Shown: positions 1 through 64,000 of the stretch, in pieces | Numbering within the stretch: the first letter of the stretch is position 1 | Layout of the letters: each line of letters begins with the position of its first letter | Origin: Neisseriaceae bacterium CLB008 | GTDB taxonomy: Bacteria > Pseudomonadota > Gammaproteobacteria > Burkholderiales > Neisseriaceae | NCBI GenBank assembly: GCA_041228285.1 | Contig: CP166133.1 | Coordinates: 558,001-622,000 of the forward strand | DNA: 64,000 nucleotides | Direction: 5' to 3' | Translations under genes and position numbers: made by a program | Notes under the pieces: model-generated | The model's input: the letters and a program-made list of their open reading frames with translations, nothing else | The model's database searches: none | What the model was told of the DNA's origin: nothing

Positions 1-50
1 GAACAGTGTTAAAATAGCCTTTTGGACGCATGCTGAATAAAGAGGGTGGG

Positions 51-1454
51 ATGGACGACAGTGATTTAATGGTAGAAGGTAGGGATGACTTAGGTCTGCG
101 GGTGCCGCCTAACTCTTTAGAAGCAGAGCAGTCGGTATTGGGCGGCCTATTGTTGGATAATTCGGCTTGGGAGCGCATTGCTGGGATTGCCAACGAGCAC
201 GACTTTTATCGCCAAGAACACCGCATTATTTTTAATGCGATTGAAAAATTATTAGAACAATCTCGTCCTGCTGACGTGGTGACGGTGAAGGAAGCGTTGG
301 AAAGCGCCGGCAACATCGGTAATGTGGGTGGCCTATCCTATTTGGTGAGTCTGGCTCAAAACACGCCGTCGGCGGCCAATATTCGCCGCTATGCCGAGAT
401 CGTGCGCGAGCGCTCGGTGATGCGCCAGCTGGTTGAAGTCGGCACGTCGATTGCCGACAGCGCCTATAACCCAGAAGGACGAGACGCCAGCGAATTGCTG
501 GATGAAGCTGAGAACAAGGTGTTTCGCATCGCTGAAAGCGCTTCGCGTTCGCAGCAGGGCTTTTTGGAAATGCCTAATTTATTGAAAGAGGTGGTTGAGC
601 GCATCGACAATCTGTATTCGCGCGACAATCCCGATGAGGTCACTGGTGTGCCGACGGGCTTTGTGGACTTGGACGCCAAAACCTCAGGCCTACAGGCGGG
701 TGACTTAGTGATTGTGGCCGGTCGTCCGTCTATGGGTAAAACCGCCTTCTCGATGAATATTGCCGAACACGTGGCGGTGGAGTGTCACCTGCCGGTGGCG
801 GTGTTCTCTATGGAGATGGGTGGCACCCAGCTGGTGATGCGGATGCTGGGTTCAGTGGGGCGCTTGGATCAACATGTGCTGCGTACGGGCCGTTTGCAAG
901 ATGAACACTGGGGCAAGCTCAACGATGCCGTGGTGAAGCTGTCTGACGCGCCAATGTTCATTGATGAAACGCCAGGCTTGACCGCTTTAGAGCTGCGCGC
1001 TCGGGCGCGTCGTTTGGCGCGTAACTATGGCGGCAAGCTGGGCTTGATCGTGATCGACTATTTACAGCTGATGAGCGGCTCGGGCAAGGGCAACGACAAC
1101 CGGGCCTCTGAGCTGGGCGAGATTTCGCGCTCGCTTAAAGGCCTGGCGCGGGAACTACAGGTGCCCGTGATTGCGCTGTCGCAGCTGTCGCGTTCGGTTG
1201 AGCAGCGTACCGATAAACGCCCGATGATGTCTGACTTACGTGAATCAGGCGCAATTGAGCAGGACGCCGACATCATCATCTTTATGTATCGCGATGAGTA
1301 TTACAACGCTGATACCCAGTTTAAGGGCCTGGCTGAGGCCATTATTGGTAAGCACCGTAACGGCCCAACCGGTAAGGTGTATTTATCGTTTGTGGGCATG
1401 TACGCTAAGTTTGAAAATGCGGCCTTACCCGACGGTGGTTGGGAAAGCGAGTAA
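51..1454 (+). CDS. dnaB: Replicative DNA helicase DnaB
   Basis: Hexameric 5'-3' helicase that unwinds the replication fork. The N-terminal domain contains the family's LEAEQSVLGG stretch. The RecA-like C-terminal domain shows Walker A GRPSMGKT (around residue 224), Walker B LIVIDYLQLM and the late signature DLRESGAIEQDAD. ATG at 51 is chosen because AGAGG lies 5 nt upstream; an in-frame ATG at 30 would add 7 residues but has no ribosome site. The 467-aa length fits the family. The gene lies upstream of a pilin operon, as in Neisseria, but with two opposite-strand genes in between. It is followed at once by a strong terminator. Confidence 0.97.
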   Translation: MDDSDLMVEGRDDLGLRVPPNSLEAEQSVLGGLLLDNSAWERIAGIANEHDFYRQEHRIIFNAIEKLLEQSRPADVVTVKEALESAGNIGNVGGLSYLVSLAQNTPSAANIRRYAEIVRERSVMRQLVEVGTSIADSAYNPEGRDASELLDEAENKVFRIAESASRSQQGFLEMPNLLKEVVERIDNLYSRDNPDEVTGVPTGFVDLDAKTSGLQAGDLVIVAGRPSMGKTAFSMNIAEHVAVECHLPVAVFSMEMGGTQLVMRMLGSVGRLDQHVLRTGRLQDEHWGKLNDAVVKLSDAPMFIDETPGLTALELRARARRLARNYGGKLGLIVIDYLQLMSGSGKGNDNRASELGEISRSLKGLARELQVPVIALSQLSRSVEQRTDKRPMMSDLRESGAIEQDADIIIFMYRDEYYNADTQFKGLAEAIIGKHRNGPTGKVYLSFVGMYAKFENAALPDGGWESE

Positions 1455-1462
1455 GACACAAG

Positions 1463-1489
1463 AAAAAACCGACCTAGGTCGGTTTTTTT
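1463..1489 (+). terminator. dnaB terminator (bidirectional)
   Basis: A-run, then the perfect palindrome around ACCGACCTAGGTCGGT, then a T-run. It ends dnaB and, read on the other strand, can also end the converging RidA/amine oxidase unit. Confidence 0.9.
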
Positions 1490-1506
1490 GTGGCCGCGGC
1501 CGGCAT

Positions 1507-1995
1507 TTAGGCCTTAGGCACTTTGGCCGCAATCACTTCAATCTCAATCAGCCATTCTGGCATCACCAAGGCCTTAATTTCGAACGCAGAGCGTGCCGGG
1601 GTGTTGGGCTGTGCCTTGGTGCCAAAAAACTGGCTGTAGCCCTTCATGAAGCCGGTAAAGTCCATTTTGTTGCCCTGTTTTGGGTCAGCAACCAAAAAGA
1701 CCTGCATTTTGACCACGTCTTCTAGGCTAAGGCCTAGGTTTTTGAGGTTGCCTTCAATGGCGCGCAAGATATTCACCGTTTGCTGCTCGGTATTGGCACC
1801 ATAGCTGCCGTCGGCTAGCTTAGGCGGCACCACGCCGCTTAAATAATAGGTGGTGGCGCCAGCAGGAATGGTGACGGCGGTGGAGATGGGAAAGTTGGGC
1901 ACCGGTTGGCGCTCAATTTTGGGCGTTTGGGCCAGCGCCAGTGAGCTGGTGAGGGTGAGGCCCAAAGCCGCTAGGGTGAGTGGGGTAGAATGCAT
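1507..1995 (-). CDS. Exported RidA/YjgF-family protein
   Basis: Rid-family proteins hydrolyse reactive imines or enamines released by amino-acid-oxidising enzymes. Here the Rid domain is preceded by a Sec-type signal peptide (MHSTPLTLAALGLTLTSSLALA followed by Q), so the protein is probably periplasmic. The conserved arginine is in PARSAFEIKAL and the acidic residue in LIEIEVIAA. The start at 1995 has a perfect AGGAGGT 5 nt upstream; a longer frame from 2016 lacks one. 162 aa. It lies downstream of, and on the same strand as, a Tat-exported flavin amine oxidase, which suggests it processes that enzyme's imine product outside the cytoplasm (inference). Confidence 0.85.
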   Translation of the reverse strand: MHSTPLTLAALGLTLTSSLALAQTPKIERQPVPNFPISTAVTIPAGATTYYLSGVVPPKLADGSYGANTEQQTVNILRAIEGNLKNLGLSLEDVVKMQVFLVADPKQGNKMDFTGFMKGYSQFFGTKAQPNTPARSAFEIKALVMPEWLIEIEVIAAKVPKA

Positions 1996-2036
1996 CGATA
2001 ACCTCCTGATTGACATGGGGGAAACAACATCATCAT

Positions 2037-2070
2037 AACAGCAGTGCCTTTAATGGGCACTGCTGTTTTT
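2037..2070. other. Intercistronic hairpin between amine oxidase and RidA genes
   Basis: Inverted repeat AACAGCAGTGCC / GGCACTGCTGTT with a 7-nt loop. The T-run lies on the plus-strand side, so for the minus-strand operon the hairpin has no U-tail. It may stabilise mRNA or attenuate rather than terminate. Confidence 0.6.
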
Positions 2071-2079
2071 ACTTCAGGC

Positions 2080-3678
2080 TTAGCGGGTTTGAACGATTTT
2101 TTGATGCAGTCGTGTGATGGCGTCTAGGCTTGACGTGATCGCGCCTTCTAGCCAGCCGTTCATGTAAGAGGCGTGTTCGCCAGCCAATACGATGCGGCCA
2201 TCAATGTCACATAGGTTGCGATAATGCTGTTCGCGTTGGGTGTCGGTCCATTGAGTGTAGCCGCCGCGAATCCAGGGGACTTTAGCCCAGGCGGTGCTGT
2301 AGCCGTTGTCGAATTCTTGCGGTGCCTGGGGATGGACTTTGGCCACATAGCTGAGTGCCACTCGGTTGCGCTCTTGTAGCGACATGTCGGTAAAGGTTTG
2401 CCCAGTAGGGCCAGACATGTAGCCGTTTAAGACGACGCCCTTGCCCTTACTGAAGTAGTCGTCGGCCACACAGGGGTAGGCGATGTGGGTGTTGGGCATG
2501 TCGGTCAGCGTCATGCCGCCATAAATCGCTTCATCCTGTTCCCAAAAGCGGCGTTTGTATTGCGCCCCCACTTTTACCGTTGGGTCGTAGGCAGGTGTAT
2601 CAATGGCGGTTTTGAGCTTCGGGCCGACTTCTAGGTTCATTCGACGCAGCATGGGTAGCGGGATGGTGCACACACACCATTGCGCCGACTCGGTGCGCAT
2701 TTGGCCGCCGCGGCTGTGGTCTTTATAGCTAACCTCAACGCCTTGCTCTGATTGTTTGATGTCGGTGATTTCAGCATGGTATTGAATCACGCCTTTGAGC
2801 TGGTTGGCAAAGGCGCGACCAATCATTTCCATGCCGCCCCTAGGTTCAAACATGGTTTGTTGGAACATGTGGTTAAAGTGGTAGCTCATGCTTTGCCAAA
2901 TGCGGCTGTCTAGAATGTCTTTGAGGGCGAGCGGCTGGGTGGTAATCGGCCCGCCAGAGAGGCCGCCACCCAAGGTTTTGGCGTAGCCACGGCGATTGCT
3001 CGAGGCGATGCCTTTGCTGTAGGTGTAGTCATTATTGAGTGCGCCGTGGGATTTCAGGGCTTCCAACAGTATTTCTTTGTCTTGACGGCTAATCTTCTGA
3101 TCAAGCTGGTTGGCATGGGTGGCCTTAGCCAATAGTTCTGAAATTTGGCCGTTGAAGTCGCTAAAGACGTCACGATAGCGCTGTGGTTTGCCGCCAAAGC
3201 CTTTTTCGCTGTGTAAATAAGCGTTGAAGTTGATCTGTACAAACGGGTCTAGCTTCACGCCCAGCTCTTGGCAATAGTTTAAAACGTTTTGGTGATGGTA
3301 GGGGATGCGCCAGGCGCCTGCGTTTAGGAACATGCCTTGGTCAAACTGACACGCTTGAGTGACGCCGTCGGTGTCGGTGTGTCTGTCACCTCCATAAATA
3401 CTCCAGGCGCGGCCGCTGGGACGGTTCTGGAATTCCAGTATTTTGACCTTGTAGCCTGCTTTACGTAGCTCATAAGCCGCGCTGAGGCCTGCAACGCCTG
3501 CGCCTAAAATCAAAATGGTGGTTCCTTTAGGCGCGCCTTTTAAATCCATTTTAACGGCTGGGCTTAAGCCTGCGGCAAAGCCCATGGTGCTCATGGCCTG
3601 ATACATGACGGAGGCGCCAGCACCGTAGCCGATGATTTTTAATAAATCGCGTCTGGTCATGGGTTCATTGTGTGACAT
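2080..3678 (-). CDS. Tat-exported flavin amine oxidase (L-amino-acid oxidase/monoamine oxidase family)
   Basis: FAD-dependent oxidase expected to convert an amine or L-amino acid to an imine plus H2O2. The N-terminus has a twin-arginine motif (TRRDLLK, about residue 8) before a hydrophobic stretch, so it should be exported folded with its cofactor. The Rossmann FAD motif is GAGVAGLSAAYEL (about residue 58), followed by a GRA motif, and the C-terminal FAD-contact segment is GWLEGAITSS. 532 aa. AGGAG lies 7 nt before the ATG. The substrate cannot be read from the sequence. It is co-directional with the exported RidA gene downstream, an oxidase-deaminase pairing. Confidence 0.88.
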   Translation of the reverse strand: MSHNEPMTRRDLLKIIGYGAGASVMYQAMSTMGFAAGLSPAVKMDLKGAPKGTTILILGAGVAGLSAAYELRKAGYKVKILEFQNRPSGRAWSIYGGDRHTDTDGVTQACQFDQGMFLNAGAWRIPYHHQNVLNYCQELGVKLDPFVQINFNAYLHSEKGFGGKPQRYRDVFSDFNGQISELLAKATHANQLDQKISRQDKEILLEALKSHGALNNDYTYSKGIASSNRRGYAKTLGGGLSGGPITTQPLALKDILDSRIWQSMSYHFNHMFQQTMFEPRGGMEMIGRAFANQLKGVIQYHAEITDIKQSEQGVEVSYKDHSRGGQMRTESAQWCVCTIPLPMLRRMNLEVGPKLKTAIDTPAYDPTVKVGAQYKRRFWEQDEAIYGGMTLTDMPNTHIAYPCVADDYFSKGKGVVLNGYMSGPTGQTFTDMSLQERNRVALSYVAKVHPQAPQEFDNGYSTAWAKVPWIRGGYTQWTDTQREQHYRNLCDIDGRIVLAGEHASYMNGWLEGAITSSLDAITRLHQKIVQTR

Positions 3679-3974
3679 GTTTAATCTCCTAAATCTAAGA
3701 CGCCAAGGTGCGGCGTGAATGAATAAGGTGAAGGCTCAGCAGGATGATGCCGCGTGATGTGCAGGACTCAAGGCTCATCGTGATGATACTTGTAGCATAT
3801 ACTTTAAATACATATGATGTAAGCTTAATTAATTATAAATTGTTGTTTTTACATAATTTTACTTATATTTTTTGTGCAGATGTTCTGTCGATTTTCATCG
3901 GTGGCGTGGTTTTGGTGCACAATAAAATTTTGTCTTGCGATTGATATATGTTTTTGTCATTATGGTAGAGGGGC
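3679..3974. other. AT-rich intergenic region before the pilin operon
   Basis: About 300 bp between the divergent amine oxidase and pilin genes. It is markedly more AT-rich than its neighbours and should hold both promoters, but no convincing -35/-10 pair was picked. A 66-codon frame inside it (3744-3944) has no ribosome site and looks spurious. Confidence 0.5.
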
Positions 3975-3983
3975 GTGCGCATC

Positions 3984-4616
3984 ATGGGGCATAAAAACAT
4001 GCAGGGTGTGGGATTAATTGAGCTATTGCTGGTGGTGGCATTATTGGCGGCCATGAGCGTGGGTGTACTCTGGAGCGTGCAACGTGGCGTGGCGCAGCAG
4101 CAGCTTGGGCTAAGCATGCGCCAGCTAGGCCAAACCGTGCAGTTTGCCCAAGCAGAAGCCAAGCGTCTGGGTAGAAGCGTTTGGCTGTGCCCAGTGCAGC
4201 GGCGTGTGGATGGCCGCATTAATGGCTGCGTGCGCCAGCTAAGTGAGGACATGTGGGCTCAAGGCCTCTTGGTGTATGCCGATAAGCCGAGCTTGAATGC
4301 TGGCGTCTACGATGCAGGCGAAGTGGTGCGCACGGCCTTTGTTGAGGAAGGTCGGCATCGCCTGCAGGTGCGCCAATGGCGAGAGCAGACGCATCCTCAG
4401 CGTTTCATGCTTTTGCCGCTGGCCGAGCGCCAGCCGCAAATCCGCTACGGCGCATGGGGTTGGGGCGAGCGAGAGCCAGTGTGGCTACAGTTGCAGCTGT
4501 CTGTGCCTGGGCAATTGGGTCGTTGCGAAACCCTGCTGATGCCGCCAACTGGGCCGCCGCAGCGATGCCAAGACGACAGTGGCGGCGCTAGGGAGGTTTT
4601 ATGTCAGTGCTTTTAA
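3984..4616 (+). CDS. fimT: Type IV minor pilin, FimT/GspH (PilH) type
   Basis: Minor pseudopilin of the type IV pilus. The type III leader MGHKNMQG is cut before VGLIELLLVV, with the usual glutamate at mature +5, followed by one hydrophobic helix. AGAGGGG sits 10 nt upstream of ATG 3984; a GTG at 3975 is too close to it. About 210 aa. First gene of a four-gene overlapping operon that matches the neisserial dnaB-linked pilH-I-J-K locus in order. These proteins prime pilus assembly and influence DNA uptake and adhesion in the family. The C-terminal half is divergent; a pair of cysteines near the end may form a disulfide. Confidence 0.82.
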   Translation: MGHKNMQGVGLIELLLVVALLAAMSVGVLWSVQRGVAQQQLGLSMRQLGQTVQFAQAEAKRLGRSVWLCPVQRRVDGRINGCVRQLSEDMWAQGLLVYADKPSLNAGVYDAGEVVRTAFVEEGRHRLQVRQWREQTHPQRFMLLPLAERQPQIRYGAWGWGEREPVWLQLQLSVPGQLGRCETLLMPPTGPPQRCQDDSGGAREVLCQCF

Positions 4617-5134
4617 GGCCAATGGCTGGTTTGCTGCTGTTTGAAGCGCTGGTGGCGCTGTGGGTAGTCGCTGGGGTGGCCGTTGGCCTACAGGCGCTGC
4701 AAAGCCGTATTTTGGGGCAGGCGCAGCTGGCCGAGTTACGCTGGTTGGTGACGGCTGAAACGGCGAGTTTGGTGGCTGGCATGCGTGCCAACGGGCAAGG
4801 GTTTGGGGCGGCATCGCAGTGGCGTCACTATCAGCAGCCGGCTTTGGGTGGCTGCGGCATGAGGGTTGAGGGATTATTAGAGGCTACAGCGCTGGCGCGA
4901 CGGCAGCTGTGCCAGTTCGAAACAGGCCTAACACAGCGTTTAGTACAGACGGATTTTGCCTATGTGGTGTGCGCTCAAACGGCGCCATTGATCTTACCGT
5001 CGAGTACGCTGGGCGGTGGGCCATTGCGGCTGAGCTGTCCTGTGGGTGCCGGTGGGCAAGAATGGGTGGTGCACGTGCTCTGGCGCTTAGAGGGCGTGGT
5101 CTACGCCTATTCGTTGCGGGTGGCCTATGTGTGA
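4601..5134 (+). CDS. pilV: Type IV minor pilin, PilV/PilI type
   Basis: Second minor pilin. The leader ends in AG before LLLFEALVALWVVAG, with glutamate at +5 and a single hydrophobic N-terminal helix. 177 aa. AGGGAGG lies 5 nt before the ATG, and the start overlaps the end of the previous gene by 16 bp, so translation is probably coupled. The remainder is periplasmic and has several cysteines. Assignment to the PilV group rests on N-terminal pattern and gene order. Confidence 0.78.
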   Translation: MSVLLRPMAGLLLFEALVALWVVAGVAVGLQALQSRILGQAQLAELRWLVTAETASLVAGMRANGQGFGAASQWRHYQQPALGGCGMRVEGLLEATALARRQLCQFETGLTQRLVQTDFAYVVCAQTAPLILPSSTLGGGPLRLSCPVGAGGQEWVVHVLWRLEGVVYAYSLRVAYV

Positions 5135-5963
5135 GCGGCATGGTCAGATAGGCCATAGCCTGCTGTCTTTGCTGTTGGGCCTAGTGCTGTCGTTGGCGCT
5201 ACTGTTGCTGTGGCAGCGCCTATTGCTGCGCAGCCACGCCACCGGTGCCGCGCAAGCGCAGCGTGTTCAGGCTCAGGCTGAGCTCGCGTGGCTATATGAC
5301 CAGATTCAGCAAGATTTTCAGGCCCAGCCACAGGGGCCGTGCGTATTGCCGCTGGATCATGCCGTGGCGAGTACGCCACAGTCGCTGAGCCTGATGCCAC
5401 AGCGCTGGGTGACGCCCATCTTGGCTAGTCAGGGCTTTGGGCCGCCGACTGACCATGCGCTGACGCGGGTGAGCGTGGCGGCTACCCCTGAGCTTTTGGG
5501 CTACTTGGCCGAGCCTAGGCATTATGACTGGACGCTGAGCCGCTGTGATGTCGCTTGGTCTTTTGAGCCGCGTCAGTGGGTACAAGATCGAGATCGTTTG
5601 ATTTTGACTCTGCCTCATGCATGGGCGTTGGGGCCTCACGGCGCCAAGCAGGCCGAGTTGCTGACGCTGGCGGTGAGTGAGCCGGTACGTTATGAGTTGG
5701 GTGTGACAGGCGTCGTGCGCTATTTGCTGCGGCAGCCAGATCACTTGGCGCAGCAGGCCACGCAGGTGACGGTGTTTCAGGTGCAGCCATGGCAACGCCT
5801 AGGCTGTGGGGCAGAGCGCCCGCTGCATCGTTTTCAGCCATCCAGCCTAGCCGTGGCCGATTTGACGTTTTATGTCCTGCATTTGGGCTGGCAGGCGATG
5901 GCACGGCAGCCTGAGTTTGGGGTGAGCCTGACGTTGATGCCGGTTGCCGCTCAGGGGTGTTGA
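5127..5963 (+). CDS. pilW: Minor pilin, PilW/PilJ type, lacking Glu+5
   Basis: Third gene of the operon, 278 aa, overlapping the previous stop by 8 bp. The short leader MCERHGQIG is followed by HSLLSLLLGLVLSLALLLL, one transmembrane helix, then a large periplasmic domain, the size expected of PilW-like minor pilins. Unlike classical prepilins, the mature +5 residue is serine rather than glutamate (if cleavage is after GQIG). In related machines the subunit at the fibre tip lacks Glu5 (GspK), so this may sit at or near the tip (inference). Family identity is from order and size, not from a strong motif. Confidence 0.7.
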   Translation: MCERHGQIGHSLLSLLLGLVLSLALLLLWQRLLLRSHATGAAQAQRVQAQAELAWLYDQIQQDFQAQPQGPCVLPLDHAVASTPQSLSLMPQRWVTPILASQGFGPPTDHALTRVSVAATPELLGYLAEPRHYDWTLSRCDVAWSFEPRQWVQDRDRLILTLPHAWALGPHGAKQAELLTLAVSEPVRYELGVTGVVRYLLRQPDHLAQQATQVTVFQVQPWQRLGCGAERPLHRFQPSSLAVADLTFYVLHLGWQAMARQPEFGVSLTLMPVAAQGC

Positions 5964-5964
5964 C

Positions 5965-6513
5965 GTGGGCGGGCGAGGGCAGCTTCAGGCGCAGGGATTT
6001 ATTTTGGGCTGGAGCCTTTTATTGTCTTTGTTGCTGGGGTCATGGGCGTGGATGAGCAGCCATGGCAGTGGCTTGGCTTTACGTAGTGCGGTGAATCAAG
6101 CTGAATGGCAGCGTGTGGATGCACTGGCGCGCCTGACGCTGGCTCAGGCTCAGAGTCGATGGCCAGAGCAGCAGGCGCGTTTATGGGCCCAGGCCGATGG
6201 CCAATGGGTGCGCCATCATGCCAGTTTTGGTGTGGCGTGTGTGGGTGGGCTGTGTGCGGCTGAGCCGCCTTGGGCGCCAGCGGTTTTGAGCGGAGACGCT
6301 GATGATCCTGCTTTGCAGTATCAGGGTGAACTGGGCCAGCGTGTCCTAAGGCGGCCTCGCTATGTGTGGGCGCTGTTGGGCCAATTACCGGATGGCCGGT
6401 TGGCCTATCGATTGACGGTTCGAGCTTGGGGCTTAGACAGTCGTGCTGTGGTGACCTTAAATACGCTTTGGCTAGTGACACCGCCTGAGCTGATCGAGTT
6501 AATAGGTGGATGA
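5965..6513 (+). CDS. Minor pilin, PilX/PilK type, lacking Glu+5
   Basis: Fourth pilin-like gene, about 182 aa. GTG 5965 is preferred: it follows the previous stop by 1 nt and AGGGGT lies about 7 nt upstream; a TTG at 5944 would add 7 residues. The N-terminus VGGRGQLQAQG is followed by FILGWSLLLSLLLGSWAW, again one helix with a non-acidic residue (W) at +5. The pattern and position match PilX/PilK-type subunits. No fifth pilin (neisserial pilX/pilL with GFTLIE start) follows; the next gene is hpnD. Confidence 0.66.
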   Translation: MGGRGQLQAQGFILGWSLLLSLLLGSWAWMSSHGSGLALRSAVNQAEWQRVDALARLTLAQAQSRWPEQQARLWAQADGQWVRHHASFGVACVGGLCAAEPPWAPAVLSGDADDPALQYQGELGQRVLRRPRYVWALLGQLPDGRLAYRLTVRAWGLDSRAVVTLNTLWLVTPPELIELIGG

Positions 6514-6653
6514 GGTGGCCGTGCAGCACGGGGGTAAAAAATCAGCGCCATACCTTGGGAGAAGCGGCAAAACAGGTTAAACTCCTATCTTTAAGGCTGG
6601 CTGACTCAAAACGATTGAGCCAGCTAGCGGTGGATGAATTCAGGGGATTACTT

Positions 6654-7499
6654 TTGACGCCTTTAGATTACTGTAAACAAAAAGTTGCCCACAGTGGCTC
6701 AAGCTTTGTCATTAGTTTTAAATTTTTACCCAAGGCCAAACGTGAGGCCATGCTGGTGCTGTACGCCTTTTGCCGTGAGGTGGACGACGTCGTGGACAAC
6801 TGTAGCGAGCCACACGTGGCGCAAACCACGTTAAATTGGTGGCGCGCCCAGCTTGCGGCGGTGTACGACGGCCAGCCCGACCACCCCGTGTGCCAGGCTT
6901 TGCAACCGATTGTGCTGGCCTATAGCCTACCGCAAGAAGAGTTCAGCGCCATCATTGATGGCATGCAAATGGATTTAGAACAGGCGCGCTACGGCACCTT
7001 TGCCGAACTGTCGACCTATTGCCAGCGTGTGGCGGGCGTGGTTGGGCGATTGAGTGCGCGCGTGTTTGGCTTTACTGATCCGCAAACCTTGGCGTTTGCC
7101 GATCAGCTGGGCTTGGCCCTGCAGATGACCAACATCATTCGCGACGTCGGCGAAGACGCTCGCCTTGGCCGTATTTATCTGCCGGTAGCGGAGCTACAGC
7201 AGTTTAACGTGCCAGCACAAAGCATTACCGGCTGTAGCGGCGGCCCTGAGTTTGCCGAGCTGATGCGGTTTCAGGTCGACCGGGCTAAAGGCCTTTATCG
7301 AACGGCGCTGGCGGCGCTGCCTGCGGTCGATGCCAAGGCGCAAAAGCCAGGACTGATCATGGCGGCGGTGTATCATGCGCTGCTGCTGGAAATCGAGGCC
7401 GACGGCCCCGAAAATGTGTTAAAGCATAAGATTAAGCTGCCGCCGCTACGCAAGGCGCGCATTGCGTTGAAGGTGTGGCTGTCGGGCTTTAAGCCATGA
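6654..7499 (+). CDS. hpnD: Presqualene diphosphate synthase HpnD (squalene/phytoene synthase family)
   Basis: Condenses two farnesyl diphosphates to presqualene diphosphate, the first step of bacterial squalene synthesis. The aspartate-rich motifs are FCREVDDVVDN and NIIRDVGEDARLGRIYLP, the Mg-diphosphate sites of the family. TTG 6654 is chosen as start: AGGGGA lies 6 nt upstream and the protein then begins TPLDYCKQK, as HpnD proteins do, giving 281 aa. The open frame extends back to 6510 but that part resembles nothing. Its stop overlaps hpnE by 4 bp (ATGA), so the two are coupled. Confidence 0.88.
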   Translation: MTPLDYCKQKVAHSGSSFVISFKFLPKAKREAMLVLYAFCREVDDVVDNCSEPHVAQTTLNWWRAQLAAVYDGQPDHPVCQALQPIVLAYSLPQEEFSAIIDGMQMDLEQARYGTFAELSTYCQRVAGVVGRLSARVFGFTDPQTLAFADQLGLALQMTNIIRDVGEDARLGRIYLPVAELQQFNVPAQSITGCSGGPEFAELMRFQVDRAKGLYRTALAALPAVDAKAQKPGLIMAAVYHALLLEIEADGPENVLKHKIKLPPLRKARIALKVWLSGFKP

Positions 7500-8830
7500 G
7501 CGCGCGGCCCAAGATCGCCGTCATCGGTGCGGGCTGGGCTGGCTTAAGCGCCGCGTTGACGCTGTACCGACAGGCGGACGTGACCGTATTTGAGGCCAGT
7601 CGACAGGCTGGGGGCCGGGCGCGTGGCCTAGGTGCTTCGAGCAAACATGGTCATTTACGCGATTTAGACAACGGTCAGCATTTGTTAATTGGCGCTTACG
7701 ACAGTATTTTACGCATTTTGGCTCAGGTGGGCGTGGCCGAGGCCGACGCCTTTGTCCGCCAGCCGCTGACGTGGGTGATGCATGCGGGCATGCACATGAA
7801 GTGTCCTAAGCTGCCGGCGCCGCTGCATTTGATTGTGGGTATTTTACGCGCTAAAGGCTTAAGCAAGGGCGATAAAATTGCCTTGCTTAAAGGGGCTAAA
7901 CGCTTGCAGGCACTGGCTGCTCTGGCACCGCGTCAAGACGTGTCGGTGGCCGAATGGCTGCGGCAACAAGGCACGTCTCAGCACGTGATTCATCAGTTTT
8001 GGCAACCGCTGGTGTGGGCCACCTTGAACACGCCTTTGGCCGAAGCCAGCGTGAAAACCCTGGCCGCCGTGGTGCAAGAAGGGGTGATGTCGACGCGGGC
8101 CCACAGCGATTTTTTGATTCCTCGAATCAGTTTGCACGATTTGTTTGTGGCCCCTGTTTTAAAATATTTAGCCAAGCATCAAGTCATCATTAGCCTCGGG
8201 CAGCGCATTCAAACGCTAGAGGCCAAAGGCCCCGGCCAGGTATGGGTTGACGGCGAACGTTTTGATCAAGTATTGGTGTGTACCGCGCCGTACCACGCCC
8301 GCTCCTTATTGGCTAATCTGGCCGCGCTTGATTTTGAACAGTATGTAGATGGTCTGTCTTATGGTTCAATTGCCACCGTGTATTTGCACTATGATCGGCC
8401 GGTGGTGTTGCCTGAATACATGATTGGCTTAGCCGATGGCACGGCGCAGTGGCTGGTGCAGCGCGGCGCTTTGAATTTTAATCAGCATGAAGTGGCGGCC
8501 GTGATCAGCTGCGCCCAGCAGTATGAAGGCTGGGACAAGCAGACCTGGATCGACAAAATTCATGCTGATGTGTTACAAGTGTGTCCTGATTTGTCGGCAC
8601 CGCTTGAAGCACAGGTGATTATTGAAAAAAGAGGCACCATTTTAGCCAGCGTTGGGCGTGAGCCACAGGCGCATTGGCAGATGAATGAATTAGGGGTTTA
8701 TGTTGCAGGGGATTACCTGCACCCCATCTATCCCGCTACCTTAGAAGGCGCCGTAGAATCGGCCCAAAGGGTGGCGGCACAATGTTTATTAGATTGGAGC
8801 GAAAGTGACTCAAAAACCATTACAAGATAA
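7496..8830 (+). CDS. hpnE: Hydroxysqualene dehydroxylase HpnE
   Basis: FAD-dependent enzyme that reduces hydroxysqualene to squalene in the HpnC-HpnD-HpnE route. The N-terminal FAD motif is VIGAGWAGLSAALTL, followed by GGRARG; the C-terminal segment GDYLHPIYPATLEGAVESA is the second FAD contact of this amine-oxidase-like fold. 444 aa, close to family size. It overlaps hpnD by 4 bp and the next SDR gene by 26 bp. No hpnC or squalene-hopene cyclase lies in this window, so the end product is unknown here. Confidence 0.85.
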   Translation: MSARPKIAVIGAGWAGLSAALTLYRQADVTVFEASRQAGGRARGLGASSKHGHLRDLDNGQHLLIGAYDSILRILAQVGVAEADAFVRQPLTWVMHAGMHMKCPKLPAPLHLIVGILRAKGLSKGDKIALLKGAKRLQALAALAPRQDVSVAEWLRQQGTSQHVIHQFWQPLVWATLNTPLAEASVKTLAAVVQEGVMSTRAHSDFLIPRISLHDLFVAPVLKYLAKHQVIISLGQRIQTLEAKGPGQVWVDGERFDQVLVCTAPYHARSLLANLAALDFEQYVDGLSYGSIATVYLHYDRPVVLPEYMIGLADGTAQWLVQRGALNFNQHEVAAVISCAQQYEGWDKQTWIDKIHADVLQVCPDLSAPLEAQVIIEKRGTILASVGREPQAHWQMNELGVYVAGDYLHPIYPATLEGAVESAQRVAAQCLLDWSESDSKTITR

Positions 8831-9527
8831 AGTCGTATTGATCACCGGTGCCTCCCAAGGGGTGGGCGAAGCCGTGTCGCTGGCGTATGCCGAGGCGGGC
8901 GCGACCGTGATTCTGGTGGGGCGTCATCAGCGCAAGCTGGAAGCCGTTTACGATAAAATCATGGCCGCTGGCGGCCCAGAGCCTTATGCGATTACGTTCG
9001 ATCTATTGCCTGCGCAGGAAAAAGAATTTAATCAATTGGCCGAGGCCATTTTCCAAGCCACCCAGCGTTTAGATGGCGTGGTGCATTGCGCCAGCTATTT
9101 TTACGCCTTATCGCCCTTGTCTAATCAGACCATTGATGAGTGGATGAATCAATACCGCATTAATACCGTGGCACCGATGGCGCTTAGCCGCGCGGTCTTG
9201 CCACTATTGCAGCGCTCAGAAGACGCCTCAGTGATTTTCGTAGGGGAAAGCCACGGCGATGACCCTAAAGCGTACTGGGGCGGTTTTGGCGCTTCTAAAG
9301 CCGGGGTGAACTACTTGGGCATGGTAGCGGCCGACGAGTGGTCAGGCAAGGGCAATATTCGCGTGAACGTATTGGTGCCCGGCCAAATTAATTCTCCTCA
9401 ACGTTTGAAAACCCATCCTGGTGAAGCGGCGCATGAACGTAAAGATCTGGCGGACATCACGCCGGCGTTTGTGTATTGGATGAGCAGTGAATCCAAGGGT
9501 AAAACCGGCGAAATTGTGAAGCTATAA
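8805..9527 (+). CDS. Short-chain dehydrogenase/reductase, YciK-like, with Phe for catalytic Tyr
   Basis: Rossmann-fold SDR protein of 240 aa. The cofactor motif TGASQGVG is intact and VGRHQRKLEAV follows, like YciK-type reductases. The usual YxxxK active site reads FGASK in the stretch YWGGFGASKAGVNYLG, so the catalytic tyrosine is replaced by phenylalanine. GTG start at 8805 lies inside the end of hpnE, so it is translationally coupled to that operon. Either the protein is a non-classical SDR or it acts without the tyrosine. Substrate unknown. Confidence 0.82.
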   Translation: MTQKPLQDKVVLITGASQGVGEAVSLAYAEAGATVILVGRHQRKLEAVYDKIMAAGGPEPYAITFDLLPAQEKEFNQLAEAIFQATQRLDGVVHCASYFYALSPLSNQTIDEWMNQYRINTVAPMALSRAVLPLLQRSEDASVIFVGESHGDDPKAYWGGFGASKAGVNYLGMVAADEWSGKGNIRVNVLVPGQINSPQRLKTHPGEAAHERKDLADITPAFVYWMSSESKGKTGEIVKL

Positions 9528-9557
9528 AAAAGCCCGCAAACGCAGCATTCGTGACAC

Positions 9558-9601
9558 AATGGTTTCAGAATAAGGCCTCAGGGGCCTATTCTGAAACCAT
9601 T
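9558..9601. repeat. Long inverted repeat before radA
   Basis: A 14-bp arm AATGGTTTCAGAAT and its exact complement flank an inner AGGCC/GGCCT pair, giving about 19 paired bases with one bulge. It is followed by a short T-rich stretch and lies 22 nt before the radA ATG. It can act as the terminator of the hpnD-hpnE-SDR operon, but its length is unusual. Confidence 0.7.
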
Positions 9602-9622
9602 ATTATTTGGTAAAACGAGCAT

Positions 9623-10996
9623 ATGGCAAAAGTTAAAACAGAATATACCTGTACCGCTTGTGGCGGTACCAGCCCCAAATGGCAGGGCAAGTGCGACCAT
9701 TGCGGTGAGTGGAATACCTTGATTGAGCAGGCGGCCACTAGCGGCGCCAATCCGCGTTTCGCTACTTGGACGGCGCAAACCACTGGGGTGCAAAACCTAG
9801 CCGATGTGAAGGCACAAGAGGTGCCGCGCGCCGGCACCGGCATTGGCGAGCTGGACCGAGTATTGGGCGGCGGCCTGGTGGCTGGGGCGGTGATTTTGCT
9901 GGGTGGCGATCCAGGCATCGGTAAATCAACCCTGCTGTTACAGGCCTTGGCCACCATGGCGCAAGACCGTTCCGTTCTGTATGTCTCGGGCGAGGAGTCG
10001 GCACAGCAAATTTCTTTACGCGCCAGCCGCCTGTCGCTGAATCCTGATGGGGTGCAACTATTGGCGGAAATTAGGCTCGAAGCCATTCTGGCCACGCTCA
10101 AACAGCATCAGCCCAAAGTGGCCGTGATCGACTCGATTCAGACGCTGTATTCCGACCACATTACCTCGGCGCCCGGTTCGGTGTCGCAGGTGCGTGAGTG
10201 TGCGGCGCAGCTGACCCGTGTGGCCAAGCAGACCGGCATCACCATCTTATTGGTGGGCCACGTCACCAAAGATGGCGCGATTGCGGGGCCGCGGGTGTTG
10301 GAGCATATTGTCGACACGGTTTTGTATTTTGAAGGCGATGCACATTCTAATTACCGCATGATTCGGGCGATTAAAAACCGTTTCGGCGCCGCCAACGAGC
10401 TAGGCGTATTTGCCATGACCGATAAAGGCCTTAAAGGCGTCAGCAATCCTTCAGCGATTTTCCTGTCGTCGTATCGGGATGACGTGCCTGGCTCATGCGT
10501 GTTGGTGACCCAAGAAGGCTCGCGTCCGCTCTTGGTTGAAATTCAGGCCTTGGTAGATGATGCTCATGGATTTACCCCTAAGCGCTTGACCGTAGGCTTG
10601 GAACAAAATCGCCTCGCCATGCTGTTGGCGGTGTTTAATCGTCACGCCGGCGTGGCCTGCTTTGACCAAGACGTGTTTTTGAATGCGGTGGGTGGGGTGA
10701 AGATTATGGAGCCCGCCGCTGACTTGGCGGTGATTTTGGCCATGTTCTCTAGCTTTAGAAACAAGCCATTGCCAGAAAAGCTAGTGGTGTTTGGTGAAGT
10801 GGGGCTGTCGGGCGAAGTGCGCCCGGTGACGCGCGGGCAAGAGCGCTTAAAAGAAGCCTCTAAGCTAGGCTTTACTCAGGCCATTGTGCCTAAGGCCAAT
10901 ATGCCCAAACAAAACACCGATGAATTTGGTGGGATGAAAATCATTGGGGTACACTCCTTACAAGAAGCCGTTGATGCTTGCCGTCAACATGATTAA
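9623..10996 (+). CDS. radA: DNA repair protein RadA
   Basis: RecA-like ATPase that drives branch migration during recombinational repair and, in transformable bacteria, extension of incoming DNA. An N-terminal C4 zinc finger (CTACGGTSPKWQGKCDHC), Walker A GDPGIGKST (about residue 94), the RadA signature KNRFGAANELGVF, and a C-terminal Lon-protease-like domain (FGEVGLSGEVRPV) are all present. 457 aa, normal length. The upstream ribosome site is weak. It is followed 24 nt later by the double AAA+ gene. Confidence 0.96.
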   Translation: MAKVKTEYTCTACGGTSPKWQGKCDHCGEWNTLIEQAATSGANPRFATWTAQTTGVQNLADVKAQEVPRAGTGIGELDRVLGGGLVAGAVILLGGDPGIGKSTLLLQALATMAQDRSVLYVSGEESAQQISLRASRLSLNPDGVQLLAEIRLEAILATLKQHQPKVAVIDSIQTLYSDHITSAPGSVSQVRECAAQLTRVAKQTGITILLVGHVTKDGAIAGPRVLEHIVDTVLYFEGDAHSNYRMIRAIKNRFGAANELGVFAMTDKGLKGVSNPSAIFLSSYRDDVPGSCVLVTQEGSRPLLVEIQALVDDAHGFTPKRLTVGLEQNRLAMLLAVFNRHAGVACFDQDVFLNAVGGVKIMEPAADLAVILAMFSSFRNKPLPEKLVVFGEVGLSGEVRPVTRGQERLKEASKLGFTQAIVPKANMPKQNTDEFGGMKIIGVHSLQEAVDACRQHD

Positions 10997-11020
10997 TCGT
11001 GATCAGAAAAGGACCGACAA

Positions 11021-13261
11021 ATGAAGATTGTGCTGGGATTGTTGCTGTTGGTATTGGTCCTAGGAGGCACGCGACGATGGTTTAAGCGTCGCCCACCGTC
11101 AGTGGACGCCTCGGTTGAGAGGGTTGAAGTATTGCCGACGGCGCCTGTGAGGGTAGTCCAAGCCACTGAGTCGCTCAATCCTTTGGCGCTGCATACGCCT
11201 TTGGGTCAAGAGGGTGAGCCGCTGCTGATCGATTGGATTTGGCAAATTTTGCTGCCCTTAGGGGGACAAAGTGAGTTTGTGGGCGACCATGGTTTTGAGC
11301 ATCTGCGCATCAGCGAACTGCTCCAAACCGATGCGTGGGCGTTTGGGCGTGATGGCTATCAGCCCAGCGAAGCGCGCGTTTTATTGAAGCAACATTACGA
11401 AGCCTGGCAACGTCAAAAGGGCAGCCACGACTATTGGGCCACGCATTTGCCGCCGATCTTAGCCAAAAACGTTCAGAAATGGCAGCAATTGCTGGGCTTA
11501 ACCCAGCATGAGGAGCGGCTGTTGGCGTTTGCCATTTTGCTGCACGCCGATTCAGTGCTCAACGATGCCTGTAGCTTCTTAGGCGAATTAAACACCAAGC
11601 AGTCGCAGTCGATTTTGGCCTTGCTTATTGGCTGCTCTGAAGTGGAGGTGCGTCAGGCCTTAAGCGCCGAAGGCAAGCTATTTGACACTGGCCTCGTGCG
11701 CATTGATCCACATCACGACTATAGCTTACGCAGCAAAATTGACGTCCTGTCGAACCAGTTTGTGGATTTGATGCTGCATCAAGATATTGCCCCCATTGAG
11801 CTGCTGAAGCGGCACGTGACCCACGCGCCGCAAACCCGGTTAACCTTGGCAGATTTTCACCACATGGGCGATCTGGTTGGGGTGGTGCAACACCATATTG
11901 CCCACGCCTTAGAGACGCACAGCAAGGGCTGTAATGTGTTGATTTACGGCTTGGCTGGAACCGGTAAGACCGAGTTTACGCGAGCGCTGTCGCAGGCGCT
12001 GGCGGTGGATTTATTTGAAGTGTCGTGGGCAGACGAAGATGGCGGCCCAGCGGGTCGTGAGGCCAGAATGAGTGCTCTTCGAGCGGCTCAGCACATCTTT
12101 GCCGAGCAAAATGTCTTACTGTTGTTTGATGAGATCGAAGACGTGTTCGATCAAGAACAAAAAGACTATGCCTTGAATAAGGCCTGGCTAAACCGCATGC
12201 TGGAGCGTAATGCCGTGCCCACGATTTGGATCAGCAACCGGGTCGACGTGATGGATAGGGCGGTGCTGCGGCGCTTTGACGTGGTGGTGGAAATGAAATC
12301 GCCCGGCCGACAGCAGCGTACGCGGATGATTGAGGCCGTCACTCAGGGCTTTTTACCGCAGGAAGATGTGGCGCAGTTGGCTCAGCATGAAGCGGTGGTG
12401 CCAGCCTTAATTGAGCGCGCGCATAAGGTCACCAAAATTGTGGCGCCACACTTTAATGAGGTGGCGCAGGGCGTGGTGTTTAAACAGCTGGTTAAGGGTA
12501 CGCTCAAGGCCCAAGGTTATCCAAGCACCTTGGCTAAAAGCAGTCTGTCGCCCTTATACGACCTGACTTGGTTGAATGCCAATCAGGATTTGCGCGCCCT
12601 AAGCCAAGGTCTTGCGCTGCAAAAACGGGGCACCTTATGCTTGTATGGCCCACCGGGGACGGGTAAGAGTGCCTACGCCAAATGGTTGGCGGATGAATTG
12701 AACATGCCTTTGCTGTATAAGCGCGGCTCTGATTTATTGTCTAAATACGTGGGTGAGAGCGAGCAGCTGATTGCGGCCGCTTTTGAAGAGGCCGAGCGTG
12801 AGCAGGCTGTGCTGCTGTTTGATGAAGTGGATGGCATGCTGCAAGATCGTCGCCAAACCCAGCATTCGTGGGAAGTCACCCAGGTCAATGAGCTGTTGAC
12901 CCAGATGGAAGACTATAAAGGCTTGTTCATTGCCACCACCAACCTGATGAAAAATTTAGATCAAGCGGCTTTGCGTCGATTTGATTTTAAAATTGAGTTA
13001 ACGTACTTAAAACCAGACCAAGCGTGGGGCTTGTTCCAACAATACGCCCAGTTGTTCGCCTTGCCGTTACAGGGCGAAGAGGCCAAAGCGTTAGAAGTTT
13101 CGGTACGCAGCATGAAGCAGCTGACGCCGGGTGATTTTGCCGTGGCCATGAAGCGCCATCGCGTGGTACCGTTTGCGTCTGCGGCGGCATTTTTCACGGT
13201 GTTAAAACAGGAGTGCACTTTTAAAGAAGGCGGATTAAGCCAAGGATTAGGGTTCGTATAA
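11021..13261 (+). CDS. Membrane-anchored protein with two AAA+ ATPase modules
   Basis: 746 aa. Residues 3-16 form one hydrophobic anchor followed by basic residues. Two AAA+ modules follow: the first with Walker A GLAGTGKT at 310-317 and Walker B LFDE at 368-371; the second with GPPGTGKS at 543-550 and LFDE at 599-602, plus the pore-like segment SKYVGESEQ. Both have RRFD in the sensor/arginine-finger region. This suggests a remodelling or unfolding machine at the inner membrane. AAGGA precedes the ATG; it is 24 nt after radA and 25 nt before the sirtuin gene. I do not recognise a named family. Confidence 0.8.
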   Translation: MKIVLGLLLLVLVLGGTRRWFKRRPPSVDASVERVEVLPTAPVRVVQATESLNPLALHTPLGQEGEPLLIDWIWQILLPLGGQSEFVGDHGFEHLRISELLQTDAWAFGRDGYQPSEARVLLKQHYEAWQRQKGSHDYWATHLPPILAKNVQKWQQLLGLTQHEERLLAFAILLHADSVLNDACSFLGELNTKQSQSILALLIGCSEVEVRQALSAEGKLFDTGLVRIDPHHDYSLRSKIDVLSNQFVDLMLHQDIAPIELLKRHVTHAPQTRLTLADFHHMGDLVGVVQHHIAHALETHSKGCNVLIYGLAGTGKTEFTRALSQALAVDLFEVSWADEDGGPAGREARMSALRAAQHIFAEQNVLLLFDEIEDVFDQEQKDYALNKAWLNRMLERNAVPTIWISNRVDVMDRAVLRRFDVVVEMKSPGRQQRTRMIEAVTQGFLPQEDVAQLAQHEAVVPALIERAHKVTKIVAPHFNEVAQGVVFKQLVKGTLKAQGYPSTLAKSSLSPLYDLTWLNANQDLRALSQGLALQKRGTLCLYGPPGTGKSAYAKWLADELNMPLLYKRGSDLLSKYVGESEQLIAAAFEEAEREQAVLLFDEVDGMLQDRRQTQHSWEVTQVNELLTQMEDYKGLFIATTNLMKNLDQAALRRFDFKIELTYLKPDQAWGLFQQYAQLFALPLQGEEAKALEVSVRSMKQLTPGDFAVAMKRHRVVPFASAAAFFTVLKQECTFKEGGLSQGLGFV

Positions 13262-13286
13262 AAATAAATCAGTAGGAGTAGAGGAC

Positions 13287-13982
13287 ATGAAACAGAAAAA
13301 AGTGGTGGTGTTTACCGGCGCGGGCATCAGTGCCGAAAGCGGCTTGCAAACCTTTCGGGACGGTGATGGCCTGTGGGAGAATCACCATATTGAGGATGTG
13401 TGTACGCCTGAAGCTTGGGTGCGCCAGCCGGAGCTGGTGCAGGCGTTTTACAATGCTCGCCGCGAGGCCGTCATCAAGGCTCAGCCTAATGCTGCTCACC
13501 ATGCTTTAGCGCGCCTCAGCGAAGCCATGGAGGTCATGATTGTCACTCAAAACATCGATGATTTGCATGAACGCGCCGGCAGTGAGCACGTGCTGCATTT
13601 ACATGGGCAAGTGCGTCACGCTCAGAGCAGCATCGATGCCAACCTAACCTATCCCATTGATGGCCATGAGCTGGCGATGGGCGCGAAATGTACGCTGGGC
13701 AGTCAGTTGCGTCCACACGTGGTGTTTTTTGGTGAAGCCGTACCGAATATGGACATGGCCATTCATTTGGCTCGGCAGGCCGATATCTTATTGGTGGTGG
13801 GCACGTCTTTAAGCGTTTATCCCGCGGCCAATTTAATTTATGAAGTGCCCAGCCATGCCCAAAAAGTGTTGATTGATCCGAATGCCGATTTACGCTGGAC
13901 AGAAGAAGGCTTTACCTGCATTGCTGAAAAAGCCAGCATAGGGTTGCCGCAGTGGGTAGAAGAAACGTTGGTTTTGGTTTAA
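13287..13982 (+). CDS. cobB: NAD-dependent protein deacylase (sirtuin, CobB-like) without zinc cysteines
   Basis: Removes acyl groups from protein lysines using NAD+. Sirtuin motifs are complete: FTGAGISAESGLQTFR (NAD binding), TQNIDDLHERAG, the catalytic histidine in LHLHGQV, and GTSLSVYPAANL. The zinc-ribbon CxxC pairs normally between HG and LRPHVVFFGE are absent; only one cysteine (AKCTLGSQ) remains, as in a known short subset of bacterial sirtuins. 231 aa. AGGAG/GAGG precede the ATG. It is last in the radA-AAA run and is closed by a terminator. Confidence 0.9.
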   Translation: MKQKKVVVFTGAGISAESGLQTFRDGDGLWENHHIEDVCTPEAWVRQPELVQAFYNARREAVIKAQPNAAHHALARLSEAMEVMIVTQNIDDLHERAGSEHVLHLHGQVRHAQSSIDANLTYPIDGHELAMGAKCTLGSQLRPHVVFFGEAVPNMDMAIHLARQADILLVVGTSLSVYPAANLIYEVPSHAQKVLIDPNADLRWTEEGFTCIAEKASIGLPQWVEETLVLV

Positions 13983-14009
13983 ACCAAATTTGCCGCGCTT
14001 TCTTCGCAC

Positions 14010-14034
14010 GCCCAGCCAGACGCTGGGCTTTTTT
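14010..14034 (+). terminator. cobB terminator
   Basis: GCCCAGC, 5-nt loop, GCTGGGC, then six T. Confidence 0.88.
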
Positions 14035-14053
14035 GGGCCAGCGAGTATAGGAC

Positions 14054-14085
14054 AAAAAAAAGCCGCCTAGAAGAGGCGGCTTTTA
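14054..14085 (-). terminator. fnr terminator
   Basis: AGCCGCCT / AGGCGGCT stem with 5-nt loop. On the minus strand it is followed by eight T, just after the fnr stop. Confidence 0.88.
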
Positions 14086-14098
14086 ATATGGGCGTTGG

Positions 14099-14830
14099 CT
14101 ACTCGTGGTTGCGGGCGCAGCCTGACACCAAGTCTTTTAGCGTATCGGGTTCCAGTAGCTGAATGTGCTTGTGGTCGACCTTGATCAGTCCTTGCTGTTG
14201 GAATTTCGACAGCGTGCGGCTGACCGTTTCTAGCTTCAGGCCTAAATAGCTGCCAATTTCTTCACGGCTCATGCGTAAAATAAAATCATTGGCGGCAAAA
14301 CCACGTGCGTACAGGCGATCTGACAGGTTCAATAAAAACGCAGCAATGCGTTCGTCCGCCTTCATATTGCCCAAGAGCAGCATGATGTTTTGGTCGCGGA
14401 TGATTTCTTTACTCATCAAACGATAGAAATGGCTTTGTAGGCTCGGAATTTCACGGCCTAGGTGTTCCATGGATTCAAACGGCAGCTCGCACACTTCGCT
14501 GTCTTCTAAAGCCACCGCATCACAGGTATGGGTGTCTGAAGAAATACCGTCCATGCCAATGATTTCCCCTGACATTTGAAAACCGGTGACTTGGTCGCGG
14601 CCATCTTGAATGGCGATGCTGGTTTTAAAGAACCCAGTGCGAATTGCATACAAAGATTTGAAAGGCTCATTGCTTCTAAACAGGTAATCACCGCGCTTCA
14701 GGCGTTTACTTTGTTTGATGACGGCATCTAATTGAGACATTTCTGTCCGATCGAGGCCGATCGGTAAGCACAACTCTCTTAAGTTACAATTTGAACAAAG
14801 TACTTTTAAAGATCTAATTTTTTCGGTCAT
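14099..14830 (-). CDS. fnr: Anaerobic regulator FNR
   Basis: Oxygen-sensing Crp/Fnr-family regulator that binds a 4Fe-4S cluster when oxygen is scarce. The cysteine ligands are visible as CSNCNLRELC near the N-terminus plus the cysteine in THTCDAV. The helix-turn-helix recognition segment GLKLETVSRTLSKF carries the E-SR triplet that reads TTGAT half-sites. 243 aa. A perfect FNR box lies about 90 bp upstream, so it may regulate itself. hemN, a common FNR target, is transcribed divergently. Confidence 0.94.
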   Translation of the reverse strand: MTEKIRSLKVLCSNCNLRELCLPIGLDRTEMSQLDAVIKQSKRLKRGDYLFRSNEPFKSLYAIRTGFFKTSIAIQDGRDQVTGFQMSGEIIGMDGISSDTHTCDAVALEDSEVCELPFESMEHLGREIPSLQSHFYRLMSKEIIRDQNIMLLLGNMKADERIAAFLLNLSDRLYARGFAANDFILRMSREEIGSYLGLKLETVSRTLSKFQQQGLIKVDHKHIQLLEPDTLKDLVSGCARNHE

Positions 14831-15432
14831 TTATGTACTCAATTTTAAAAAAATCTAAACTGGCGACGGCAGTCGCTGATTTTAACGCAAACTGCTCAGG
14901 CACAGCCGCGGCATTGTTTGATATAGATCAAGTTATGGGGCTGTTTTCCAAAGGATTTTAACAGCTTATAGGAAAAATTGCTATGTTGTTGATGCTAAAT
15001 AGGTGCAACAACGAGCGAAATAAGGTATTTAGGCCATCGCTTGGTCACGCTTTTGGGTGGGGGTGTTTCAGTGTCGGCTGACTAAAGTACGCGGCTGATT
15101 AGGCTTGAGGGAATAGTTTAGCCGAATACCCTGATGGGCATGGCTAGATTGAAGGTAAATAAGCGTAAAGATTGGCTGTGGGGCTCAAAAGGGGTGATTG
15201 GGCTAAGCGCCATTGCGTGAGCGGTTGCTTGGGTCAGGTGGGTATGAAACCGTTTCTTATTTGATTTTACAGGCAACTTTAGCCTGCTTGACCTCCATCA
15301 AAGCAAAAAAAGGCAAAAAAGGCGATCCTTATGCTCGCATGCGCCACCCTGATGTCGCGGTGAGTAACGGGGGAGGAGCGGGGCGGCTTTATTATGAGAA
15401 CAATAATTAATTAATACAGATATTGAGAGTGA
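14831..15432. other. Long divergent fnr-hemN intergenic region
   Basis: About 600 bp between fnr and hemN. It contains the FNR box at 14918-14931. Otherwise no gene is supported: a 65-codon frame at 15213-15410 is low-complexity (Lys/Gly/Asn rich) without a ribosome site. A small RNA is possible in a gap this long but no terminator was found. Confidence 0.5.
14918..14931. promoter_or_regulatory. FNR-binding site
   Basis: TTGATATAGATCAA matches the consensus TTGAT-N4-ATCAA exactly. It is 88 bp upstream of the fnr ATG and about 500 bp upstream of hemN, so autoregulation of fnr is the nearest target; control of a rightward transcript toward hemN is also possible. Confidence 0.85.
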
Positions 15433-16851
15433 ATGACTATGATGGAACAGCTATTGGACGTTTATCCCAATCAAGAGGTGGTGTTTGATCGACCGTTGAT
15501 TGAACAACTGGCAGGCTCAGGCCCGCGCTATACGTCGTATCCCACCGCCGATCGCTTCCATGATGGCTTTACTGAACAGCACTATCTCAAAGTGTTGCAA
15601 GAACGTCAGGTAGGGGCTTTATTCAAGCCTTTGTCGCTGTATGTGCACGTGCCGTTTTGCAACACCATCTGCTATTACTGTGGCTGTAACAAAATCATCA
15701 CCAAAGACACCAGTCGCGCCGATAAGTATTTAGACTATTTAGAAAAAGAACTCCAGCTATTGGCTAAAACGCTGCCGCAGCGGCCACGTTTGGCCCAGCT
15801 GCATTTTGGTGGCGGTACGCCTACCTTCTTGAATGATGCACAGCTAGCGCGGGTGATGAACATGATTAACGTCACCTTTGAGCTGATCCCTGAGGGCGAG
15901 TATTCGATTGAAATTGACCCGCGTAAGGTGAGCGCCGACACCGTCGCTCATTTGGCTCAGCTGGGCTTTAACCGCATGAGCGTGGGGATTCAGGATTTTG
16001 ACTTAAAAGTCCAAGAAGCGGTGAATCGAGTTCAGTCTGAGGCAGAGACGCGTCTGGTGATTGAAGCTGCGCGCGCCAATGGCTTTAAATCCATCAGCGT
16101 GGATTTGATTTATGGCTTGCCGCATCAAACCACGGCCACCATGGCGGTGACCTTAGAAAAAGTGTTGGCGTTGAGCCCCGATCGGATTGCGCTGTATCAC
16201 TATGCTCACTTGCCTCATTTATTTAAGCCACAACGGCGCATCGATCAAGCGGCCGTGCCCAATAGCGTAGAAAAGCTGGATATTTTGCAAGACTGCGTGA
16301 GCACGCTCACCGAAAAAGGCTATGTGTTTATTGGCATGGATCACTTTGCTAAGCCAGATGATGAGTTGGTGAAAGCGCTGCGCCAAGGGCGTTTACAGCG
16401 TAACTTCCAAGGCTATTCTACCCACGCCGATTGTGATTTGATCGGCATTGGGGTGTCCAGCATCGGTAAGGTGGGCGCGAGCTATATTCAGAACACCCGC
16501 GATGCCGATGAATATTATGCCGCCTTGGATCAAGGCCACCTGCCGGTGATGCGCGGCATGACGTTGACGCGTGACGACCTGCTTCGCCGCAGCATCATTC
16601 AGGCCTTGATGTGCCGGTTTGCCTTAGCGTTTGACGTGTATGAAGAAACCTATGGCATTCAGTTTGCCGATTATTTTGCCGAAGAGCTGGCCCAGATTGC
16701 CGAATTTGAGCGCCTTGGCTTGGTGGTACAAGATCATGGCTTCTTGGTGGTGACGCCTAAAGGCCGTTTCTTGATTCGCAACATTGCGATGGTGTTTGAT
16801 CGCCATCTGCGTGAGAAAAAAGCCCAAGCAACTTATTCACAAACCGTTTAG
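15433..16851 (+). CDS. hemN: Oxygen-independent coproporphyrinogen III oxidase HemN
   Basis: Radical-SAM enzyme that decarboxylates coproporphyrinogen III to protoporphyrinogen IX under low oxygen, for haem synthesis. The cluster motif CNTICYYCGC (CX3CX2CXC) follows VHVPF at about residue 75, then FGGGTPTFL. The N-terminal GPRYTSYPTADRF is typical of true HemN rather than HemW. 472 aa from ATG 15433, with GAGAGTG just before; nearby ATGs at 15439 and 15442 are alternatives. The FNR site upstream suits anaerobic induction. Confidence 0.95.
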   Translation: MTMMEQLLDVYPNQEVVFDRPLIEQLAGSGPRYTSYPTADRFHDGFTEQHYLKVLQERQVGALFKPLSLYVHVPFCNTICYYCGCNKIITKDTSRADKYLDYLEKELQLLAKTLPQRPRLAQLHFGGGTPTFLNDAQLARVMNMINVTFELIPEGEYSIEIDPRKVSADTVAHLAQLGFNRMSVGIQDFDLKVQEAVNRVQSEAETRLVIEAARANGFKSISVDLIYGLPHQTTATMAVTLEKVLALSPDRIALYHYAHLPHLFKPQRRIDQAAVPNSVEKLDILQDCVSTLTEKGYVFIGMDHFAKPDDELVKALRQGRLQRNFQGYSTHADCDLIGIGVSSIGKVGASYIQNTRDADEYYAALDQGHLPVMRGMTLTRDDLLRRSIIQALMCRFALAFDVYEETYGIQFADYFAEELAQIAEFERLGLVVQDHGFLVVTPKGRFLIRNIAMVFDRHLREKKAQATYSQTV

Positions 16852-16900
16852 AATAGGCCCATCAGCAACGCAAAAAGCGCTAAGGCGCAGAGATTAGGCC

Positions 16901-17704
16901 ATGGGACAGACACAAAAAGCACCAGAGGCATTGGTATTTTCCAATGATTGGATGCAGTATCAAACGGAATTAGAAGGGTATACGGCCTTAGTGGGCGTGG
17001 ATTTAACCGCGCCTGAGTTGGGCAGTGACCATCAACACACGCGCTTTATTCGCGTGGCCTATGAAGGCGATGAGGTCGGCTTGCCCAGCAAAGCCGATCT
17101 GCGTCGCCTCAAACAGATTCAGACCATTATTCATCAATACCTACAAGACACGCCAGCGACTGCCGAGCACATTCGCTACGTCGGCCATATTTACAGCCAT
17201 GGCGTGGCTGACTTTGTCTACGTCAGTAATGCTGATTTGGCTTGGCCGCAAAGCATTGCAGCAGCCTTGAGCGGTGAAGAAGACGTTGACTATGTGGCGG
17301 CGACCTTCCCCGATGATCAATGGGCATTTTATTTTGAAACCCTTTACCCCAGCGCCATTGATTTAGCCCTCGACTACACCCAAAAAACCTGTCAGCAGCT
17401 GCGCCGCAGTGGCGATGCCCTGCTACAGGCGCGGCCGATTGATTACTATGCTAGCTTCCCGAGTGAGGCCGCAGTTAAAGGCTTTGTCCAAAGCTTGCCG
17501 GCTGATTGCGTGGTGGCTGCCATGGAGGCCGAAGACGATGGCCCTGACGCTTGGTGGGCCGTGCAGTTTGCCGCGACCGCCACGCCGGATTTAGCCAGCA
17601 TGACGGAATGGGTGCAGAAGCTTGTGCCCTTGGTCTTGGCCGCTGACGGCCAGTTTGATGGCTGGGGCTGCGAAGCGAAAGCAGACAAAACGGCTTCTGC
17701 TTAA
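16901..17704 (+). CDS. DUF695 / RraB-like two-domain protein
   Basis: 267 aa. The N-terminal half (about 1-145) has the DUF695 pattern (WMQYQTELEGYTALVGVDL, RLKQIQ, GRH-like GHIYSHGVADFVYV). The C-terminal half (about 155-260) looks like RraB, the regulator that inhibits RNase E, with DYYASFPSEAAVKGF, VAAMEAEDDGPDAWWAVQF and FDGWGCE. Function as an RNase E modulator is inferred from that domain only. Cytoplasmic, no signal. It stands alone between hemN and rlmF. Confidence 0.72.
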   Translation: MGQTQKAPEALVFSNDWMQYQTELEGYTALVGVDLTAPELGSDHQHTRFIRVAYEGDEVGLPSKADLRRLKQIQTIIHQYLQDTPATAEHIRYVGHIYSHGVADFVYVSNADLAWPQSIAAALSGEEDVDYVAATFPDDQWAFYFETLYPSAIDLALDYTQKTCQQLRRSGDALLQARPIDYYASFPSEAAVKGFVQSLPADCVVAAMEAEDDGPDAWWAVQFAATATPDLASMTEWVQKLVPLVLAADGQFDGWGCEAKADKTASA

Positions 17705-17729
17705 AGGCAGCAGGTAGAGACAATAATCA

Positions 17730-17765
17730 CACACGGCACACCGCTTGTTGAGGGTGTGCCGTGTG
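17730..17765 (+). promoter_or_regulatory. 13-bp stem hairpin in the rlmF leader
   Basis: CACACGGCACACC and its perfect complement GGTGTGCCGTGTG with a 10-nt loop, no T-run, ending 17 nt before the rlmF ATG. It may be a translational or attenuation element, or the 3' end of the preceding transcript. Confidence 0.55.
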
Positions 17766-17782
17766 GTTGCTGGATGAGGACT

Positions 17783-18793
17783 ATGACCAAGCCTACGCGC
17801 ACACACAAATCTAAACCGGCCGCTTCGGTCGGCACCCGCAGCAAGCAGCAATCGCCCGCCAAGGCGCAGCTGCATCCGCGTAACCCCCATCAAGGGCGCT
17901 ACGACTTGGCTGAGCTGATGAAGGTCACGCCTGCTTTAGCGCCTTTTGTCGCGCCAAACGCCTATGGCGATCTGTCTATCGATTTTCACAATCCCTTGGC
18001 CGTGGTGGCGCTGAATCAAGCGCTGTTGGCCAGTGATTATGGCGTGAACTATTGGCATTTACCGGCCGATTACTTATGCCCGCCCATTCCAGGGCGCGTG
18101 GATTACCTGCATTATCTGGCCGATTTATTGGCCGAGGATCAGCCCCAAGGCGTCCCACCGCAGGGGCCTAAGGTTCGCGTGCTTGATGTCGGGGTTGGGG
18201 CCAGCGCCATTTATCCGCTGCTGGGCCAGGCGGCCTATGGCTGGGATTTTGTCGGTAGCGACATCGATCCCGTTTCGGTGGCCAACGTCAACAGCATTGT
18301 GGCGGGGAACCCCCATTTGCACGGCCATATTGAGGCTCGCCTACAGCAGAACGTTCAGCACACATTATTGGGCGTGGTGGGCCGTGATGAGCGCTTCACT
18401 GCCAGCGTGTGCAATCCACCGTTTCATGCGTCGGCGGCAGAGGCCACAGCGGGCAGCCGCCGTAAGCTGCACAACCTTAAGGGCAAGCCCGTGGGTAAGC
18501 CTAAGCTGAATTTTGGGGGGCAGGGTAATGAGCTGTGGTGCCCTGGTGGGGAAGTGGCGTTTATCGGCCGTTTAATTCAAGAAAGCCAGCAGCTGGCGCA
18601 ATCATGCCTATGGTTTACCAGCCTAGTGTCTAAAAAAGACAGCTTGCCGGCGCTGTATCAGCAGCTGAGGACGGTGAACGCGGTGAAGGTCAAAACCATC
18701 GCCATGCAGCAAGGCCAAAAAAGCAGCCGCTTATTGGCGTGGACGTTTCAGACTAAGGCTGAGCGTCAGGCTTGGCTGAGCCGTTTAGTTTAA
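17783..18793 (+). CDS. rlmF: 23S rRNA (adenine-1618-N6)-methyltransferase RlmF
   Basis: Methylates A1618 of 23S rRNA. The protein has a basic N-terminus, the family segment HPRNPHQGRYDLAEL, the SAM-binding LDVGVGASAIYPLLG, and the catalytic NPPF motif in CNPPFHASAAEA. About 336 aa from ATG 17783; GAGGA precedes it closely, and ATG 17774 would add three residues. The open frame starts earlier, at 17756, inside the hairpin. Closed by a terminator. Confidence 0.93.
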   Translation: MTKPTRTHKSKPAASVGTRSKQQSPAKAQLHPRNPHQGRYDLAELMKVTPALAPFVAPNAYGDLSIDFHNPLAVVALNQALLASDYGVNYWHLPADYLCPPIPGRVDYLHYLADLLAEDQPQGVPPQGPKVRVLDVGVGASAIYPLLGQAAYGWDFVGSDIDPVSVANVNSIVAGNPHLHGHIEARLQQNVQHTLLGVVGRDERFTASVCNPPFHASAAEATAGSRRKLHNLKGKPVGKPKLNFGGQGNELWCPGGEVAFIGRLIQESQQLAQSCLWFTSLVSKKDSLPALYQQLRTVNAVKVKTIAMQQGQKSSRLLAWTFQTKAERQAWLSRLV

Positions 18794-18806
18794 GTTTGTG
18801 GTCATT

Positions 18807-18836
18807 AAGCCTCAACCTTTCGGTTGAGGCTTTTTT
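18807..18836 (+). terminator. rlmF terminator
   Basis: AAGCCTCAACC, TTTC loop, GGTTGAGGC, T-run. Confidence 0.9.
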
Positions 18837-18950
18837 GCGTCTATGGCTTAGTTTCTTGTAAGTACTTAAGTTTGTTTTGTTTATGTATTTGGGCTGATAA
18901 GTTTATATTCTTAATGAATCTTGGTGTCTAATGCCTTTAGGGTTTATTTT

Positions 18951-18988
18951 TTGACAAGTATACAAGAATGATTATCATTTGCTATAAT
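18951..18988 (+). promoter_or_regulatory. Fur-box-controlled promoter of the TonB receptor gene
   Basis: The core ATGATTATCAT (18968-18978) is identical to the centre of the Fur consensus; 15 of 19 positions match over 18964-18982. A TTGACA (18951) pairs with TATCAT (18973) at 16 bp, and an extended -10 TGCTATAAT ends at 18988. Both -10 choices overlap or abut the Fur box, so iron-loaded Fur would block transcription. Confidence 0.85.
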
Positions 18989-19025
18989 TTCCCCCTTTTA
19001 ATCCGCTTCATCACGGGAAATCACC

Positions 19026-21293
19026 ATGTTTTTTATGCATCAACGCCCTACGTTGATCGGCCTCAGCGTGCTGTTGGCCTTTACCACCACCGCAGCAGCC
19101 GCTGCGCCAGCAACGACAGATCCAGCCAGCCATCAGCCTGAATTGAATGCCGGCCAGTCGTATCAGCTGCCTTCAGTGGTGGTAATCGGTAAGCGCTCGG
19201 GTAAGGGGCTGGTAGGCAAGTCTATTTTGGATCAGCGTAATTTAGATACCCAGCAGGCCAATAATGTGGCGGCTTTACTGGAAACGCTGCCGGGCGTGAG
19301 CATGGCTGGTTCGCCTCGCCCAGGTGGGCAAACCATCAATATGTGGGGCATGGGCGGTAGCGAAGACGTGCCCATTACGGTGGACGGGGCGCTAAAAACA
19401 TTTGATAAATACCGTCAAGGATCGGTGTTTGTAGAGCCTGAACTACTCAAGCGCATCACGGTTGAAAAAGGCCCGCACGACGCCAGCGTGGGCAACGGTG
19501 GCTTTGGCGGCAGCGTCAAGCTAGACACCAAGGATGCGGCTGATTTTTTGCGTGAAGGTGAGCAGATAGGCGGTTTATTGAAGTATGGGCGGCACAGTAA
19601 TAATAATCAGAATATTTTCACGGGTGCCGTATTTGGTCGAACCGAAGATCAGATGCTAGACGCTATGTTGTATTACTCTAAGCGTAAGGCAGGAGAGGTG
19701 AAGCGCCCAGACGGTAGCTATTTTGAGTGGTCGGATAATAAACAAGACAGTATCTTGCTCAAGGGTAATATTCGTCCTACATCAGAGCAAAAAATCACCT
19801 GGTCATTCATGACTGGTGAGCATGAGGGGTGGGAGCCATTTGCGGCGAAACGCGATGACATGACGGCTCCTACCGAGAAAGAAATTGAAAAATACGGTTG
19901 GGATGGCGCTTGGCAGCGTAAGTTGGTGTATCGCACACAAAAAGACAAAAATTATAGCCTTGCCTATGAATACTTGCCCTTAGATAATCCACTCATTCAA
20001 TTAAGCGCTAAATGGACGTATTCAGAAACGAAGCAGCATGATGAACGTCGACATCAGAATGCTGTTGACAGCATTGGCACCATGGGTAAGGAAAGCTGGG
20101 TGAATTATCGTAACACCAGTGTAGATGTACATAACACCAGTACGTTTGCAACGGGTGACCTAGAGCATGATTTGAAAGTCGGCTTACAGTGGCAAAAAAT
20201 GACCCAACGGGGGTTGTTGTATACCAACTCAAGCCTGGTGGAGAGGAATCCGGATGCTTATAATCATGGCTTATTCGAGATTCCCTATTTAGCTTCGGGT
20301 CGACAGATTATGCAAAGCCTTTATGTCGTTGATGACATTCAATGGGGTGCTCTGACCGTTAGTCCATCTGTGCGTTATGATCACATCAGTAATAAAGGAT
20401 TTGGTAACCGTGCTAAACATTACAGCAGCGATGACCCGAAAGTAGGGCATGACTTTAGTGAGAAAACCTATCAGGGGTGGTCGCCACGGCTAGGGTTGTA
20501 TTGGGCTGCCTTGCCTAATATGGGCCTGTTTGCCAATGTAAGCCAAACGTGGCGTGCACCACGCATTGATGAGCAGTATGAGTCGGAGGGCGCCACCAGT
20601 AGTATTGCCTCGACCAGTCGCGATTTGAAAAAAGAGCGTATGCTGGCCGTGCGTATGGGTATGGTCATGGACTTTACCTCATTGCTAAGCGCCGATGATA
20701 AATTGCAAGTTCGCACGACGCTGTTTCAGAATAAAGGTAAGGATGAGATCTTTAAGCGTCGCGGCGTGATGTGTGAGCCTGGGACCACCTGTTCACGTCC
20801 GATGACGAGCAATCGTAACCTGACAGGCTATACGATTAAGGGCTTTGAGATCGAATCGTTCTATGATAGCCGCTATGCTTTTGCATCTTTGGCTTATTCA
20901 CAGATGTCAGGCTATCGTGATAATTCACCTAGAGACCCTTGGTTTGCCAGCCGTACTTGGTTAAGCGATGTGGCGCCGCGTAAGGCAACGGCCACGCTGG
21001 GCTTTAAAGTGCCTAGCGCAAACCTCAGCGCAGGCTGGCGTGGCATCTTTGTACGCCGTCAAGACCGCTCCCCTAAAGATCATGATCCTATGGCCGTCTA
21101 TTGGGGTTTGCCTAAGTCTCAGGGCTATGCCTTACACGGCCTGTTCATGGACTGGGCGCCTCGCGGCAAAAAAGGCCCGCAGATTAATCTGACCGTGGAC
21201 AATCTGTTTAATCGTGAATATCGCCCCTATTTGGGTGAGGCGGTTTCAGGCACAGGCCGCGACATCCGCTTCAGCATTGCCCAGCAGTTTTAA
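19026..21293 (+). CDS. TonB-dependent outer-membrane receptor, probably for haem/iron
   Basis: 755 aa. Signal peptide (LIGLSVLLAFTTTAAAAA), then plug domain with TonB-box-like VVVIGKR, NVAALLETLPGVSM and VEKGPHDASVGNGGFGGSV, followed by a 22-strand-type barrel ending in phenylalanine (FSIAQQF). The plug resembles the haemoglobin/transferrin/haem receptor group. An external loop has a cysteine pair (CEPGTTC). The Fur-box promoter supports an iron role; the ligand is not determined. It stands alone, without a haem-degradation or ABC gene next to it. Confidence 0.88.
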   Translation: MFFMHQRPTLIGLSVLLAFTTTAAAAAPATTDPASHQPELNAGQSYQLPSVVVIGKRSGKGLVGKSILDQRNLDTQQANNVAALLETLPGVSMAGSPRPGGQTINMWGMGGSEDVPITVDGALKTFDKYRQGSVFVEPELLKRITVEKGPHDASVGNGGFGGSVKLDTKDAADFLREGEQIGGLLKYGRHSNNNQNIFTGAVFGRTEDQMLDAMLYYSKRKAGEVKRPDGSYFEWSDNKQDSILLKGNIRPTSEQKITWSFMTGEHEGWEPFAAKRDDMTAPTEKEIEKYGWDGAWQRKLVYRTQKDKNYSLAYEYLPLDNPLIQLSAKWTYSETKQHDERRHQNAVDSIGTMGKESWVNYRNTSVDVHNTSTFATGDLEHDLKVGLQWQKMTQRGLLYTNSSLVERNPDAYNHGLFEIPYLASGRQIMQSLYVVDDIQWGALTVSPSVRYDHISNKGFGNRAKHYSSDDPKVGHDFSEKTYQGWSPRLGLYWAALPNMGLFANVSQTWRAPRIDEQYESEGATSSIASTSRDLKKERMLAVRMGMVMDFTSLLSADDKLQVRTTLFQNKGKDEIFKRRGVMCEPGTTCSRPMTSNRNLTGYTIKGFEIESFYDSRYAFASLAYSQMSGYRDNSPRDPWFASRTWLSDVAPRKATATLGFKVPSANLSAGWRGIFVRRQDRSPKDHDPMAVYWGLPKSQGYALHGLFMDWAPRGKKGPQINLTVDNLFNREYRPYLGEAVSGTGRDIRFSIAQQF

Positions 21294-21323
21294 GCTTAGC
21301 CAATGCATTTTAAACCCATACAC

Positions 21324-21350
21324 AACGTCGGCTGAGGCCGGCGTTTTTTT
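21324..21350 (+). terminator. TonB receptor gene terminator
   Basis: AACGTCGGC / GCCGGCGTT stem (one G-T pair) and a T-run. Confidence 0.82.
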
Positions 21351-21431
21351 ACGTTTGTTGCTTGCTCAAATACACGGTTAATGCATAATAGAGGCCTAAA
21401 CCAAGCATAAATGATAGAGGAGTCTGTTGCT

Positions 21432-22691
21432 GTGAGTAGCCATGATTACGTGTACGGCATTGCCCGTGCCGCCAAGCAGGCCGCCCAGGCCATTGCTGTG
21501 GCCAGTACCGAACAAAAAAACCAGGCTTTGGTGACCATCGCCGAGCTGTTGCTGAGCCATCAGGCGGATATTTTAGCGGCCAATGCCCAAGACATGGATC
21601 AGGCGGCCGCCAATGGTCTAGAGCCGGCCTTATTGGATCGTCTTAAGCTCACCGAAGCCACGGTGCAAAGCATGGCCGAGGGCGTACGCCAAGTAGCCAG
21701 TTTGGCCGACCCCATCGGTGAAATGGGGGAGTTTGCCTATCGCCCATCCGGTATTCAGGTGGGCAAAATGCGCGTGCCATTGGGCGTGGTGGGGATTATT
21801 TATGAATCCCGCCCCAACGTCACCGCCGATGCGGCAGCGCTGTGCATTAAGTCTGGCAACGCCAGCGTGCTGCGCGGCGGCAGCGAAGCGTTTGCCTGCA
21901 ATATGGTGATCGCCAAGCTGATTAAGCAAGGCTTATCAGTAGCGGGCCTGCCGGCTGATTGCGTTCAGGTGGTGGAAAACACCGATCGAGACAGCGTGGG
22001 CGCCATGCTGCAGCTGCCAGAATTCATTGACGTCATCATTCCGCGCGGCGGCAAGGGGTTGGTGAAGCGCATCAGCGACGAAGCCAAAATGCCAGTGATC
22101 AAACACCTCGACGGCGTGTGCCATACCTTTATTGACGAATACGCCGATGTGGCTCAAGCCGTTAAGATTGCGCTGAACGCCAAAACCTCACGCTACGGCA
22201 CCTGCAATACCATGGAAACTTTGCTGGTGCATGAGGCGATTGCGCCGACGGTGCTGCCCTTATTGCAGCAGGTTTACGCAGAAAAATCGGTTGAATTGCG
22301 TGGCTGTGAACAAACGCAAAAAATCTTGGTCAAAGACGTGATTAAGGCCACAGAAGAAGATTGGTGGACGGAATACTTAGGCCCCATTTTGGCGATTAAA
22401 GTGGTGGCCTCATTGGCCGAGGCCGTGGCCCACATCAATCATTATGGTAGCCATCACACCGATGCCATCGTGAGTGAGCGCTACAGCCACACCCAAGCGT
22501 TCTTACGGCAGGTGGATTCAGCCAGCGTGGTGATTAATGCCTCAACGCGCTTTGCCGATGGTTTTGAATATGGTCTAGGCGCAGAAATCGGTATTTCAAC
22601 CGATAAAATTCACGCGCGTGGTCCGGTGGGCCTACACGGCCTCACCAACCAAAAATGGGTGGTGTTTGGCAGCGGCCAGATTCGGGTTTAG
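21432..22691 (+). CDS. proA: Gamma-glutamyl phosphate reductase ProA
   Basis: Second step of proline synthesis: NADPH reduction of gamma-glutamyl phosphate to glutamate semialdehyde. Aldehyde-dehydrogenase fold with [35 protein letters not shown], and the catalytic cysteine in [16 protein letters not shown] 21432 gives 419 aa, with AGGAG upstream; an in-frame ATG at 21411 would place that AGGAG inside the gene. proB is not in this window. Confidence 0.95.
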
Positions 22692-22721
22692 GTAATAACG
22701 GTTTTTTTTGGCAGAATGAGG

Positions 22722-22748
22722 GCGTGGATGCTTGAAATCCACGCTTTT
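22722..22748 (+). terminator. proA terminator
   Basis: GCGTGGAT / ATCCACGC stem with 7-nt loop and four T. Confidence 0.7.
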
Positions 22749-22794
22749 GCCAAGATTTTAGTATTATATTTGGCTTTTTTTCGAGGGGATTTCT

Positions 22795-23664
22795 GTGAAG
22801 CGTATTTTTCTATTCTTACTGACGAACATCGCGGTTTTGGTGGTCATCAGCGTCATCTTGAGCGTGTTTGGCTTAAGCGGACGAACCAACAATATGGGTC
22901 AGCTATTGGCCTTCTCGGCGGTGGTGGGCTTTACTGGCTCGATCATCTCTTTATTGATGTCTAAATGGATGGCCAAGCGTTCAACTGGCGCTCAAGTCAT
23001 TACCCAGCCAGCCAATGAAATGGAAGCCTGGCTGGTGCGTACGGTTGAGCGTCAGGCCGAAATGGCCGGGATTAAAACCCCTGAAGTCGCCATTTACTAC
23101 GCTGATGAGCCGAATGCTTTTGCCACCGGCCCAAGTAAAAACAATTCTTTGGTGGCGGTGAGCTCTGGCTTATTGAATCTGATGACGCGTGACGAAGCCG
23201 AAGCCGTGTTGGCGCATGAGGTGTCGCACGTAGCCAACGGTGACATGGTGACGCTCACTCTGATCCAAGGCGTGGTGAATACCTTTGTGGTGTTCCTGTC
23301 GCGCTTGATTGCCAACGTGATCAGCAACGCCATGTCGAACGATCGTGAAGGCGGCCTTGGGCCCATTGCCTATATGGTGGTGACCATCGTGTTGCAAATC
23401 GTGTTTGGCATGCTGGCCAGCTTGGTGGTGATGTGGTTTAGCCGTAAGCGTGAATATCGTGCCGATGAAGGCGCTGCTCGCTTAGCCGGTGCGCCGAAAA
23501 TGATTGCGGCTTTGAAACGCCTAAACGGCAGCAGCGACGAAAGCCTGCCTAAAGAAATGATGGCGATGGGCATCGCCGGCGGTGGGGATTCGTTGTTCAG
23601 TACCCACCCATCGATTGAGAATCGTATTGCCAACCTTAGCAATTACTCTGGTACCGTGCGTTAA
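22795..23664 (+). CDS. htpX: Membrane zinc metalloprotease HtpX
   Basis: Inner-membrane protease that clears damaged membrane proteins. Two N-terminal transmembrane segments ([20 protein letters not shown] and about residues 38-57), the zinc-binding [10 protein letters not shown] motif (about residue 141), two further membrane segments, and the downstream glutamate ligand in [11 protein letters not shown]. 289 aa with a GTG start preceded by GAGGGGA. Often heat-shock controlled in the family, but no sigma-32 promoter was identified here. Confidence 0.95.
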
Positions 23665-23681
23665 GCATAAGCGCGAGACCC

Positions 23682-23709
23682 AAAAAAACCCACTTCGGTG
23701 GGTTTTTTT
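23682..23709 (+). terminator. htpX terminator (bidirectional)
   Basis: Seven A, ACCCAC, TTCG loop, GTGGGT, seven T. It also serves the converging YitT gene. Confidence 0.93.
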
Positions 23710-23717
23710 ATGGGCGT

Positions 23718-24329
23718 TTAAGGCTTGGCATGATAGCGGTCGTGGCGATTTAAGAATACGTTGAGGATCCACGAATAGCCGTAGCTGAACACGATGCCGA
23801 TGACGACCGATAGCCAGCCAAACACCAGCCAGCCTAAGGCCAGTACAGCGTAGTTTAAATAGCGCAGCGTGTGCGCCACCTGGGTGTGGGGATGATATTT
23901 ATGGATGATTAAGGCCACCGCATCTAGCCCTGCGGTAGACGCATTGGCCGATAGGCAGCAGTAATAGCCAAAGGCGATGGCGACGCAGGCCAGGCTGACG
24001 TCAATTGCGATGTGGCTGGTCAGGCTAAACGGCTGGCTGTAAAAAAACGAAAAGAACAGCATGAAGAGGCCGCTGCTGAGCAGGGATTTAAAAAATACGC
24101 TTTTGCCCAAAAACGCCCAGCACAGGACCAGCAACAAAATGGCCAGACCGTTGGTGAGATAGAGCAGCGGCCAGCCGCTGAAGCCGCTGATGACCATCGA
24201 CAGGCTGGTGACGCCGCCGTTGATGATTTGGTGAGGGACCATCCACTTGGCGTAGGCCAAGCCCATGACCACGTTGCCCAGAAAAATTTTACCGAGGTCC
24301 CAAATGAGGCTGGGGGTGAAAAAAGCCAT
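23718..24329 (-). CDS. YitT-family membrane protein
   Basis: 203 aa with about five hydrophobic segments. The N-terminal GNVVMGLAYAKWMVPHQIINGGVTSL and the later NASTAGLDAVALIIHKYH are characteristic of the YitT/DUF161 group of uncharacterised membrane proteins. It contains only the membrane part, not the C-terminal DUF2179 domain that some members carry. Monocistronic, between htpX and alaS. Function unknown. Confidence 0.82.
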   Translation of the reverse strand: MAFFTPSLIWDLGKIFLGNVVMGLAYAKWMVPHQIINGGVTSLSMVISGFSGWPLLYLTNGLAILLLVLCWAFLGKSVFFKSLLSSGLFMLFFSFFYSQPFSLTSHIAIDVSLACVAIAFGYYCCLSANASTAGLDAVALIIHKYHPHTQVAHTLRYLNYAVLALGWLVFGWLSVVIGIVFSYGYSWILNVFLNRHDRYHAKP

Positions 24330-24581
24330 GCAGTGTGTCTTTAAGGGAATAATGAAATAAGGGCTTTATTCTAAGCCATGAATCGTGATCGGCATAGCCA
24401 TCGGTCGATTCGCGCTATGAGGTCCATGAAAAGGCTAAATGGCGGCAGATATTTCCAGCTTACGGCTGCGGATAAGCAGACAACGCTTTAAAATCAAGGT
24501 AAGATTTAGCCCTATATTTTTGACTTATCGCGCCATAAAACCATCATCAGCGTGATTTTAATCGTTAGGTACACAACTGCC

Positions 24582-27203
<2,622 letters not shown>

Positions 27204-27220
27204 GCCAGTCGCAGTTCATG

Positions 27221-27256
27221 AAGCCGCCGCAACCTTGAGGTTGCGGCGGCTTTTTT
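27221..27256 (+). terminator. alaS terminator
   Basis: AAGCCGCCGCAACC / GGTTGCGGCGGCTT perfect stem and six T. Confidence 0.95.
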
Positions 27257-27281
27257 ATGTCTGTAGAGGGTCGATCTCAGG

Positions 27282-27305
27282 CGCCCACGGCTTAAGCCGT
27301 GGGCG
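27282..27305. repeat. Palindromic hairpin downstream of alaS
   Basis: CGCCCACGGC-TTAA-GCCGTGGGCG, a perfect 10-bp stem with only three T after it. A second, weaker terminator or a regulatory dyad 140 bp before hyuB. Confidence 0.5.
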
Positions 27306-27446
27306 TTTGCATTGAGGGGCCATTTTTTATGCGCTGGCAAGCCATAGGCTTTGATTAGAGCTGTGTTACTAATAATGCGTGCCTGAGCGAATCGGCTTAG
27401 GCGTGGCACAACCAACATAATAATGATGTGTGACAGGAGAACGCAG

Positions 27447-29204
27447 ATGAAAACACCCAACCAAGCCACAATCGACCCGATTACGCTGTCGGTGGTGCGC
27501 GGGGCTTTAGAAACCGCACAGCGAGAAATGACGCTGACCCTAGAGAAAACCGCGCGCTCCAGCGTGTTTAATCTGGCCCATGATTACAGCAATGCGCTGT
27601 TTGATCACTTGCCGGAGATGATTTTACAGGGCCAAGACATTCCCATTCACTTGGGTTCATTGATGCCGGCAATGAAGGGCGTGGCCTCTTTTTTTGGCGA
27701 CGACATTCATGAAGGCGACGTGATTTATCACAACGACCCGGTGTTCCACGGCAGCCACATTTTGGACTGCTGCATGTATAAGCCGGTTTTTTATCAGGGC
27801 AAGCTGGTGTTTTGGGCCGTGTGTAAGGGGCATGTGACCGACATTGGTGGGCCGGTGCCGGCCGGCTACAACCCCGACGCCAAGGAGATTTACGCCGAAG
27901 GCTTGCGCATCCCGCCGGTTAAACTGTGGGACAAGGGGCAGCGCCGAGAAGACGTGATCAACCTATTGCACAGCAATATGCGCTCGCGCCGTGATCAAGA
28001 AGGCGATTTGAATGCCCAGTATGGTGCCTGCCGTGTGGGTGAGCGTAATTTATTGAATTTGTTGGATAAGTATGGATTGGAAATGGTTCAGGCGGCCATC
28101 GCTGAATTAAAAGACATGGCCGATCGGCACATGCGTGGCCTCATCGCCAGTATTCCAGATGGCACTTATCACGGTGAAGCCGTATTGGAGGATTCCGGCC
28201 ACGGGCTGGGGGCCTTAACCATTACTGCCGCCATCACCATTCGTGCCGATGCCGTGCACATTGAAATCAATAGCCCGCCGCAGGTGCCCTATTTTATTAA
28301 CTCTTATGCTGGCAACTCGATGTCGGGGGTGTTGCTGGGCTTGATGATGTTTGCGCAAGTGCCGCCGCCTTATAACGAAGGCCTGTACCGCTGCGTCAGC
28401 GTGGGTCTTGGGCCGAAAGGCACTTTGTGTCATGCGCAGGAGCCTGCGCCCCACGTTAACTGTACCACCACCCCAATGGAAACCTTAACCGATGCCGTGC
28501 GTATGGCGTTTGAGGCCGCTGCGCCGGATCGGGTGACGGCGTCGTGGGGACATGCTTCGGGCATCAATATTGCCGGCATCAACCCCGAGACTGGCGAGCA
28601 ATACGTGACCATGGTGTTGGCGTCTATTATCTCGGGTGCGGGCGCCACCCAGCAAATGGATGGCTGGCACGCCTGCGGGCCTTTGTGCTGCTTTGGCGCT
28701 CTTAGTTCGGGCGACATTGAGCTTTTAGAATACCAATATCCCATCGTGATTCATCGCTATGGTTTGGCCGCAGACAGCGGCGGCGCGGGCGAGTACCGCG
28801 GCGGCTGTGGCACGGTGTGGGAGGTTGAGCCCATAGATCATCAGATGATGGTGGTGGCCTTTGGCGAAGGGCGTCAAATCCCCACGATGGGGGCGGCAGG
28901 CGCGGTGAATGCCTTGGTGCCGCGCAAACTGGGGCGGCTGGAAATCAGTGCTGCCGATGGTTCGGTGGTGCGTCACATTCAAAACACCATTTTGCACATC
29001 GAGCCAGGCCAGCGCGCCCGCAACATTAACCCCGGTGGCGGTGGTTATGGCCATCCCTATCGGCGCCCCGTGGCAGCCGTCTTACAAGACGTGGCCGCCG
29101 GCGTGGTCAGCGCCGAAGCCGCTGAGCTGGAGTATGGCCTCGTGTGGCAGGCCGACGGCCAGCTTGATCTTGCCGCCACCGCTGCCAAACGGCTGCAGGC
29201 TTAA
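27447..29204 (+). CDS. hyuB: Hydantoinase B / 5-oxoprolinase family protein (HyuB)
   Basis: One subunit of an ATP-dependent hydantoinase or oxoprolinase that opens cyclic amides such as N-methylhydantoin or 5-oxoproline. Family marks are DPITLSVVRGALETAQREM, NDPVFHGSHILDC and the glycine-rich C-terminal GGAGEYRGGCGTVWEVE and NPGGGGYGHP. 585 aa from ATG 27447, which has AGGAGA about 9 nt upstream; an ATG at 27423 has none. It precedes hyuA by 33 bp, an operon. The exact substrate cannot be read from sequence. Confidence 0.88.
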   Translation: MKTPNQATIDPITLSVVRGALETAQREMTLTLEKTARSSVFNLAHDYSNALFDHLPEMILQGQDIPIHLGSLMPAMKGVASFFGDDIHEGDVIYHNDPVFHGSHILDCCMYKPVFYQGKLVFWAVCKGHVTDIGGPVPAGYNPDAKEIYAEGLRIPPVKLWDKGQRREDVINLLHSNMRSRRDQEGDLNAQYGACRVGERNLLNLLDKYGLEMVQAAIAELKDMADRHMRGLIASIPDGTYHGEAVLEDSGHGLGALTITAAITIRADAVHIEINSPPQVPYFINSYAGNSMSGVLLGLMMFAQVPPPYNEGLYRCVSVGLGPKGTLCHAQEPAPHVNCTTTPMETLTDAVRMAFEAAAPDRVTASWGHASGINIAGINPETGEQYVTMVLASIISGAGATQQMDGWHACGPLCCFGALSSGDIELLEYQYPIVIHRYGLAADSGGAGEYRGGCGTVWEVEPIDHQMMVVAFGEGRQIPTMGAAGAVNALVPRKLGRLEISAADGSVVRHIQNTILHIEPGQRARNINPGGGGYGHPYRRPVAAVLQDVAAGVVSAEAAELEYGLVWQADGQLDLAATAAKRLQA

Positions 29205-29237
29205 GTGCCTCTGCTCAATCATTGCTAAGGATTAATC

Positions 29238-31316
29238 ATGAATCATCAATTTCGTTTAGGCGTGGACGCCGGCGGCACCTTTACCGATTTCGTCTTGGCT
29301 CAGGACGACGGCACCATACATTTATTTAAAAGCCCCTCTACGCCGGAGGATGGCACCGTGGCCATTGCCGATGGCCTCCAACAAATGGCGACCAAGCTCA
29401 ATCGCAGCATCGAAGACATTATTGGCAACTGTGATTTATGCATTAACGGCACCACCGTGGCCTTGAATGCCTTAATCCAGCAAAAAGGTGTGAAGGTGGG
29501 GCTATTGTGTACGGCGGGGCATGAAGACAGCATCGAAATTCGTTTAGGCCATAAGGAAGAAGGCTATCGCTACGATGCTGGCTATCCACCGGCTCCCCAG
29601 CTGGCGCCGCGTCACCTGCGTTTTCCGATACGGGGGCGGGTATTGGCCAATGGCAGCGAACGCGAGGCGCTGAACGAGGCCGATATTTTACAAGCCATCG
29701 AGGTGTTTAAGGCCGAAGGCGTGCAAAGCGTGGCCATTTCGTTTGTGTGGGCGTTTCGCCGTCCCGAACATGAGCAGCGTGCCAAGGCCTTGATTCAACA
29801 GCACCTGCCCGGCGTGTTCGTGTGCTGTGGCAGCGAAGTATATCCCCAAATTCGGGAGTACACCCGAACCTCGACGACGGTGGTTAACGCCTATTTAAGC
29901 CCGGTTATGGGGGCTTATGTGCATAAAATTGACCGTTATTTTAAAGAATTAGGGGCATTGCAGCCGGTGCGGTATTTTCAGTCTAATGGCGGTTTGGCCG
30001 TGGGCCAGATTATGCAGGAGCGGGCCGTCAACGCCATTAATTCGGGGCCAGCGTCGGCGCCTCAGGCGGGCTTATTCATCGCTGCGCCATTTGGCATCGA
30101 CAACGTCATCACCGTCGACATGGGGGGCACATCGTTTGACATTACCTTGGCCAAGGGCGGGCAAACCAGCCTCAATCGTGACATTGATTTTTTACGCCAC
30201 CGCATCGGTGTGCCCATGATTCATGTGGAAACCCTGGGTGCCGGTGGCGGTTCCATCGGTCACGTGAATGCGTTTGGCATGTTGGAAGTAGGGCCGCAAA
30301 GCGCCGGCGCCACGCCAGGGCCAGCCTGCTACGGCAAGGGCGGAGACCTGCCTACGGTGACCGATGCCAACCTCGCCTTGGGCTATCTTAAACCTCAGGC
30401 CGTTTTGGGCAACAGCGTCACCCTCGATTTGGCGCGTGCACAACAGGCAATTGAGACGCATGTGGCCCAGCCTTTGGGCATCAGCACCGAGCATGCGGCT
30501 TTTGGCATCAGCGCCATTGTGAATCAAAACATGGCCAACGGCATTCGCCGCATCACCATTGAACAGGGCTATGACCCGCGTGATTTTACCTTGGTGTGCG
30601 CCGGTGGCGCCGCCGGCATGCACATTATTGATCTGGCCGAGGAGATGGGCATTACCCAGATTTTAGTACCTAAGTTTGCCTCCTGCCTGTGTGCTTTTGG
30701 GCAGATCATTTCGGACGTTAAATACGCCTATTTGGCGACTGAAACCATGCACTTACATGCAGGGGCTGACCTGGCGCGACTCAATAAAACCGTGGCTGAG
30801 ATGGCGGCACAAGGCGTGGCCTGCCTGCGTGAGGATGGCTTTGCCGATGCCGACATCGTGATTGAGCGCAGCATGGAAATGCGCTATCGAGGCCAAATTC
30901 ATGAGTGCAGCGTGAACATTCCCAATGGCGTGTTTGATGAGGCTTTGGTGGCCGAAATTTTACAGGCCTTCCATCGGCGTCACGAGGCCTTGTTTACCTA
31001 TGCTGAGCCAGACAATCCAGTGGAGTTAGTCAACGTCGAGGTTACGGTCAGAGGGGCCGTGACTAAGCCGGACATGCCGACCATTGCGCCTGCGGCCATG
31101 CCATTGGCGGCGGCGCAAAGCGGGCGCCGAAACATGATTATGGCTGCTGATTACGCTTGGGTGGACACGCCGATTTACGCCGGCCACGAGTTGGGGGCAG
31201 GGCATTGCGTCGTTGGCCCAGCCTTGATTGAAGAGCCCACCACGACGCTGGTGGTGAAGGCTGGCTGGCAGGCTGATTTACATGCTTCGGGGACCTATTT
31301 ACTGAGCCGTTGTTAA
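29238..31316 (+). CDS. hyuA: Hydantoinase A / 5-oxoprolinase family protein (HyuA)
   Basis: ATP-binding partner of HyuB. The actin/acetokinase-like phosphate motif GVDAGGTFTDFVLA starts the protein, followed by NGTTVALNALIQQKG, TVDMGGTSFDITL and the glycine-rich GAGGGSIGHV. 692 aa, normal for the group. AAGGA precedes the ATG. Together with HyuB it forms a cytoplasmic complex that uses ATP to hydrolyse a lactam. Transcribed toward the AraC regulator gene. Confidence 0.88.
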   Translation: MNHQFRLGVDAGGTFTDFVLAQDDGTIHLFKSPSTPEDGTVAIADGLQQMATKLNRSIEDIIGNCDLCINGTTVALNALIQQKGVKVGLLCTAGHEDSIEIRLGHKEEGYRYDAGYPPAPQLAPRHLRFPIRGRVLANGSEREALNEADILQAIEVFKAEGVQSVAISFVWAFRRPEHEQRAKALIQQHLPGVFVCCGSEVYPQIREYTRTSTTVVNAYLSPVMGAYVHKIDRYFKELGALQPVRYFQSNGGLAVGQIMQERAVNAINSGPASAPQAGLFIAAPFGIDNVITVDMGGTSFDITLAKGGQTSLNRDIDFLRHRIGVPMIHVETLGAGGGSIGHVNAFGMLEVGPQSAGATPGPACYGKGGDLPTVTDANLALGYLKPQAVLGNSVTLDLARAQQAIETHVAQPLGISTEHAAFGISAIVNQNMANGIRRITIEQGYDPRDFTLVCAGGAAGMHIIDLAEEMGITQILVPKFASCLCAFGQIISDVKYAYLATETMHLHAGADLARLNKTVAEMAAQGVACLREDGFADADIVIERSMEMRYRGQIHECSVNIPNGVFDEALVAEILQAFHRRHEALFTYAEPDNPVELVNVEVTVRGAVTKPDMPTIAPAAMPLAAAQSGRRNMIMAADYAWVDTPIYAGHELGAGHCVVGPALIEEPTTTLVVKAGWQADLHASGTYLLSRC

Positions 31317-31504
31317 ACAGCGCTCTTAGGTGAAGGTGAGTCTGCCGTGGCCTGATGGCTACGGCAGCCTTGCCGTTTTTAGGGCGCATCGTTATACTGA
31401 AACATCTAAAATAAGTAATAAATACAAAGGATAACTGAGTCGAATGCTGGCATGGATACACATTAAAAAGCCAGGCACGTCTCAGCTTGCAAGAGGAGTT
31501 CATC

Positions 31505-32464
31505 ATGGTTTGTCGTGCTACCCCTGATTCTTGTGTCGGCAATGCCCATACGTGGCAAAACCAAATCACTGCAACCTATTTTCCCCTGACCGTGGCGCTG
31601 GCACAGCCGCAGCGATTTCAGGGTCAGCTGCGCTCATGGCCGCTGGGCGAACTGACTTTGTCTTATCTCACTTCTGATGCAGCGGCGTATCAGCGCGACG
31701 TCGAGCATATACGTCAGGCCGATGCGGGCGCGGCGTTTTTAATTACCTTGCCGGTTGAGGCTGGCGCCTATTACCAACAGTTACGGCGGCACACCATGTG
31801 CCGGCGCCAAGATTTTGTCCTGCAGCTGTCGTATGAGCCTTATTGCTTTGATTACCGTCAGGCCAATGCGCTGTGGGTGTTAAAAATTCCCCATGCGGTG
31901 ATGAGGCGTTATTTGCGCCATCCAGAACGTTATGGCGCCTTGGGGTTTAACGGTCAAACGGGTTTGGGTGCGCTGTTTGGGCAATACGTCCAATCCATTG
32001 GCGCTCAATATTTGGCGCAAAATCAGGCTTTGATCGACCCGCAGTTGTTGAGCCGGCAGCTGCTGGAGCTGTTCGCCCAGGTGGCCAATAAGGACGAGCG
32101 CATCTTGCAGTCGAGTGAGTCGAGCGTGCGCAATGCGCACCTGCGTCGGATTGAGGATTATGTCGCTCAGCGTTTAGACCAAACCGATTTGAGTCCCGCA
32201 GGGGTGGCGCAGGCCTGTCAGATTTCGACCCGCTATTTACATGATTTATTTAAAGACACCGGCGGCACTTTTAATCGTTGGCTGTTGCAGCAGCGTTTGG
32301 AAAAAGTGCACGACGTGTTGAGCCATCAGGCAGTGGCCCAGCCTTTGGCCTTGCTTGCTTATCAATGGGGTTTTGCCGACCCATCACATTTTTCTCGCGC
32401 CTTCAAAAAGCATTATGGCTATTCGCCGCGTGACATTCGGCAGCAGGCGGTGGACGCTTTTTAA
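31505..32464 (+). CDS. AraC-family transcriptional regulator
   Basis: 319 aa from ATG 31505 (AGAGGAG upstream; the frame opens 6 codons earlier). The N-terminal half looks like the AraC-binding-like ligand domain; the C-terminal hundred residues hold two helix-turn-helix units (SPAGVAQACQISTRYLHDLF and the signature AYQWGFADPSHFSRAFKKHYGYSPRD). It follows hyuA on the same strand and faces the MFS transporter, so it probably controls the hydantoinase operon or the transporter (inference). Confidence 0.87.
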   Translation: MVCRATPDSCVGNAHTWQNQITATYFPLTVALAQPQRFQGQLRSWPLGELTLSYLTSDAAAYQRDVEHIRQADAGAAFLITLPVEAGAYYQQLRRHTMCRRQDFVLQLSYEPYCFDYRQANALWVLKIPHAVMRRYLRHPERYGALGFNGQTGLGALFGQYVQSIGAQYLAQNQALIDPQLLSRQLLELFAQVANKDERILQSSESSVRNAHLRRIEDYVAQRLDQTDLSPAGVAQACQISTRYLHDLFKDTGGTFNRWLLQQRLEKVHDVLSHQAVAQPLALLAYQWGFADPSHFSRAFKKHYGYSPRDIRQQAVDAF

Positions 32465-32498
32465 GCGTGCCGAGGAAACGCTTTAGGCTGCTCATGCA

Positions 32499-32542
32499 AA
32501 AGCCACTACAGCGGACTTAAATAGGTTCGCTGTAGTGGCTTT
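32499..32542. terminator. Bidirectional terminator between araC-type gene and MFS gene
   Basis: AAAGCCACTACAGCG and its perfect complement CGCTGTAGTGGCTTT flank a 14-nt loop. The A/T ends allow use from both sides of these convergent genes. Confidence 0.8.
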
Positions 32543-32553
32543 GGGTTAATGGC

Positions 32554-33906
32554 TTAATGCTGCTTAGGCATAGGCTCAACCGTAGACGAGACCACGATAA
32601 AGCACAGTAGGCAGCTGACGGCGAGCATGGTGAAGACGGTGCCCCAGTTGTAGTGATCTAAAATAATGCCGACCACCAAAGGGCTGACCATGCCGCCGAG
32701 CTGGCCGCCCATATTGATCACGCCAAAGGCAACGGGGAACGTGTCTCGGTCGACGCGGCCCATGGCATAGACGGCGTAGGCCGAATAGCCCAGCGCCAGC
32801 AGTACGCCGGTGGAAAACAATAAAATGGCCAGCAGCAGCATGTTTTCTGGCGCGTAGACCAAGGCGTACATGGTCACAATGGTGGCCAAGGCGCTGAACA
32901 TCATCAGCGGCTTACGGCGTTTGTTTAATACCCGATCCGACAACCAGCCGCCTAAAAAATTGCCCAAAACGGTGCCGGCGAACGGGGCGGAGGCGAGGAA
33001 GGCCGAACTCATGATGGCGAAGCCTTTTTCCTGAATCAAGTATTTGGGCAGCCAAGACATCAGCATGGTGACGATGCCGACCATGAAGAAATAGCCTAGG
33101 GCAATGCCATAGATGTCCCAGCAACGAAACACTTGCTTAGATGTGGTCAGTTCCGGCACGTCTTTGGTGCGAATAAGGGTGTCTAACCAGGTGGGTTGAA
33201 AAGGTTGGGCCGATTGTTGGGCATGGCTTTGCAGTGGCGCTTTGTCCTCGATGTGGTGCGCTTCTGCTGCCGAGACAAAGGGGCTATCGGCGGGTTTGTC
33301 TTTGACCATGAGGTACCAAAATATGGACAAGATCACCCCGGGGATGGCAAAAAATACAAAAATATAGCGCCAACCGTAGTGCATGATGATCCAAGCGCAG
33401 ATAGGCGGCACGATCAGTGGGCCAATTTTGGAGCCCGCTAAAAAGATGCCGGTGGCCGTGCCTTTTTCTTTAGCCGGAAACCAATTGTTGACTGATGCGG
33501 TTGAGCCAAGCGCCACAGGGGCTTCGGCGACGCCGACAAAAAAGCGCAGGATTTTTAACATGAAAACCGAATTGACCAGGCCCATGAGGCCGGTACAAAT
33601 CGAGGTGAATAACAGGCCAATGGAATAGGCCTTACGCACGCCAAACTTGCTGATGAAAAAACCAGAAGGAATTTGAAATAAGGCATAGCCAGTAAAAAAC
33701 AGGCTGATCAGCAGCCCAGCCATGGTATTGCTTAATTCATATTCCTCTTGGATGTAGGGAATGGCAAAGCCAATATTGGCTCGGTCGGCGTTGGCAATGA
33801 TGTAAATCACAAAAATAAAACTCATCACCCACCAGCGGTAGTTCGTCATCGGACGATGGTCTGCCGTGGTCGGCTCTATGCCCGGCTCGGGCTTAGGTGT
33901 GCTCAT
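32554..33906 (-). CDS. MFS transporter, anion:cation symporter family
   Basis: 450 aa, 12 predicted membrane segments. The start RWWVMSFIFVIYIIANADRANIGFAIPYIQ and the loop motif FISKFGVRKAYS are typical of the ACS group, which imports organic anions such as glucarate, galactonate and related acids. A long cytoplasmic loop divides the two halves. Located among hydantoinase and omega-amino-acid catabolic genes, so it likely brings in their substrate (inference). It is 52 bp after the MocR gene on the same strand, a possible operon. Confidence 0.85.
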   Translation of the reverse strand: MSTPKPEPGIEPTTADHRPMTNYRWWVMSFIFVIYIIANADRANIGFAIPYIQEEYELSNTMAGLLISLFFTGYALFQIPSGFFISKFGVRKAYSIGLLFTSICTGLMGLVNSVFMLKILRFFVGVAEAPVALGSTASVNNWFPAKEKGTATGIFLAGSKIGPLIVPPICAWIIMHYGWRYIFVFFAIPGVILSIFWYLMVKDKPADSPFVSAAEAHHIEDKAPLQSHAQQSAQPFQPTWLDTLIRTKDVPELTTSKQVFRCWDIYGIALGYFFMVGIVTMLMSWLPKYLIQEKGFAIMSSAFLASAPFAGTVLGNFLGGWLSDRVLNKRRKPLMMFSALATIVTMYALVYAPENMLLLAILLFSTGVLLALGYSAYAVYAMGRVDRDTFPVAFGVINMGGQLGGMVSPLVVGIILDHYNWGTVFTMLAVSCLLCFIVVSSTVEPMPKQH

Positions 33907-33958
33907 ATTGGTTACTCTATAGGTTAATCTAAGGCGGGTTGACGCTGCGTTAGCCAGG

Positions 33959-35356
33959 CTATTGGGCGGTGGGCGTGACCTGATGCAGCCATTGGCTGAA
34001 TTCAGGGGCGTCGCAATAGGCTACGTTAAACCGAAACCACGGCTGCGGGAGGTTGCTGGCATGGCATTCAAACAGGGCGCCAGGCGACAGCGAGACCGCT
34101 TCATGGTGTTGGCTTTGGGCAAAGGCGTAGGCATCGTCAATGTGAGGGTGGCGGGCGTACACAAACAGGCCTGAGGTTGGCTGGGTAAAGCACTGCCAGC
34201 CCAAGGCGATGAGTAACGCTTGGACATTGGCTTGAGCAGCGGCCAGTTTTTGTTTGATGTGTTGTAGCCCTTTTTGGCTTTTGGGGTGTTGGAGCATGTG
34301 CCAAGTGAGCTGCTCATTGATGCTGGAGGTGGTGAGGCCAGACATCATTTTTTGCTGCATCATATGCCAAATGTGTTGGCTGGAGCCCGCGACGTAGCCG
34401 ACGCGTAAGCTCGGTGCCAAGGCTTTGGCAAAGCTGCTGATGAATAAGGTATTGCCCTGGTTGTCTAGCGCCGACAGGCAGCTAGGTGGATTAAACGCCA
34501 ACGACAGCGACACCTGATTTTCCACCAGCATAAAACCATGCTGATGGGCGAGGGCAACGACTTGATACGTGGTTGCGGCATCATAGCTGGCGCCGGTGGG
34601 GTTGTGCAGCACTGGATTAGTGAAGAATAGCTTGGGCTTGTGCTGCGCCAAAAGCGACTGCAAGGCGGCAATGTCGGGGCCGTTTGGGCCCCAGGGCACG
34701 CCGACGACGTTGAGGCGTTTAAATTTTAAATTGGTGATTAAATTGCTGTAGCCCGGTGCGTCTACAAACACGGTGTCTGCCGCTTGGGTAAAGGTGCTGG
34801 TGACCAAGTCTAGCGCTTGACTGGCGCCTTGGGTCAGCAGCAGCTGTTTGGGCTGATAGCGCAGATGATGATGTTCTAGCTGGCGGCTAATCAATTCACG
34901 TAAGGGCTCAAAACCTAAGGGATGACCATATTCGGTTAAATGATTGGGCGCGCGCGCCAGCTGCCGTAAGGCACCTTGCATCAGGCTTTGGTCGTACCAG
35001 TGTTCGGGTAGCCAGCCGCAGCCGGCCAGCAGCATGGTGTGATTGTGCTGGTAAATGCCGTGCAGTAACCAGTCTTCGTCAAAAGGCTGGCGTATGGGTG
35101 CATTGGGCAGGTTTTGGGTTGGAGCAGTCGCCGCCTTAGGCGCGTGGCCGTGGGTGACAAAATAGCCTTTACCCTGCTCGCTGCGGATGATGCCTTGCGC
35201 CACGAGGCGCTCGTAGGCTTCGACTACGGTGAAGGTGCTGACGCCGCGTAGGCGTGCCTGTTGACGGATAGACGGCAGCTTGCTGCCAGGCGGCAATAGG
35301 TCTTGGGCGATTTTGTCGGTAATGTCTCGAATGGTTTGGGCCACCAAGGTGCTCAT
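33959..35356 (-). CDS. MocR-type regulator (GntR HTH + aminotransferase-like domain)
   Basis: 465 aa. An N-terminal winged helix of the GntR type (LPSIRQQARLRGVSTFTVVEAYERLVAQG) is joined to a fold-type I PLP domain; SSFAKALAPSLRVGYVAG contains the PLP lysine. MocR regulators sense amino acids or vitamers through PLP chemistry. It is divergent from the omega-amino-acid aminotransferase gene, and the shared intergenic region carries inverted and direct repeats, so it probably activates that catabolic pair, as TauR/GabR-like proteins do. Confidence 0.88.
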   Translation of the reverse strand: MSTLVAQTIRDITDKIAQDLLPPGSKLPSIRQQARLRGVSTFTVVEAYERLVAQGIIRSEQGKGYFVTHGHAPKAATAPTQNLPNAPIRQPFDEDWLLHGIYQHNHTMLLAGCGWLPEHWYDQSLMQGALRQLARAPNHLTEYGHPLGFEPLRELISRQLEHHHLRYQPKQLLLTQGASQALDLVTSTFTQAADTVFVDAPGYSNLITNLKFKRLNVVGVPWGPNGPDIAALQSLLAQHKPKLFFTNPVLHNPTGASYDAATTYQVVALAHQHGFMLVENQVSLSLAFNPPSCLSALDNQGNTLFISSFAKALAPSLRVGYVAGSSQHIWHMMQQKMMSGLTTSSINEQLTWHMLQHPKSQKGLQHIKQKLAAAQANVQALLIALGWQCFTQPTSGLFVYARHPHIDDAYAFAQSQHHEAVSLSPGALFECHASNLPQPWFRFNVAYCDAPEFSQWLHQVTPTAQ

Positions 35357-35402
35357 GGATTCTGCTTTCTCTTATTTCTGCTGCTGACTGTTATTTTTAT
35401 GT

Positions 35403-35474
35403 GCCACTGTATTGGTTTTTTGATCAGTACAGTGGCTTGCTGTTTGTGGCTAACTGTGACTGTGCCTTTGTGGC
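35403..35474. promoter_or_regulatory. Candidate MocR operator region
   Basis: A perfect inverted repeat GCCACTGTA (35403) / TACAGTGGC (35428) and an 8-bp direct repeat TTTGTGGC (35443 and 35467, 24 bp apart, start to start) lie between the divergent mocR and aminotransferase genes. A TATATT (35484) could be the -10 of the aminotransferase promoter. MocR proteins commonly bind direct repeats. Confidence 0.55.
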
Positions 35475-35534
35475 AATGGCTCTTATATTTGAGCTTACGA
35501 CTTTTGTCGTCACCAAACAAGGGAGAAAACACAC

Positions 35535-36851
35535 ATGAGCATGAATTTAGAATCGTTCTGGATGCCGTTTACCAATAACCGCGCCTATAAAAAACAACCT
35601 CGGTTATTCGCCAGCGCCCAGGGCTTATATTACAAAGACGAAACCGGTCGCCCGATTATGGATGGGGGTTCTGGCCTTTGGTGCGTGAACGCCGGCCACG
35701 GCAATGCGAAAATCACCGCCGCCATCACCGAGCAGCTACAAGAATTAGACTATGCGCCTTGCTTTGGCATGGGCCACCCATTGGCCTTTAAAGCCGCCGA
35801 TGCCTTGGCCGATATTGCCCCTAAGGGCTTGAACCGAGTGTTTTTCACTAACTCAGGCTCTGAGTCTGCCGATACGGCCTTGAAAATTGCCTTGGCCTAC
35901 CACGTGGCTAAGGGCGACAGCCGTCGCAGTGGCTTTATTGGCCGCGAAAAGGGCTACCATGGCGTGAACTTCGGCGGTACCGCCGTCGGCGGCATCGTGG
36001 GCAACCGTAAAGCGTTTAGCCAACAGTCATTGCCGTTTGTGACCCACATTCGCAGCACCTACGATTTAGAACACAATGCCTTCTCTAAAGGCCTACCTGC
36101 CTACGGCGCACATTGGGCCGATGAGTTGGAAAGCCGCGTATTTACGCTGCATGATCCTTCAACCATTGCCGCTTTAATCGTTGAGCCCATGAGTGGCTCG
36201 GCTGGGGTGATTTTACCGCCACAAGGCTATTTACAGAAATTGCGTGAACTGTGTACCAAACACGGTATTTTGCTGATTTTTGATGAAGTGATCACCGGCT
36301 TTGGCCGTACCGGTGGCGATTGGGCCAGCAATGTGTTTGGCGTGATTCCAGACATGGTCACCTGCGCCAAAGGCTTAACCAATGGCGTGGTGCCGATGGG
36401 CGCCGTGCTGGTGCGTCAAGACATTCACGACACGGTGATCAATGCCGCGCCTGAGCGGGCGATTGAGTTTGCTCATGGCTACACCTATTCGGCTCATCCT
36501 TTGGCCTGTGCTGCCGCCATTGCCGCCATTGATGTGTACAAAAATGACGGCCTGTTTGAACGCGCTGGCCAGATGTCGCCGCATATGGAAGCGCGAGCTC
36601 ATGCCCTGAAAGGCTTGCCTGGCGTGATCGACATTCGCAACGTGGGCATGGTAGTGGGCATTGAAATGGCCCCTAGCGCTGAAGGCGTGGGTGTACGCGC
36701 TCAGGCGGTGTTTGCCGAGTGCTGGAAGCAGGGCCTGTTTGTGCGCGTGACCGGCGACACCTTGGCGATCGCGCCACCGATGATCATCACCGAAGCCGAA
36801 ATCGAAGAGCTGTTCCGCATCATGGCCAACGCCATTGAGAAAACCGCTTAA
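35535..36851 (+). CDS. bauA: Omega-amino acid:pyruvate aminotransferase (beta-alanine type)
   Basis: Class III PLP aminotransferase, 438 aa. The N-terminal LESFWMPFTNNRAYKKQPRL and SGLWCVNAGHG, the cofactor segment FDEVITGFGRTG and the PLP lysine in CAKGLTNGVVPMGAV match beta-alanine:pyruvate aminotransferases. Expected reaction: beta-alanine plus pyruvate gives malonate semialdehyde plus alanine. GGGAGAA lies upstream of the ATG. It is followed by the semialdehyde dehydrogenase that would take the product to acetyl-CoA. Exact substrate range is inferred. Confidence 0.86.
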   Translation: MSMNLESFWMPFTNNRAYKKQPRLFASAQGLYYKDETGRPIMDGGSGLWCVNAGHGNAKITAAITEQLQELDYAPCFGMGHPLAFKAADALADIAPKGLNRVFFTNSGSESADTALKIALAYHVAKGDSRRSGFIGREKGYHGVNFGGTAVGGIVGNRKAFSQQSLPFVTHIRSTYDLEHNAFSKGLPAYGAHWADELESRVFTLHDPSTIAALIVEPMSGSAGVILPPQGYLQKLRELCTKHGILLIFDEVITGFGRTGGDWASNVFGVIPDMVTCAKGLTNGVVPMGAVLVRQDIHDTVINAAPERAIEFAHGYTYSAHPLACAAAIAAIDVYKNDGLFERAGQMSPHMEARAHALKGLPGVIDIRNVGMVVGIEMAPSAEGVGVRAQAVFAECWKQGLFVRVTGDTLAIAPPMIITEAEIEELFRIMANAIEKTA

Positions 36852-36859
36852 ATGCCTTC

Positions 36860-36888
36860 GCGGCCTCACGCCTCAAGGCGTGGGCCGC
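36860..36888 (+). other. Intercistronic hairpin bauA-mmsA
   Basis: GCGGCC-T-CACGCC / GGCGTGGGCCGC, 12 bp with one bulge, no T-run. Probably an mRNA stability element rather than a terminator. Confidence 0.5.
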
Positions 36889-36926
36889 TGACGGTACCGT
36901 TAGACTAGAACAAGAAGGACAGGCTT

Positions 36927-38411
36927 ATGAACCTGATTGGCCATTATATTCAAAATCAAACCAGCACCGCCGGCGCACGTCAGGCCGACGTGTACAACCC
37001 TGCTTTGGGTCAGGTGATTCGTCAGGTGGCCTTGGCCGATGTGGCCACCGTTAATCAAGCCGTTGCGGCCGCTAAGGCGGCGTTTGCAGGCTGGTCTGCC
37101 ACCTCGCCGCTGAAGCGAGCGCGGGTGATGTTTAAATTTAAAGCTTTGCTGGACGAACATGCCCTCAAGCTGGCAAAAATCATTTCTGAAGAGCACGGTA
37201 AAGTGGTGTCCGATGCTTTAGGGGAGGTCACTCGAGGCCTAGAAGTGGTGGAGTTTGCCTGTGGCATTCCGCAGCTGTTAAAAGGGGAATACACCGAGCA
37301 GGTGGGCACCGACATCGACAGCTTCAGTACCCGCCAAGCCTTGGGCGTGGTGGCCGGCATTACGCCGTTTAATTTCCCCGCGATGGTGCCGATGTGGATG
37401 TTCCCCGTGGCCATCGCCTGCGGCAATACCTTTGTGCTCAAACCATCGGAAAAAGTGCCCTCTGCCGCTTTGTTCTTAGCCGAGCTACTGCGGCAAGCAG
37501 GCTTGCCTGAAGGCGTGTTTAACGTGGTTCAGGGCGATAAAACGGCGGTGGATGCGCTGTTGGCCCATCCAGATGTCGCTGCGATCAGCTTTGTCGGTTC
37601 GACGCCGATTGCCCATTATATTTACGAGCAAGGCGCTCACTACGGCAAGCGCATTCAAGCCTTGGGCGGCGCTAAAAATCATTTGGTGGTGATGCCCGAT
37701 GCCGACCTTGATCAAACGGTTGAGGCCTTAACCGGTGCCGCTTATGGCTCGGCTGGCGAGCGCTGTATGGCCATTTCTGTGGCCGTGGCCGTGGGCGATG
37801 TGGCCGATGAATTAGTGGCCAAGCTGAAGGCACGTGCCCAAACCGTTCAAATCGGCATGGGTGACGACGCCACCGCCGAAATGGGCGCCTTAGTGACGGC
37901 TGAGCATCGTGCCAAAGTCAAAGCCTTAGTGGATTCTGGTGTGGCCGAAGGCGCTGAGCTTTTGGTTGATGGCCGTGACTATGCCCATCCAGACCAGGCG
38001 AACGGCTTTTTCATGGGGCCGTGCCTGTTTGACCACGTGGGCACCAATATGCGTATTTATCGTGAAGAAATTTTTGGGCCGGTATTGGCCGTGGTGCGGG
38101 TGGCGGATTTTGACGCCGCGGTGCGCCTCATCAACGACTGTCCATTTGCCAACGGCACCAGCATCTTTACCCGCTCGGGTGAAGCGGCGCAAGCCTTTGG
38201 CCATCGTATTCAGGTGGGTATGGTTGGCATCAATGTGCCGATTCCGGTACCTATGGCGTTTCATAGCTTTGGCGGTTGGAAGCAATCGCTGTTTGGCGAT
38301 CACCACATGCATGGTCCAGAAGGGGTGCGTTTTTACACCCGTATGAAGACGATCACCAGCCGCTGGCCGAAAACCGTGAGCGCCGAATTTGCCATGCCCA
38401 CCATGAAATAA
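36927..38411 (+). CDS. mmsA: CoA-acylating (methyl)malonate-semialdehyde dehydrogenase
   Basis: 494 aa aldehyde dehydrogenase. The MmsA/IolA group converts malonate or methylmalonate semialdehyde plus CoA and NAD+ to acetyl- or propionyl-CoA and CO2. Marks: [39 protein letters not shown], and the catalytic cysteine in [14 protein letters not shown]. It lies 75 bp after the omega-aminotransferase and has AAGGA upstream; the two form a short route from beta-alanine to acetyl-CoA. Ends at a strong terminator. Confidence 0.92.
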
Positions 38412-38438
38412 GTGTTCCATGATGTTCACCCTTTCATA

Positions 38439-38463
38439 CGCCACCTTTGGGTGGCGTTTTTTT
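38439..38463 (+). terminator. mmsA terminator
   Basis: ACGCCACC-TTTG-GGTGGCGT and a T-run. Confidence 0.93.
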
Positions 38464-38546
38464 ATGGGGTAGGGCATCAAGAACGTAGGGGTGGCCGCCA
38501 AAACAGGGTACACTTTAGGCATGATTGATGAACACAAGGCTTTCTG

Positions 38547-39023
38547 ATGTATCCAGACCATTATCTGTACCAAGCGCCGTTTGGTAGCCTGAGGCTGCGC
38601 CAAGAGGAGCAGGCTCTGTGCGGCATTGATTTTGTGGCGCCAGGCGAAGCGGTGCTCGATCAGGATGAAGCGGCCGCTTTTTGGCAGCCGTATATTCAGG
38701 CACTGGATGCTTATTTTGCCGACGCTGGCCAGCCGTTTCCATTTGCCTTGCGGGTTGCGGGCACAGATTTTCAGCAGCGGGTATGGGCGCAGATTGCCGC
38801 CATTCCTGTGGGCGAAACGCGTAGCTATCAGGATTTAGCCATTGCCCTTGGTTCGCATGCGCGCGCCGTGGGTCAGGCTTGCGGGCGCAATCCGGTGCCG
38901 GTGTGGGTGCCTTGTCATCGGGTGGTGCCTAAGAATGGCGGCCTCGGGGGCTTTAGCCTAGGGCAAGAAGATTGGCTGCTGAACATTAAGCGTTGGCTGC
39001 TTGAGCATGAGGGGGTGATATGA
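38547..39023 (+). CDS. ogt: Methylated-DNA-protein-cysteine methyltransferase
   Basis: Suicide repair enzyme that takes methyl groups from O6-methylguanine onto its own cysteine. The active site is PCHRVV in VWVPCHRVVPKNGGLGGF, preceded by the DNA-binding IPVGETRSYQDLA helix and ARAVGQACGRNP. 158 aa with a short N-terminal domain, without an Ada regulator domain. Its stop overlaps the xerD ATG by 4 bp, so the two are co-translated. Confidence 0.93.
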   Translation: MYPDHYLYQAPFGSLRLRQEEQALCGIDFVAPGEAVLDQDEAAAFWQPYIQALDAYFADAGQPFPFALRVAGTDFQQRVWAQIAAIPVGETRSYQDLAIALGSHARAVGQACGRNPVPVWVPCHRVVPKNGGLGGFSLGQEDWLLNIKRWLLEHEGVI

Positions 39024-39955
39024 GCGCTGAATTGAATGCCGAAGCAACGGAAGTCACAGAAGCTGTCGAGGCTCTGTTTGAGCCATCCCCCTGTATTGAT
39101 GACCTCTTGGATCACCTGTGGTTGAGCGAGCGGCTGGCGCAAAATACGCTGGCTTCGTATCGACGTGATTTGGTGAAGGTCGAGCGGCGGCTACAGGGCT
39201 TAGGCTATGGCTGGCGCAATGTGTCGGTGGATGCGCTGCGTTCGGCCATCTACGTGACGACGGAAAAGCCCAGCTCGCAGGCGCGGGCGCTGTCGGCCTG
39301 TAAGCGTTTGTTTGTGTATTTAGTGGATCACGGCAAGCGCAGCGACAATCCCTGCCAGAAGCTAAAAGCACCTAAACAAGGCTTGAAGCTGCCAAAAAGC
39401 ATTTCCGAAGGTCAGATTGAGGCCTTGCTCAATGCGCCCGATTTAGGCAGCGCGCATGGGCTACGAGACAAAGCCATTCTCGAGGTGATGTACGCCACCG
39501 GAATGCGGGTCAGCGAAGTGGTGCAGCTACAGCTAAACCAAATTAATTTGGAAGTGGGCGTGGTTCAAACCGTGGGTAAGGGCAATAAAGAGCGTATGGT
39601 GCCTCTGGGCGAGGTGGCCAGTGAGTATCTAGCGCTGTATATGGGCGGCGCCCGCGGCATCTTGCTTAGCCATCAAGGCTGTGACTTTGTGTTTGTGAGC
39701 CAGAAAAAAAACGGCATGAGTCGCCAGCTGGCATGGATGATTGTGAAGCGCTATGCCGATATGGTGGGCATTAAGCAGCTCAGCCCACACGTCTTGCGTC
39801 ACGCGTTTGCGACCCATCTTGTCAATCACGGTGCTGATTTACGCACGGTGCAGATGCTGCTAGGCCATGCCGATATTGCCTCGACGCAGATCTATACCCA
39901 TGTGGCCAAAGAGCGGCTGCAAAAAATCTACCAAAGCCATCATCCACGCGCTTAG
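39020..39955 (+). CDS. xerD: Tyrosine recombinase XerD
   Basis: Resolves chromosome dimers at dif with XerC. 311 aa. The N-terminal SAM-like domain (LWLSERLAQNTLASYRRDL) is followed by the catalytic domain with arginine in ATGMRVSEVV, lysine in VGKGNKERMVPLG, HVLRHAFATHLVNHGADLR, and the LLGHADIASTQIYTHV region with the nucleophilic tyrosine. An acidic N-terminal extension of about 30 residues is slightly longer than usual. Overlaps ogt by 4 bp. Confidence 0.93.
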   Translation: MSAELNAEATEVTEAVEALFEPSPCIDDLLDHLWLSERLAQNTLASYRRDLVKVERRLQGLGYGWRNVSVDALRSAIYVTTEKPSSQARALSACKRLFVYLVDHGKRSDNPCQKLKAPKQGLKLPKSISEGQIEALLNAPDLGSAHGLRDKAILEVMYATGMRVSEVVQLQLNQINLEVGVVQTVGKGNKERMVPLGEVASEYLALYMGGARGILLSHQGCDFVFVSQKKNGMSRQLAWMIVKRYADMVGIKQLSPHVLRHAFATHLVNHGADLRTVQMLLGHADIASTQIYTHVAKERLQKIYQSHHPRA

Positions 39956-39973
39956 CGTCGATGGTTGTGTGAT

Positions 39974-40011
39974 CGCCTCAGGCTGCCGTTGGCCTGAGGC
40001 GTTTTTTTTTT
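39974..40011 (+). terminator. xerD terminator
   Basis: CGCCTCAGG / CCTGAGGCG stem with 10-nt loop and a run of ten T. Confidence 0.93.
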
Positions 40012-40111
40012 GGCATTCTTGTATAACCTTAAGTTATGGGATGTGGCCAAAAACTCATTATCCCATCGTCTTTAGGTTGATTATAGTTTACCCCTTGGTC
40101 TAACCGTCCGC

Positions 40112-40128
40112 GTCGATAAAATATCGAC
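40112..40128. promoter_or_regulatory. Small dyad upstream of gltS
   Basis: GTCGAT-AAAAT-ATCGAC, a perfect 6-bp dyad about 90 bp before gltS; a possible operator, with no regulator assigned. Confidence 0.35.
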
Positions 40129-40219
40129 TGTACATGAAGAGGGTGTACCATATGCGCCGCTTTTGGCCTTGGCTTGCGGCAGTAGGTAAAACAGATAAAG
40201 GTTTACAAAGGATAAAGAG

Positions 40220-41425
40220 ATGATGACATTAGATGCCAACCTGACGTTGGTTGCGGCCTGCCTGGTCTTGCTGCTGGGCACGTTATTGGTGAAAAAAATC
40301 GCGTTTTTACAGCATAACCATATTCCAGAGGCGGTAGCCGGTGGTTTTATTGTGGCCATTGGTTTTTTGGTGGTGTATCAAATATGGGGCGTGAGCGTGA
40401 ATTTTGATAAACCGTTGCAAGACATGCTGCTGTTGACCTTTTTTACCTCGATCGGCTTAAGTTCGGACTTTTCACGCTTGATCAAAGGCGGCAAGCCTTT
40501 GGTGGTGTTCATTGCAGCGGTGGCGGCGTTGATTTTTGTGCAAAACTTAGTCGGCATGAGCATGGCAGTGGCCTTGGGTGAAAGCCCTTTTATCGGCCTG
40601 ATTGCTGGCTCGATTACGCTTTCTGGCGGCCACGGTAACGGCGCCGCTTGGGCACCCATTTTGAGCGAACAGTATGGCGTGGCCGGTGCGCTGGAACTGG
40701 CCATGGCCTGTGCGACTTTGGGCTTGGTGTTGGGTGGTTTAGTGGGCGGGCCGGTGGCGCGCCATTTGCTGAAAAAAGTTAAAACTCCAGCCGTGGATGC
40801 CGCCACCGAGCCGGTGCAAGAGACGTTTGAACAGCCACAGCTGAAGCGCAGCATCAATGCCGCCAATATTGTGGAAACCATCGGCATGCTGGCCGTGAGC
40901 ATTGCCATCGGTAGCTATGTGGATGGCCTCTTGAAGGGTACTGTTTTTCAAATGCCGACCTTTGTGTGGTGTTTGTTTGTGGGGGTGATTTTGCGTAATG
41001 CTTTGACCCACCTTGCCCGCCGTGAAGTGTTTGAGCCGACCATCGATGTGTTGGGCAATGTGTGCCTGTCGTTGTTTTTGGCCATCGCCTTGATGTCGTT
41101 AAAGCTGGGCCAGTTGACGGAATTAGCGATTCCTGTGCTGTTGATCTTGCTGGTGCAAACCGTCGTGATGGTGTTATTCGCTTGTTTGGTGACTTTCCGC
41201 GTGATGGGTAAGGATTACGATGCGGTGGTGATGAGTGCCGGCCACTGTGGCTTTGGTTTGGGCGCCACGCCCACGGCGATTGCCAATATGCAGGTGATCA
41301 CCAAAGCCTTTGGGCCATCGCATAAGGCCTTCTTGGTGGTGCCGATGGTGGGGGCATTCTTTGTGGACTTGGCCAACAGCACCTTGATTAAAATTTTCAT
41401 TGAAATCGGCACTTATTTTGCTTGA
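40220..41425 (+). CDS. gltS: Sodium/glutamate symporter GltS
   Basis: 401 aa inner-membrane carrier that takes up glutamate with Na+. Two repeats of five membrane segments; the glycine-rich reentrant loops are seen as SITLSGGHGNGAAWAP and SAGHCGFGLGATPTAIANM, both hallmarks of the family. AAGGATAAAGAG precedes the ATG. It is monocistronic; the downstream lysR-dadA-ridA unit suggests an amino-acid use neighbourhood. Confidence 0.93.
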   Translation: MMTLDANLTLVAACLVLLLGTLLVKKIAFLQHNHIPEAVAGGFIVAIGFLVVYQIWGVSVNFDKPLQDMLLLTFFTSIGLSSDFSRLIKGGKPLVVFIAAVAALIFVQNLVGMSMAVALGESPFIGLIAGSITLSGGHGNGAAWAPILSEQYGVAGALELAMACATLGLVLGGLVGGPVARHLLKKVKTPAVDAATEPVQETFEQPQLKRSINAANIVETIGMLAVSIAIGSYVDGLLKGTVFQMPTFVWCLFVGVILRNALTHLARREVFEPTIDVLGNVCLSLFLAIALMSLKLGQLTELAIPVLLILLVQTVVMVLFACLVTFRVMGKDYDAVVMSAGHCGFGLGATPTAIANMQVITKAFGPSHKAFLVVPMVGAFFVDLANSTLIKIFIEIGTYFA

Positions 41426-41497
41426 TTGACTTTGGTTGCATGGTTTTAAATGCAGCGCATGAGCACGACCCTGAAGACATCATGCTTCAGAACGTTT

Positions 41498-41529
41498 ATG
41501 CCCTCAGGCTTACCTGAGGGCATTTTTTT
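41498..41529 (+). terminator. gltS terminator
   Basis: ATGCCCTCAGG-CTTA-CCTGAGGGCAT and seven T. Confidence 0.94.
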
Positions 41530-41564
41530 ATCGAGCGCTAGCGGCCAGCTGGTACAATTCAGAG

Positions 41565-41580
41565 TATAACTTTTGGTTAA
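41565..41580 (+). promoter_or_regulatory. LysR-linked 16-mer, copy 1
   Basis: TATAACTTTTGGTTAA ends 9 nt before the lysR ATG. Its exact reverse complement occurs at 42452-42467, inside the 3' end of lysR. Candidate autoregulatory operator. Confidence 0.6.
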
Positions 41581-41589
41581 GAAGATCTT

Positions 41590-42495
41590 ATGCGCCTACG
41601 CCACCTTGAAATTTTTTATGCCGTGATGACCTGTGGTTCGCTGACTCGGGCGGCCGAAACCCTACACATTTCTCAACCCGCCGCCAGCAAGGCTTTGAAA
41701 CATGCCGAGCAGCGCCTTGGCTTTGCGCTGTTTCAGCGCATCCGCGGCAAGCTGTTGCCGACTGAAGAGGCCTATGTGCTGTTTGATAAAGCCAAGCATA
41801 TTTATGAAGGCCTCGATGATTTAAAAGATTTGGCCGAGAACCTGTCGAGCAATCCCCACGGCAAAATCGCCATTGGCTGTTTGCCCAGTCTGGGGCTCAG
41901 CCTGGTGCCAGAGGTAACGGCGGTATTTTTACGCCAAAACCCAGCCATGACGCTGAGCGTGGGCACCCATCATACCGATGAGCTGGTGCAGCTATTACGC
42001 AACCGCGAGCTGGATTTGGGCATCAGCTTTAATCTGGCCATTGAAGGGGGCGTCAGCGTTTTGCCGGTGGCGCAGGCGCCGCTGGTATACGTGGATGCGG
42101 CCATGCCAGCCGGCACAGTGGCCTTAGCCGACATCGAGCAAAGTCGTTGGATTCACCCAGGGTCCGACTCCTTAGCGGCGCTGATCGCAGAGTACCGCAC
42201 GTTTGCACCCGCCACCATCAGCGTACACACCTACCACATGGCGGCTGAATTCGTGAAGCAGGGCTTGGGCTGTAGCATCACCGATATTTTTTCGGCTCAA
42301 CACGCCTTGCCTGAACACATGATCCATCCTTTGGCCGAGCGCCCAAGTCTACAGGTGTGCGTGCTGCATCGGGCCGACAGTCCGTTGCCTAAGGCGGCTC
42401 AGAACTATGTGGCTGTTTTGAGCGATTATTTGGCGCATAAAATGGCAGGAGTTAACCAAAAGTTATATGGTGTGGTTAAAAACTCAATTGTTTAA
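41590..42495 (+). CDS. LysR-family regulator of the dadA-ridA unit
   Basis: 301 aa. The N-terminal winged helix (RHLEIFYAVMTCGSLTRAAE, HISQPAASKALKHAEQRLG) is followed by a periplasmic-binding-like effector domain from about residue 90. It is transcribed in the same direction as dadA and ridA, 55 bp upstream, rather than divergently as is common. Operator-like 16-mers lie just before its ATG and inside its last codons, so it likely controls itself and dadA. The effector may be a D-amino acid (inference). Confidence 0.88.
   Translation: MRLRHLEIFYAVMTCGSLTRAAETLHISQPAASKALKHAEQRLGFALFQRIRGKLLPTEEAYVLFDKAKHIYEGLDDLKDLAENLSSNPHGKIAIGCLPSLGLSLVPEVTAVFLRQNPAMTLSVGTHHTDELVQLLRNRELDLGISFNLAIEGGVSVLPVAQAPLVYVDAAMPAGTVALADIEQSRWIHPGSDSLAALIAEYRTFAPATISVHTYHMAAEFVKQGLGCSITDIFSAQHALPEHMIHPLAERPSLQVCVLHRADSPLPKAAQNYVAVLSDYLAHKMAGVNQKLYGVVKNSIV
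42452..42467 (-). promoter_or_regulatory. LysR-linked 16-mer, copy 2 (inverted)
   Basis: TTAACCAAAAGTTATA, exact reverse complement of 41565-41580, within the last 15 codons of lysR and about 85 bp before dadA. Confidence 0.6.
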
Positions 42496-42535
42496 GTCGA
42501 TGCAATCCGTTTAAATAAGGACTCAATAACAGAAC

Positions 42536-42550
42536 ATAACGGTTGGTAAC
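42536..42550 (+). promoter_or_regulatory. Degenerate third copy at the dadA start
   Basis: ATAACGGTTGGTAAC, 11 of 15 matching copy 1, ends at the base before the dadA ATG and occupies the place of the ribosome site. Protein binding here could block dadA expression directly; chance similarity is possible. Confidence 0.4.
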
Positions 42551-43792
42551 ATGAGTAAGCAGGTGGTGATCGTTGGTGGTGGCGTAATTGGTTTAAGCAA
42601 TGCCTACGCCTTGATTAAGGCTGGCGCCAGCGTGACGCTGGTGGAGTCGGACTCAGAAGTGGCGATGGGGGCCAGCTTCGCCAACGGTGGGCAGTTGAGC
42701 TATCGCTATGTGTCGCCCTTGGCTGATGCTGGGGTGCCACTGCAGGGGTTGAAATGGATGGGTAAGGAGGATTCGCCGCTAAACTTCAAGCTGCGCGCGT
42801 CGTTCAAGCAATGGTCGTGGTTGCTGCAGTTTACCGCGGCCTGTACGCGGCGCACCAATCAGGTGAATGGTGCCCATATCCTCAGGTTATCGCTTTTGAG
42901 CCAAGATATGCTGAATCAGTGGCGCACAAGCGGTGACATTGGCGATTTTCACTGGCGCCGTTCGGGCAAGATGATCATTCATCGCGATCAAGCCAGCTTT
43001 GAAAAAGCCAGCCAAAGCGTTGATCCAGAGTTTCAACAGGTATTAAATAACCGCGAGCTATGCGATTTAGAGCCTGCCCTCATTCACATTCAAGATCAGT
43101 TGCGCGGCGCCATTTATGCACCGGCCGATGAGACGGCAGACTGCCATGCCTTTTGCGTGCAGCTATTGGCCTATTTGAAACAGCAGCCGCAGTTTCGTCT
43201 CTTGACCGAACGCCAAGTAACGGGCTTTGCCACGGCGGGTGAGCGCATATTGGGCTTAGAAACGTCCTCTGGGCGTATTGAGGCAGATGAATTCATCGTT
43301 GCTGCAGGCAACGGTAGCGTGCCGCTATTGGCCAAACTGGGCATTAAGGTGGCGGTGTATCCGCTCAAAGGCTATAGCCTGACGCTGCCGTTCCCAGAAG
43401 CGGCGCACGTGGTGCCCAGCATCAGCGTCACCGATTATGGTCATAAAATCGTCTACGCCAAGCTAGGCGATGAATTAAGGGTGGCGGCGATGGTCGACAT
43501 TGGCTATGAAGATCAGGGCCTAAGGGCCAACCGGGTGGCGGCTTTAAAGCGTACCGTGCGGGCGAGTTTTCCTAAATTAGGCGCCTTAGATGAGGCCACC
43601 GCCTGGAGCGGTTTGCGCCCTTCAACGCCCAAAGGCCCGCCGATATTGGGGCGGACAAAATACACCAATTTATGGTTAAATATCGGCCATGGCAGCCTTG
43701 GGTTTACCCTTGCGGCTGGCAGCGCCATGGTATTGACCCATTTGGTTACCGGCGCTGAGGCGTCTATTTCACTCACAGGATTAACAGGATAA
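42551..43792 (+). CDS. dadA: D-amino acid dehydrogenase DadA
   Basis: FAD enzyme that oxidises D-amino acids to imino acids, passing electrons to the respiratory chain. N-terminal VIVGGGVIGLSNAYALIKAG binds FAD; ASFANGGQLSYRYVSPLAD and the C-terminal WSGLRPSTPKGPPILGRT and NIGHGSLGFTLAAGSA are DadA marks. 413 aa. It is followed 4 bp later by ridA, whose product would hydrolyse the imine. No strong ribosome site precedes the ATG. Confidence 0.92.
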   Translation: MSKQVVIVGGGVIGLSNAYALIKAGASVTLVESDSEVAMGASFANGGQLSYRYVSPLADAGVPLQGLKWMGKEDSPLNFKLRASFKQWSWLLQFTAACTRRTNQVNGAHILRLSLLSQDMLNQWRTSGDIGDFHWRRSGKMIIHRDQASFEKASQSVDPEFQQVLNNRELCDLEPALIHIQDQLRGAIYAPADETADCHAFCVQLLAYLKQQPQFRLLTERQVTGFATAGERILGLETSSGRIEADEFIVAAGNGSVPLLAKLGIKVAVYPLKGYSLTLPFPEAAHVVPSISVTDYGHKIVYAKLGDELRVAAMVDIGYEDQGLRANRVAALKRTVRASFPKLGALDEATAWSGLRPSTPKGPPILGRTKYTNLWLNIGHGSLGFTLAAGSAMVLTHLVTGAEASISLTGLTG

Positions 43793-43796
43793 AACA

Positions 43797-44150
43797 ATGA
43801 CAATCAAACGCAATAACCCTCAAGCCCGTTTGGCCGCTAGCGTTGAATACGGTGGTTTGGTTTACCTTTCTGGCCAAGTGCCGACTGATTTAAGCGTGGA
43901 CGTGACGGCCCAAACAGAAGACGTTTTGGCTAAGATCGACGCTTTGTTGGCAGAGGCCAACAGCGACAAAACCCGTATTTTGTCGGCTCAAATTTGGATC
44001 AAAGACATGGCGCGCGATTTTGCTGCGTTTAATGCCGTTTGGGAAGCTTGGATGCCGCTAGGCCACAGCCCCGCGCGTGCTGCGGTACAGGCTGAAATGG
44101 CCCGCCCAGACGTGTTGGTTGAAATCATGGTGACTGCGGTACAGAAATAA
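43797..44150 (+). CDS. ridA: RidA-family 2-iminobutanoate/2-iminopropanoate deaminase
   Basis: 117 aa cytosolic Rid protein. YGGLVYLSGQVP, LAKIDALLAEAN and SPARAAVQAEMARPDVLVEIMVTA contain the family's arginine and glutamate. It sits 4 bp behind dadA and would convert the imine formed by DadA to a keto acid and ammonia. No signal peptide, in contrast to the RidA-like protein encoded at 1507-1995. Confidence 0.92.
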   Translation: MTIKRNNPQARLAASVEYGGLVYLSGQVPTDLSVDVTAQTEDVLAKIDALLAEANSDKTRILSAQIWIKDMARDFAAFNAVWEAWMPLGHSPARAAVQAEMARPDVLVEIMVTAVQK

Positions 44151-44167
44151 GCTATTGATGGTGATTA

Positions 44168-44203
44168 AAGCGGTGCTGAACGTTAGTTCGGCGCCGCTTT
44201 TTT
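44168..44203 (+). terminator. ridA terminator
   Basis: AAGCGGTGCTGAAC / GTTCGGCGCCGCTT with GTTA loop (two G-T pairs) and a T-run. Confidence 0.85.
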
Positions 44204-44440
44204 GTGGGCGTTCCCTTTTAAGCCCTGCTGTGCTGCTCAGTTTACGTTTGCCGGCGATGACGCCGCAGGCCGCGAGGCAGAGGGTAGGCTGCGATCCATG
44301 TGGATGTGCTTGAGCATTGCTTCATTTCGGTGGGCACGCTTCGCTTGGCGCCACCCTACGGCGTGATCATGGCTTTTGGCTCTTCTTTTTTTAGCCTACA
44401 AACAATCACCGTAGTTGAAGCCATACTGGCCAAACCAATA
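44204..44440. other. Gene-free stretch between convergent ridA and metY
   Basis: No supported gene. An imperfect inverted segment at about 44327-44361 (GGTGGGC ... GCGCCACCC, CTACGG) resembles common intergenic REP-like elements, but only one copy was seen in the window. Confidence 0.4.
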
Positions 44441-44475
44441 AAAAACGGCCCTGATGTTTAATCAGGGCCGTTCGT
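44441..44475 (-). terminator. metY terminator
   Basis: ACGGCCCTGAT / ATCAGGGCCGT stem; the minus strand runs into TTTTTT just downstream of metY. Confidence 0.88.
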
Positions 44476-44491
44476 TTTGGGTCTATCGGGC

Positions 44492-45766
44492 TTATTTTGC
44501 CGCTGCTAGCGCTTGGGCAATGTCGGCCAAAATGTCGTCGATGTGTTCAAGGCCCACGCTGATGCGCACTAAGTCGGTGCTCACGCCGGCCTGTTTCAAT
44601 TCCGCTTCATTTAGCTGGCGATGGGTGGTGGAAGCAGGGTGGCAGGCCAATGATTTGGCGTCGCCAATGTTCACCAAGCGGGTGATCAACTGTAAGGCGT
44701 CGATGAATTTGCCGCCGGCTTCGATGCCGCCCTTGATGCCGAAGCTCAATAGGCCAGAGGCACGGCCACCGAAGTCGCGTTGAATCAACTCATAGTCTGG
44801 GCTGCTGGTTAGGCCTGGATAGTTCACCCAAGACACTAAGTCGTGTGCTTCTAGGTATTGGGCTACTTTCACGGCGTTGTCGCAATGGCGTTCTAGGCGT
44901 AGCGGCAGGGTTTCCAAGCCTTGTAGAATCAAGAAGGCATTAAATGGGCTTAAGGCTGCGCCGGTGTTGCGTAGCGGCACCACGCGGGCACGGGCGATAA
45001 AGGCGGCGGCGCCAAAGTGTTCGTGATAGTTGACGCCGTGGTAAGACGGGTCAGGCGTGGTCAAGGCAGGGAAGCGTTCGGCGTGTTTGCCCCAGTCGAA
45101 TTTACCGCCGTCGATGATGGCGCCGCCAATGCTGTTGCCGTGGCCGCCGATGTATTTGGTGAGCGATTCCACCACGATGTCGGCGCCCAGCGCTAAAGCG
45201 TTACAAATTAAGGGCGTGGCCACGGTGTTGTCGACCACCAGCGGTAGGCCGTGGGCGTGAGCCGCTTCGGCGAAAGCTGGAATGTCCACAACGTTAATGG
45301 CAGGGTTGCCGATGCTTTCGCAGTAAACCAATTTGGTTTTGGCGTCCACCAAGGTGGCGATGTCTTCAGGTTTTTTAGCGTCGACAAAGCGCACTTCAAT
45401 GCCTTGCTTGGGCAGGGTGTGGGCAAATAGGTTAAACGTGCCGCCGTATAGGGTGGAGATGGCCACGATATTGTCGCCAGCCTCGGCCAAGGTTTGGATG
45501 GCGTAGGTGATTGCAGCCATGCCGCTGGCCACGGCCACGGCGGCAATCCCGCCTTCAAGCTGGGCCAAGCGCTCTTCTAGCACGGCATTGGTCGGATTCA
45601 TGATGCGGGTGTAAATATTGCCCGCGACGTTTAGGTTAAATAAATCGGCACCGTGCTGGGTATTGTCAAAGGCATAGCTGGTGGTTTGGTAAATTGGCAC
45701 CGCCACTGATTTAGTGGTTGGGTCTGGGCTATAGCCTGCATGTAAAACGATGGTTTCTGGTTTCAT
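44492..45766 (-). CDS. metY: O-acetylhomoserine sulfhydrylase MetY
   Basis: PLP enzyme making homocysteine from O-acetylhomoserine and sulfide (direct sulfhydrylation). Marks: ETIVLHAGYSPDPTTKSVAVPIYQTTS, YTRIMNPTNAVLEERLAQLEGG, the PLP lysine in ESLTKYIGGHGNSIGG, and the large-family GVNYHEHFG insert. 424 aa from ATG 45766, with GGAGA just upstream; the frame extends 26 codons further but that part is not homologous. Monocistronic, with its own terminator. Confidence 0.92.
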   Translation of the reverse strand: MKPETIVLHAGYSPDPTTKSVAVPIYQTTSYAFDNTQHGADLFNLNVAGNIYTRIMNPTNAVLEERLAQLEGGIAAVAVASGMAAITYAIQTLAEAGDNIVAISTLYGGTFNLFAHTLPKQGIEVRFVDAKKPEDIATLVDAKTKLVYCESIGNPAINVVDIPAFAEAAHAHGLPLVVDNTVATPLICNALALGADIVVESLTKYIGGHGNSIGGAIIDGGKFDWGKHAERFPALTTPDPSYHGVNYHEHFGAAAFIARARVVPLRNTGAALSPFNAFLILQGLETLPLRLERHCDNAVKVAQYLEAHDLVSWVNYPGLTSSPDYELIQRDFGGRASGLLSFGIKGGIEAGGKFIDALQLITRLVNIGDAKSLACHPASTTHRQLNEAELKQAGVSTDLVRISVGLEHIDDILADIAQALAAAK

Positions 45767-46005
45767 TATGGTTATTCTCCACGATTTTATGTTGTGTTGG
45801 GCATTACATATTGATGACTCTACCTTAACACGAATTTTAAACATATGGCCGTCTAAATGGCTAGAAATCTAAATAAACACAAAAATAGCGTTTTAAAGGG
45901 GGGCTTTTAAGACAATATGGCATTAAGTCTAGGAAATGTGAGAAAAAAAGCTAAAAATGTATTTTATGGTCTATTTTTTAGCCTAAATGATGTGTAATAG
46001 ACACA

Positions 46006-46040
46006 AAAAAGCCACAAAATCATGGATTTTGTGGCTTTTT
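46006..46040 (-). terminator. fbp terminator
   Basis: GCCACAAAATC / GATTTTGTGGC stem with A- and T-runs on either side, directly after the fbp stop on the minus strand. Confidence 0.9.
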
Positions 46041-46053
46041 AACAGCATAAGGC

Positions 46054-47034
46054 TTAACCGTGTTTGGCGGTCACCAAGCTGACTTCTTCTGGGCAGCCCA
46101 GAAAAACCGGTACCCGTTGATGCAGGCCTTCAGGTTGGATAGACAGCATGTCAACTGCGCCGTTGGTGGTTTGGCCGTGAGCTTGAGCCACGATCAGCGC
46201 CATTGGGTTGGCTTCGTACATTAGGCGTAGCTTACCGGGCTTGCTTGGGTCGCGCTTGTCCTGTGGGTACATGAATACGCCGCCGCGCATCAAAATACGG
46301 TGTACTTCGGCGACCATAGAGGCCACCCAACGCATATTGAAGTTTTTGGCGCGTGGGCCTTCGGCGCCCAGCAGCATCTCGCCCACATAGTCTTGAACCG
46401 GACGATCCCAATGACGGTGGTTCGACATATTAATGGCGAATTCCTGCGTGTGCTCGGGAATGCGTAAGTCTTGCTGGGTCAGCACAAAATCGTTGTCAGC
46501 GTTGAGGGTGAACACAAAAGCGCCGTGTTTTAAGGTGAACACCAATTGGGTTTGAGGGCCATACAATACATAGCCTGCAGCCACTTGGTCGCTGCCTTTT
46601 TGCAAGAAACTTTCAGTGCTTAAGGCGCTGCCTTTAGGGTGGGCCAGAATAGAGAAGATGGTGCCCACAGAAATGTTGACGTCAATGTTGGACGAGCCGT
46701 CAAGTGGGTCAAACAACACTAGATATTCGCCGTCGGCATGGCCGGCTACATAGGTGTCTTCTTCTTCAGAAGCCAAGCCAGCCACCGCCGCATTGGCGCT
46801 TAAAGCATCAATGATCAAGGTGTTGGCCATGACGTCGAGTTTCTTTTGGTCTTCGCCCTGCACGTTGCCTGTGCCGGCTTCACCCAAAATGCCCGCTAAA
46901 GCGCCTAAGCGTACTTTGTCATTGATGTGGCCGCAGGCTTCAGTGATGCTGAGCATGAGGTCGATGAGGTTTTGAGGCAGCTGGTGGGTGGCTGCATGTT
47001 GGGCCAAAAAATCGTTTAGGCTGATGTTTTGCAT
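46054..47034 (-). CDS. fbp: Fructose-1,6-bisphosphatase class 1
   Basis: Gluconeogenic removal of the C1 phosphate from fructose-1,6-bisphosphate. The metal/phosphate motif FDPLDGSSNIDVNISVGTIF and MRWVASMVAEVHRILMRGG are diagnostic. 326 aa. It lies 30 bp downstream of rlmJ on the same strand, so the two may share a transcript. Usual length, nothing missing. Confidence 0.96.
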   Translation of the reverse strand: MQNISLNDFLAQHAATHQLPQNLIDLMLSITEACGHINDKVRLGALAGILGEAGTGNVQGEDQKKLDVMANTLIIDALSANAAVAGLASEEEDTYVAGHADGEYLVLFDPLDGSSNIDVNISVGTIFSILAHPKGSALSTESFLQKGSDQVAAGYVLYGPQTQLVFTLKHGAFVFTLNADNDFVLTQQDLRIPEHTQEFAINMSNHRHWDRPVQDYVGEMLLGAEGPRAKNFNMRWVASMVAEVHRILMRGGVFMYPQDKRDPSKPGKLRLMYEANPMALIVAQAHGQTTNGAVDMLSIQPEGLHQRVPVFLGCPEEVSLVTAKHG

Positions 47035-47064
47035 GATGAATTCCTGTCAATAAAGGTAATCGTA

Positions 47065-47904
47065 TTAGTTAATCTGCGCTTGCAGCACGTATTTGGCCCC
47101 GGCGTTTTGTGCCAATAGCTTGGTTAGCTGTGGCATCAAGGACTGTAATTGTTGTTGGAGCTGGTAGGGTGGATTGATGATGAACATCCCGCTGCCAAAC
47201 ATCCCAAAACCATCCATGCTGGGGCTGCTGACATGCAGCTCAACCTGAAGGTATTGCTGCGGCGACAGCTTTTTGAGCGCTTCAGGTAGCTTTTTGCTTT
47301 CGGCTCGGCTCAGGCAGGGATACCACACCATATAGCAGCCACTGGCAAAACGCTTAAGGGCATCTTTTAGCGTGTCGACGACAAGCTGGTAGTCTTGTTT
47401 TTGTTCGTAAGGCGGGTCAATCAGCACGGCTGCACGGCGGGTTGGGGGCGGTAAAAGCCCGATAAGGCCTTTAAAGCCATCTTCAATTTTAATCTGAGTG
47501 CGGCGACCAGCGCCGCGAAAATTGGCCAATAAGTGCTGACTATCGGTTGGGTGAAGTTCAAACAGACGCAGCTTATCGGTCTCTCGCAGCAGAGCATTGG
47601 CCACTAAAGGCGAGCCTGGATAGCAAGGATGCTCGGTTTGAAAGCGAGTGGTTAGGGCCACAAAATCTTGTAAGGCGGGCGGTAGTTGGGCGGCCTGCTG
47701 CAGTAGGCTAATGCCGACGCTGTGTTCGCCGGTTTTTTGCGCATAGGCGGATTCTAAATCGTATAGGCCCGCGCCGGCGTGGGTGTCGATGTACCAATAC
47801 GGCTTGTCTTTTTGGTTAAAGTAATCCAAGACAAGTTTCAAGCATAAATGCTTTAAAACGTCGGCATGATTGCCGGCATGAAAAGCATGACGATAACTGA
47901 GCAT
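47065..47904 (-). CDS. rlmJ: 23S rRNA (adenine-2030-N6)-methyltransferase RlmJ
   Basis: Methylates A2030 of 23S rRNA. The protein starts MLSYRHAFHAGNHADVLKH, the RlmJ signature, and has YIDTHAGAGLYDL (SAM site) and the catalytic DPPYEQKQDY. 279 aa from 47904; the open frame extends four codons upstream. In the related Ecoli protein loss has mild effects. Divergent from the protease gene at 48103. Confidence 0.94.
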   Translation of the reverse strand: MLSYRHAFHAGNHADVLKHLCLKLVLDYFNQKDKPYWYIDTHAGAGLYDLESAYAQKTGEHSVGISLLQQAAQLPPALQDFVALTTRFQTEHPCYPGSPLVANALLRETDKLRLFELHPTDSQHLLANFRGAGRRTQIKIEDGFKGLIGLLPPPTRRAAVLIDPPYEQKQDYQLVVDTLKDALKRFASGCYMVWYPCLSRAESKKLPEALKKLSPQQYLQVELHVSSPSMDGFGMFGSGMFIINPPYQLQQQLQSLMPQLTKLLAQNAGAKYVLQAQIN

Positions 47905-48102
47905 GAGGAACGCCACTGATAAAACCCATATTTTACCTTAGCCATGAACTTTTGGCTAAATTAAAGCGTAGCGACTTGAGCTGTTGTCATTAAGTCATGC
48001 TGAGGCACAAGGTTGGCGACTTATTTGAATGGCAAGACGCCAGGCTTTTATGATTATGCTAAAATCATAAATGGTGTGCTATAGGTGAGGGAGGGAAGGG
48101 TG

Positions 48103-49311
48103 ATGAAACGTTCTGGATTGCGGCTATGGGTGGGCATGATGATGTCGCTGGCCTTCATCGGCGGCGGTCTTGGCTTGGGGGTACGGTTGGGCGGCAATAT
48201 GGCGGTGGTTGCACCGGCGGCGCTGGCCGCTGCGCCCATGCCGCTAATGATGGATCAGGAGCTGCCCAGTTTGGCGCCGATGCTGGCCCAGGTGATGCCG
48301 GCCGTGGTCAGTATCGAGGTTGCAGGTCGGCGAGTCGAGCGCGTGCAAGCGCAGTCTGGCGCGCCTTTACTGGGCCCAAATGCGTCCCAGTGTCAACAAG
48401 GTGGGGCGCTCTATAATACGCCGATTTGCCCCGAGCCAGAGCGGGTGGCTGGGCCAAGGTTTCGTAGTTTAGGCTCCGGCGTCATTATTGATGCGGCCGA
48501 GGGCTATGTTGTGACCAACTATCATGTGGTGAATCAGGCTGAGCGCATACAGATTGAGCTCTTGAACGGGCGTCGCTTTGAGGCTCAGCTCGTAGGGCAG
48601 GATCTCGGTTCAGATTTGGCCTGGCTGAAGATTAATCAAGCGGCTGATTTGGTGGCGATTCGGCTGGCCGACTCTGATCAATTACGCGTGGGTGACTATG
48701 CTTTGGCCATTGGCAATCCTTACGGCCTAGGCAGCACGGTGACGTCTGGGATTGTATCGGCCTTAGGACGTAGTGGTCTAGGGCGGCAAAGTTATGAGCA
48801 TTTTATTCAAACCGATGCCGCCATTAACCGAGGTAGCTCCGGCGGGGCTTTAATCAATGTGTCGGGAGAGCTTATTGGCATCAATACGGCGATATTGGCG
48901 GCTGGTGGTGGCAATATCGGCATTGGCTTTGCCATCCCAAGTAATATGGTGAAAAACCTAACCGATCAAATGCGCCGCTATGGTGAGGTGAGGCGTGGCG
49001 TCATCGGCGTGGTCGGCACAGAAGTCAGCCAAGAAATGGTGCAAGCATTTAATTTAGATCAGCGTCTAGGGGGCTTTATTACCGAGGTGCTGTCCGGTTC
49101 GGCGGCAGCCTATGGCGGCATGCGGGCAGGCGATGTCGTGGTGAGCGTGGATGGTCAGAGCGTGCCCAGTTTTGCTGCTTTTCGGGCCCAAATCAGCAGC
49201 GTGCCCATCGGCACTCGGCTAGATGTTGGCGTGTTGCGCCAGGGGCAGCCGCTGACCTTGAGCATACAGGTGGCGCCGCCGCCGGCCGCTACAGCGCCAA
49301 GCATGCCTTAA
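48103..49311 (+). CDS. DegS/HtrA-type trypsin-like serine protease with one PDZ domain
   Basis: 402 aa from ATG 48103 (GGGAAGGG upstream). One N-terminal membrane anchor or uncleaved signal (LWVGMMMSLAFIGGGLGLGV), then the protease domain with His in VTNYHVVNQ, Asp in LGSDLAWLKI and Ser in NRGSSGGALIN, then a single PDZ domain (FITEVLSGSAAAYGGMRAGD). One PDZ plus a membrane anchor is the DegS layout, the sensor of sigma-E envelope stress, rather than DegP with two. An odd cysteine-bearing insert (SQCQQGGALYNTPICPEPE) precedes the core. Confidence 0.88.
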   Translation: MKRSGLRLWVGMMMSLAFIGGGLGLGVRLGGNMAVVAPAALAAAPMPLMMDQELPSLAPMLAQVMPAVVSIEVAGRRVERVQAQSGAPLLGPNASQCQQGGALYNTPICPEPERVAGPRFRSLGSGVIIDAAEGYVVTNYHVVNQAERIQIELLNGRRFEAQLVGQDLGSDLAWLKINQAADLVAIRLADSDQLRVGDYALAIGNPYGLGSTVTSGIVSALGRSGLGRQSYEHFIQTDAAINRGSSGGALINVSGELIGINTAILAAGGGNIGIGFAIPSNMVKNLTDQMRRYGEVRRGVIGVVGTEVSQEMVQAFNLDQRLGGFITEVLSGSAAAYGGMRAGDVVVSVDGQSVPSFAAFRAQISSVPIGTRLDVGVLRQGQPLTLSIQVAPPPAATAPSMP

Positions 49312-49863
49312 AACTTATTAAAGAGAGAGGCCGTGGCAGCATATGCTTTGGCTTAGGTCAAGTTGGCGCTTAAAAATCTTAGCCTTCAATTTTGTCATTG
49401 GGCCACGTTGACGCAGCGATGGGCGTTTTAAGTCAGTCAATCATGGCGGCTCAAGCAGGCGATAAGGTGATTAAATCACTGATAAGCTTAGGGGTTGTAA
49501 GGTTATTAACAAAAGCTGTGGATAACTTTGTGGATTAAAGTAGGTTTGCCCGGATAAGGCCTTTATAACTAAAGGGATGATTGTGATTGATTAAAAAAGC
49601 GCCCATTTTATTTTTTTGTTTTATTTCAAATGGTTACTGTTATTTTAAAAGTGTCAATGAGTTTTTTTGGCGTAACCTAAGGGTGGATGTGATCGGATAC
49701 GACCAGCGGTGCATAAGTTTGTGGTTTTTAGATGAAAATAGGTTTTGTCAAGCATTATTAATGAAAAATTTATGCCTAGATGACGGTTGTGCAATTGCCC
49801 CTGAGGGAGCGGAAGGCGTACAATGGAGGCTTAACAGATTAAATAAATTAAAGGTGTTTGAAC
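49312..49863. other. Long gene-poor region upstream of gltX with two DnaA-box-like sites
   Basis: About 550 bp. TGTGGATAA at 49517-49525 is a perfect DnaA box (complement TTATCCACA), and TGTGGATTA at 49529-49537 differs by one base, same orientation, 12 bp apart. A dyad GTGATTAAATCAC is at 49467-49479. A 100-codon frame (49587-49889) overlaps the gltX start, lacks a ribosome site and looks spurious. Confidence 0.5.
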
Positions 49864-51252
49864 ATGGTTCGTACTCGATTTGCGCCTAGTCCAACGGGTT
49901 TTTTACACATTGGTGGCGTGCGTACTGCTTTATTTTCTTGGGCCTATGCCCGTAAAAACCAGGGCAAATTTGTCTTGCGTATTGAAGATACTGACTTAGC
50001 GCGTTCAACCGAGGAATCGGTTCAAGCCATTATGGACGGCATGCATTGGGTGGGTTTGGATTATGATGAAGGCCCTTTTTACCAAACACAACGCTTTGAC
50101 CGCTACAAAGAGGTGGTTGCTCAGCTGCTGGCCTCTGGTCATGCCTACCATTGCTATTGCTCCAAAGAAGAGCTAGAAGCCATGCGCCAAGAGCAAGAAG
50201 CCGCTGGCCAGCATTATTTTGCCTACGATCGTCGTTGGCGCCCAGAAGAGGGTAAAGCCCTGCCGACTATTCCTGCCGATGTTGAGCCGGTGGTGCGCTT
50301 TAAAATGCCGATGACGGGCAAAATCGCTTGGGATGACTTGGTGAAAGGCACCATCGAGTTCGACAATAAAGAATTAGACGATTTAATCATTGCGCGCCCA
50401 GACGGCTCACCTACGTATAATTTCTGCGTGGTGGTCGATGATTGGGACATGGGCATTACCCAAGTCATTCGCGGTGACGATCATGTCAATAATACCCCGA
50501 AGCAAATCCATATTTTAAAAGCCTTGGGCGCAACCTTGCCTGAATATGCACACTTGCCCATGATTCTGAATGAGTCAGGCGCTAAAATGTCTAAGCGTCG
50601 CGATGCCGTCAGCGTAGTGGACTACGAACGTCAAGGCATTTTGCCTGAAGCCATGTTGAATTACTTAGCGCGTTTAGGCTGGGGCCATGGTGACGATGAG
50701 TTTTTCAGCATGGAGCAGTTTGTGGCTTGGTTTGACCTAAAAGACGTCAGCCCATCTTCTAGCCGCTTTGACCAAAGCAAGCTGTTGTGGCTAAACGCCC
50801 AGCACATCAAAGCCGCTGACAATGATCGCTTAGCCGGTTTAATTCAGGGCCGCATGGCCGAAGCCGGCATCACCGAGACTCAGCAGCCTGCCTTGGCGGA
50901 AGTGGTGGCCTTGGTGAAAGAGCGCGCGCAAGACATCAATCAATTGGCCGTGGCCTGTGAATACTTCTACCGTAAAGCCACGCCCACCGAAGCTGAATTG
51001 GCCAAGCATTGGTCTGATGAAGCCCATGAGCGTATGCTGCGCTTTGCCGACGTTTTGGCCGGCGTCAACGATTGGACGGCTGAGGCCATCCACGACCAGT
51101 TCAAACCGTTTTGCGATGCAGAAGACATCAAAATGGGCAAGTTAGGCATGCCGCTACGCATCTTGGTGTGTGGTACCTCCCAAACCCCGTCGGTCGATGC
51201 GGTACTGGCATTGATTGGTAAAGACGAAGTTCTGGCCCGTATGCGCGGCTAA
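49864..51252 (+). CDS. gltX: Glutamyl-tRNA synthetase
   Basis: Charges tRNA-Glu. Class I marks: HIGH-like FAPSPTGFLHIGGVRTALF at the start, LRIEDTDLARS, and the KMSKRRDAVSV loop. 462 aa, starting at ATG 49864 with AAAGGTG upstream. The C-terminal anticodon-binding domain is complete. Monocistronic and closed by a terminator. Confidence 0.97.
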   Translation: MVRTRFAPSPTGFLHIGGVRTALFSWAYARKNQGKFVLRIEDTDLARSTEESVQAIMDGMHWVGLDYDEGPFYQTQRFDRYKEVVAQLLASGHAYHCYCSKEELEAMRQEQEAAGQHYFAYDRRWRPEEGKALPTIPADVEPVVRFKMPMTGKIAWDDLVKGTIEFDNKELDDLIIARPDGSPTYNFCVVVDDWDMGITQVIRGDDHVNNTPKQIHILKALGATLPEYAHLPMILNESGAKMSKRRDAVSVVDYERQGILPEAMLNYLARLGWGHGDDEFFSMEQFVAWFDLKDVSPSSSRFDQSKLLWLNAQHIKAADNDRLAGLIQGRMAEAGITETQQPALAEVVALVKERAQDINQLAVACEYFYRKATPTEAELAKHWSDEAHERMLRFADVLAGVNDWTAEAIHDQFKPFCDAEDIKMGKLGMPLRILVCGTSQTPSVDAVLALIGKDEVLARMRG

Positions 51253-51271
51253 AACCCCAAAACACCATTCA

Positions 51272-51307
51272 AACCTGTACCGCAACCATGCAGTGCAGGT
51301 TTTTTTT
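51272..51307 (+). terminator. gltX terminator
   Basis: AACCTGTACCGCA / TGCAGTGCAGGTT (two wobble pairs), ACCA loop, then eight T. Confidence 0.88.
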
Positions 51308-51494
51308 GTCCCTAAGGTTTTAGGGGCTGTTGGTTATTTAAGGCAGCAATATCTGGCAGCGCCTTGGCCGTGATGGCGAAGCGCGATGCGTTTAGGTGGA
51401 GCGTGCAGCTCGGTGTGCGCCCCAAGACTTATTAACCCTTCATTGACCCAGTATGGCGAAGTGGGACAGTGAGCACAGTAGAGGTTTAACCCAA

Positions 51495-52733
51495 ATGAAA
51501 CAAACGTCTTATCCCAAAGAAGCGATTAAAGTTGTTTTGCTTGAAGGCGTCCATGCTGCGGCAGTCGACTATTTCAAGCAAGAAGGCTACACCCACGTGG
51601 TGGAATACCCTAAGGCCTTAGAAGGGCCGGAGCTTATGGAGGCGATTGCCGAGGCGCAGATCATCGGCATTCGTTCGCGGACTCAATTAACCGAGGCAGT
51701 GTTTGCCGCAGCGCCTAAGCTATTGGCCGTGGGCTGTTTTTGCATCGGCACCAACCAAGTGGATAAGGCTGCGGCGCAGGCGCGGGCCATTCCTGTGTTT
51801 AATGCCCCTTATTCGAATACTCGCTCCGTGGCCGAATTGGTCATTGCCGAAAGCATTATGTTGATGCGTGGCATTCCCTATAAAAATGCCCATAGCCACC
51901 GTGGCGGCTGGATGAAATCAGCCACCGGTTCTTATGAGGTGAGAGGTAAAACCATCGGCATCGTCGGCTATGGCCACATCGGTACCCAAGTGGGGATTTT
52001 GGCAGAAAATCTAGGCATGAATGTGGTGTTCTACGACGTAGAGACCAAGCTGACTTTAGGTAATGCGCGGCCGATGCCGACTTTAGAGGCCTTATTGAAG
52101 GTGGCCGACATCGTCACCCTACACGTGCCAGAAGACAAGACCACCCGCAATCTGTTTGATGCCACGCGCCTAGGCCAGATGAAAAAGGGGGCTATGTTGA
52201 TCAATGCCTCACGCGGCACCGTGGTGGATTTAGACACCTTAGCCGCCTTGATTAAAAGCGGGACGTTGGCAGGCGCCGCCATTGACGTCTTCCCCGTCGA
52301 GCCTAAGTCTAATCAAGATGAGTTTCAATCGCCGCTGCGCGGCCTAGACAATGTGTTGCTGACCCCCCACATCGGTGGCTCAACGGTGGAGGCGCAGGAA
52401 AACATCGCCGTTGAAGTGGCGGCGAAGCTGGTGCGTTATTCTGATAATGGATCAACCCTGTCGGCGGTTAACTTCCCTGAAGTGTCGTTGCCCAGCGATC
52501 CAAATAGCCATCGCTTGCTGCACGTTCACACCAACGTGCCCGGTATTCTGCGTACTTTGAACAACTTCGTGTCTCACTATCCCGACATGAACATCAATGC
52601 CCAATATCTACAAACCGACGGCGACATTGGCTATGTGGTATTGGACGTATCTTGCAGCATCGAGGATGCCGAAGCGCTGTATCAAGACATGAAGCATTTA
52701 GACGGCACGCTCAAATGCCGCCTGCTGTATTGA
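51495..52733 (+). CDS. serA: D-3-phosphoglycerate dehydrogenase SerA
   Basis: First step of serine synthesis. NAD motif GIVGYGHIGTQVGILAENLG, catalytic arginine region INASRGTVVDLD and histidine in LTPHIGGSTVEAQENI, then a C-terminal ACT domain (HVHTNVPGILRTLNNF) for serine feedback. 412 aa from ATG 51495, close to the Ecoli enzyme; the frame opens 14 codons earlier without support. Monocistronic. Confidence 0.96.
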   Translation: MKQTSYPKEAIKVVLLEGVHAAAVDYFKQEGYTHVVEYPKALEGPELMEAIAEAQIIGIRSRTQLTEAVFAAAPKLLAVGCFCIGTNQVDKAAAQARAIPVFNAPYSNTRSVAELVIAESIMLMRGIPYKNAHSHRGGWMKSATGSYEVRGKTIGIVGYGHIGTQVGILAENLGMNVVFYDVETKLTLGNARPMPTLEALLKVADIVTLHVPEDKTTRNLFDATRLGQMKKGAMLINASRGTVVDLDTLAALIKSGTLAGAAIDVFPVEPKSNQDEFQSPLRGLDNVLLTPHIGGSTVEAQENIAVEVAAKLVRYSDNGSTLSAVNFPEVSLPSDPNSHRLLHVHTNVPGILRTLNNFVSHYPDMNINAQYLQTDGDIGYVVLDVSCSIEDAEALYQDMKHLDGTLKCRLLY

Positions 52734-52755
52734 TGGCTTGAACATCATGGTAGAA

Positions 52756-52792
52756 AACCGCTGTTGTCCCGTGGGGCAGCAGCGGTTTTTTT
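52756..52792 (+). terminator. serA terminator
   Basis: AACCGCTG ... CAGCGGTT stem extended by wobble pairs to CCC/GGG, then a T-run. Confidence 0.85.
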
Positions 52793-52805
52793 GGTTTGCA
52801 GCAGG

Positions 52806-53453
52806 CTAGCTTGGCCTGGCCTTTAGCCATTGGCCCAGCGCCAACATGCTGTCAATCATGTGGTCGGGCGAATGGGGTTGAAGATCGAGCAAGGTCTTTT
52901 CCGACCAGGCCACGAAGACACTTTTCACCCCGGCATTGTGGGCGCTGGCGATGTCTTGCCAATTGTCGCCCACCATGACGCTGTGTTCGGCCTGGCTGTT
53001 TAAAGCTTGTAACGCTCGTTGAATGGGTTCTGGATCTGGTTTGTGGTGTTGACAGTCGCTGCCGCCGATGACCACGTCAACGTGATCACGAAGCCCAAAC
53101 AGAGCCAAGCCACGCTCTAGGATGGGGTTGAGCTTGGTGGACACAATGGCGATTTTCTTGCCGTCTTGGCGCAGCGCCTTGAGGGTTTCGATCACATCGG
53201 GAAACAGCGTCACCCAATCATCGTGATGGGTGTGGCTGAAGTCGCGATAGCGCGCCAACATTTCATCCACTCGAACTCGGTCTAGCTGTTCGTAGACGCT
53301 GCGTAGCGGCGGCCCGTTGAATAGGCGCACCGCCTCGCGGCTGTATTGGCCAGGATAATAATGATTGAGTACGTGTAGGTGAGACTGAGCAATCAGCTCA
53401 TTGCTGTTGAGCAAGGTGCCATCAAAATCAAACAAAACGGTGTCAATCTGCAT
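52806..53453 (-). CDS. HAD-family phosphatase (PpaX/Gph-like)
   Basis: 215 aa. The HAD motif I FDFDGTLLNSNE gives the catalytic aspartates, motif II IVSTKL, motif III lysine near KPDPEPIQ and motif IV VMVGDNWQDIASA. Size and cap pattern fit pyrophosphatase PpaX or phosphoglycolate phosphatase; which one is not decidable. ATG 53453 follows the upstream hydratase stop by 10 bp; the longer frame overlaps that gene and is rejected. Same operon as the hydratase. Confidence 0.85.
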   Translation of the reverse strand: MQIDTVLFDFDGTLLNSNELIAQSHLHVLNHYYPGQYSREAVRLFNGPPLRSVYEQLDRVRVDEMLARYRDFSHTHHDDWVTLFPDVIETLKALRQDGKKIAIVSTKLNPILERGLALFGLRDHVDVVIGGSDCQHHKPDPEPIQRALQALNSQAEHSVMVGDNWQDIASAHNAGVKSVFVAWSEKTLLDLQPHSPDHMIDSMLALGQWLKARPS

Positions 53454-53463
53454 GGCTGGGCCT

Positions 53464-54540
53464 TTATTCAAATAGGGCTCTGAGCTCGGCCCAGTCAATT
53501 TGGTCTGGCGTTTGCCAGCGCCACTTCGGCGCATAGTCTTTATCCACCATCCGCGCGCGCACGCCTTCGACAAAGTCACTGTTGGGCTGGCATTGAGCGC
53601 GCGCCAGCTTAAAGTCAGTGTCCGAGGCCGCATGGTAGCTCATGGGCTGGTATTCAGTGAAGTAGAGCCAGTGCAGGGCTAAACTGTATAAAGAGCATTG
53701 CGCCACATTGGCACAGGCTTGCTTAATCCAAGCGTGGCTGCCGTCTTGGGCATAGGCGTTGAGATTGGTCAGCGTTTGCTGAAAGTCTGGCGTGATTAAG
53801 CTCTGTAAAATGGCCAGGCTGTCGGCGGTAACGTCGTCGCCTAAGGCCACGGCATGTGTACGCGTGAGCTGGTGCAGGCTGAGGTTGAGCTGTTTGTCGA
53901 TGCCGTCAGCGTGCCATTTACCCGCTTTTAGCATGTCCGTCAGCTGGGTAAAGCCCTCTTGCGGCAAGGAAAAGTCGGCCAGATTCAGATTCAATACCGA
54001 CTGTGGCGGCAGCTGAGCACCGGTTAAGGCGAGGAATAAGCCCAGTGGTTTAGGCAATAGGCTAAGGAAATAAACAATGGCCACATCAGCAAACAGCCCG
54101 ATTAAGCTTTCGGGCATGGCGAATACCGTCGTTTCAGTGACGATACGGTAGCGCGAAGCCTGCATCACGCCTACGCCGCCGCCCATGACGATGCCGCCGG
54201 CAAAGCTGATGATGGGCTTAGGGTAGCTGCGCAAGCGACGAACCGAATGATATTCCGTGGTGAAAAACGTCCAGCCATCGTTGCGCTCCTCGGTGGCGCT
54301 GAGAATGCCGTCACGCACGGCACGAATGTCGCCGCCGGCACAAAATGCCCGCTCGCCTGCACCACGGATCAGCACAAACTGGATGCTGTCGTCGACGGCA
54401 ATTTGGTCCAGATAGGCATGCATCTCGCGCACGATTTTGGTGGTGTGGGCGTTGAGGCGACTGCTGTTGTCTAAGGTTAAGAGGGCAAAACGGCCCTCTT
54501 GGGCATCTATAATGTCGTAATGTACGTAATCTTGGCTCAT
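53464..54540 (-). CDS. Enoyl-CoA hydratase/isomerase family protein (3-hydroxyisobutyryl-CoA hydrolase type)
   Basis: 358 aa crotonase-fold protein. The oxyanion-hole segments are ERAFCAGGDIRAV and GGIVMGGGVGVM, and the catalytic glutamate/aspartate lie in MPESLIGLFADV. The long C-terminal extension and the pattern GLFxDV match the HIBYL-CoA hydrolase group rather than short hydratases. It would act in valine or acyl-CoA breakdown. First gene of a two-gene operon with the HAD phosphatase. Confidence 0.85.
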   Translation of the reverse strand: MSQDYVHYDIIDAQEGRFALLTLDNSSRLNAHTTKIVREMHAYLDQIAVDDSIQFVLIRGAGERAFCAGGDIRAVRDGILSATEERNDGWTFFTTEYHSVRRLRSYPKPIISFAGGIVMGGGVGVMQASRYRIVTETTVFAMPESLIGLFADVAIVYFLSLLPKPLGLFLALTGAQLPPQSVLNLNLADFSLPQEGFTQLTDMLKAGKWHADGIDKQLNLSLHQLTRTHAVALGDDVTADSLAILQSLITPDFQQTLTNLNAYAQDGSHAWIKQACANVAQCSLYSLALHWLYFTEYQPMSYHAASDTDFKLARAQCQPNSDFVEGVRARMVDKDYAPKWRWQTPDQIDWAELRALFE

Positions 54541-54777
54541 TGGTCGCGTCTCCTGTCGCAGTCTTGTTATGGTTATTGATTTCGGGCAATGGTTTTATCC
54601 AGGGCCGATAAAGGGTTTCATCACATTGGGGCGAGTTTGTGATTCTGATGTCGCAGCATGAGTGATGACTTGTTGTCTCAATTAATATTTATTATTTTAC
54701 GTTATTTGGTTTAAAAATTCGCTTTATGTTCAATAATTTGCGATAGTAGGCTGTGTTTCATACGTTTAGGAGGCTTT

Positions 54778-55497
54778 ATGCAAACCGCGTCCCTGAGTAC
54801 GACCGCCTATCAAACCCGACAGCAGTCGGTTCAAATCGACGGTGAACGGCTGTTGACGATTCAATCACTCTTAGATCAACAGCAGTTTTACGATCCCGAT
54901 CAAAAAGCAGAGCGTTTAGGCATTTGCTCTGCCGCCTGGCCCTTGTTTGGGCTATTGTGGCCCTCCAGCATTCAGCTGGCCTTAAAAATCATCAAGCGGC
55001 CCATCTGCCCCAACAGTAAAATCTTGGAAATTGGCTGCGGCTTAGGCATCGCCAGCCTTACTGCCCAGCTATTGGGCCATGACATCACGGCCAGCGACCG
55101 CCATCCTTTGGCCGGTCAGTTTTTGAACGTCAACGCCGAGCTGAATCACTTACCCCGTATTCGGTTTAAGCATGGCCAGTGGGGCGATGTGCCCAAACCT
55201 AGCCTAGTCGACACCAATGCGCCTATCCTCACCGGCCATTATGACCATATTATGGCCAGCGATGTGCTGTATGAGCCGGGCAGCGCCGTTAAAGTGGCCG
55301 ACTTTATTCAGCAATTTGCCGCACCGAACTGTACCGTATGGGTGGTTGACCCTAATCGTGGCTATCACAACCAGCTCACCCGTGCCATGACCGATCATGG
55401 CTTTGATCTTGAGGAGCACATTCGCCTAACGGAGCCTGTGAATCAGCAGCCCTATCGTGGTCGACTGTTGGTATACGGTCGCGCAGCTAGCGTGTAG
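54778..55497 (+). CDS. Class I SAM-dependent methyltransferase (methyltransferase-16 type)
   Basis: 239 aa. SAM-binding ILEIGCGLGIASLTAQLLG (about residue 82) with the acidic residue in TASDRHP and IMASDVLYEPGS. The pattern of LWPSSIQLA before the SAM motif resembles protein-lysine methyltransferases of the METTL20/ETFB-KMT type. Target unknown. AGGAGG lies 7 nt upstream of the ATG. Convergent with the DUF1841 gene, only 5 bp apart. Confidence 0.82.
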   Translation: MQTASLSTTAYQTRQQSVQIDGERLLTIQSLLDQQQFYDPDQKAERLGICSAAWPLFGLLWPSSIQLALKIIKRPICPNSKILEIGCGLGIASLTAQLLGHDITASDRHPLAGQFLNVNAELNHLPRIRFKHGQWGDVPKPSLVDTNAPILTGHYDHIMASDVLYEPGSAVKVADFIQQFAAPNCTVWVVDPNRGYHNQLTRAMTDHGFDLEEHIRLTEPVNQQPYRGRLLVYGRAASV

Positions 55498-55502
55498 CGG
55501 CT

Positions 55503-55970
55503 TTAAACTTCGTGTGGGTTCAGGCGGGCATTGTCTTCTTGGCCTAAGTCTACCAAACGACGTAAATGAGTCATGTAGTTATTTACGTCTAGGCCTTGAC
55601 CATGCTTTTGTGCCTGCCAAATGGTTTCCACTAACGCATCCATCATCGCGTGCTCAGCCTGATGCCAGTCGCCATACTTTTGTAATAATTTTTGATAAAT
55701 ATCGGCAATGCCAAACGGCTGGTCGATGCCTACCTGTTCTTTCAGCGACAGATGCAAAGACATGTGTAAAAACGGATTGGTTTCCCCATTTTCCGGCAGC
55801 CATTGGTAATCCACGTAATCATCTATTTTTTCTAAATAAACGTGGTATTCGGGGTGGGCCAGGATGATCTCCAAAATACGTGTTTGGAGCGCATCAAGGT
55901 GTGGGGCAAAGCGGCTGGCCCAAACGTTGGCAAAAAATTGGCGGGCTTCGTGGGAATTGATGTCAAACAT
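55503..55970 (-). CDS. DUF1841 family protein
   Basis: 155 aa from 55970, starting MFDINSHEARQFFANVW. It has the family's HPEYH, FLHMSLHLSLKEQ and alpha-helical C-terminal MDALVETIWQAQ. Soluble, no signal. Function unknown in the family, which is common in beta- and gammaproteobacteria. The frame extends 17 codons upstream without a ribosome site. It is convergent with the methyltransferase gene and divergent from ssrA. Confidence 0.85.
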   Translation of the reverse strand: MFDINSHEARQFFANVWASRFAPHLDALQTRILEIILAHPEYHVYLEKIDDYVDYQWLPENGETNPFLHMSLHLSLKEQVGIDQPFGIADIYQKLLQKYGDWHQAEHAMMDALVETIWQAQKHGQGLDVNNYMTHLRRLVDLGQEDNARLNPHEV

Positions 55971-56108
55971 GGGGCACAAACGTCCTAATGGGTTAAGAGC
56001 ATGTAGAAGATTATAAGCCAAATCGACCCACCTTGCCCGTGGCTTTTATGATAGTGCTGGTAAAAAAGCCCGTAAACGCTTACAATAGAGGCCTACAGTA
56101 CTTTTTCT

Positions 56109-56475
56109 GGGGGCGATCTTGGTTTCGACAGGGGTTGCAAAGCAGAAGAGGGCATACCGGGGTCTCAGATGCCCGTAAAACACTGAATACATATAGTCGC
56201 AAACGACGAAACTTACGCTCTAGCCGCTTAAGGCTAGACGTTGCAGCGGTTGGCCAATGGGCCGTGTGAAGTCAAATTCACCGCAACGTTATTTTACATT
56301 GGCTGGTTCTAAGCTGGGTTACTTAGCTTAGAATAAGACTTAAGGTAACTGGTTCAAACCAAGCCTGTCTTGTTGGCGTGTTTTGGACGAGAAGCAGTAA
56401 ATGAATAAGACTAAGTATGTAGAACTCTCTGTAGAGGACTTTTGGACGCGGGTTCGATCCCCGCCGCCTCCACCA
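56109..56475 (+). ncRNA. ssrA: tmRNA
   Basis: Rescues stalled ribosomes by trans-translation. The 5' end GGGGGCGATCTTGGTTTCGA pairs with CGCCTCC near the 3' end, with a G3-U pair (the alanine identity mark), followed by discriminator A and encoded CCA (56473-56475). The T-arm is GGTTCGATCC. The tag frame at 56199-56231 reads GCA AAC GAC GAA ACT TAC GCT CTA GCC GCT TAA, i.e. ANDETYALAA. TACAAT at 56081 may be its -10. Its 3' end is the island attachment site. Confidence 0.97.
56199..56231 (+). other. tmRNA proteolysis tag frame
   Basis: Encodes ANDETYALAA and a TAA stop; the resume codon is GCA. Identical to the neisserial tag as known, and ends in the LAA degron recognised by ClpXP. Confidence 0.95.
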
Positions 56476-56477
56476 AA
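56453..56477 (+). repeat. attL: 25-bp direct repeat at the 3' end of ssrA
   Basis: Begins TTCGATCCCC and ends CTCCACCAAA; identical to 62569-62593. It covers the tmRNA T-arm to acceptor 3' strand plus CCA, so integration keeps ssrA intact. Confidence 0.92.
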
Positions 56478-56512
56478 TATCCAATCGTTAAGACTTATTA
56501 ACGACCTAAGAA

Positions 56513-56546
56513 GCCCGATAAAACCTTGGTTTTTCGGGTTTTTTTT
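56513..56546 (+). terminator. Island-borne terminator after ssrA
   Basis: CCCGATAAAACC / GGTTTTTCGGG stem followed by eight T. It replaces the native ssrA terminator, which was displaced to 62624-62659. Confidence 0.82.
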
Positions 56547-56606
56547 ACGTCTTATCTCTTTTTTGTGCTCAATGAAACTTGTTGACTCTCAATAATGATG
56601 GCGGTA

Positions 56607-56617
56607 TTTTAGCGGTA
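56607..56617 (+). repeat. Candidate integrase arm site, left copy
   Basis: TTTTAGCGGTA. Its exact inverse TACCGCTAAAA is at 56685-56695, just before the integrase ATG; the shorter TAGCGGTA recurs at 62510-62517 near attR. Confidence 0.5.
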
Positions 56618-56684
56618 GTGGAGGGTGAGTTTGCCGGTATTTTTGTGATTGGACAAAGCTACCGCCAAAATTTCCTCAACAACA

Positions 56685-56695
56685 TACCGCTAAAA
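56685..56695 (-). repeat. Candidate integrase arm site, inverted copy
   Basis: TACCGCTAAAA, ending 4 nt before the integrase ATG at 56700, so integrase binding could also repress its own gene. Confidence 0.5.
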
Positions 56696-56699
56696 AATC

Positions 56700-57236
56700 A
56701 TGTCAAAGCTCATAAAGCCTTTATCTGTAAGGGATGTAGCGAACGCGAAACCGGCCGAAAGGCTGTATAAGCTCGGTGATGGTTATGGCTTAGCCCTTTG
56801 GGTATCGCCGAATGGTCGTAAAGTTTGGCGTTTTGAATACACCCGTAAAGATAAGAAAAAAGATACCCTCACTATTGGCCGTTATCCTGAAATCAGTCTC
56901 GCTGATGCCCGTAAAAAACGCACAGAATACCGAATCTTGCTGGCCCATGGCCAAGATCCTAAATATCGCCTCGAAGGCGACAACATTAGCTTTGAAACGG
57001 TGACGGCTATGTGGCTGGAGCGTAAGCAAACCCAGGTCACACCGCGGTATTTTGAGCGCATCCAAAATAATTTAAAACTCAACATACCGTCACGTTTTAA
57101 TGGTAGGACCATCACCAAGATTAAGGCCGAAGATGTAGTGGCAGTATTGGGAGTGATTGAACAGCGTGGTGCTCATGAACAGGTGAATCGGCTGAAGCAA
57201 ATCATGCGCCCAAGAGCCGCTGGCCGAGAACTTTGA
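56700..57236 (+). pseudogene. Truncated tyrosine integrase (P4-type), catalytic domain lost
   Basis: 178 codons. The N-terminal arm-binding DUF4102 domain is intact (ERLYKLGDGYGLALWVSPNG, TIGRYPEISLADARKKR), followed by most of the core-binding domain (FETVTAMWLERKQTQVTPRY to EQVNRLKQIM). After about 57205 the frame runs into unrelated sequence (RPRAAGREL) and stops. The catalytic arginine, HxxR and tyrosine region, about 200 residues, is missing. The position right after attL and the family are what is expected for the enzyme that inserted the island. Confidence 0.88.
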
Positions 57237-57264
57237 CCAAACCGACACCATCGAGGTGATTTAA
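57211..57264 (+). pseudogene. 17-codon tail of a lost phage gene upstream of portal
   Basis: In the frame one step from the integrase remnant the sequence reads QEPLAENFDQTDTIEVI and a TAA that overlaps the portal ATG as TAATG, a typical translational-coupling junction. This marks the deletion point between integrase and phage DNA near 57205-57211. Confidence 0.55.
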
Positions 57265-58265
57265 TGGACCAGACTCGCATCGCACCCACCACCGAACTCA
57301 TCACCTTTGGCCAAGAAGAGATCATCAATCAGCATGAATGGCTGGATTATCTGTCCGCCTATGACAACGGCCATTATTTTGAGTATCCCGTGAATCTCAA
57401 CGACGTGCTCAAGCTGATGGCCATCGGCATCCACCACGGCTCAGCACTTCGGGCCAAGGTCAATATTTTGTCCAGCACCTTTGTGGAAACGCCACTGCTG
57501 AAGCGAGCCGAATTCAAAAAATTTGCCCACAACTACGTGGTCACCGGCAACGGCTATCTGGAAATCCGCCACAACGTCTTACAGCAGCCCCTCACCATTG
57601 TGAACCGCCTCAGCCTGTACATGCGCCGTCACAGCAACCTCAACGACTTCGTCTACCTGCGCCAAAACCACAGCGAACATGAAACTCTGGTAGGCCAAAA
57701 CGTCATCCACGTCATGGAAGACGACCTCAGCCAAGAGGTCTACGGCGTGCCTTCGTATCTGGCCGCCATGCATTCCATCCAGCTCAACCACTCGGCCACG
57801 CTGTTTCGGCGCCGCTACTACGACAACGGTTCTCACGCCGGCTTTATCCTCTACGCCAACGGCTAATTCAACCAAGACGACTGGGACGAGCTCAAGCAAA
57901 ACCTCAGAAACGCCAAAGGCGCGGGCAATTTCAAAAACATCTTATTGCGCGCCAATGCCGGCGCAGACGGAGGCATCAAGCTGATCCCCATCTCCGAAGT
58001 CGCCGCCAAAGATGAATTCCTCAACATCAAACGCCTCAGAGCCAATGACCAGCTGGTCATCCATCGCGTGCCCCCACAACTCATGAGCATCATGCCCGAG
58101 GCTCGCAGCGGCTTCGGCGACGCTGGCAAGGCGGCCGAGATCTTCGCCGCCAACGAGGTCAGGCCGATACAGCAGCATTTTGAGAGCTTTAATGAAGTGA
58201 CGGGCTTAGAGGTGTTTAGGTTTAAAGAGTATGAGATCAGCAGCCAGAAGCGTGGCCGAAAATGA
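57264..58265 (+). pseudogene. Phage portal protein (P2/PBSX type) with in-frame stop
   Basis: Portal proteins form the ring through which phage DNA enters the capsid. 333 codons in one frame, interrupted by TAA at 57864-57866 (codon 201). Before it: EYPVNLNDVLKLMAIGIHHG, FAHNYVVTGNGYLEIR, VYGVPSYLAAMHSIQLN; after it: KLIPISEVAAKDEFLNIKRL and HRVPPQLMSIMPE, the best-conserved portal segments. No other head gene follows. Either a nonsense mutation or a sequencing error produced the stop. GC-rich compared with the rest of the island. Confidence 0.87.
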
Positions 58266-58773
58266 TTGAATGGGGGGGTTGATGATTGTGGAGCGATAGA
58301 GTAGGACCCAGAAGTCACCAGCTTTGATTAAAAAAGCCAGCCTAAGCGGCTGGCTTTTGTTTTGCCTAAAAGTAAGGTGCTGATACCGGTTCATCACCAC
58401 GCGTCACATGGAGAGCAATACAGATCTGAAGCGTAGTCGCCCTAAATAATTGTTGAGCGTTTGGTGACAAGCGACATATTTGATTCAAACGCCTATTCAC
58501 TTCCCGCACCCTAAAAACGGAATTGTCCCTCCCGCCCTCGATGTCCTCAGAATAGGGTTTTCTTATGCAAGTTATAACAATGGCTTCGGCCTTATGTGTT
58601 ATGGACCTGGTGGGTATTTAAAGTGAATAGAAAACTACGTATTATTATGCAAAGGTGGGTGTTTTTATGTGAAAGAATGTATAAGTTATATTTATATATT
58701 TTTATCATGTAAACTCTATTTATTATGAGTGCTTAAATAAATTATCCATTTAAATTTAAAGAGGAATGCTACT
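58266..58773. other. Junction region between phage remnant and AT-rich cargo
   Basis: No gene is supported. AAAAGCCAGCC / GGCTGGCTTTT at 58332-58358 is a clean terminator. Composition drops sharply to AT-rich from about 58560, where the promoter of the next gene should lie. Confidence 0.6.
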
Positions 58774-61116
58774 GTGTCACATGATATTAATAGATTAACA
58801 CTTTATGCTTTGATCGGTGGTGTTGAGTCGGATTTGAGAAACCTTATTAATAATTATTTATCAACGAGTGTTGATAAAATTAAGCCTAAGTTAAGGGAGC
58901 TTGCTGAAAAAAGGCTTGTTAAAGATTTAGGCTTTAAATTAGACGATCTAGAAATGAAAGATCTTGTTGATTACTTTGATATGTCAGATACTTATCAGTT
59001 TATTAATGAAAATTTTTCAGAGTTACCTGATGATGTTGGTTCGTACATAAAAAGCTTAACTCATAGGTTACAAGAAGTTGTTCCTGTTAGAAATCGAGTA
59101 ATGCATATACGGCCCCTCAATGTTGAAGATTTTGAGATAGTAACTACTTTCTGTAAGGATATTGTATCTCAAAATAGAGATATATGGCGTGAAGTTGAGG
59201 ATGTACTAAATAAACTAAGTGACAATTCAAGTTATGTTCTTACCTTAGAAATTATAAAATACGACAGCGAAGATATAAGCCATAATTTACCATTACCTGA
59301 TTTTGATGAGACAGGATTAATTGGGCGGAAGAAAGAAGTCGAAGAAATTAAAAAGAAATGTATCAGAGGTGCATTTCCAGTAATTTCCTTAATTGGAGAG
59401 GGGGGTATAGGAAAGACGGCTGTAGCCTTACAAGTTGCTTATGACTTATTAGAGGATCCTAATTCACCTTTTGAAGCTATTATTTGGGTTTCTTCAAAAA
59501 CAACACAAATTACAGTGAATGAAATTATAGATATAAAAGGTGCAATCTCAGATTCTATTGGTGTTATTAATGCAATTTCAACACAGATTCAAGATGGTTC
59601 TAAGGATAGTGCAAAAAATCTTAATGACCGAGTAGAAGAAATACATGATTACTTATCGGAATACAAAGTTTTGTTATTTATAGATAATTTGGAGACTATT
59701 TTAGACGACAACGTTCGGATGTTCATTGATGGACTTCCTATGGGTAGTAAAGTTGTTCTTACATCAAGAATTGGTATGGGGGCGTATGACTCACCTATCA
59801 TGCTTAAAGGCATGGAGCCGAAATATGCTACTCAGCTTCTAAGAACTGTAGCCAAACTTAGAGGTGTTGAGAGCTTATCAAATCAAAACCAAGATATATT
59901 ACTTAAGTATGTAAATAGGATGTATTGTAATCCAAGTTTCATTAAGTGGTTTGTCAACTGTGTACAAGCTGGAATTATGCCTGAATTAGTACTACAGAAA
60001 AGTTCTGAGTTGTTTTTGGAATTCTGTATGTCTAATGTATATAATTATTTGTCAGAAAATGCTAAGTTAGTACTATCCGCAATGGTTTGTGCACCCGGAT
60101 ATGTGGATATCCCTGAATTAGACTTTTTAACCGAATTTGGAGCATTAAAGCTGCAAAAAACAATACAAGAGTTAATGGCAACAAATATGCTTTCTCAGAC
60201 CTCTGAAGTTAAGGGAGCAAGTATAAAAACTATATACCAGCTTTCTGAGCTAAGTAGAAGTTACCTAAATAAACATCATAAGCCTTCCCCTAAATTACAA
60301 TCATCAATTCTTGCGAAGAAAAAGCAATTAAGCTCAACGTATGAAAGACAAAGGGCATTTGAGGGGCTTAATAAGTATGAATATAAACATATAACATTAC
60401 GAAATAAAAGAGACAGGGTGATTGCTAAAAGATTGCAAGAAATCTTATCTTTAATTGATAAAGAACATTATGATAAGGCTTTTGATGAGCTTGATCAGTG
60501 TCGAATTTTAGCTCCAGATTATTTTGAAGTTGCTAGAGTTGCAGCTTACTATTATGAGAAACAAGGGGATATTCATAGTGCTAAAGAGAATTATGAATTG
60601 TCAATAAAACTATACCCTAATGTATCACAGTTACACTTCTGGTATGGCTATTTTCTATTAGAAAAAGAGGGTGCGGAAGAGGCTGTTCCTGAGTTTATTG
60701 AGGCTAAGGCATTAGATCCAGAAAGTGCTATAGTGAATATTTATTTAGCTAGGGCGTATCTTTTTCAACATGAGTTTGAATTGTCGAAGGGCATTCTTAT
60801 TGAAATTAAAGATTTGATTAAAAATGCCAGTCTTAAACTTCAAAAAATGTTTTTTGATATTAATATACAAATATTATATAGAAGTGCGGATAAACTTGCT
60901 TCGGCTAATGATTTTTTAGGCTCTTTAGTTATGCTAGAACAAATGTCGGAAGAGTTTGATAGATTACATAAACGATTTAAAGATACATATATGCGACGTA
61001 AATTATTGAAATGTAATTTCACAGTGCATAGAATTGCTAATGGAATATCTAAGAGTGAATTAAAAAGGGTTGATGTGTTGAGATTATGGTTGATTAAAAA
61101 CTCACCCTCTATATAG
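58774..61116 (+). CDS. HEPN-like / NB-ARC (STAND) ATPase / TPR protein, candidate anti-phage effector
   Basis: 780 aa, GTG start with AGAGG about 10 nt upstream. Residues 1-140 are helical and contain RNRVMH at 106-111, an RX4H motif like HEPN ribonucleases (Swt1-type). Residues about 180-480 form a NB-ARC/STAND ATPase: Walker A GEGGIGKT 208-215, Walker B VLLFIDNLE 299-307, sensor KVVLTSR 326-332. From about 555 to 720 there are TPR-like helical pairs (AAYYYEKQGDIHSAKENYELS, FHFWYG-like repeats). Such sensor-ATPase-effector order is that of NLR-like bacterial defence proteins. Strongly AT-rich, unlike the core genome. Function inferred from domains and context only. Confidence 0.8.
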   Translation: MSHDINRLTLYALIGGVESDLRNLINNYLSTSVDKIKPKLRELAEKRLVKDLGFKLDDLEMKDLVDYFDMSDTYQFINENFSELPDDVGSYIKSLTHRLQEVVPVRNRVMHIRPLNVEDFEIVTTFCKDIVSQNRDIWREVEDVLNKLSDNSSYVLTLEIIKYDSEDISHNLPLPDFDETGLIGRKKEVEEIKKKCIRGAFPVISLIGEGGIGKTAVALQVAYDLLEDPNSPFEAIIWVSSKTTQITVNEIIDIKGAISDSIGVINAISTQIQDGSKDSAKNLNDRVEEIHDYLSEYKVLLFIDNLETILDDNVRMFIDGLPMGSKVVLTSRIGMGAYDSPIMLKGMEPKYATQLLRTVAKLRGVESLSNQNQDILLKYVNRMYCNPSFIKWFVNCVQAGIMPELVLQKSSELFLEFCMSNVYNYLSENAKLVLSAMVCAPGYVDIPELDFLTEFGALKLQKTIQELMATNMLSQTSEVKGASIKTIYQLSELSRSYLNKHHKPSPKLQSSILAKKKQLSSTYERQRAFEGLNKYEYKHITLRNKRDRVIAKRLQEILSLIDKEHYDKAFDELDQCRILAPDYFEVARVAAYYYEKQGDIHSAKENYELSIKLYPNVSQLHFWYGYFLLEKEGAEEAVPEFIEAKALDPESAIVNIYLARAYLFQHEFELSKGILIEIKDLIKNASLKLQKMFFDINIQILYRSADKLASANDFLGSLVMLEQMSEEFDRLHKRFKDTYMRRKLLKCNFTVHRIANGISKSELKRVDVLRLWLIKNSPSI

Positions 61117-61222
61117 CTAATTGTTTTAGTAGTAATAGGGTTCGCATGGTCGTTTGAGATTGGGTAAAGCTATACCTCGTGGTACAAGAGGGTTTTTATA
61201 TGGATAGTTTTATGTCATTGAA

Positions 61223-61259
61223 ATCATAGAGAGATCGCCTCAAGTGGCCTTTCTATGAT
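61223..61259 (+). terminator. Hairpin after the NB-ARC gene
   Basis: ATCATAGA ... TCTATGAT arms with a partly paired interior; T-rich sequence follows. Possible terminator. Confidence 0.5.
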
Positions 61260-61399
61260 TATTTATCTAATTTTTAGATGTTTTTAAGGTGATCCCCTTA
61301 AAAATAAATGTATTCTTAATATATAATTTCTTCATAGATTTCAGTTTCCCATAATATCTGGGCGATTTATTTATTAATAATTTTATATTAAATAATTTA

Positions 61400-62176
61400 T
61401 CATTCCACAAGGTGAGGTAGACTTAATGCCTCATAAAAATCAGCGCCTAACCCAAATTGTTCTAATGCTTCCTCATCTCTTTCAGAAAAAATACTTCCCA
61501 CAGCAAAAGTATTAGGTATATTTTTTTTTCTAAAATTTTCTATACTTTTTTCTGAACATTCGTCTAAACAATAGCCAATTTCCGAAAAAGAATCTATTTT
61601 CTTATATTCAACTCCAGTCGGTTGAAAAGATAAATAAATATTTCGATATTCTGAAGGAAATCCCAGATAATGGTGCTCCGCATACTCATAGAACTTTGAC
61701 GATAAGGCTGAGTACATAAATTCACTAGGCCCATATTCAAAAAAAGTTTTGTTACCAAGCCTAGTATTCAAATATGGGATTTGGGGTTTGAAACCAGTAC
61801 TTCTACTAGTTACAGAATATAGTATAACAGTGCCATCTTGATCATAAATTACCTGTAAATAAAAATTTTCAAACACATAAATACTAGCTTTTAAGTTTCT
61901 TTTCTCAGAGGAAATTTCTTTAACAGGTATGCCAAAAATTGATTCGACATAGCGAATAGATGTACCTACATACATTTTATCTAAATGATCTACAGCTTTT
62001 TTTTGTAAAAATGATGTTTCTATATTTTTATAAGTATCCCAAAAAACATTTATCCCTGATAGAGTATGGAGCAAGTATAGAAAAAAAACTGCGACAATAC
62101 TATTTGAAAGTATCCTTTTTAAGGAACTAATTAAAAAAACACGAATTTTTTTAAATAAAGATAAAAGCATATACAT
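61400..62176 (-). CDS. Membrane-anchored protein of unknown function in the island
   Basis: 258 aa. One hydrophobic segment near residues 27-45 (SIVAVFFLYLLHTLSGINVF), the rest probably on one side of the membrane. YVGTSIRYVESIFGIPVKEI resembles the start of a SmpA/BamE-like or ETEC_3214-type domain, from memory and untested. Cysteines in YCLDECSE may pair. It is convergent with the NB-ARC gene and equally AT-rich, so it probably arrived with it. GAGG lies 10 nt before the ATG. It could be a partner or an unrelated passenger. Confidence 0.6.
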   Translation of the reverse strand: MYMLLSLFKKIRVFLISSLKRILSNSIVAVFFLYLLHTLSGINVFWDTYKNIETSFLQKKAVDHLDKMYVGTSIRYVESIFGIPVKEISSEKRNLKASIYVFENFYLQVIYDQDGTVILYSVTSRSTGFKPQIPYLNTRLGNKTFFEYGPSEFMYSALSSKFYEYAEHHYLGFPSEYRNIYLSFQPTGVEYKKIDSFSEIGYCLDECSEKSIENFRKKNIPNTFAVGSIFSERDEEALEQFGLGADFYEALSLPHLVE

Positions 62177-62568
62177 ACTAAATTAGCCTCAATGTATCAG
62201 AATACAAAAAATTTAAAACAAAATCTAAATTAGGTAGTTTACTAGGAAGTAGTAAATCTAAAGTTTATGGAATAATTTTTAAATGTAGGTCTATTTTATA
62301 AAAGTTGACTTTATATTAAACATTTAATTAATTTTTTATATGAATAAACTTTTATATTAGTAATATTAACGAATTTTTAATATATGTTGTTTTAATATTG
62401 TTGCTTATTATATGGTTATTATTAATTTTTTATATAATAAAAAGTAAATAGTTATTATGAGTGGAGATATTATCTACCAGAATTACTGCTTTTATAATAA
62501 CGGTATAAATAGCGGTAAAGCTATAGTTTTTTGCTTAATTGTTTGATATTTATAAGTTAAATTTTTCT
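62177..62568. other. AT-rich, gene-free right end of the island
   Basis: No frame is supported. The right-side TAGCGGTA (62510-62517) lies 50 bp before attR and matches the left arm-type repeats. The promoter of the minus-strand membrane protein gene should also lie here. Confidence 0.5.
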
Positions 62569-62593
62569 TTCGATCCCCGCCGCCTCCACCAAA
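62569..62593 (+). repeat. attR: 25-bp direct repeat
   Basis: Exact copy of 56453-56477; the flanking bases differ on both sides (T/G before, C/T after), so the repeat is exactly 25 bp. Confidence 0.92.
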
Positions 62594-62623
62594 CACTCTT
62601 TTCAGCAGTACGCTGAAACATCT

Positions 62624-62659
62624 AAAAGCCTTAAATCTTAACGGATTTAAGGCTTTTTT
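62624..62659 (+). terminator. Displaced native ssrA terminator
   Basis: AAAAGCCTTAAATC / GATTTAAGGCTTTT stem and T-run, 30 bp after attR. Its distance from the repeat is right for the original tmRNA terminator before the island inserted. Confidence 0.75.
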
Positions 62660-62743
62660 ATCGTGAGCATAGACTGATCGGTAACCGATGATTTCGATGC
62701 AAACAAAAGTATGTATGCCCATATCGCGTTCAATAGAAGCGCT

Positions 62744-63418
62744 CTAGCGGTTATAAGGTCCTGTAATCGAAAAGGTGTCGCTGCTGTCATCATAGTTCAC
62801 CCAGAATAGCCCATCAAAGTGATTCAGCTTTTTGGCTTTAAACCCACCGCCAAGACGAGACGAGGTGCGTGAGGATAGGAAATCAAACTGAGCTACGGTA
62901 CCGTCTTTATAGTAGAGCCAAACGGTATAGGGCCTTGCTGGCTTGGTGGCCAATAACATTTGCGTGCGTTGATCGCTGCTCATGGTCATGTGCTGCGCTT
63001 GAAAACCCAAGCCAGTTATTTTGCCTTCGTAGACATATTTATAACCATAAGCGGGCTTGTCAGTGAGTTTAAAGCGCGCGTAGCTTGCCGCTGAGGTTAA
63101 GCCTAATTTATGCGGGCTTTTACTGTACCCCATAATGATGATGTGGCCATTGGGTAGGTTCAATACATGGCTGACTGGCCGCGTGTGTTCGCTGACGGGG
63201 TTGGTCATGATTTTTTCAAAGGCTTCGAATGAAGCATAGTCTCTGCTGGGCGCGTGCATGGGCTTGTCATCATACTGTGTGACGTAGATGTCATTGGCGA
63301 TTTTTTGAGTGAGCGTTTTGGATGGGTAAAGGGCTTTCCAGCGCACGTTGCTGGCGCATCCTGCGGTGGCAAGAATTAAGCAGGAAACGAGACAATAGGT
63401 TAAGGTTTTTGCGTTCAT
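62744..63418 (-). CDS. Putative lipoprotein, function unknown
   Basis: 224 aa from ATG 63418. Signal peptide MNAKTLTYCLVSCLILATAG followed by cysteine in a lipobox (ATAGC), so it should be lipidated. The body is a beta-rich secreted domain (VLNLPNGHIIIMGYSK, YTVWLYYKDGTVAQFDF) with no family I recognise. The open frame extends to 63565 but only this start gives a signal peptide. It belongs to the core side of attR and is unrelated to the island. Confidence 0.8.
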   Translation of the reverse strand: MNAKTLTYCLVSCLILATAGCASNVRWKALYPSKTLTQKIANDIYVTQYDDKPMHAPSRDYASFEAFEKIMTNPVSEHTRPVSHVLNLPNGHIIIMGYSKSPHKLGLTSAASYARFKLTDKPAYGYKYVYEGKITGLGFQAQHMTMSSDQRTQMLLATKPARPYTVWLYYKDGTVAQFDFLSSRTSSRLGGGFKAKKLNHFDGLFWVNYDDSSDTFSITGPYNR

Positions 63419-63563
63419 AGACAGCCTAACTAAAGAATTCTTAATTATGCTACCACGTCCGCAGGCAACCTGCTTTGACCGTCCATCGTTAAGATTTAGT
63501 GAGCGTTGGGGTAAGAAGAATGGGCCAGCGCACGATGGCTTGGCAAAGAGTAGGGGTAAAAGC

Positions 63564-63587
63564 AAGACAGCCTGTTAGGGCTGTCTT
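63564..63587. terminator. Hairpin downstream of the phzF-family gene
   Basis: AAGACAGCC-TGTTA-GGGCTGTCTT, a stem without a long T-run on either side. Possible terminator for the minus-strand gene. Confidence 0.5.
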
Positions 63588-63650
63588 GGTCTGTGGTGCC
63601 ATGCCATTTTTGAGCCGGATGATTCGGCCTAAAAATGCTTTGGTCGGGGC

Positions 63651-64000
63651 TTATTCAAGGCTGTTTACGTCTAGATGTTTGGTTTCGCAGTAATAACCTT
63701 GGCCGCCGACAGACACGGTTGTGATGTTCTGTTGGTCGTTGGTGATGAGTGCGACCTTTATTTCAGAAGGCGAGGCTAAGGTTTCTCCTTGCTCAAAGAC
63801 ATAGCGCATTTGCTGTGGGCGTTGCTGCTGTTGCAGATAGCAGGCGAGGGCGCCGTTTGAGGTGCCGGTGGCAGCCTCTTCGTTGATGTCGTAGCGTGGG
63901 GCAAAGTTGCGGCAGATGATTCTGTCGCCGTTAAAGGCGTATAGGTGCATGCCGACCACGTCATGCTGTTGGCTGATGCGCTTTATGTGTTCAAAATCGG
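63651..64000 (-). CDS. PhzF-family isomerase, C-terminal part (cut by window end)
   Basis: Only the last 115 codons or so are in the window; the frame stays open to the edge. RNFAPRYDINEEAATGTSNG is the PhzF/DapF-like signature (fourth beta-alpha unit), preceded by DVVGMHLYAFNGD. Homologues are isomerases of unknown substrate in most bacteria. The start cannot be seen. Confidence 0.85.
   Translation of the reverse strand, partial: DFEHIKRISQQHDVVGMHLYAFNGDRIICRNFAPRYDINEEAATGTSNGALACYLQQQQRPQQMRYVFEQGETLASPSEIKVALITNDQQNITTVSVGGQGYYCETKHLDVNSLE

Follow-up and report, generated by a model that had tools for sequence, protein, structure and literature searches.

A predicted extracytoplasmic L-amino acid oxidase-Rid pair without its usual cytochrome c in a Neisseriaceae bacterium

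Rid proteins have mainly been studied as cytosolic guards, and a widespread exported branch of them beside exported L-amino acid oxidases (LAAOs) would mean that imine damage is controlled outside the membrane too. The window analysed here, a stretch of 64,000 nucleotides from Neisseriaceae bacterium CLB008 (contig CP166133.1), raises this very question, since it holds a Rid gene with an apparent export signal of its own next to the gene of a Tat-type flavoenzyme: where do the two proteins act, on which substrate, and what accepts the electrons? From what we infer about localisation, substrate and electron acceptor, as set out below, it is probable that the pair constitutes an extracytoplasmic module for L-amino-acid deamination with local imine hydrolysis, which derives from a cytochrome-linked operon and for which O2 is the likelier acceptor.

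The gene pair, its oxidase and its distribution

Both genes lie on the reverse strand where the initial annotation had put them: lao (2080..3678) encodes a 532-aa FAD L-amino acid oxidase/dehydrogenase of the Tat type (PF01593, E 2e-53), and rid (1507..1995) a 162-aa precursor of a Rid3-type imine deaminase (PF01042, E 6e-17). As in the lao-cccA-ridA operon, a Tat-type LAAO gene adjoins a Rid gene on the same strand; the gap between the two genes measures 84 bp and contains no cytochrome gene, and likewise none is found inside the gap of the congener G1216. The pair is flanked by forward-strand ORFs at 30-1454 and 3975-4616, which we take to be dnaB and a pilin-like gene, respectively. A hairpin of 12-13 bp stands between lao and rid (2037..2067, reverse strand), without a T run on the operon strand, and its position is occupied in the congener by a hairpin of other sequence; a terminator-like hairpin follows at the 3' side of rid (1463..1488, reverse strand), sites of this kind numbering 6 in the region vs. 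3.7 expected. No sigma-70-like promoter was found within 1400-4000. The source genome amounts to 3.26 Mb in a single contig.

The oxidase begins with MSHNEPMTRRDLLK, that is, with the twin-arginine motif TRRDLLK that had been read there before, and its Tat signal region (3571..3678, reverse strand) reads MSHNEPMTRRDLLKIIGYGAGASVMYQAMSTMGFAA. Among 34 aligned LAAOs, R10 is invariant and R9 at least 90% conserved; a hydrophobic region is also present and the source genome encodes TatC, which together with the motif mark the protein as a predicted Tat substrate. The closest structure by sequence is 2jae, the L-amino acid oxidase of Rhodococcus opacus (RoLAAO; E 1.3e-86), and it is also the closest fold to the predicted model (pLDDT 90.4; Foldseek TM 0.86/0.95, 34% identity). 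R124 and Y420, hand-matched in the 2jae alignment, correspond to RoLAAO Arg84 and Tyr371, which we assume to be the carboxylate clamp, and in the 34 aligned sequences R124 is invariant and Y420 at least 90% conserved. In NCBIfam, no LAAO match at cut-off was found among the best 25 of 46. The "amine or amino-acid" oxidation of the initial annotation can therefore be narrowed: "amino acid" fits better because the closest relatives are the Rhodococcus LAAO and, for the partner, the Rid3 proteins PFL_1385 and PSPTO_3006, and "amine" is imprecise. A general amine oxidase was accordingly set aside as the lead reading, since L-amino acids are the substrates suggested both by the closest structure and by the conserved Arg and Tyr.

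The association of the two genes is more than chance and is under purifying selection. The congener (L240, a locus added later and outside the survey described below) has the same pair with the same neighbours, and comparison of the window with it gave a dN/dS ratio of 0.03 for LAAO, where dS (1.33) approaches saturation. For Rid, the ratio was 0.08 in the mature part and 0.41 in the signal, which has retained its character and not its sequence. G1215 (81% complete), the third member of the genus to be searched, yielded no LAAO match. Elsewhere, the LAAO gene is sporadic: counting the source genome itself each time, it was found in 5 of 200 genomes of the order sample (E <=1e-20) and, at E <=1e-60, in 3 of 149 near relatives, 6 of 369 genomes of the class sample and 28 of 398 of the phylum sample, while 32 plasmid records carry a relative (E <=1e-80), all below 60% identity. 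Of the 369 class genomes, searched once for each protein, five encode both, one Rid only (G341), one LAAO only (G437) and 362 neither, a co-occurrence (Fisher p 6e-10) that counts the source genome, ignores relatedness (two of the five double-positive genomes share a genus) and scores only the best candidates per genome.

The missing cytochrome c and the electron acceptor

For the survey, LAAO genes were taken from named genome contigs, from whole-genome draws at the level of order, class and phylum, and from a draw of one genus (g387, the genus of G820), in which 76 of 298 genomes had a LAAO match. The filter applied to the named contigs (E <=1e-50 over >=400 model positions) reduced 70 loci to 46 loci with 47 genes, hereafter the named survey. 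After duplicates had been collapsed and the truncated copies L001, L089, L090 and L092 removed, the survey totalled 157 LAAO genes; a partial gene of G1202 (L230, too short for the filter) and a split gene of G1041 stand outside it.

The usual third gene of the window's LAAO clade, which the initial annotation had missed, encodes a cytochrome c. In the named survey, a cytochrome c (CxxCH) gene lies directly downstream of 35 of the 47 LAAO genes, all from Pseudomonadota; five Bacillota loci have LAAO and Rid without a cytochrome, and at five Bacteroidota loci both a Rid and a cytochrome are lacking. At L115, L119 and L121, the stretch that separates LAAO from Rid gives a weak cytochrome match (21-25 bits) with CxxCH, and these three loci were not counted as cytochrome-bearing. 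In a quick LAAO tree (107 clustered rows from 157 sequences, L124 left out, with SH-aLRT as the sole support measure), the window and the congener are nested in a clade of 50 rows (SH-aLRT 100); in 46 of these rows, the LAAO gene is followed directly by one for a cytochrome c. Two others (L034_748 and L126_711) carry a cytochrome c gene on the LAAO strand, some 2 kb upstream of where the LAAO ends, which leaves the window and the congener as the only clade rows without such a gene. A long common stem (0.74 changes per column) leads to these two, whose placement inside the clade is poorly resolved. We infer a loss of the dedicated cytochrome over its original absence; that is, the module would descend from a lao-cytochrome c-(rid) operon whose cytochrome disappeared in the window's genus.

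The choice of acceptor decides whether extracellular amino acids feed respiration or yield H2O2. We favor O2 as the electron acceptor of the window LAAO, with another cytochrome as the main rival, because the cytochrome is missing and because of a pattern reported in passages of PMC12224317: many Tat flavoproteins with an adjacent Sec-exported cytochrome c (CytC) are dehydrogenases highly specific for their own CytC, and most of the tested Tat flavoproteins without an adjacent CytC are oxidases. Of the two features of the former type, a Tat signal and an adjacent gene for a Sec-exported CytC, the window has the signal, and the CytC gene is missing. The LAAO may nonetheless have stayed a dehydrogenase that hands its electrons to a cytochrome c from another locus of the genome, with little H2O2 formed, and this alternative, which we regard as rather unlikely, draws on the clade itself, whose other members nearly all have the cytochrome gene at the locus, and on one published Tat enzyme without adjacent CytC that reacted poorly with O2 (same passages). 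The source genome has eight stretches that weakly match the profile of the LAAO-type cytochrome, the best of them (45.8 bits) inside an open frame of 455 codons, and the profile search found no close copy of this cytochrome elsewhere in the genome. The published specificity for the neighbouring CytC speaks against recruitment of a distant one, as does the prevalence of oxidases among the tested enzymes that lack it.

The LAAO sequences bear on the same alternative. The remaining 48 rows of the clade define 145 sites with a conservation of 90% or more. The window and congener enzymes differ at 22 and 23 of them, respectively, vs. a median of 3 and a maximum of 13 differences in these other rows. 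The changes, which count against a retained dehydrogenase role, include Pro to Ala at position 120 in both enzymes, Ala being the residue in 47 of the 51 rows outside both cytochrome-bearing clades (three of these 51 have the weak cytochrome match mentioned above). Trp123, present in 54/54 rows of the cytochrome-bearing clades, is kept in both enzymes, which speaks for the dehydrogenase. A general convergence on the residues of these 51 rows was considered as well and set aside (5/13 vs. 27/90, Fisher p 0.54, not significant), an outcome that counts against the reading we prefer. With O2 as the favored acceptor, the H2O2 anticipated in the initial annotation holds up as the likelier option for the window LAAO; the cytochrome c gene usual in its clade is absent here, and H2O2 is thus not to be assumed for the family. 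The enzymes of the window's genus, being without this cytochrome, offer a chance to find what decides between O2 and a cytochrome as acceptor.

Function and export of the Rid protein

By sequence and by fold (model pLDDT 89.0, with a low-confidence N-terminus), the PDB entries closest to the window Rid are 9bkc (PFL_1385) and 9bka (PSPTO_3006), at about 40% identity, and on these best matches the protein groups with published Rid3 members; none of its three NCBIfam matches reaches the cut-off. R135, the equivalent of the catalytic Arg105 of RidA, is invariant in 19/19 aligned Rids, and this arginine and a glutamate 16 residues past it are both invariant in 18 aligned Rids of the group. According to excerpts of PMC5619798, imines made by an LAAO are deaminated by PFL_1385 and PSPTO_3006, and a ridA mutant was complemented by four of six plasmids. 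The imine clean-up beside the oxidase that had been proposed from the start is thus supported as far as sequence can support it, and the Rid would hydrolyse the released imino acid to a 2-oxo acid and ammonia, as its Rid3 relatives suggest.

It is improbable that Rid is instead a structural partner bound to LAAO and not an imine scavenger. Such a role would have a parallel in Chlamydomonas, for which PMC5053998 cites a periplasmic complex of LAAO and RidA; the invariance of the Arg and Glu and the deaminase activity of the Rid3 relatives speak against it, as do the many LAAO genes without a neighbouring Rid. For instance, of the 35 LAAO genes in the named survey that come with a cytochrome, 21 lack a Rid immediately downstream (three of them, i.e., those of L032 and L033 and one L034 gene, have an upstream Rid), which indicates that Rid is not essential.

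The rid ORF opens at 2016, and the start with a Shine-Dalgarno sequence is the ATG at 1995, preceded by AGGAGG (2002..2007, reverse strand) with a spacer of 6 nt, which bears out the "perfect ribosome site" of the initial annotation. The start at 2016 (MSIRRLS..., with a charged n-region) was rejected because AGGAGG precedes ATG 1995 and no Shine-Dalgarno sequence precedes the next upstream in-frame start. The resulting N-terminus (signal at 1930..1995, reverse strand) is MHSTPLTLAALGLTLTSSLALA followed by Q, with a putative cleavage after A22 assigned by inspection and a hydropathy rule; it looks Sec-like, with a hydrophobic core and A-L-A before the Q, yet its n-region is uncharged (no Lys or Arg). 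In the congener, the corresponding N-terminus is MRLTSTTLATLSLALASPLLLA followed by Q, which keeps the hydrophobic core and the LLLAQ end despite a diverged sequence.

To place this signal among its relatives, a Rid was counted when it lay downstream on the same strand with its domain starting <=1.2 kb from the LAAO end. The same pair proved frequent: Rid is directly downstream in 114 of the 157 LAAO genes, and the hydropathy rule called a signal in 83 of these 114 Rids (76 Sec-like and 7 with a lipobox). The upstream Rids of L032, L033, L034 and L126 are signal-like and are excluded from the 114. Among 30 fetched PF01042 loci, taken from a longer list, the rule called a signal in 3 of the 26 proteins away from LAAO (one convincing lipoprotein and two doubtful cases) and in 4/4 near LAAO. 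The 31 Rids without a signal all come from the single genus g387, presumably Pseudomonas given N-termini near-identical to those of the PFL_1385 and PSPTO_3006 chains; 29 derive from the genus' own draw, the source of 71 of the 114 pairs (signal-bearing in 42 cases and signal-free in 29), and two from the phylum draw. Signal-free homologues, which the initial annotation had named as a finding that would speak against it, do therefore occur, in 31/114 adjacent pairs, all of one genus and beside LAAOs with a degenerate-looking Tat signal.

That is, the 31 signal-free Rids are exactly those adjoining LAAOs that start with RREA[LF], a motif picked after inspection of the sequences. These LAAOs have charged residues in the h-region (e.g., MGLTRREALSSIAAVGGEKAVKDALAVLGLGPSSHRR), with a median of 4 charges per 22 residues (range 1-4) vs. 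1 (0-5) in the 120 others measured, and the two groups cannot be told apart by peak hydropathy (median 1.42 vs. 1.41). By charge alone, 5 of the 31 LAAOs of the signal-free group would pass as intact and two other Rid-paired LAAOs (L035 and L006) would fail. Given this overlap, the post-hoc motif and the equal hydropathy, loss of Tat function in the RREA[LF] group is best taken as a suggestion. By the rule, a signal is present in every one of the 83 downstream Rids that stand outside the degenerate-Tat group, including those next to four LAAOs that were not scored intact: L035 and L006 for their charge count, L115 because no N-terminus was recovered, and L045 because its start was placed too far upstream, TRRKLL being present. 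The signal-free class occupies 13 tree rows in a single clade (SH-aLRT 100), which indicates that the absence of the export signal goes back to a single evolutionary event, and the pair apparently switched compartment together, once. The shared extracytoplasmic site first proposed for the window pair appears to hold on these grounds, i.e., the recurrence of Tat plus Sec or lipoprotein signals in the relatives and the pairing of signal-free Rids with degenerate-Tat LAAOs. Accordingly, a group in which both proteins are seemingly unexported makes a ready natural control.

A cytoplasmic Rid, whose N-terminus would be an uncleaved hydrophobic tail or the product of a mis-called start, accords with the uncharged n-region, with a signal assigned by inspection and hydropathy, and with the existence of a signal-free Rid3 group, and is nevertheless very improbable in view of the ribosome site before ATG 1995 with none before the next upstream in-frame start, the core and LLLAQ end retained in the diverged congener, and the 83/83 signals outside the degenerate-Tat group.

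A flavoprotein that bears FAD folds before crossing the membrane and thus takes the Tat route, and a small trimer-forming protein may cross unfolded by Sec. Under the reading that we prefer, that of an exported module, the LAAO would fold, load FAD and cross by Tat, the Rid would be exported by Sec, and in the periplasm the LAAO would oxidise L-amino acids to imino acids, as its family and conserved residues suggest, for the Rid to act on. Reoxidation of the reduced flavin would then fall to O2, with H2O2 as the product, or, with lower probability, to another cytochrome. A bolder proposal, that LAAO and Rid3 form a compartment-locked unit whose export is gained or lost jointly and that the window's genus, once its cytochrome gene had gone, switched from a cytochrome c-dependent dehydrogenase to a periplasmic oxidase that uses O2 and releases H2O2, is put forward tentatively and is less likely than not.

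Comparison with known systems

The pairing of LAAO and Rid is itself already in print. The clustering of FAD amine oxidase genes with RidA, and sometimes Rid3, genes is described in PMC4433059 (excerpt). The closest bacterial counterpart is the lao-cccA-ridA operon of Gluconacetobacter diazotrophicus PAL5, which likewise has a Tat-type LAAO gene and a ridA gene in one cluster and, unlike the window, a cytochrome c gene as well; the passages of PMC5053998 used here assign the LAAO to the periplasm and give a signal to the LAAO and not to its Rid. They also report a Tat signal for both of the LAAOs compared, RoLAAO among them, and the absence of IAA in lao mutants, so that Gluconacetobacter needs this related operon to make a plant hormone. 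In Chlamydomonas, LAO1 and LAO2/RIDA are periplasmic (PMC10805672, excerpt); this system is alike in extracellular L-amino acid oxidation with a periplasmic RidA partner, although it is eukaryotic and the likeness is drawn from its published description.

Among solved proteins, RoLAAO (2jae) is closest to the window LAAO, its solved chain lacking the export region (the match begins at chain residue 3). The published imine deaminases PFL_1385 and PSPTO_3006 are closest to the window Rid, and they differ in their starts: the PFL_1385 chain (165 aa) has a signal-like start, as the window Rid does, whereas the solved PSPTO_3006 chain (144 aa, match from residue 4) has none. The text of PMC5619798 contains no word starting with "signal" or "periplasm", and no report of bacterial Rid export was found among the titles and abstract openings listed from the open-licence literature. 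The CytC-dependent amine dehydrogenases of the NicA2/Pnao type (PMC12224317, excerpt) are Tat flavoenzymes like the window LAAO, whose relatives have an adjacent exported cytochrome c and which itself has none. Against this background, two points are new: the matched lack of export signals in LAAO and Rid within one clade, and the fact that the LAAO locus of the window's genus has no cytochrome gene.

Hairpin between lao and rid

An intergenic hairpin separates lao, the gene of the Tat-type L-amino acid oxidase (LAAO), from rid both in the window (2037-2067, minus strand) and at the lao-rid locus of the congener (L240, about 3092-3130, plus strand); the two sequences differ. The hairpin of the window has no T run on the operon strand, and the 96-nt lao-rid region there folds better than shuffled sequences (z -3.1); the congener region folds no better than its shuffles (z -0.4). 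The hairpin may set the ratio of lao to rid mRNA.

Rid proteins with other neighbors

Two flavin dehydrogenase-Rid pairs are found in the window, lao-rid and a second one at 42551-44150 (plus strand), in which a D-amino acid dehydrogenase gene (42551-43792, plus strand; NF001933 score above the cut-off) is followed after 4 bp by the gene of a 117-aa Rid without a signal (43797-44150, plus strand). This pair is likely a cytosolic counterpart of the lao-rid pair. The same genome holds ten PF01042 stretches in total, including three within a single 430-codon frame (3x-Rid protein; G000:C1:1677119-1678318).

Judging from sequence, exported Rids may also have partners other than LAAO, since the Rid of locus L133 (G628:C1:1643303-1643629), whose N-terminus (MKPMFRTGGVAAMAAGMMALGGC...) carries a lipoprotein signal graded as convincing, has no LAAO nearby. 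A Rid3 with a signal-like start (L093, genome G341) has, within 3.5 kb around it, no further separate ORF of at least 120 aa and only one overlapping frame, and its genome gave no LAAO match at E 1e-60.

Cytochrome matches at LAAO loci and LAAO relatives on plasmids

Cytochrome c matches flank the LAAO on both sides at five Psychrobacter loci (L023, L027, L029, L030, and L038) and likewise at L237 of genome G627 (the longer copy of L107), and none of these six loci has an adjacent Rid. At three divergent LAAO loci (L115, L119, and L121), a CxxCH protein with a weak match (21-25 bits) sits between LAAO and the exported Rid, and perhaps represents a second, distant cytochrome type with the same role.

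In Mesorhizobium, Rhizobium, and Microvirga, LAAO relatives also occur on large plasmids (records H1-H7, H10, H12, and H13), several of which come from root nodules. These relatives are of interest because the Gluconacetobacter lao-cccA-ridA operon has a role in IAA production, with lao mutants making no IAA (PMC5053998).
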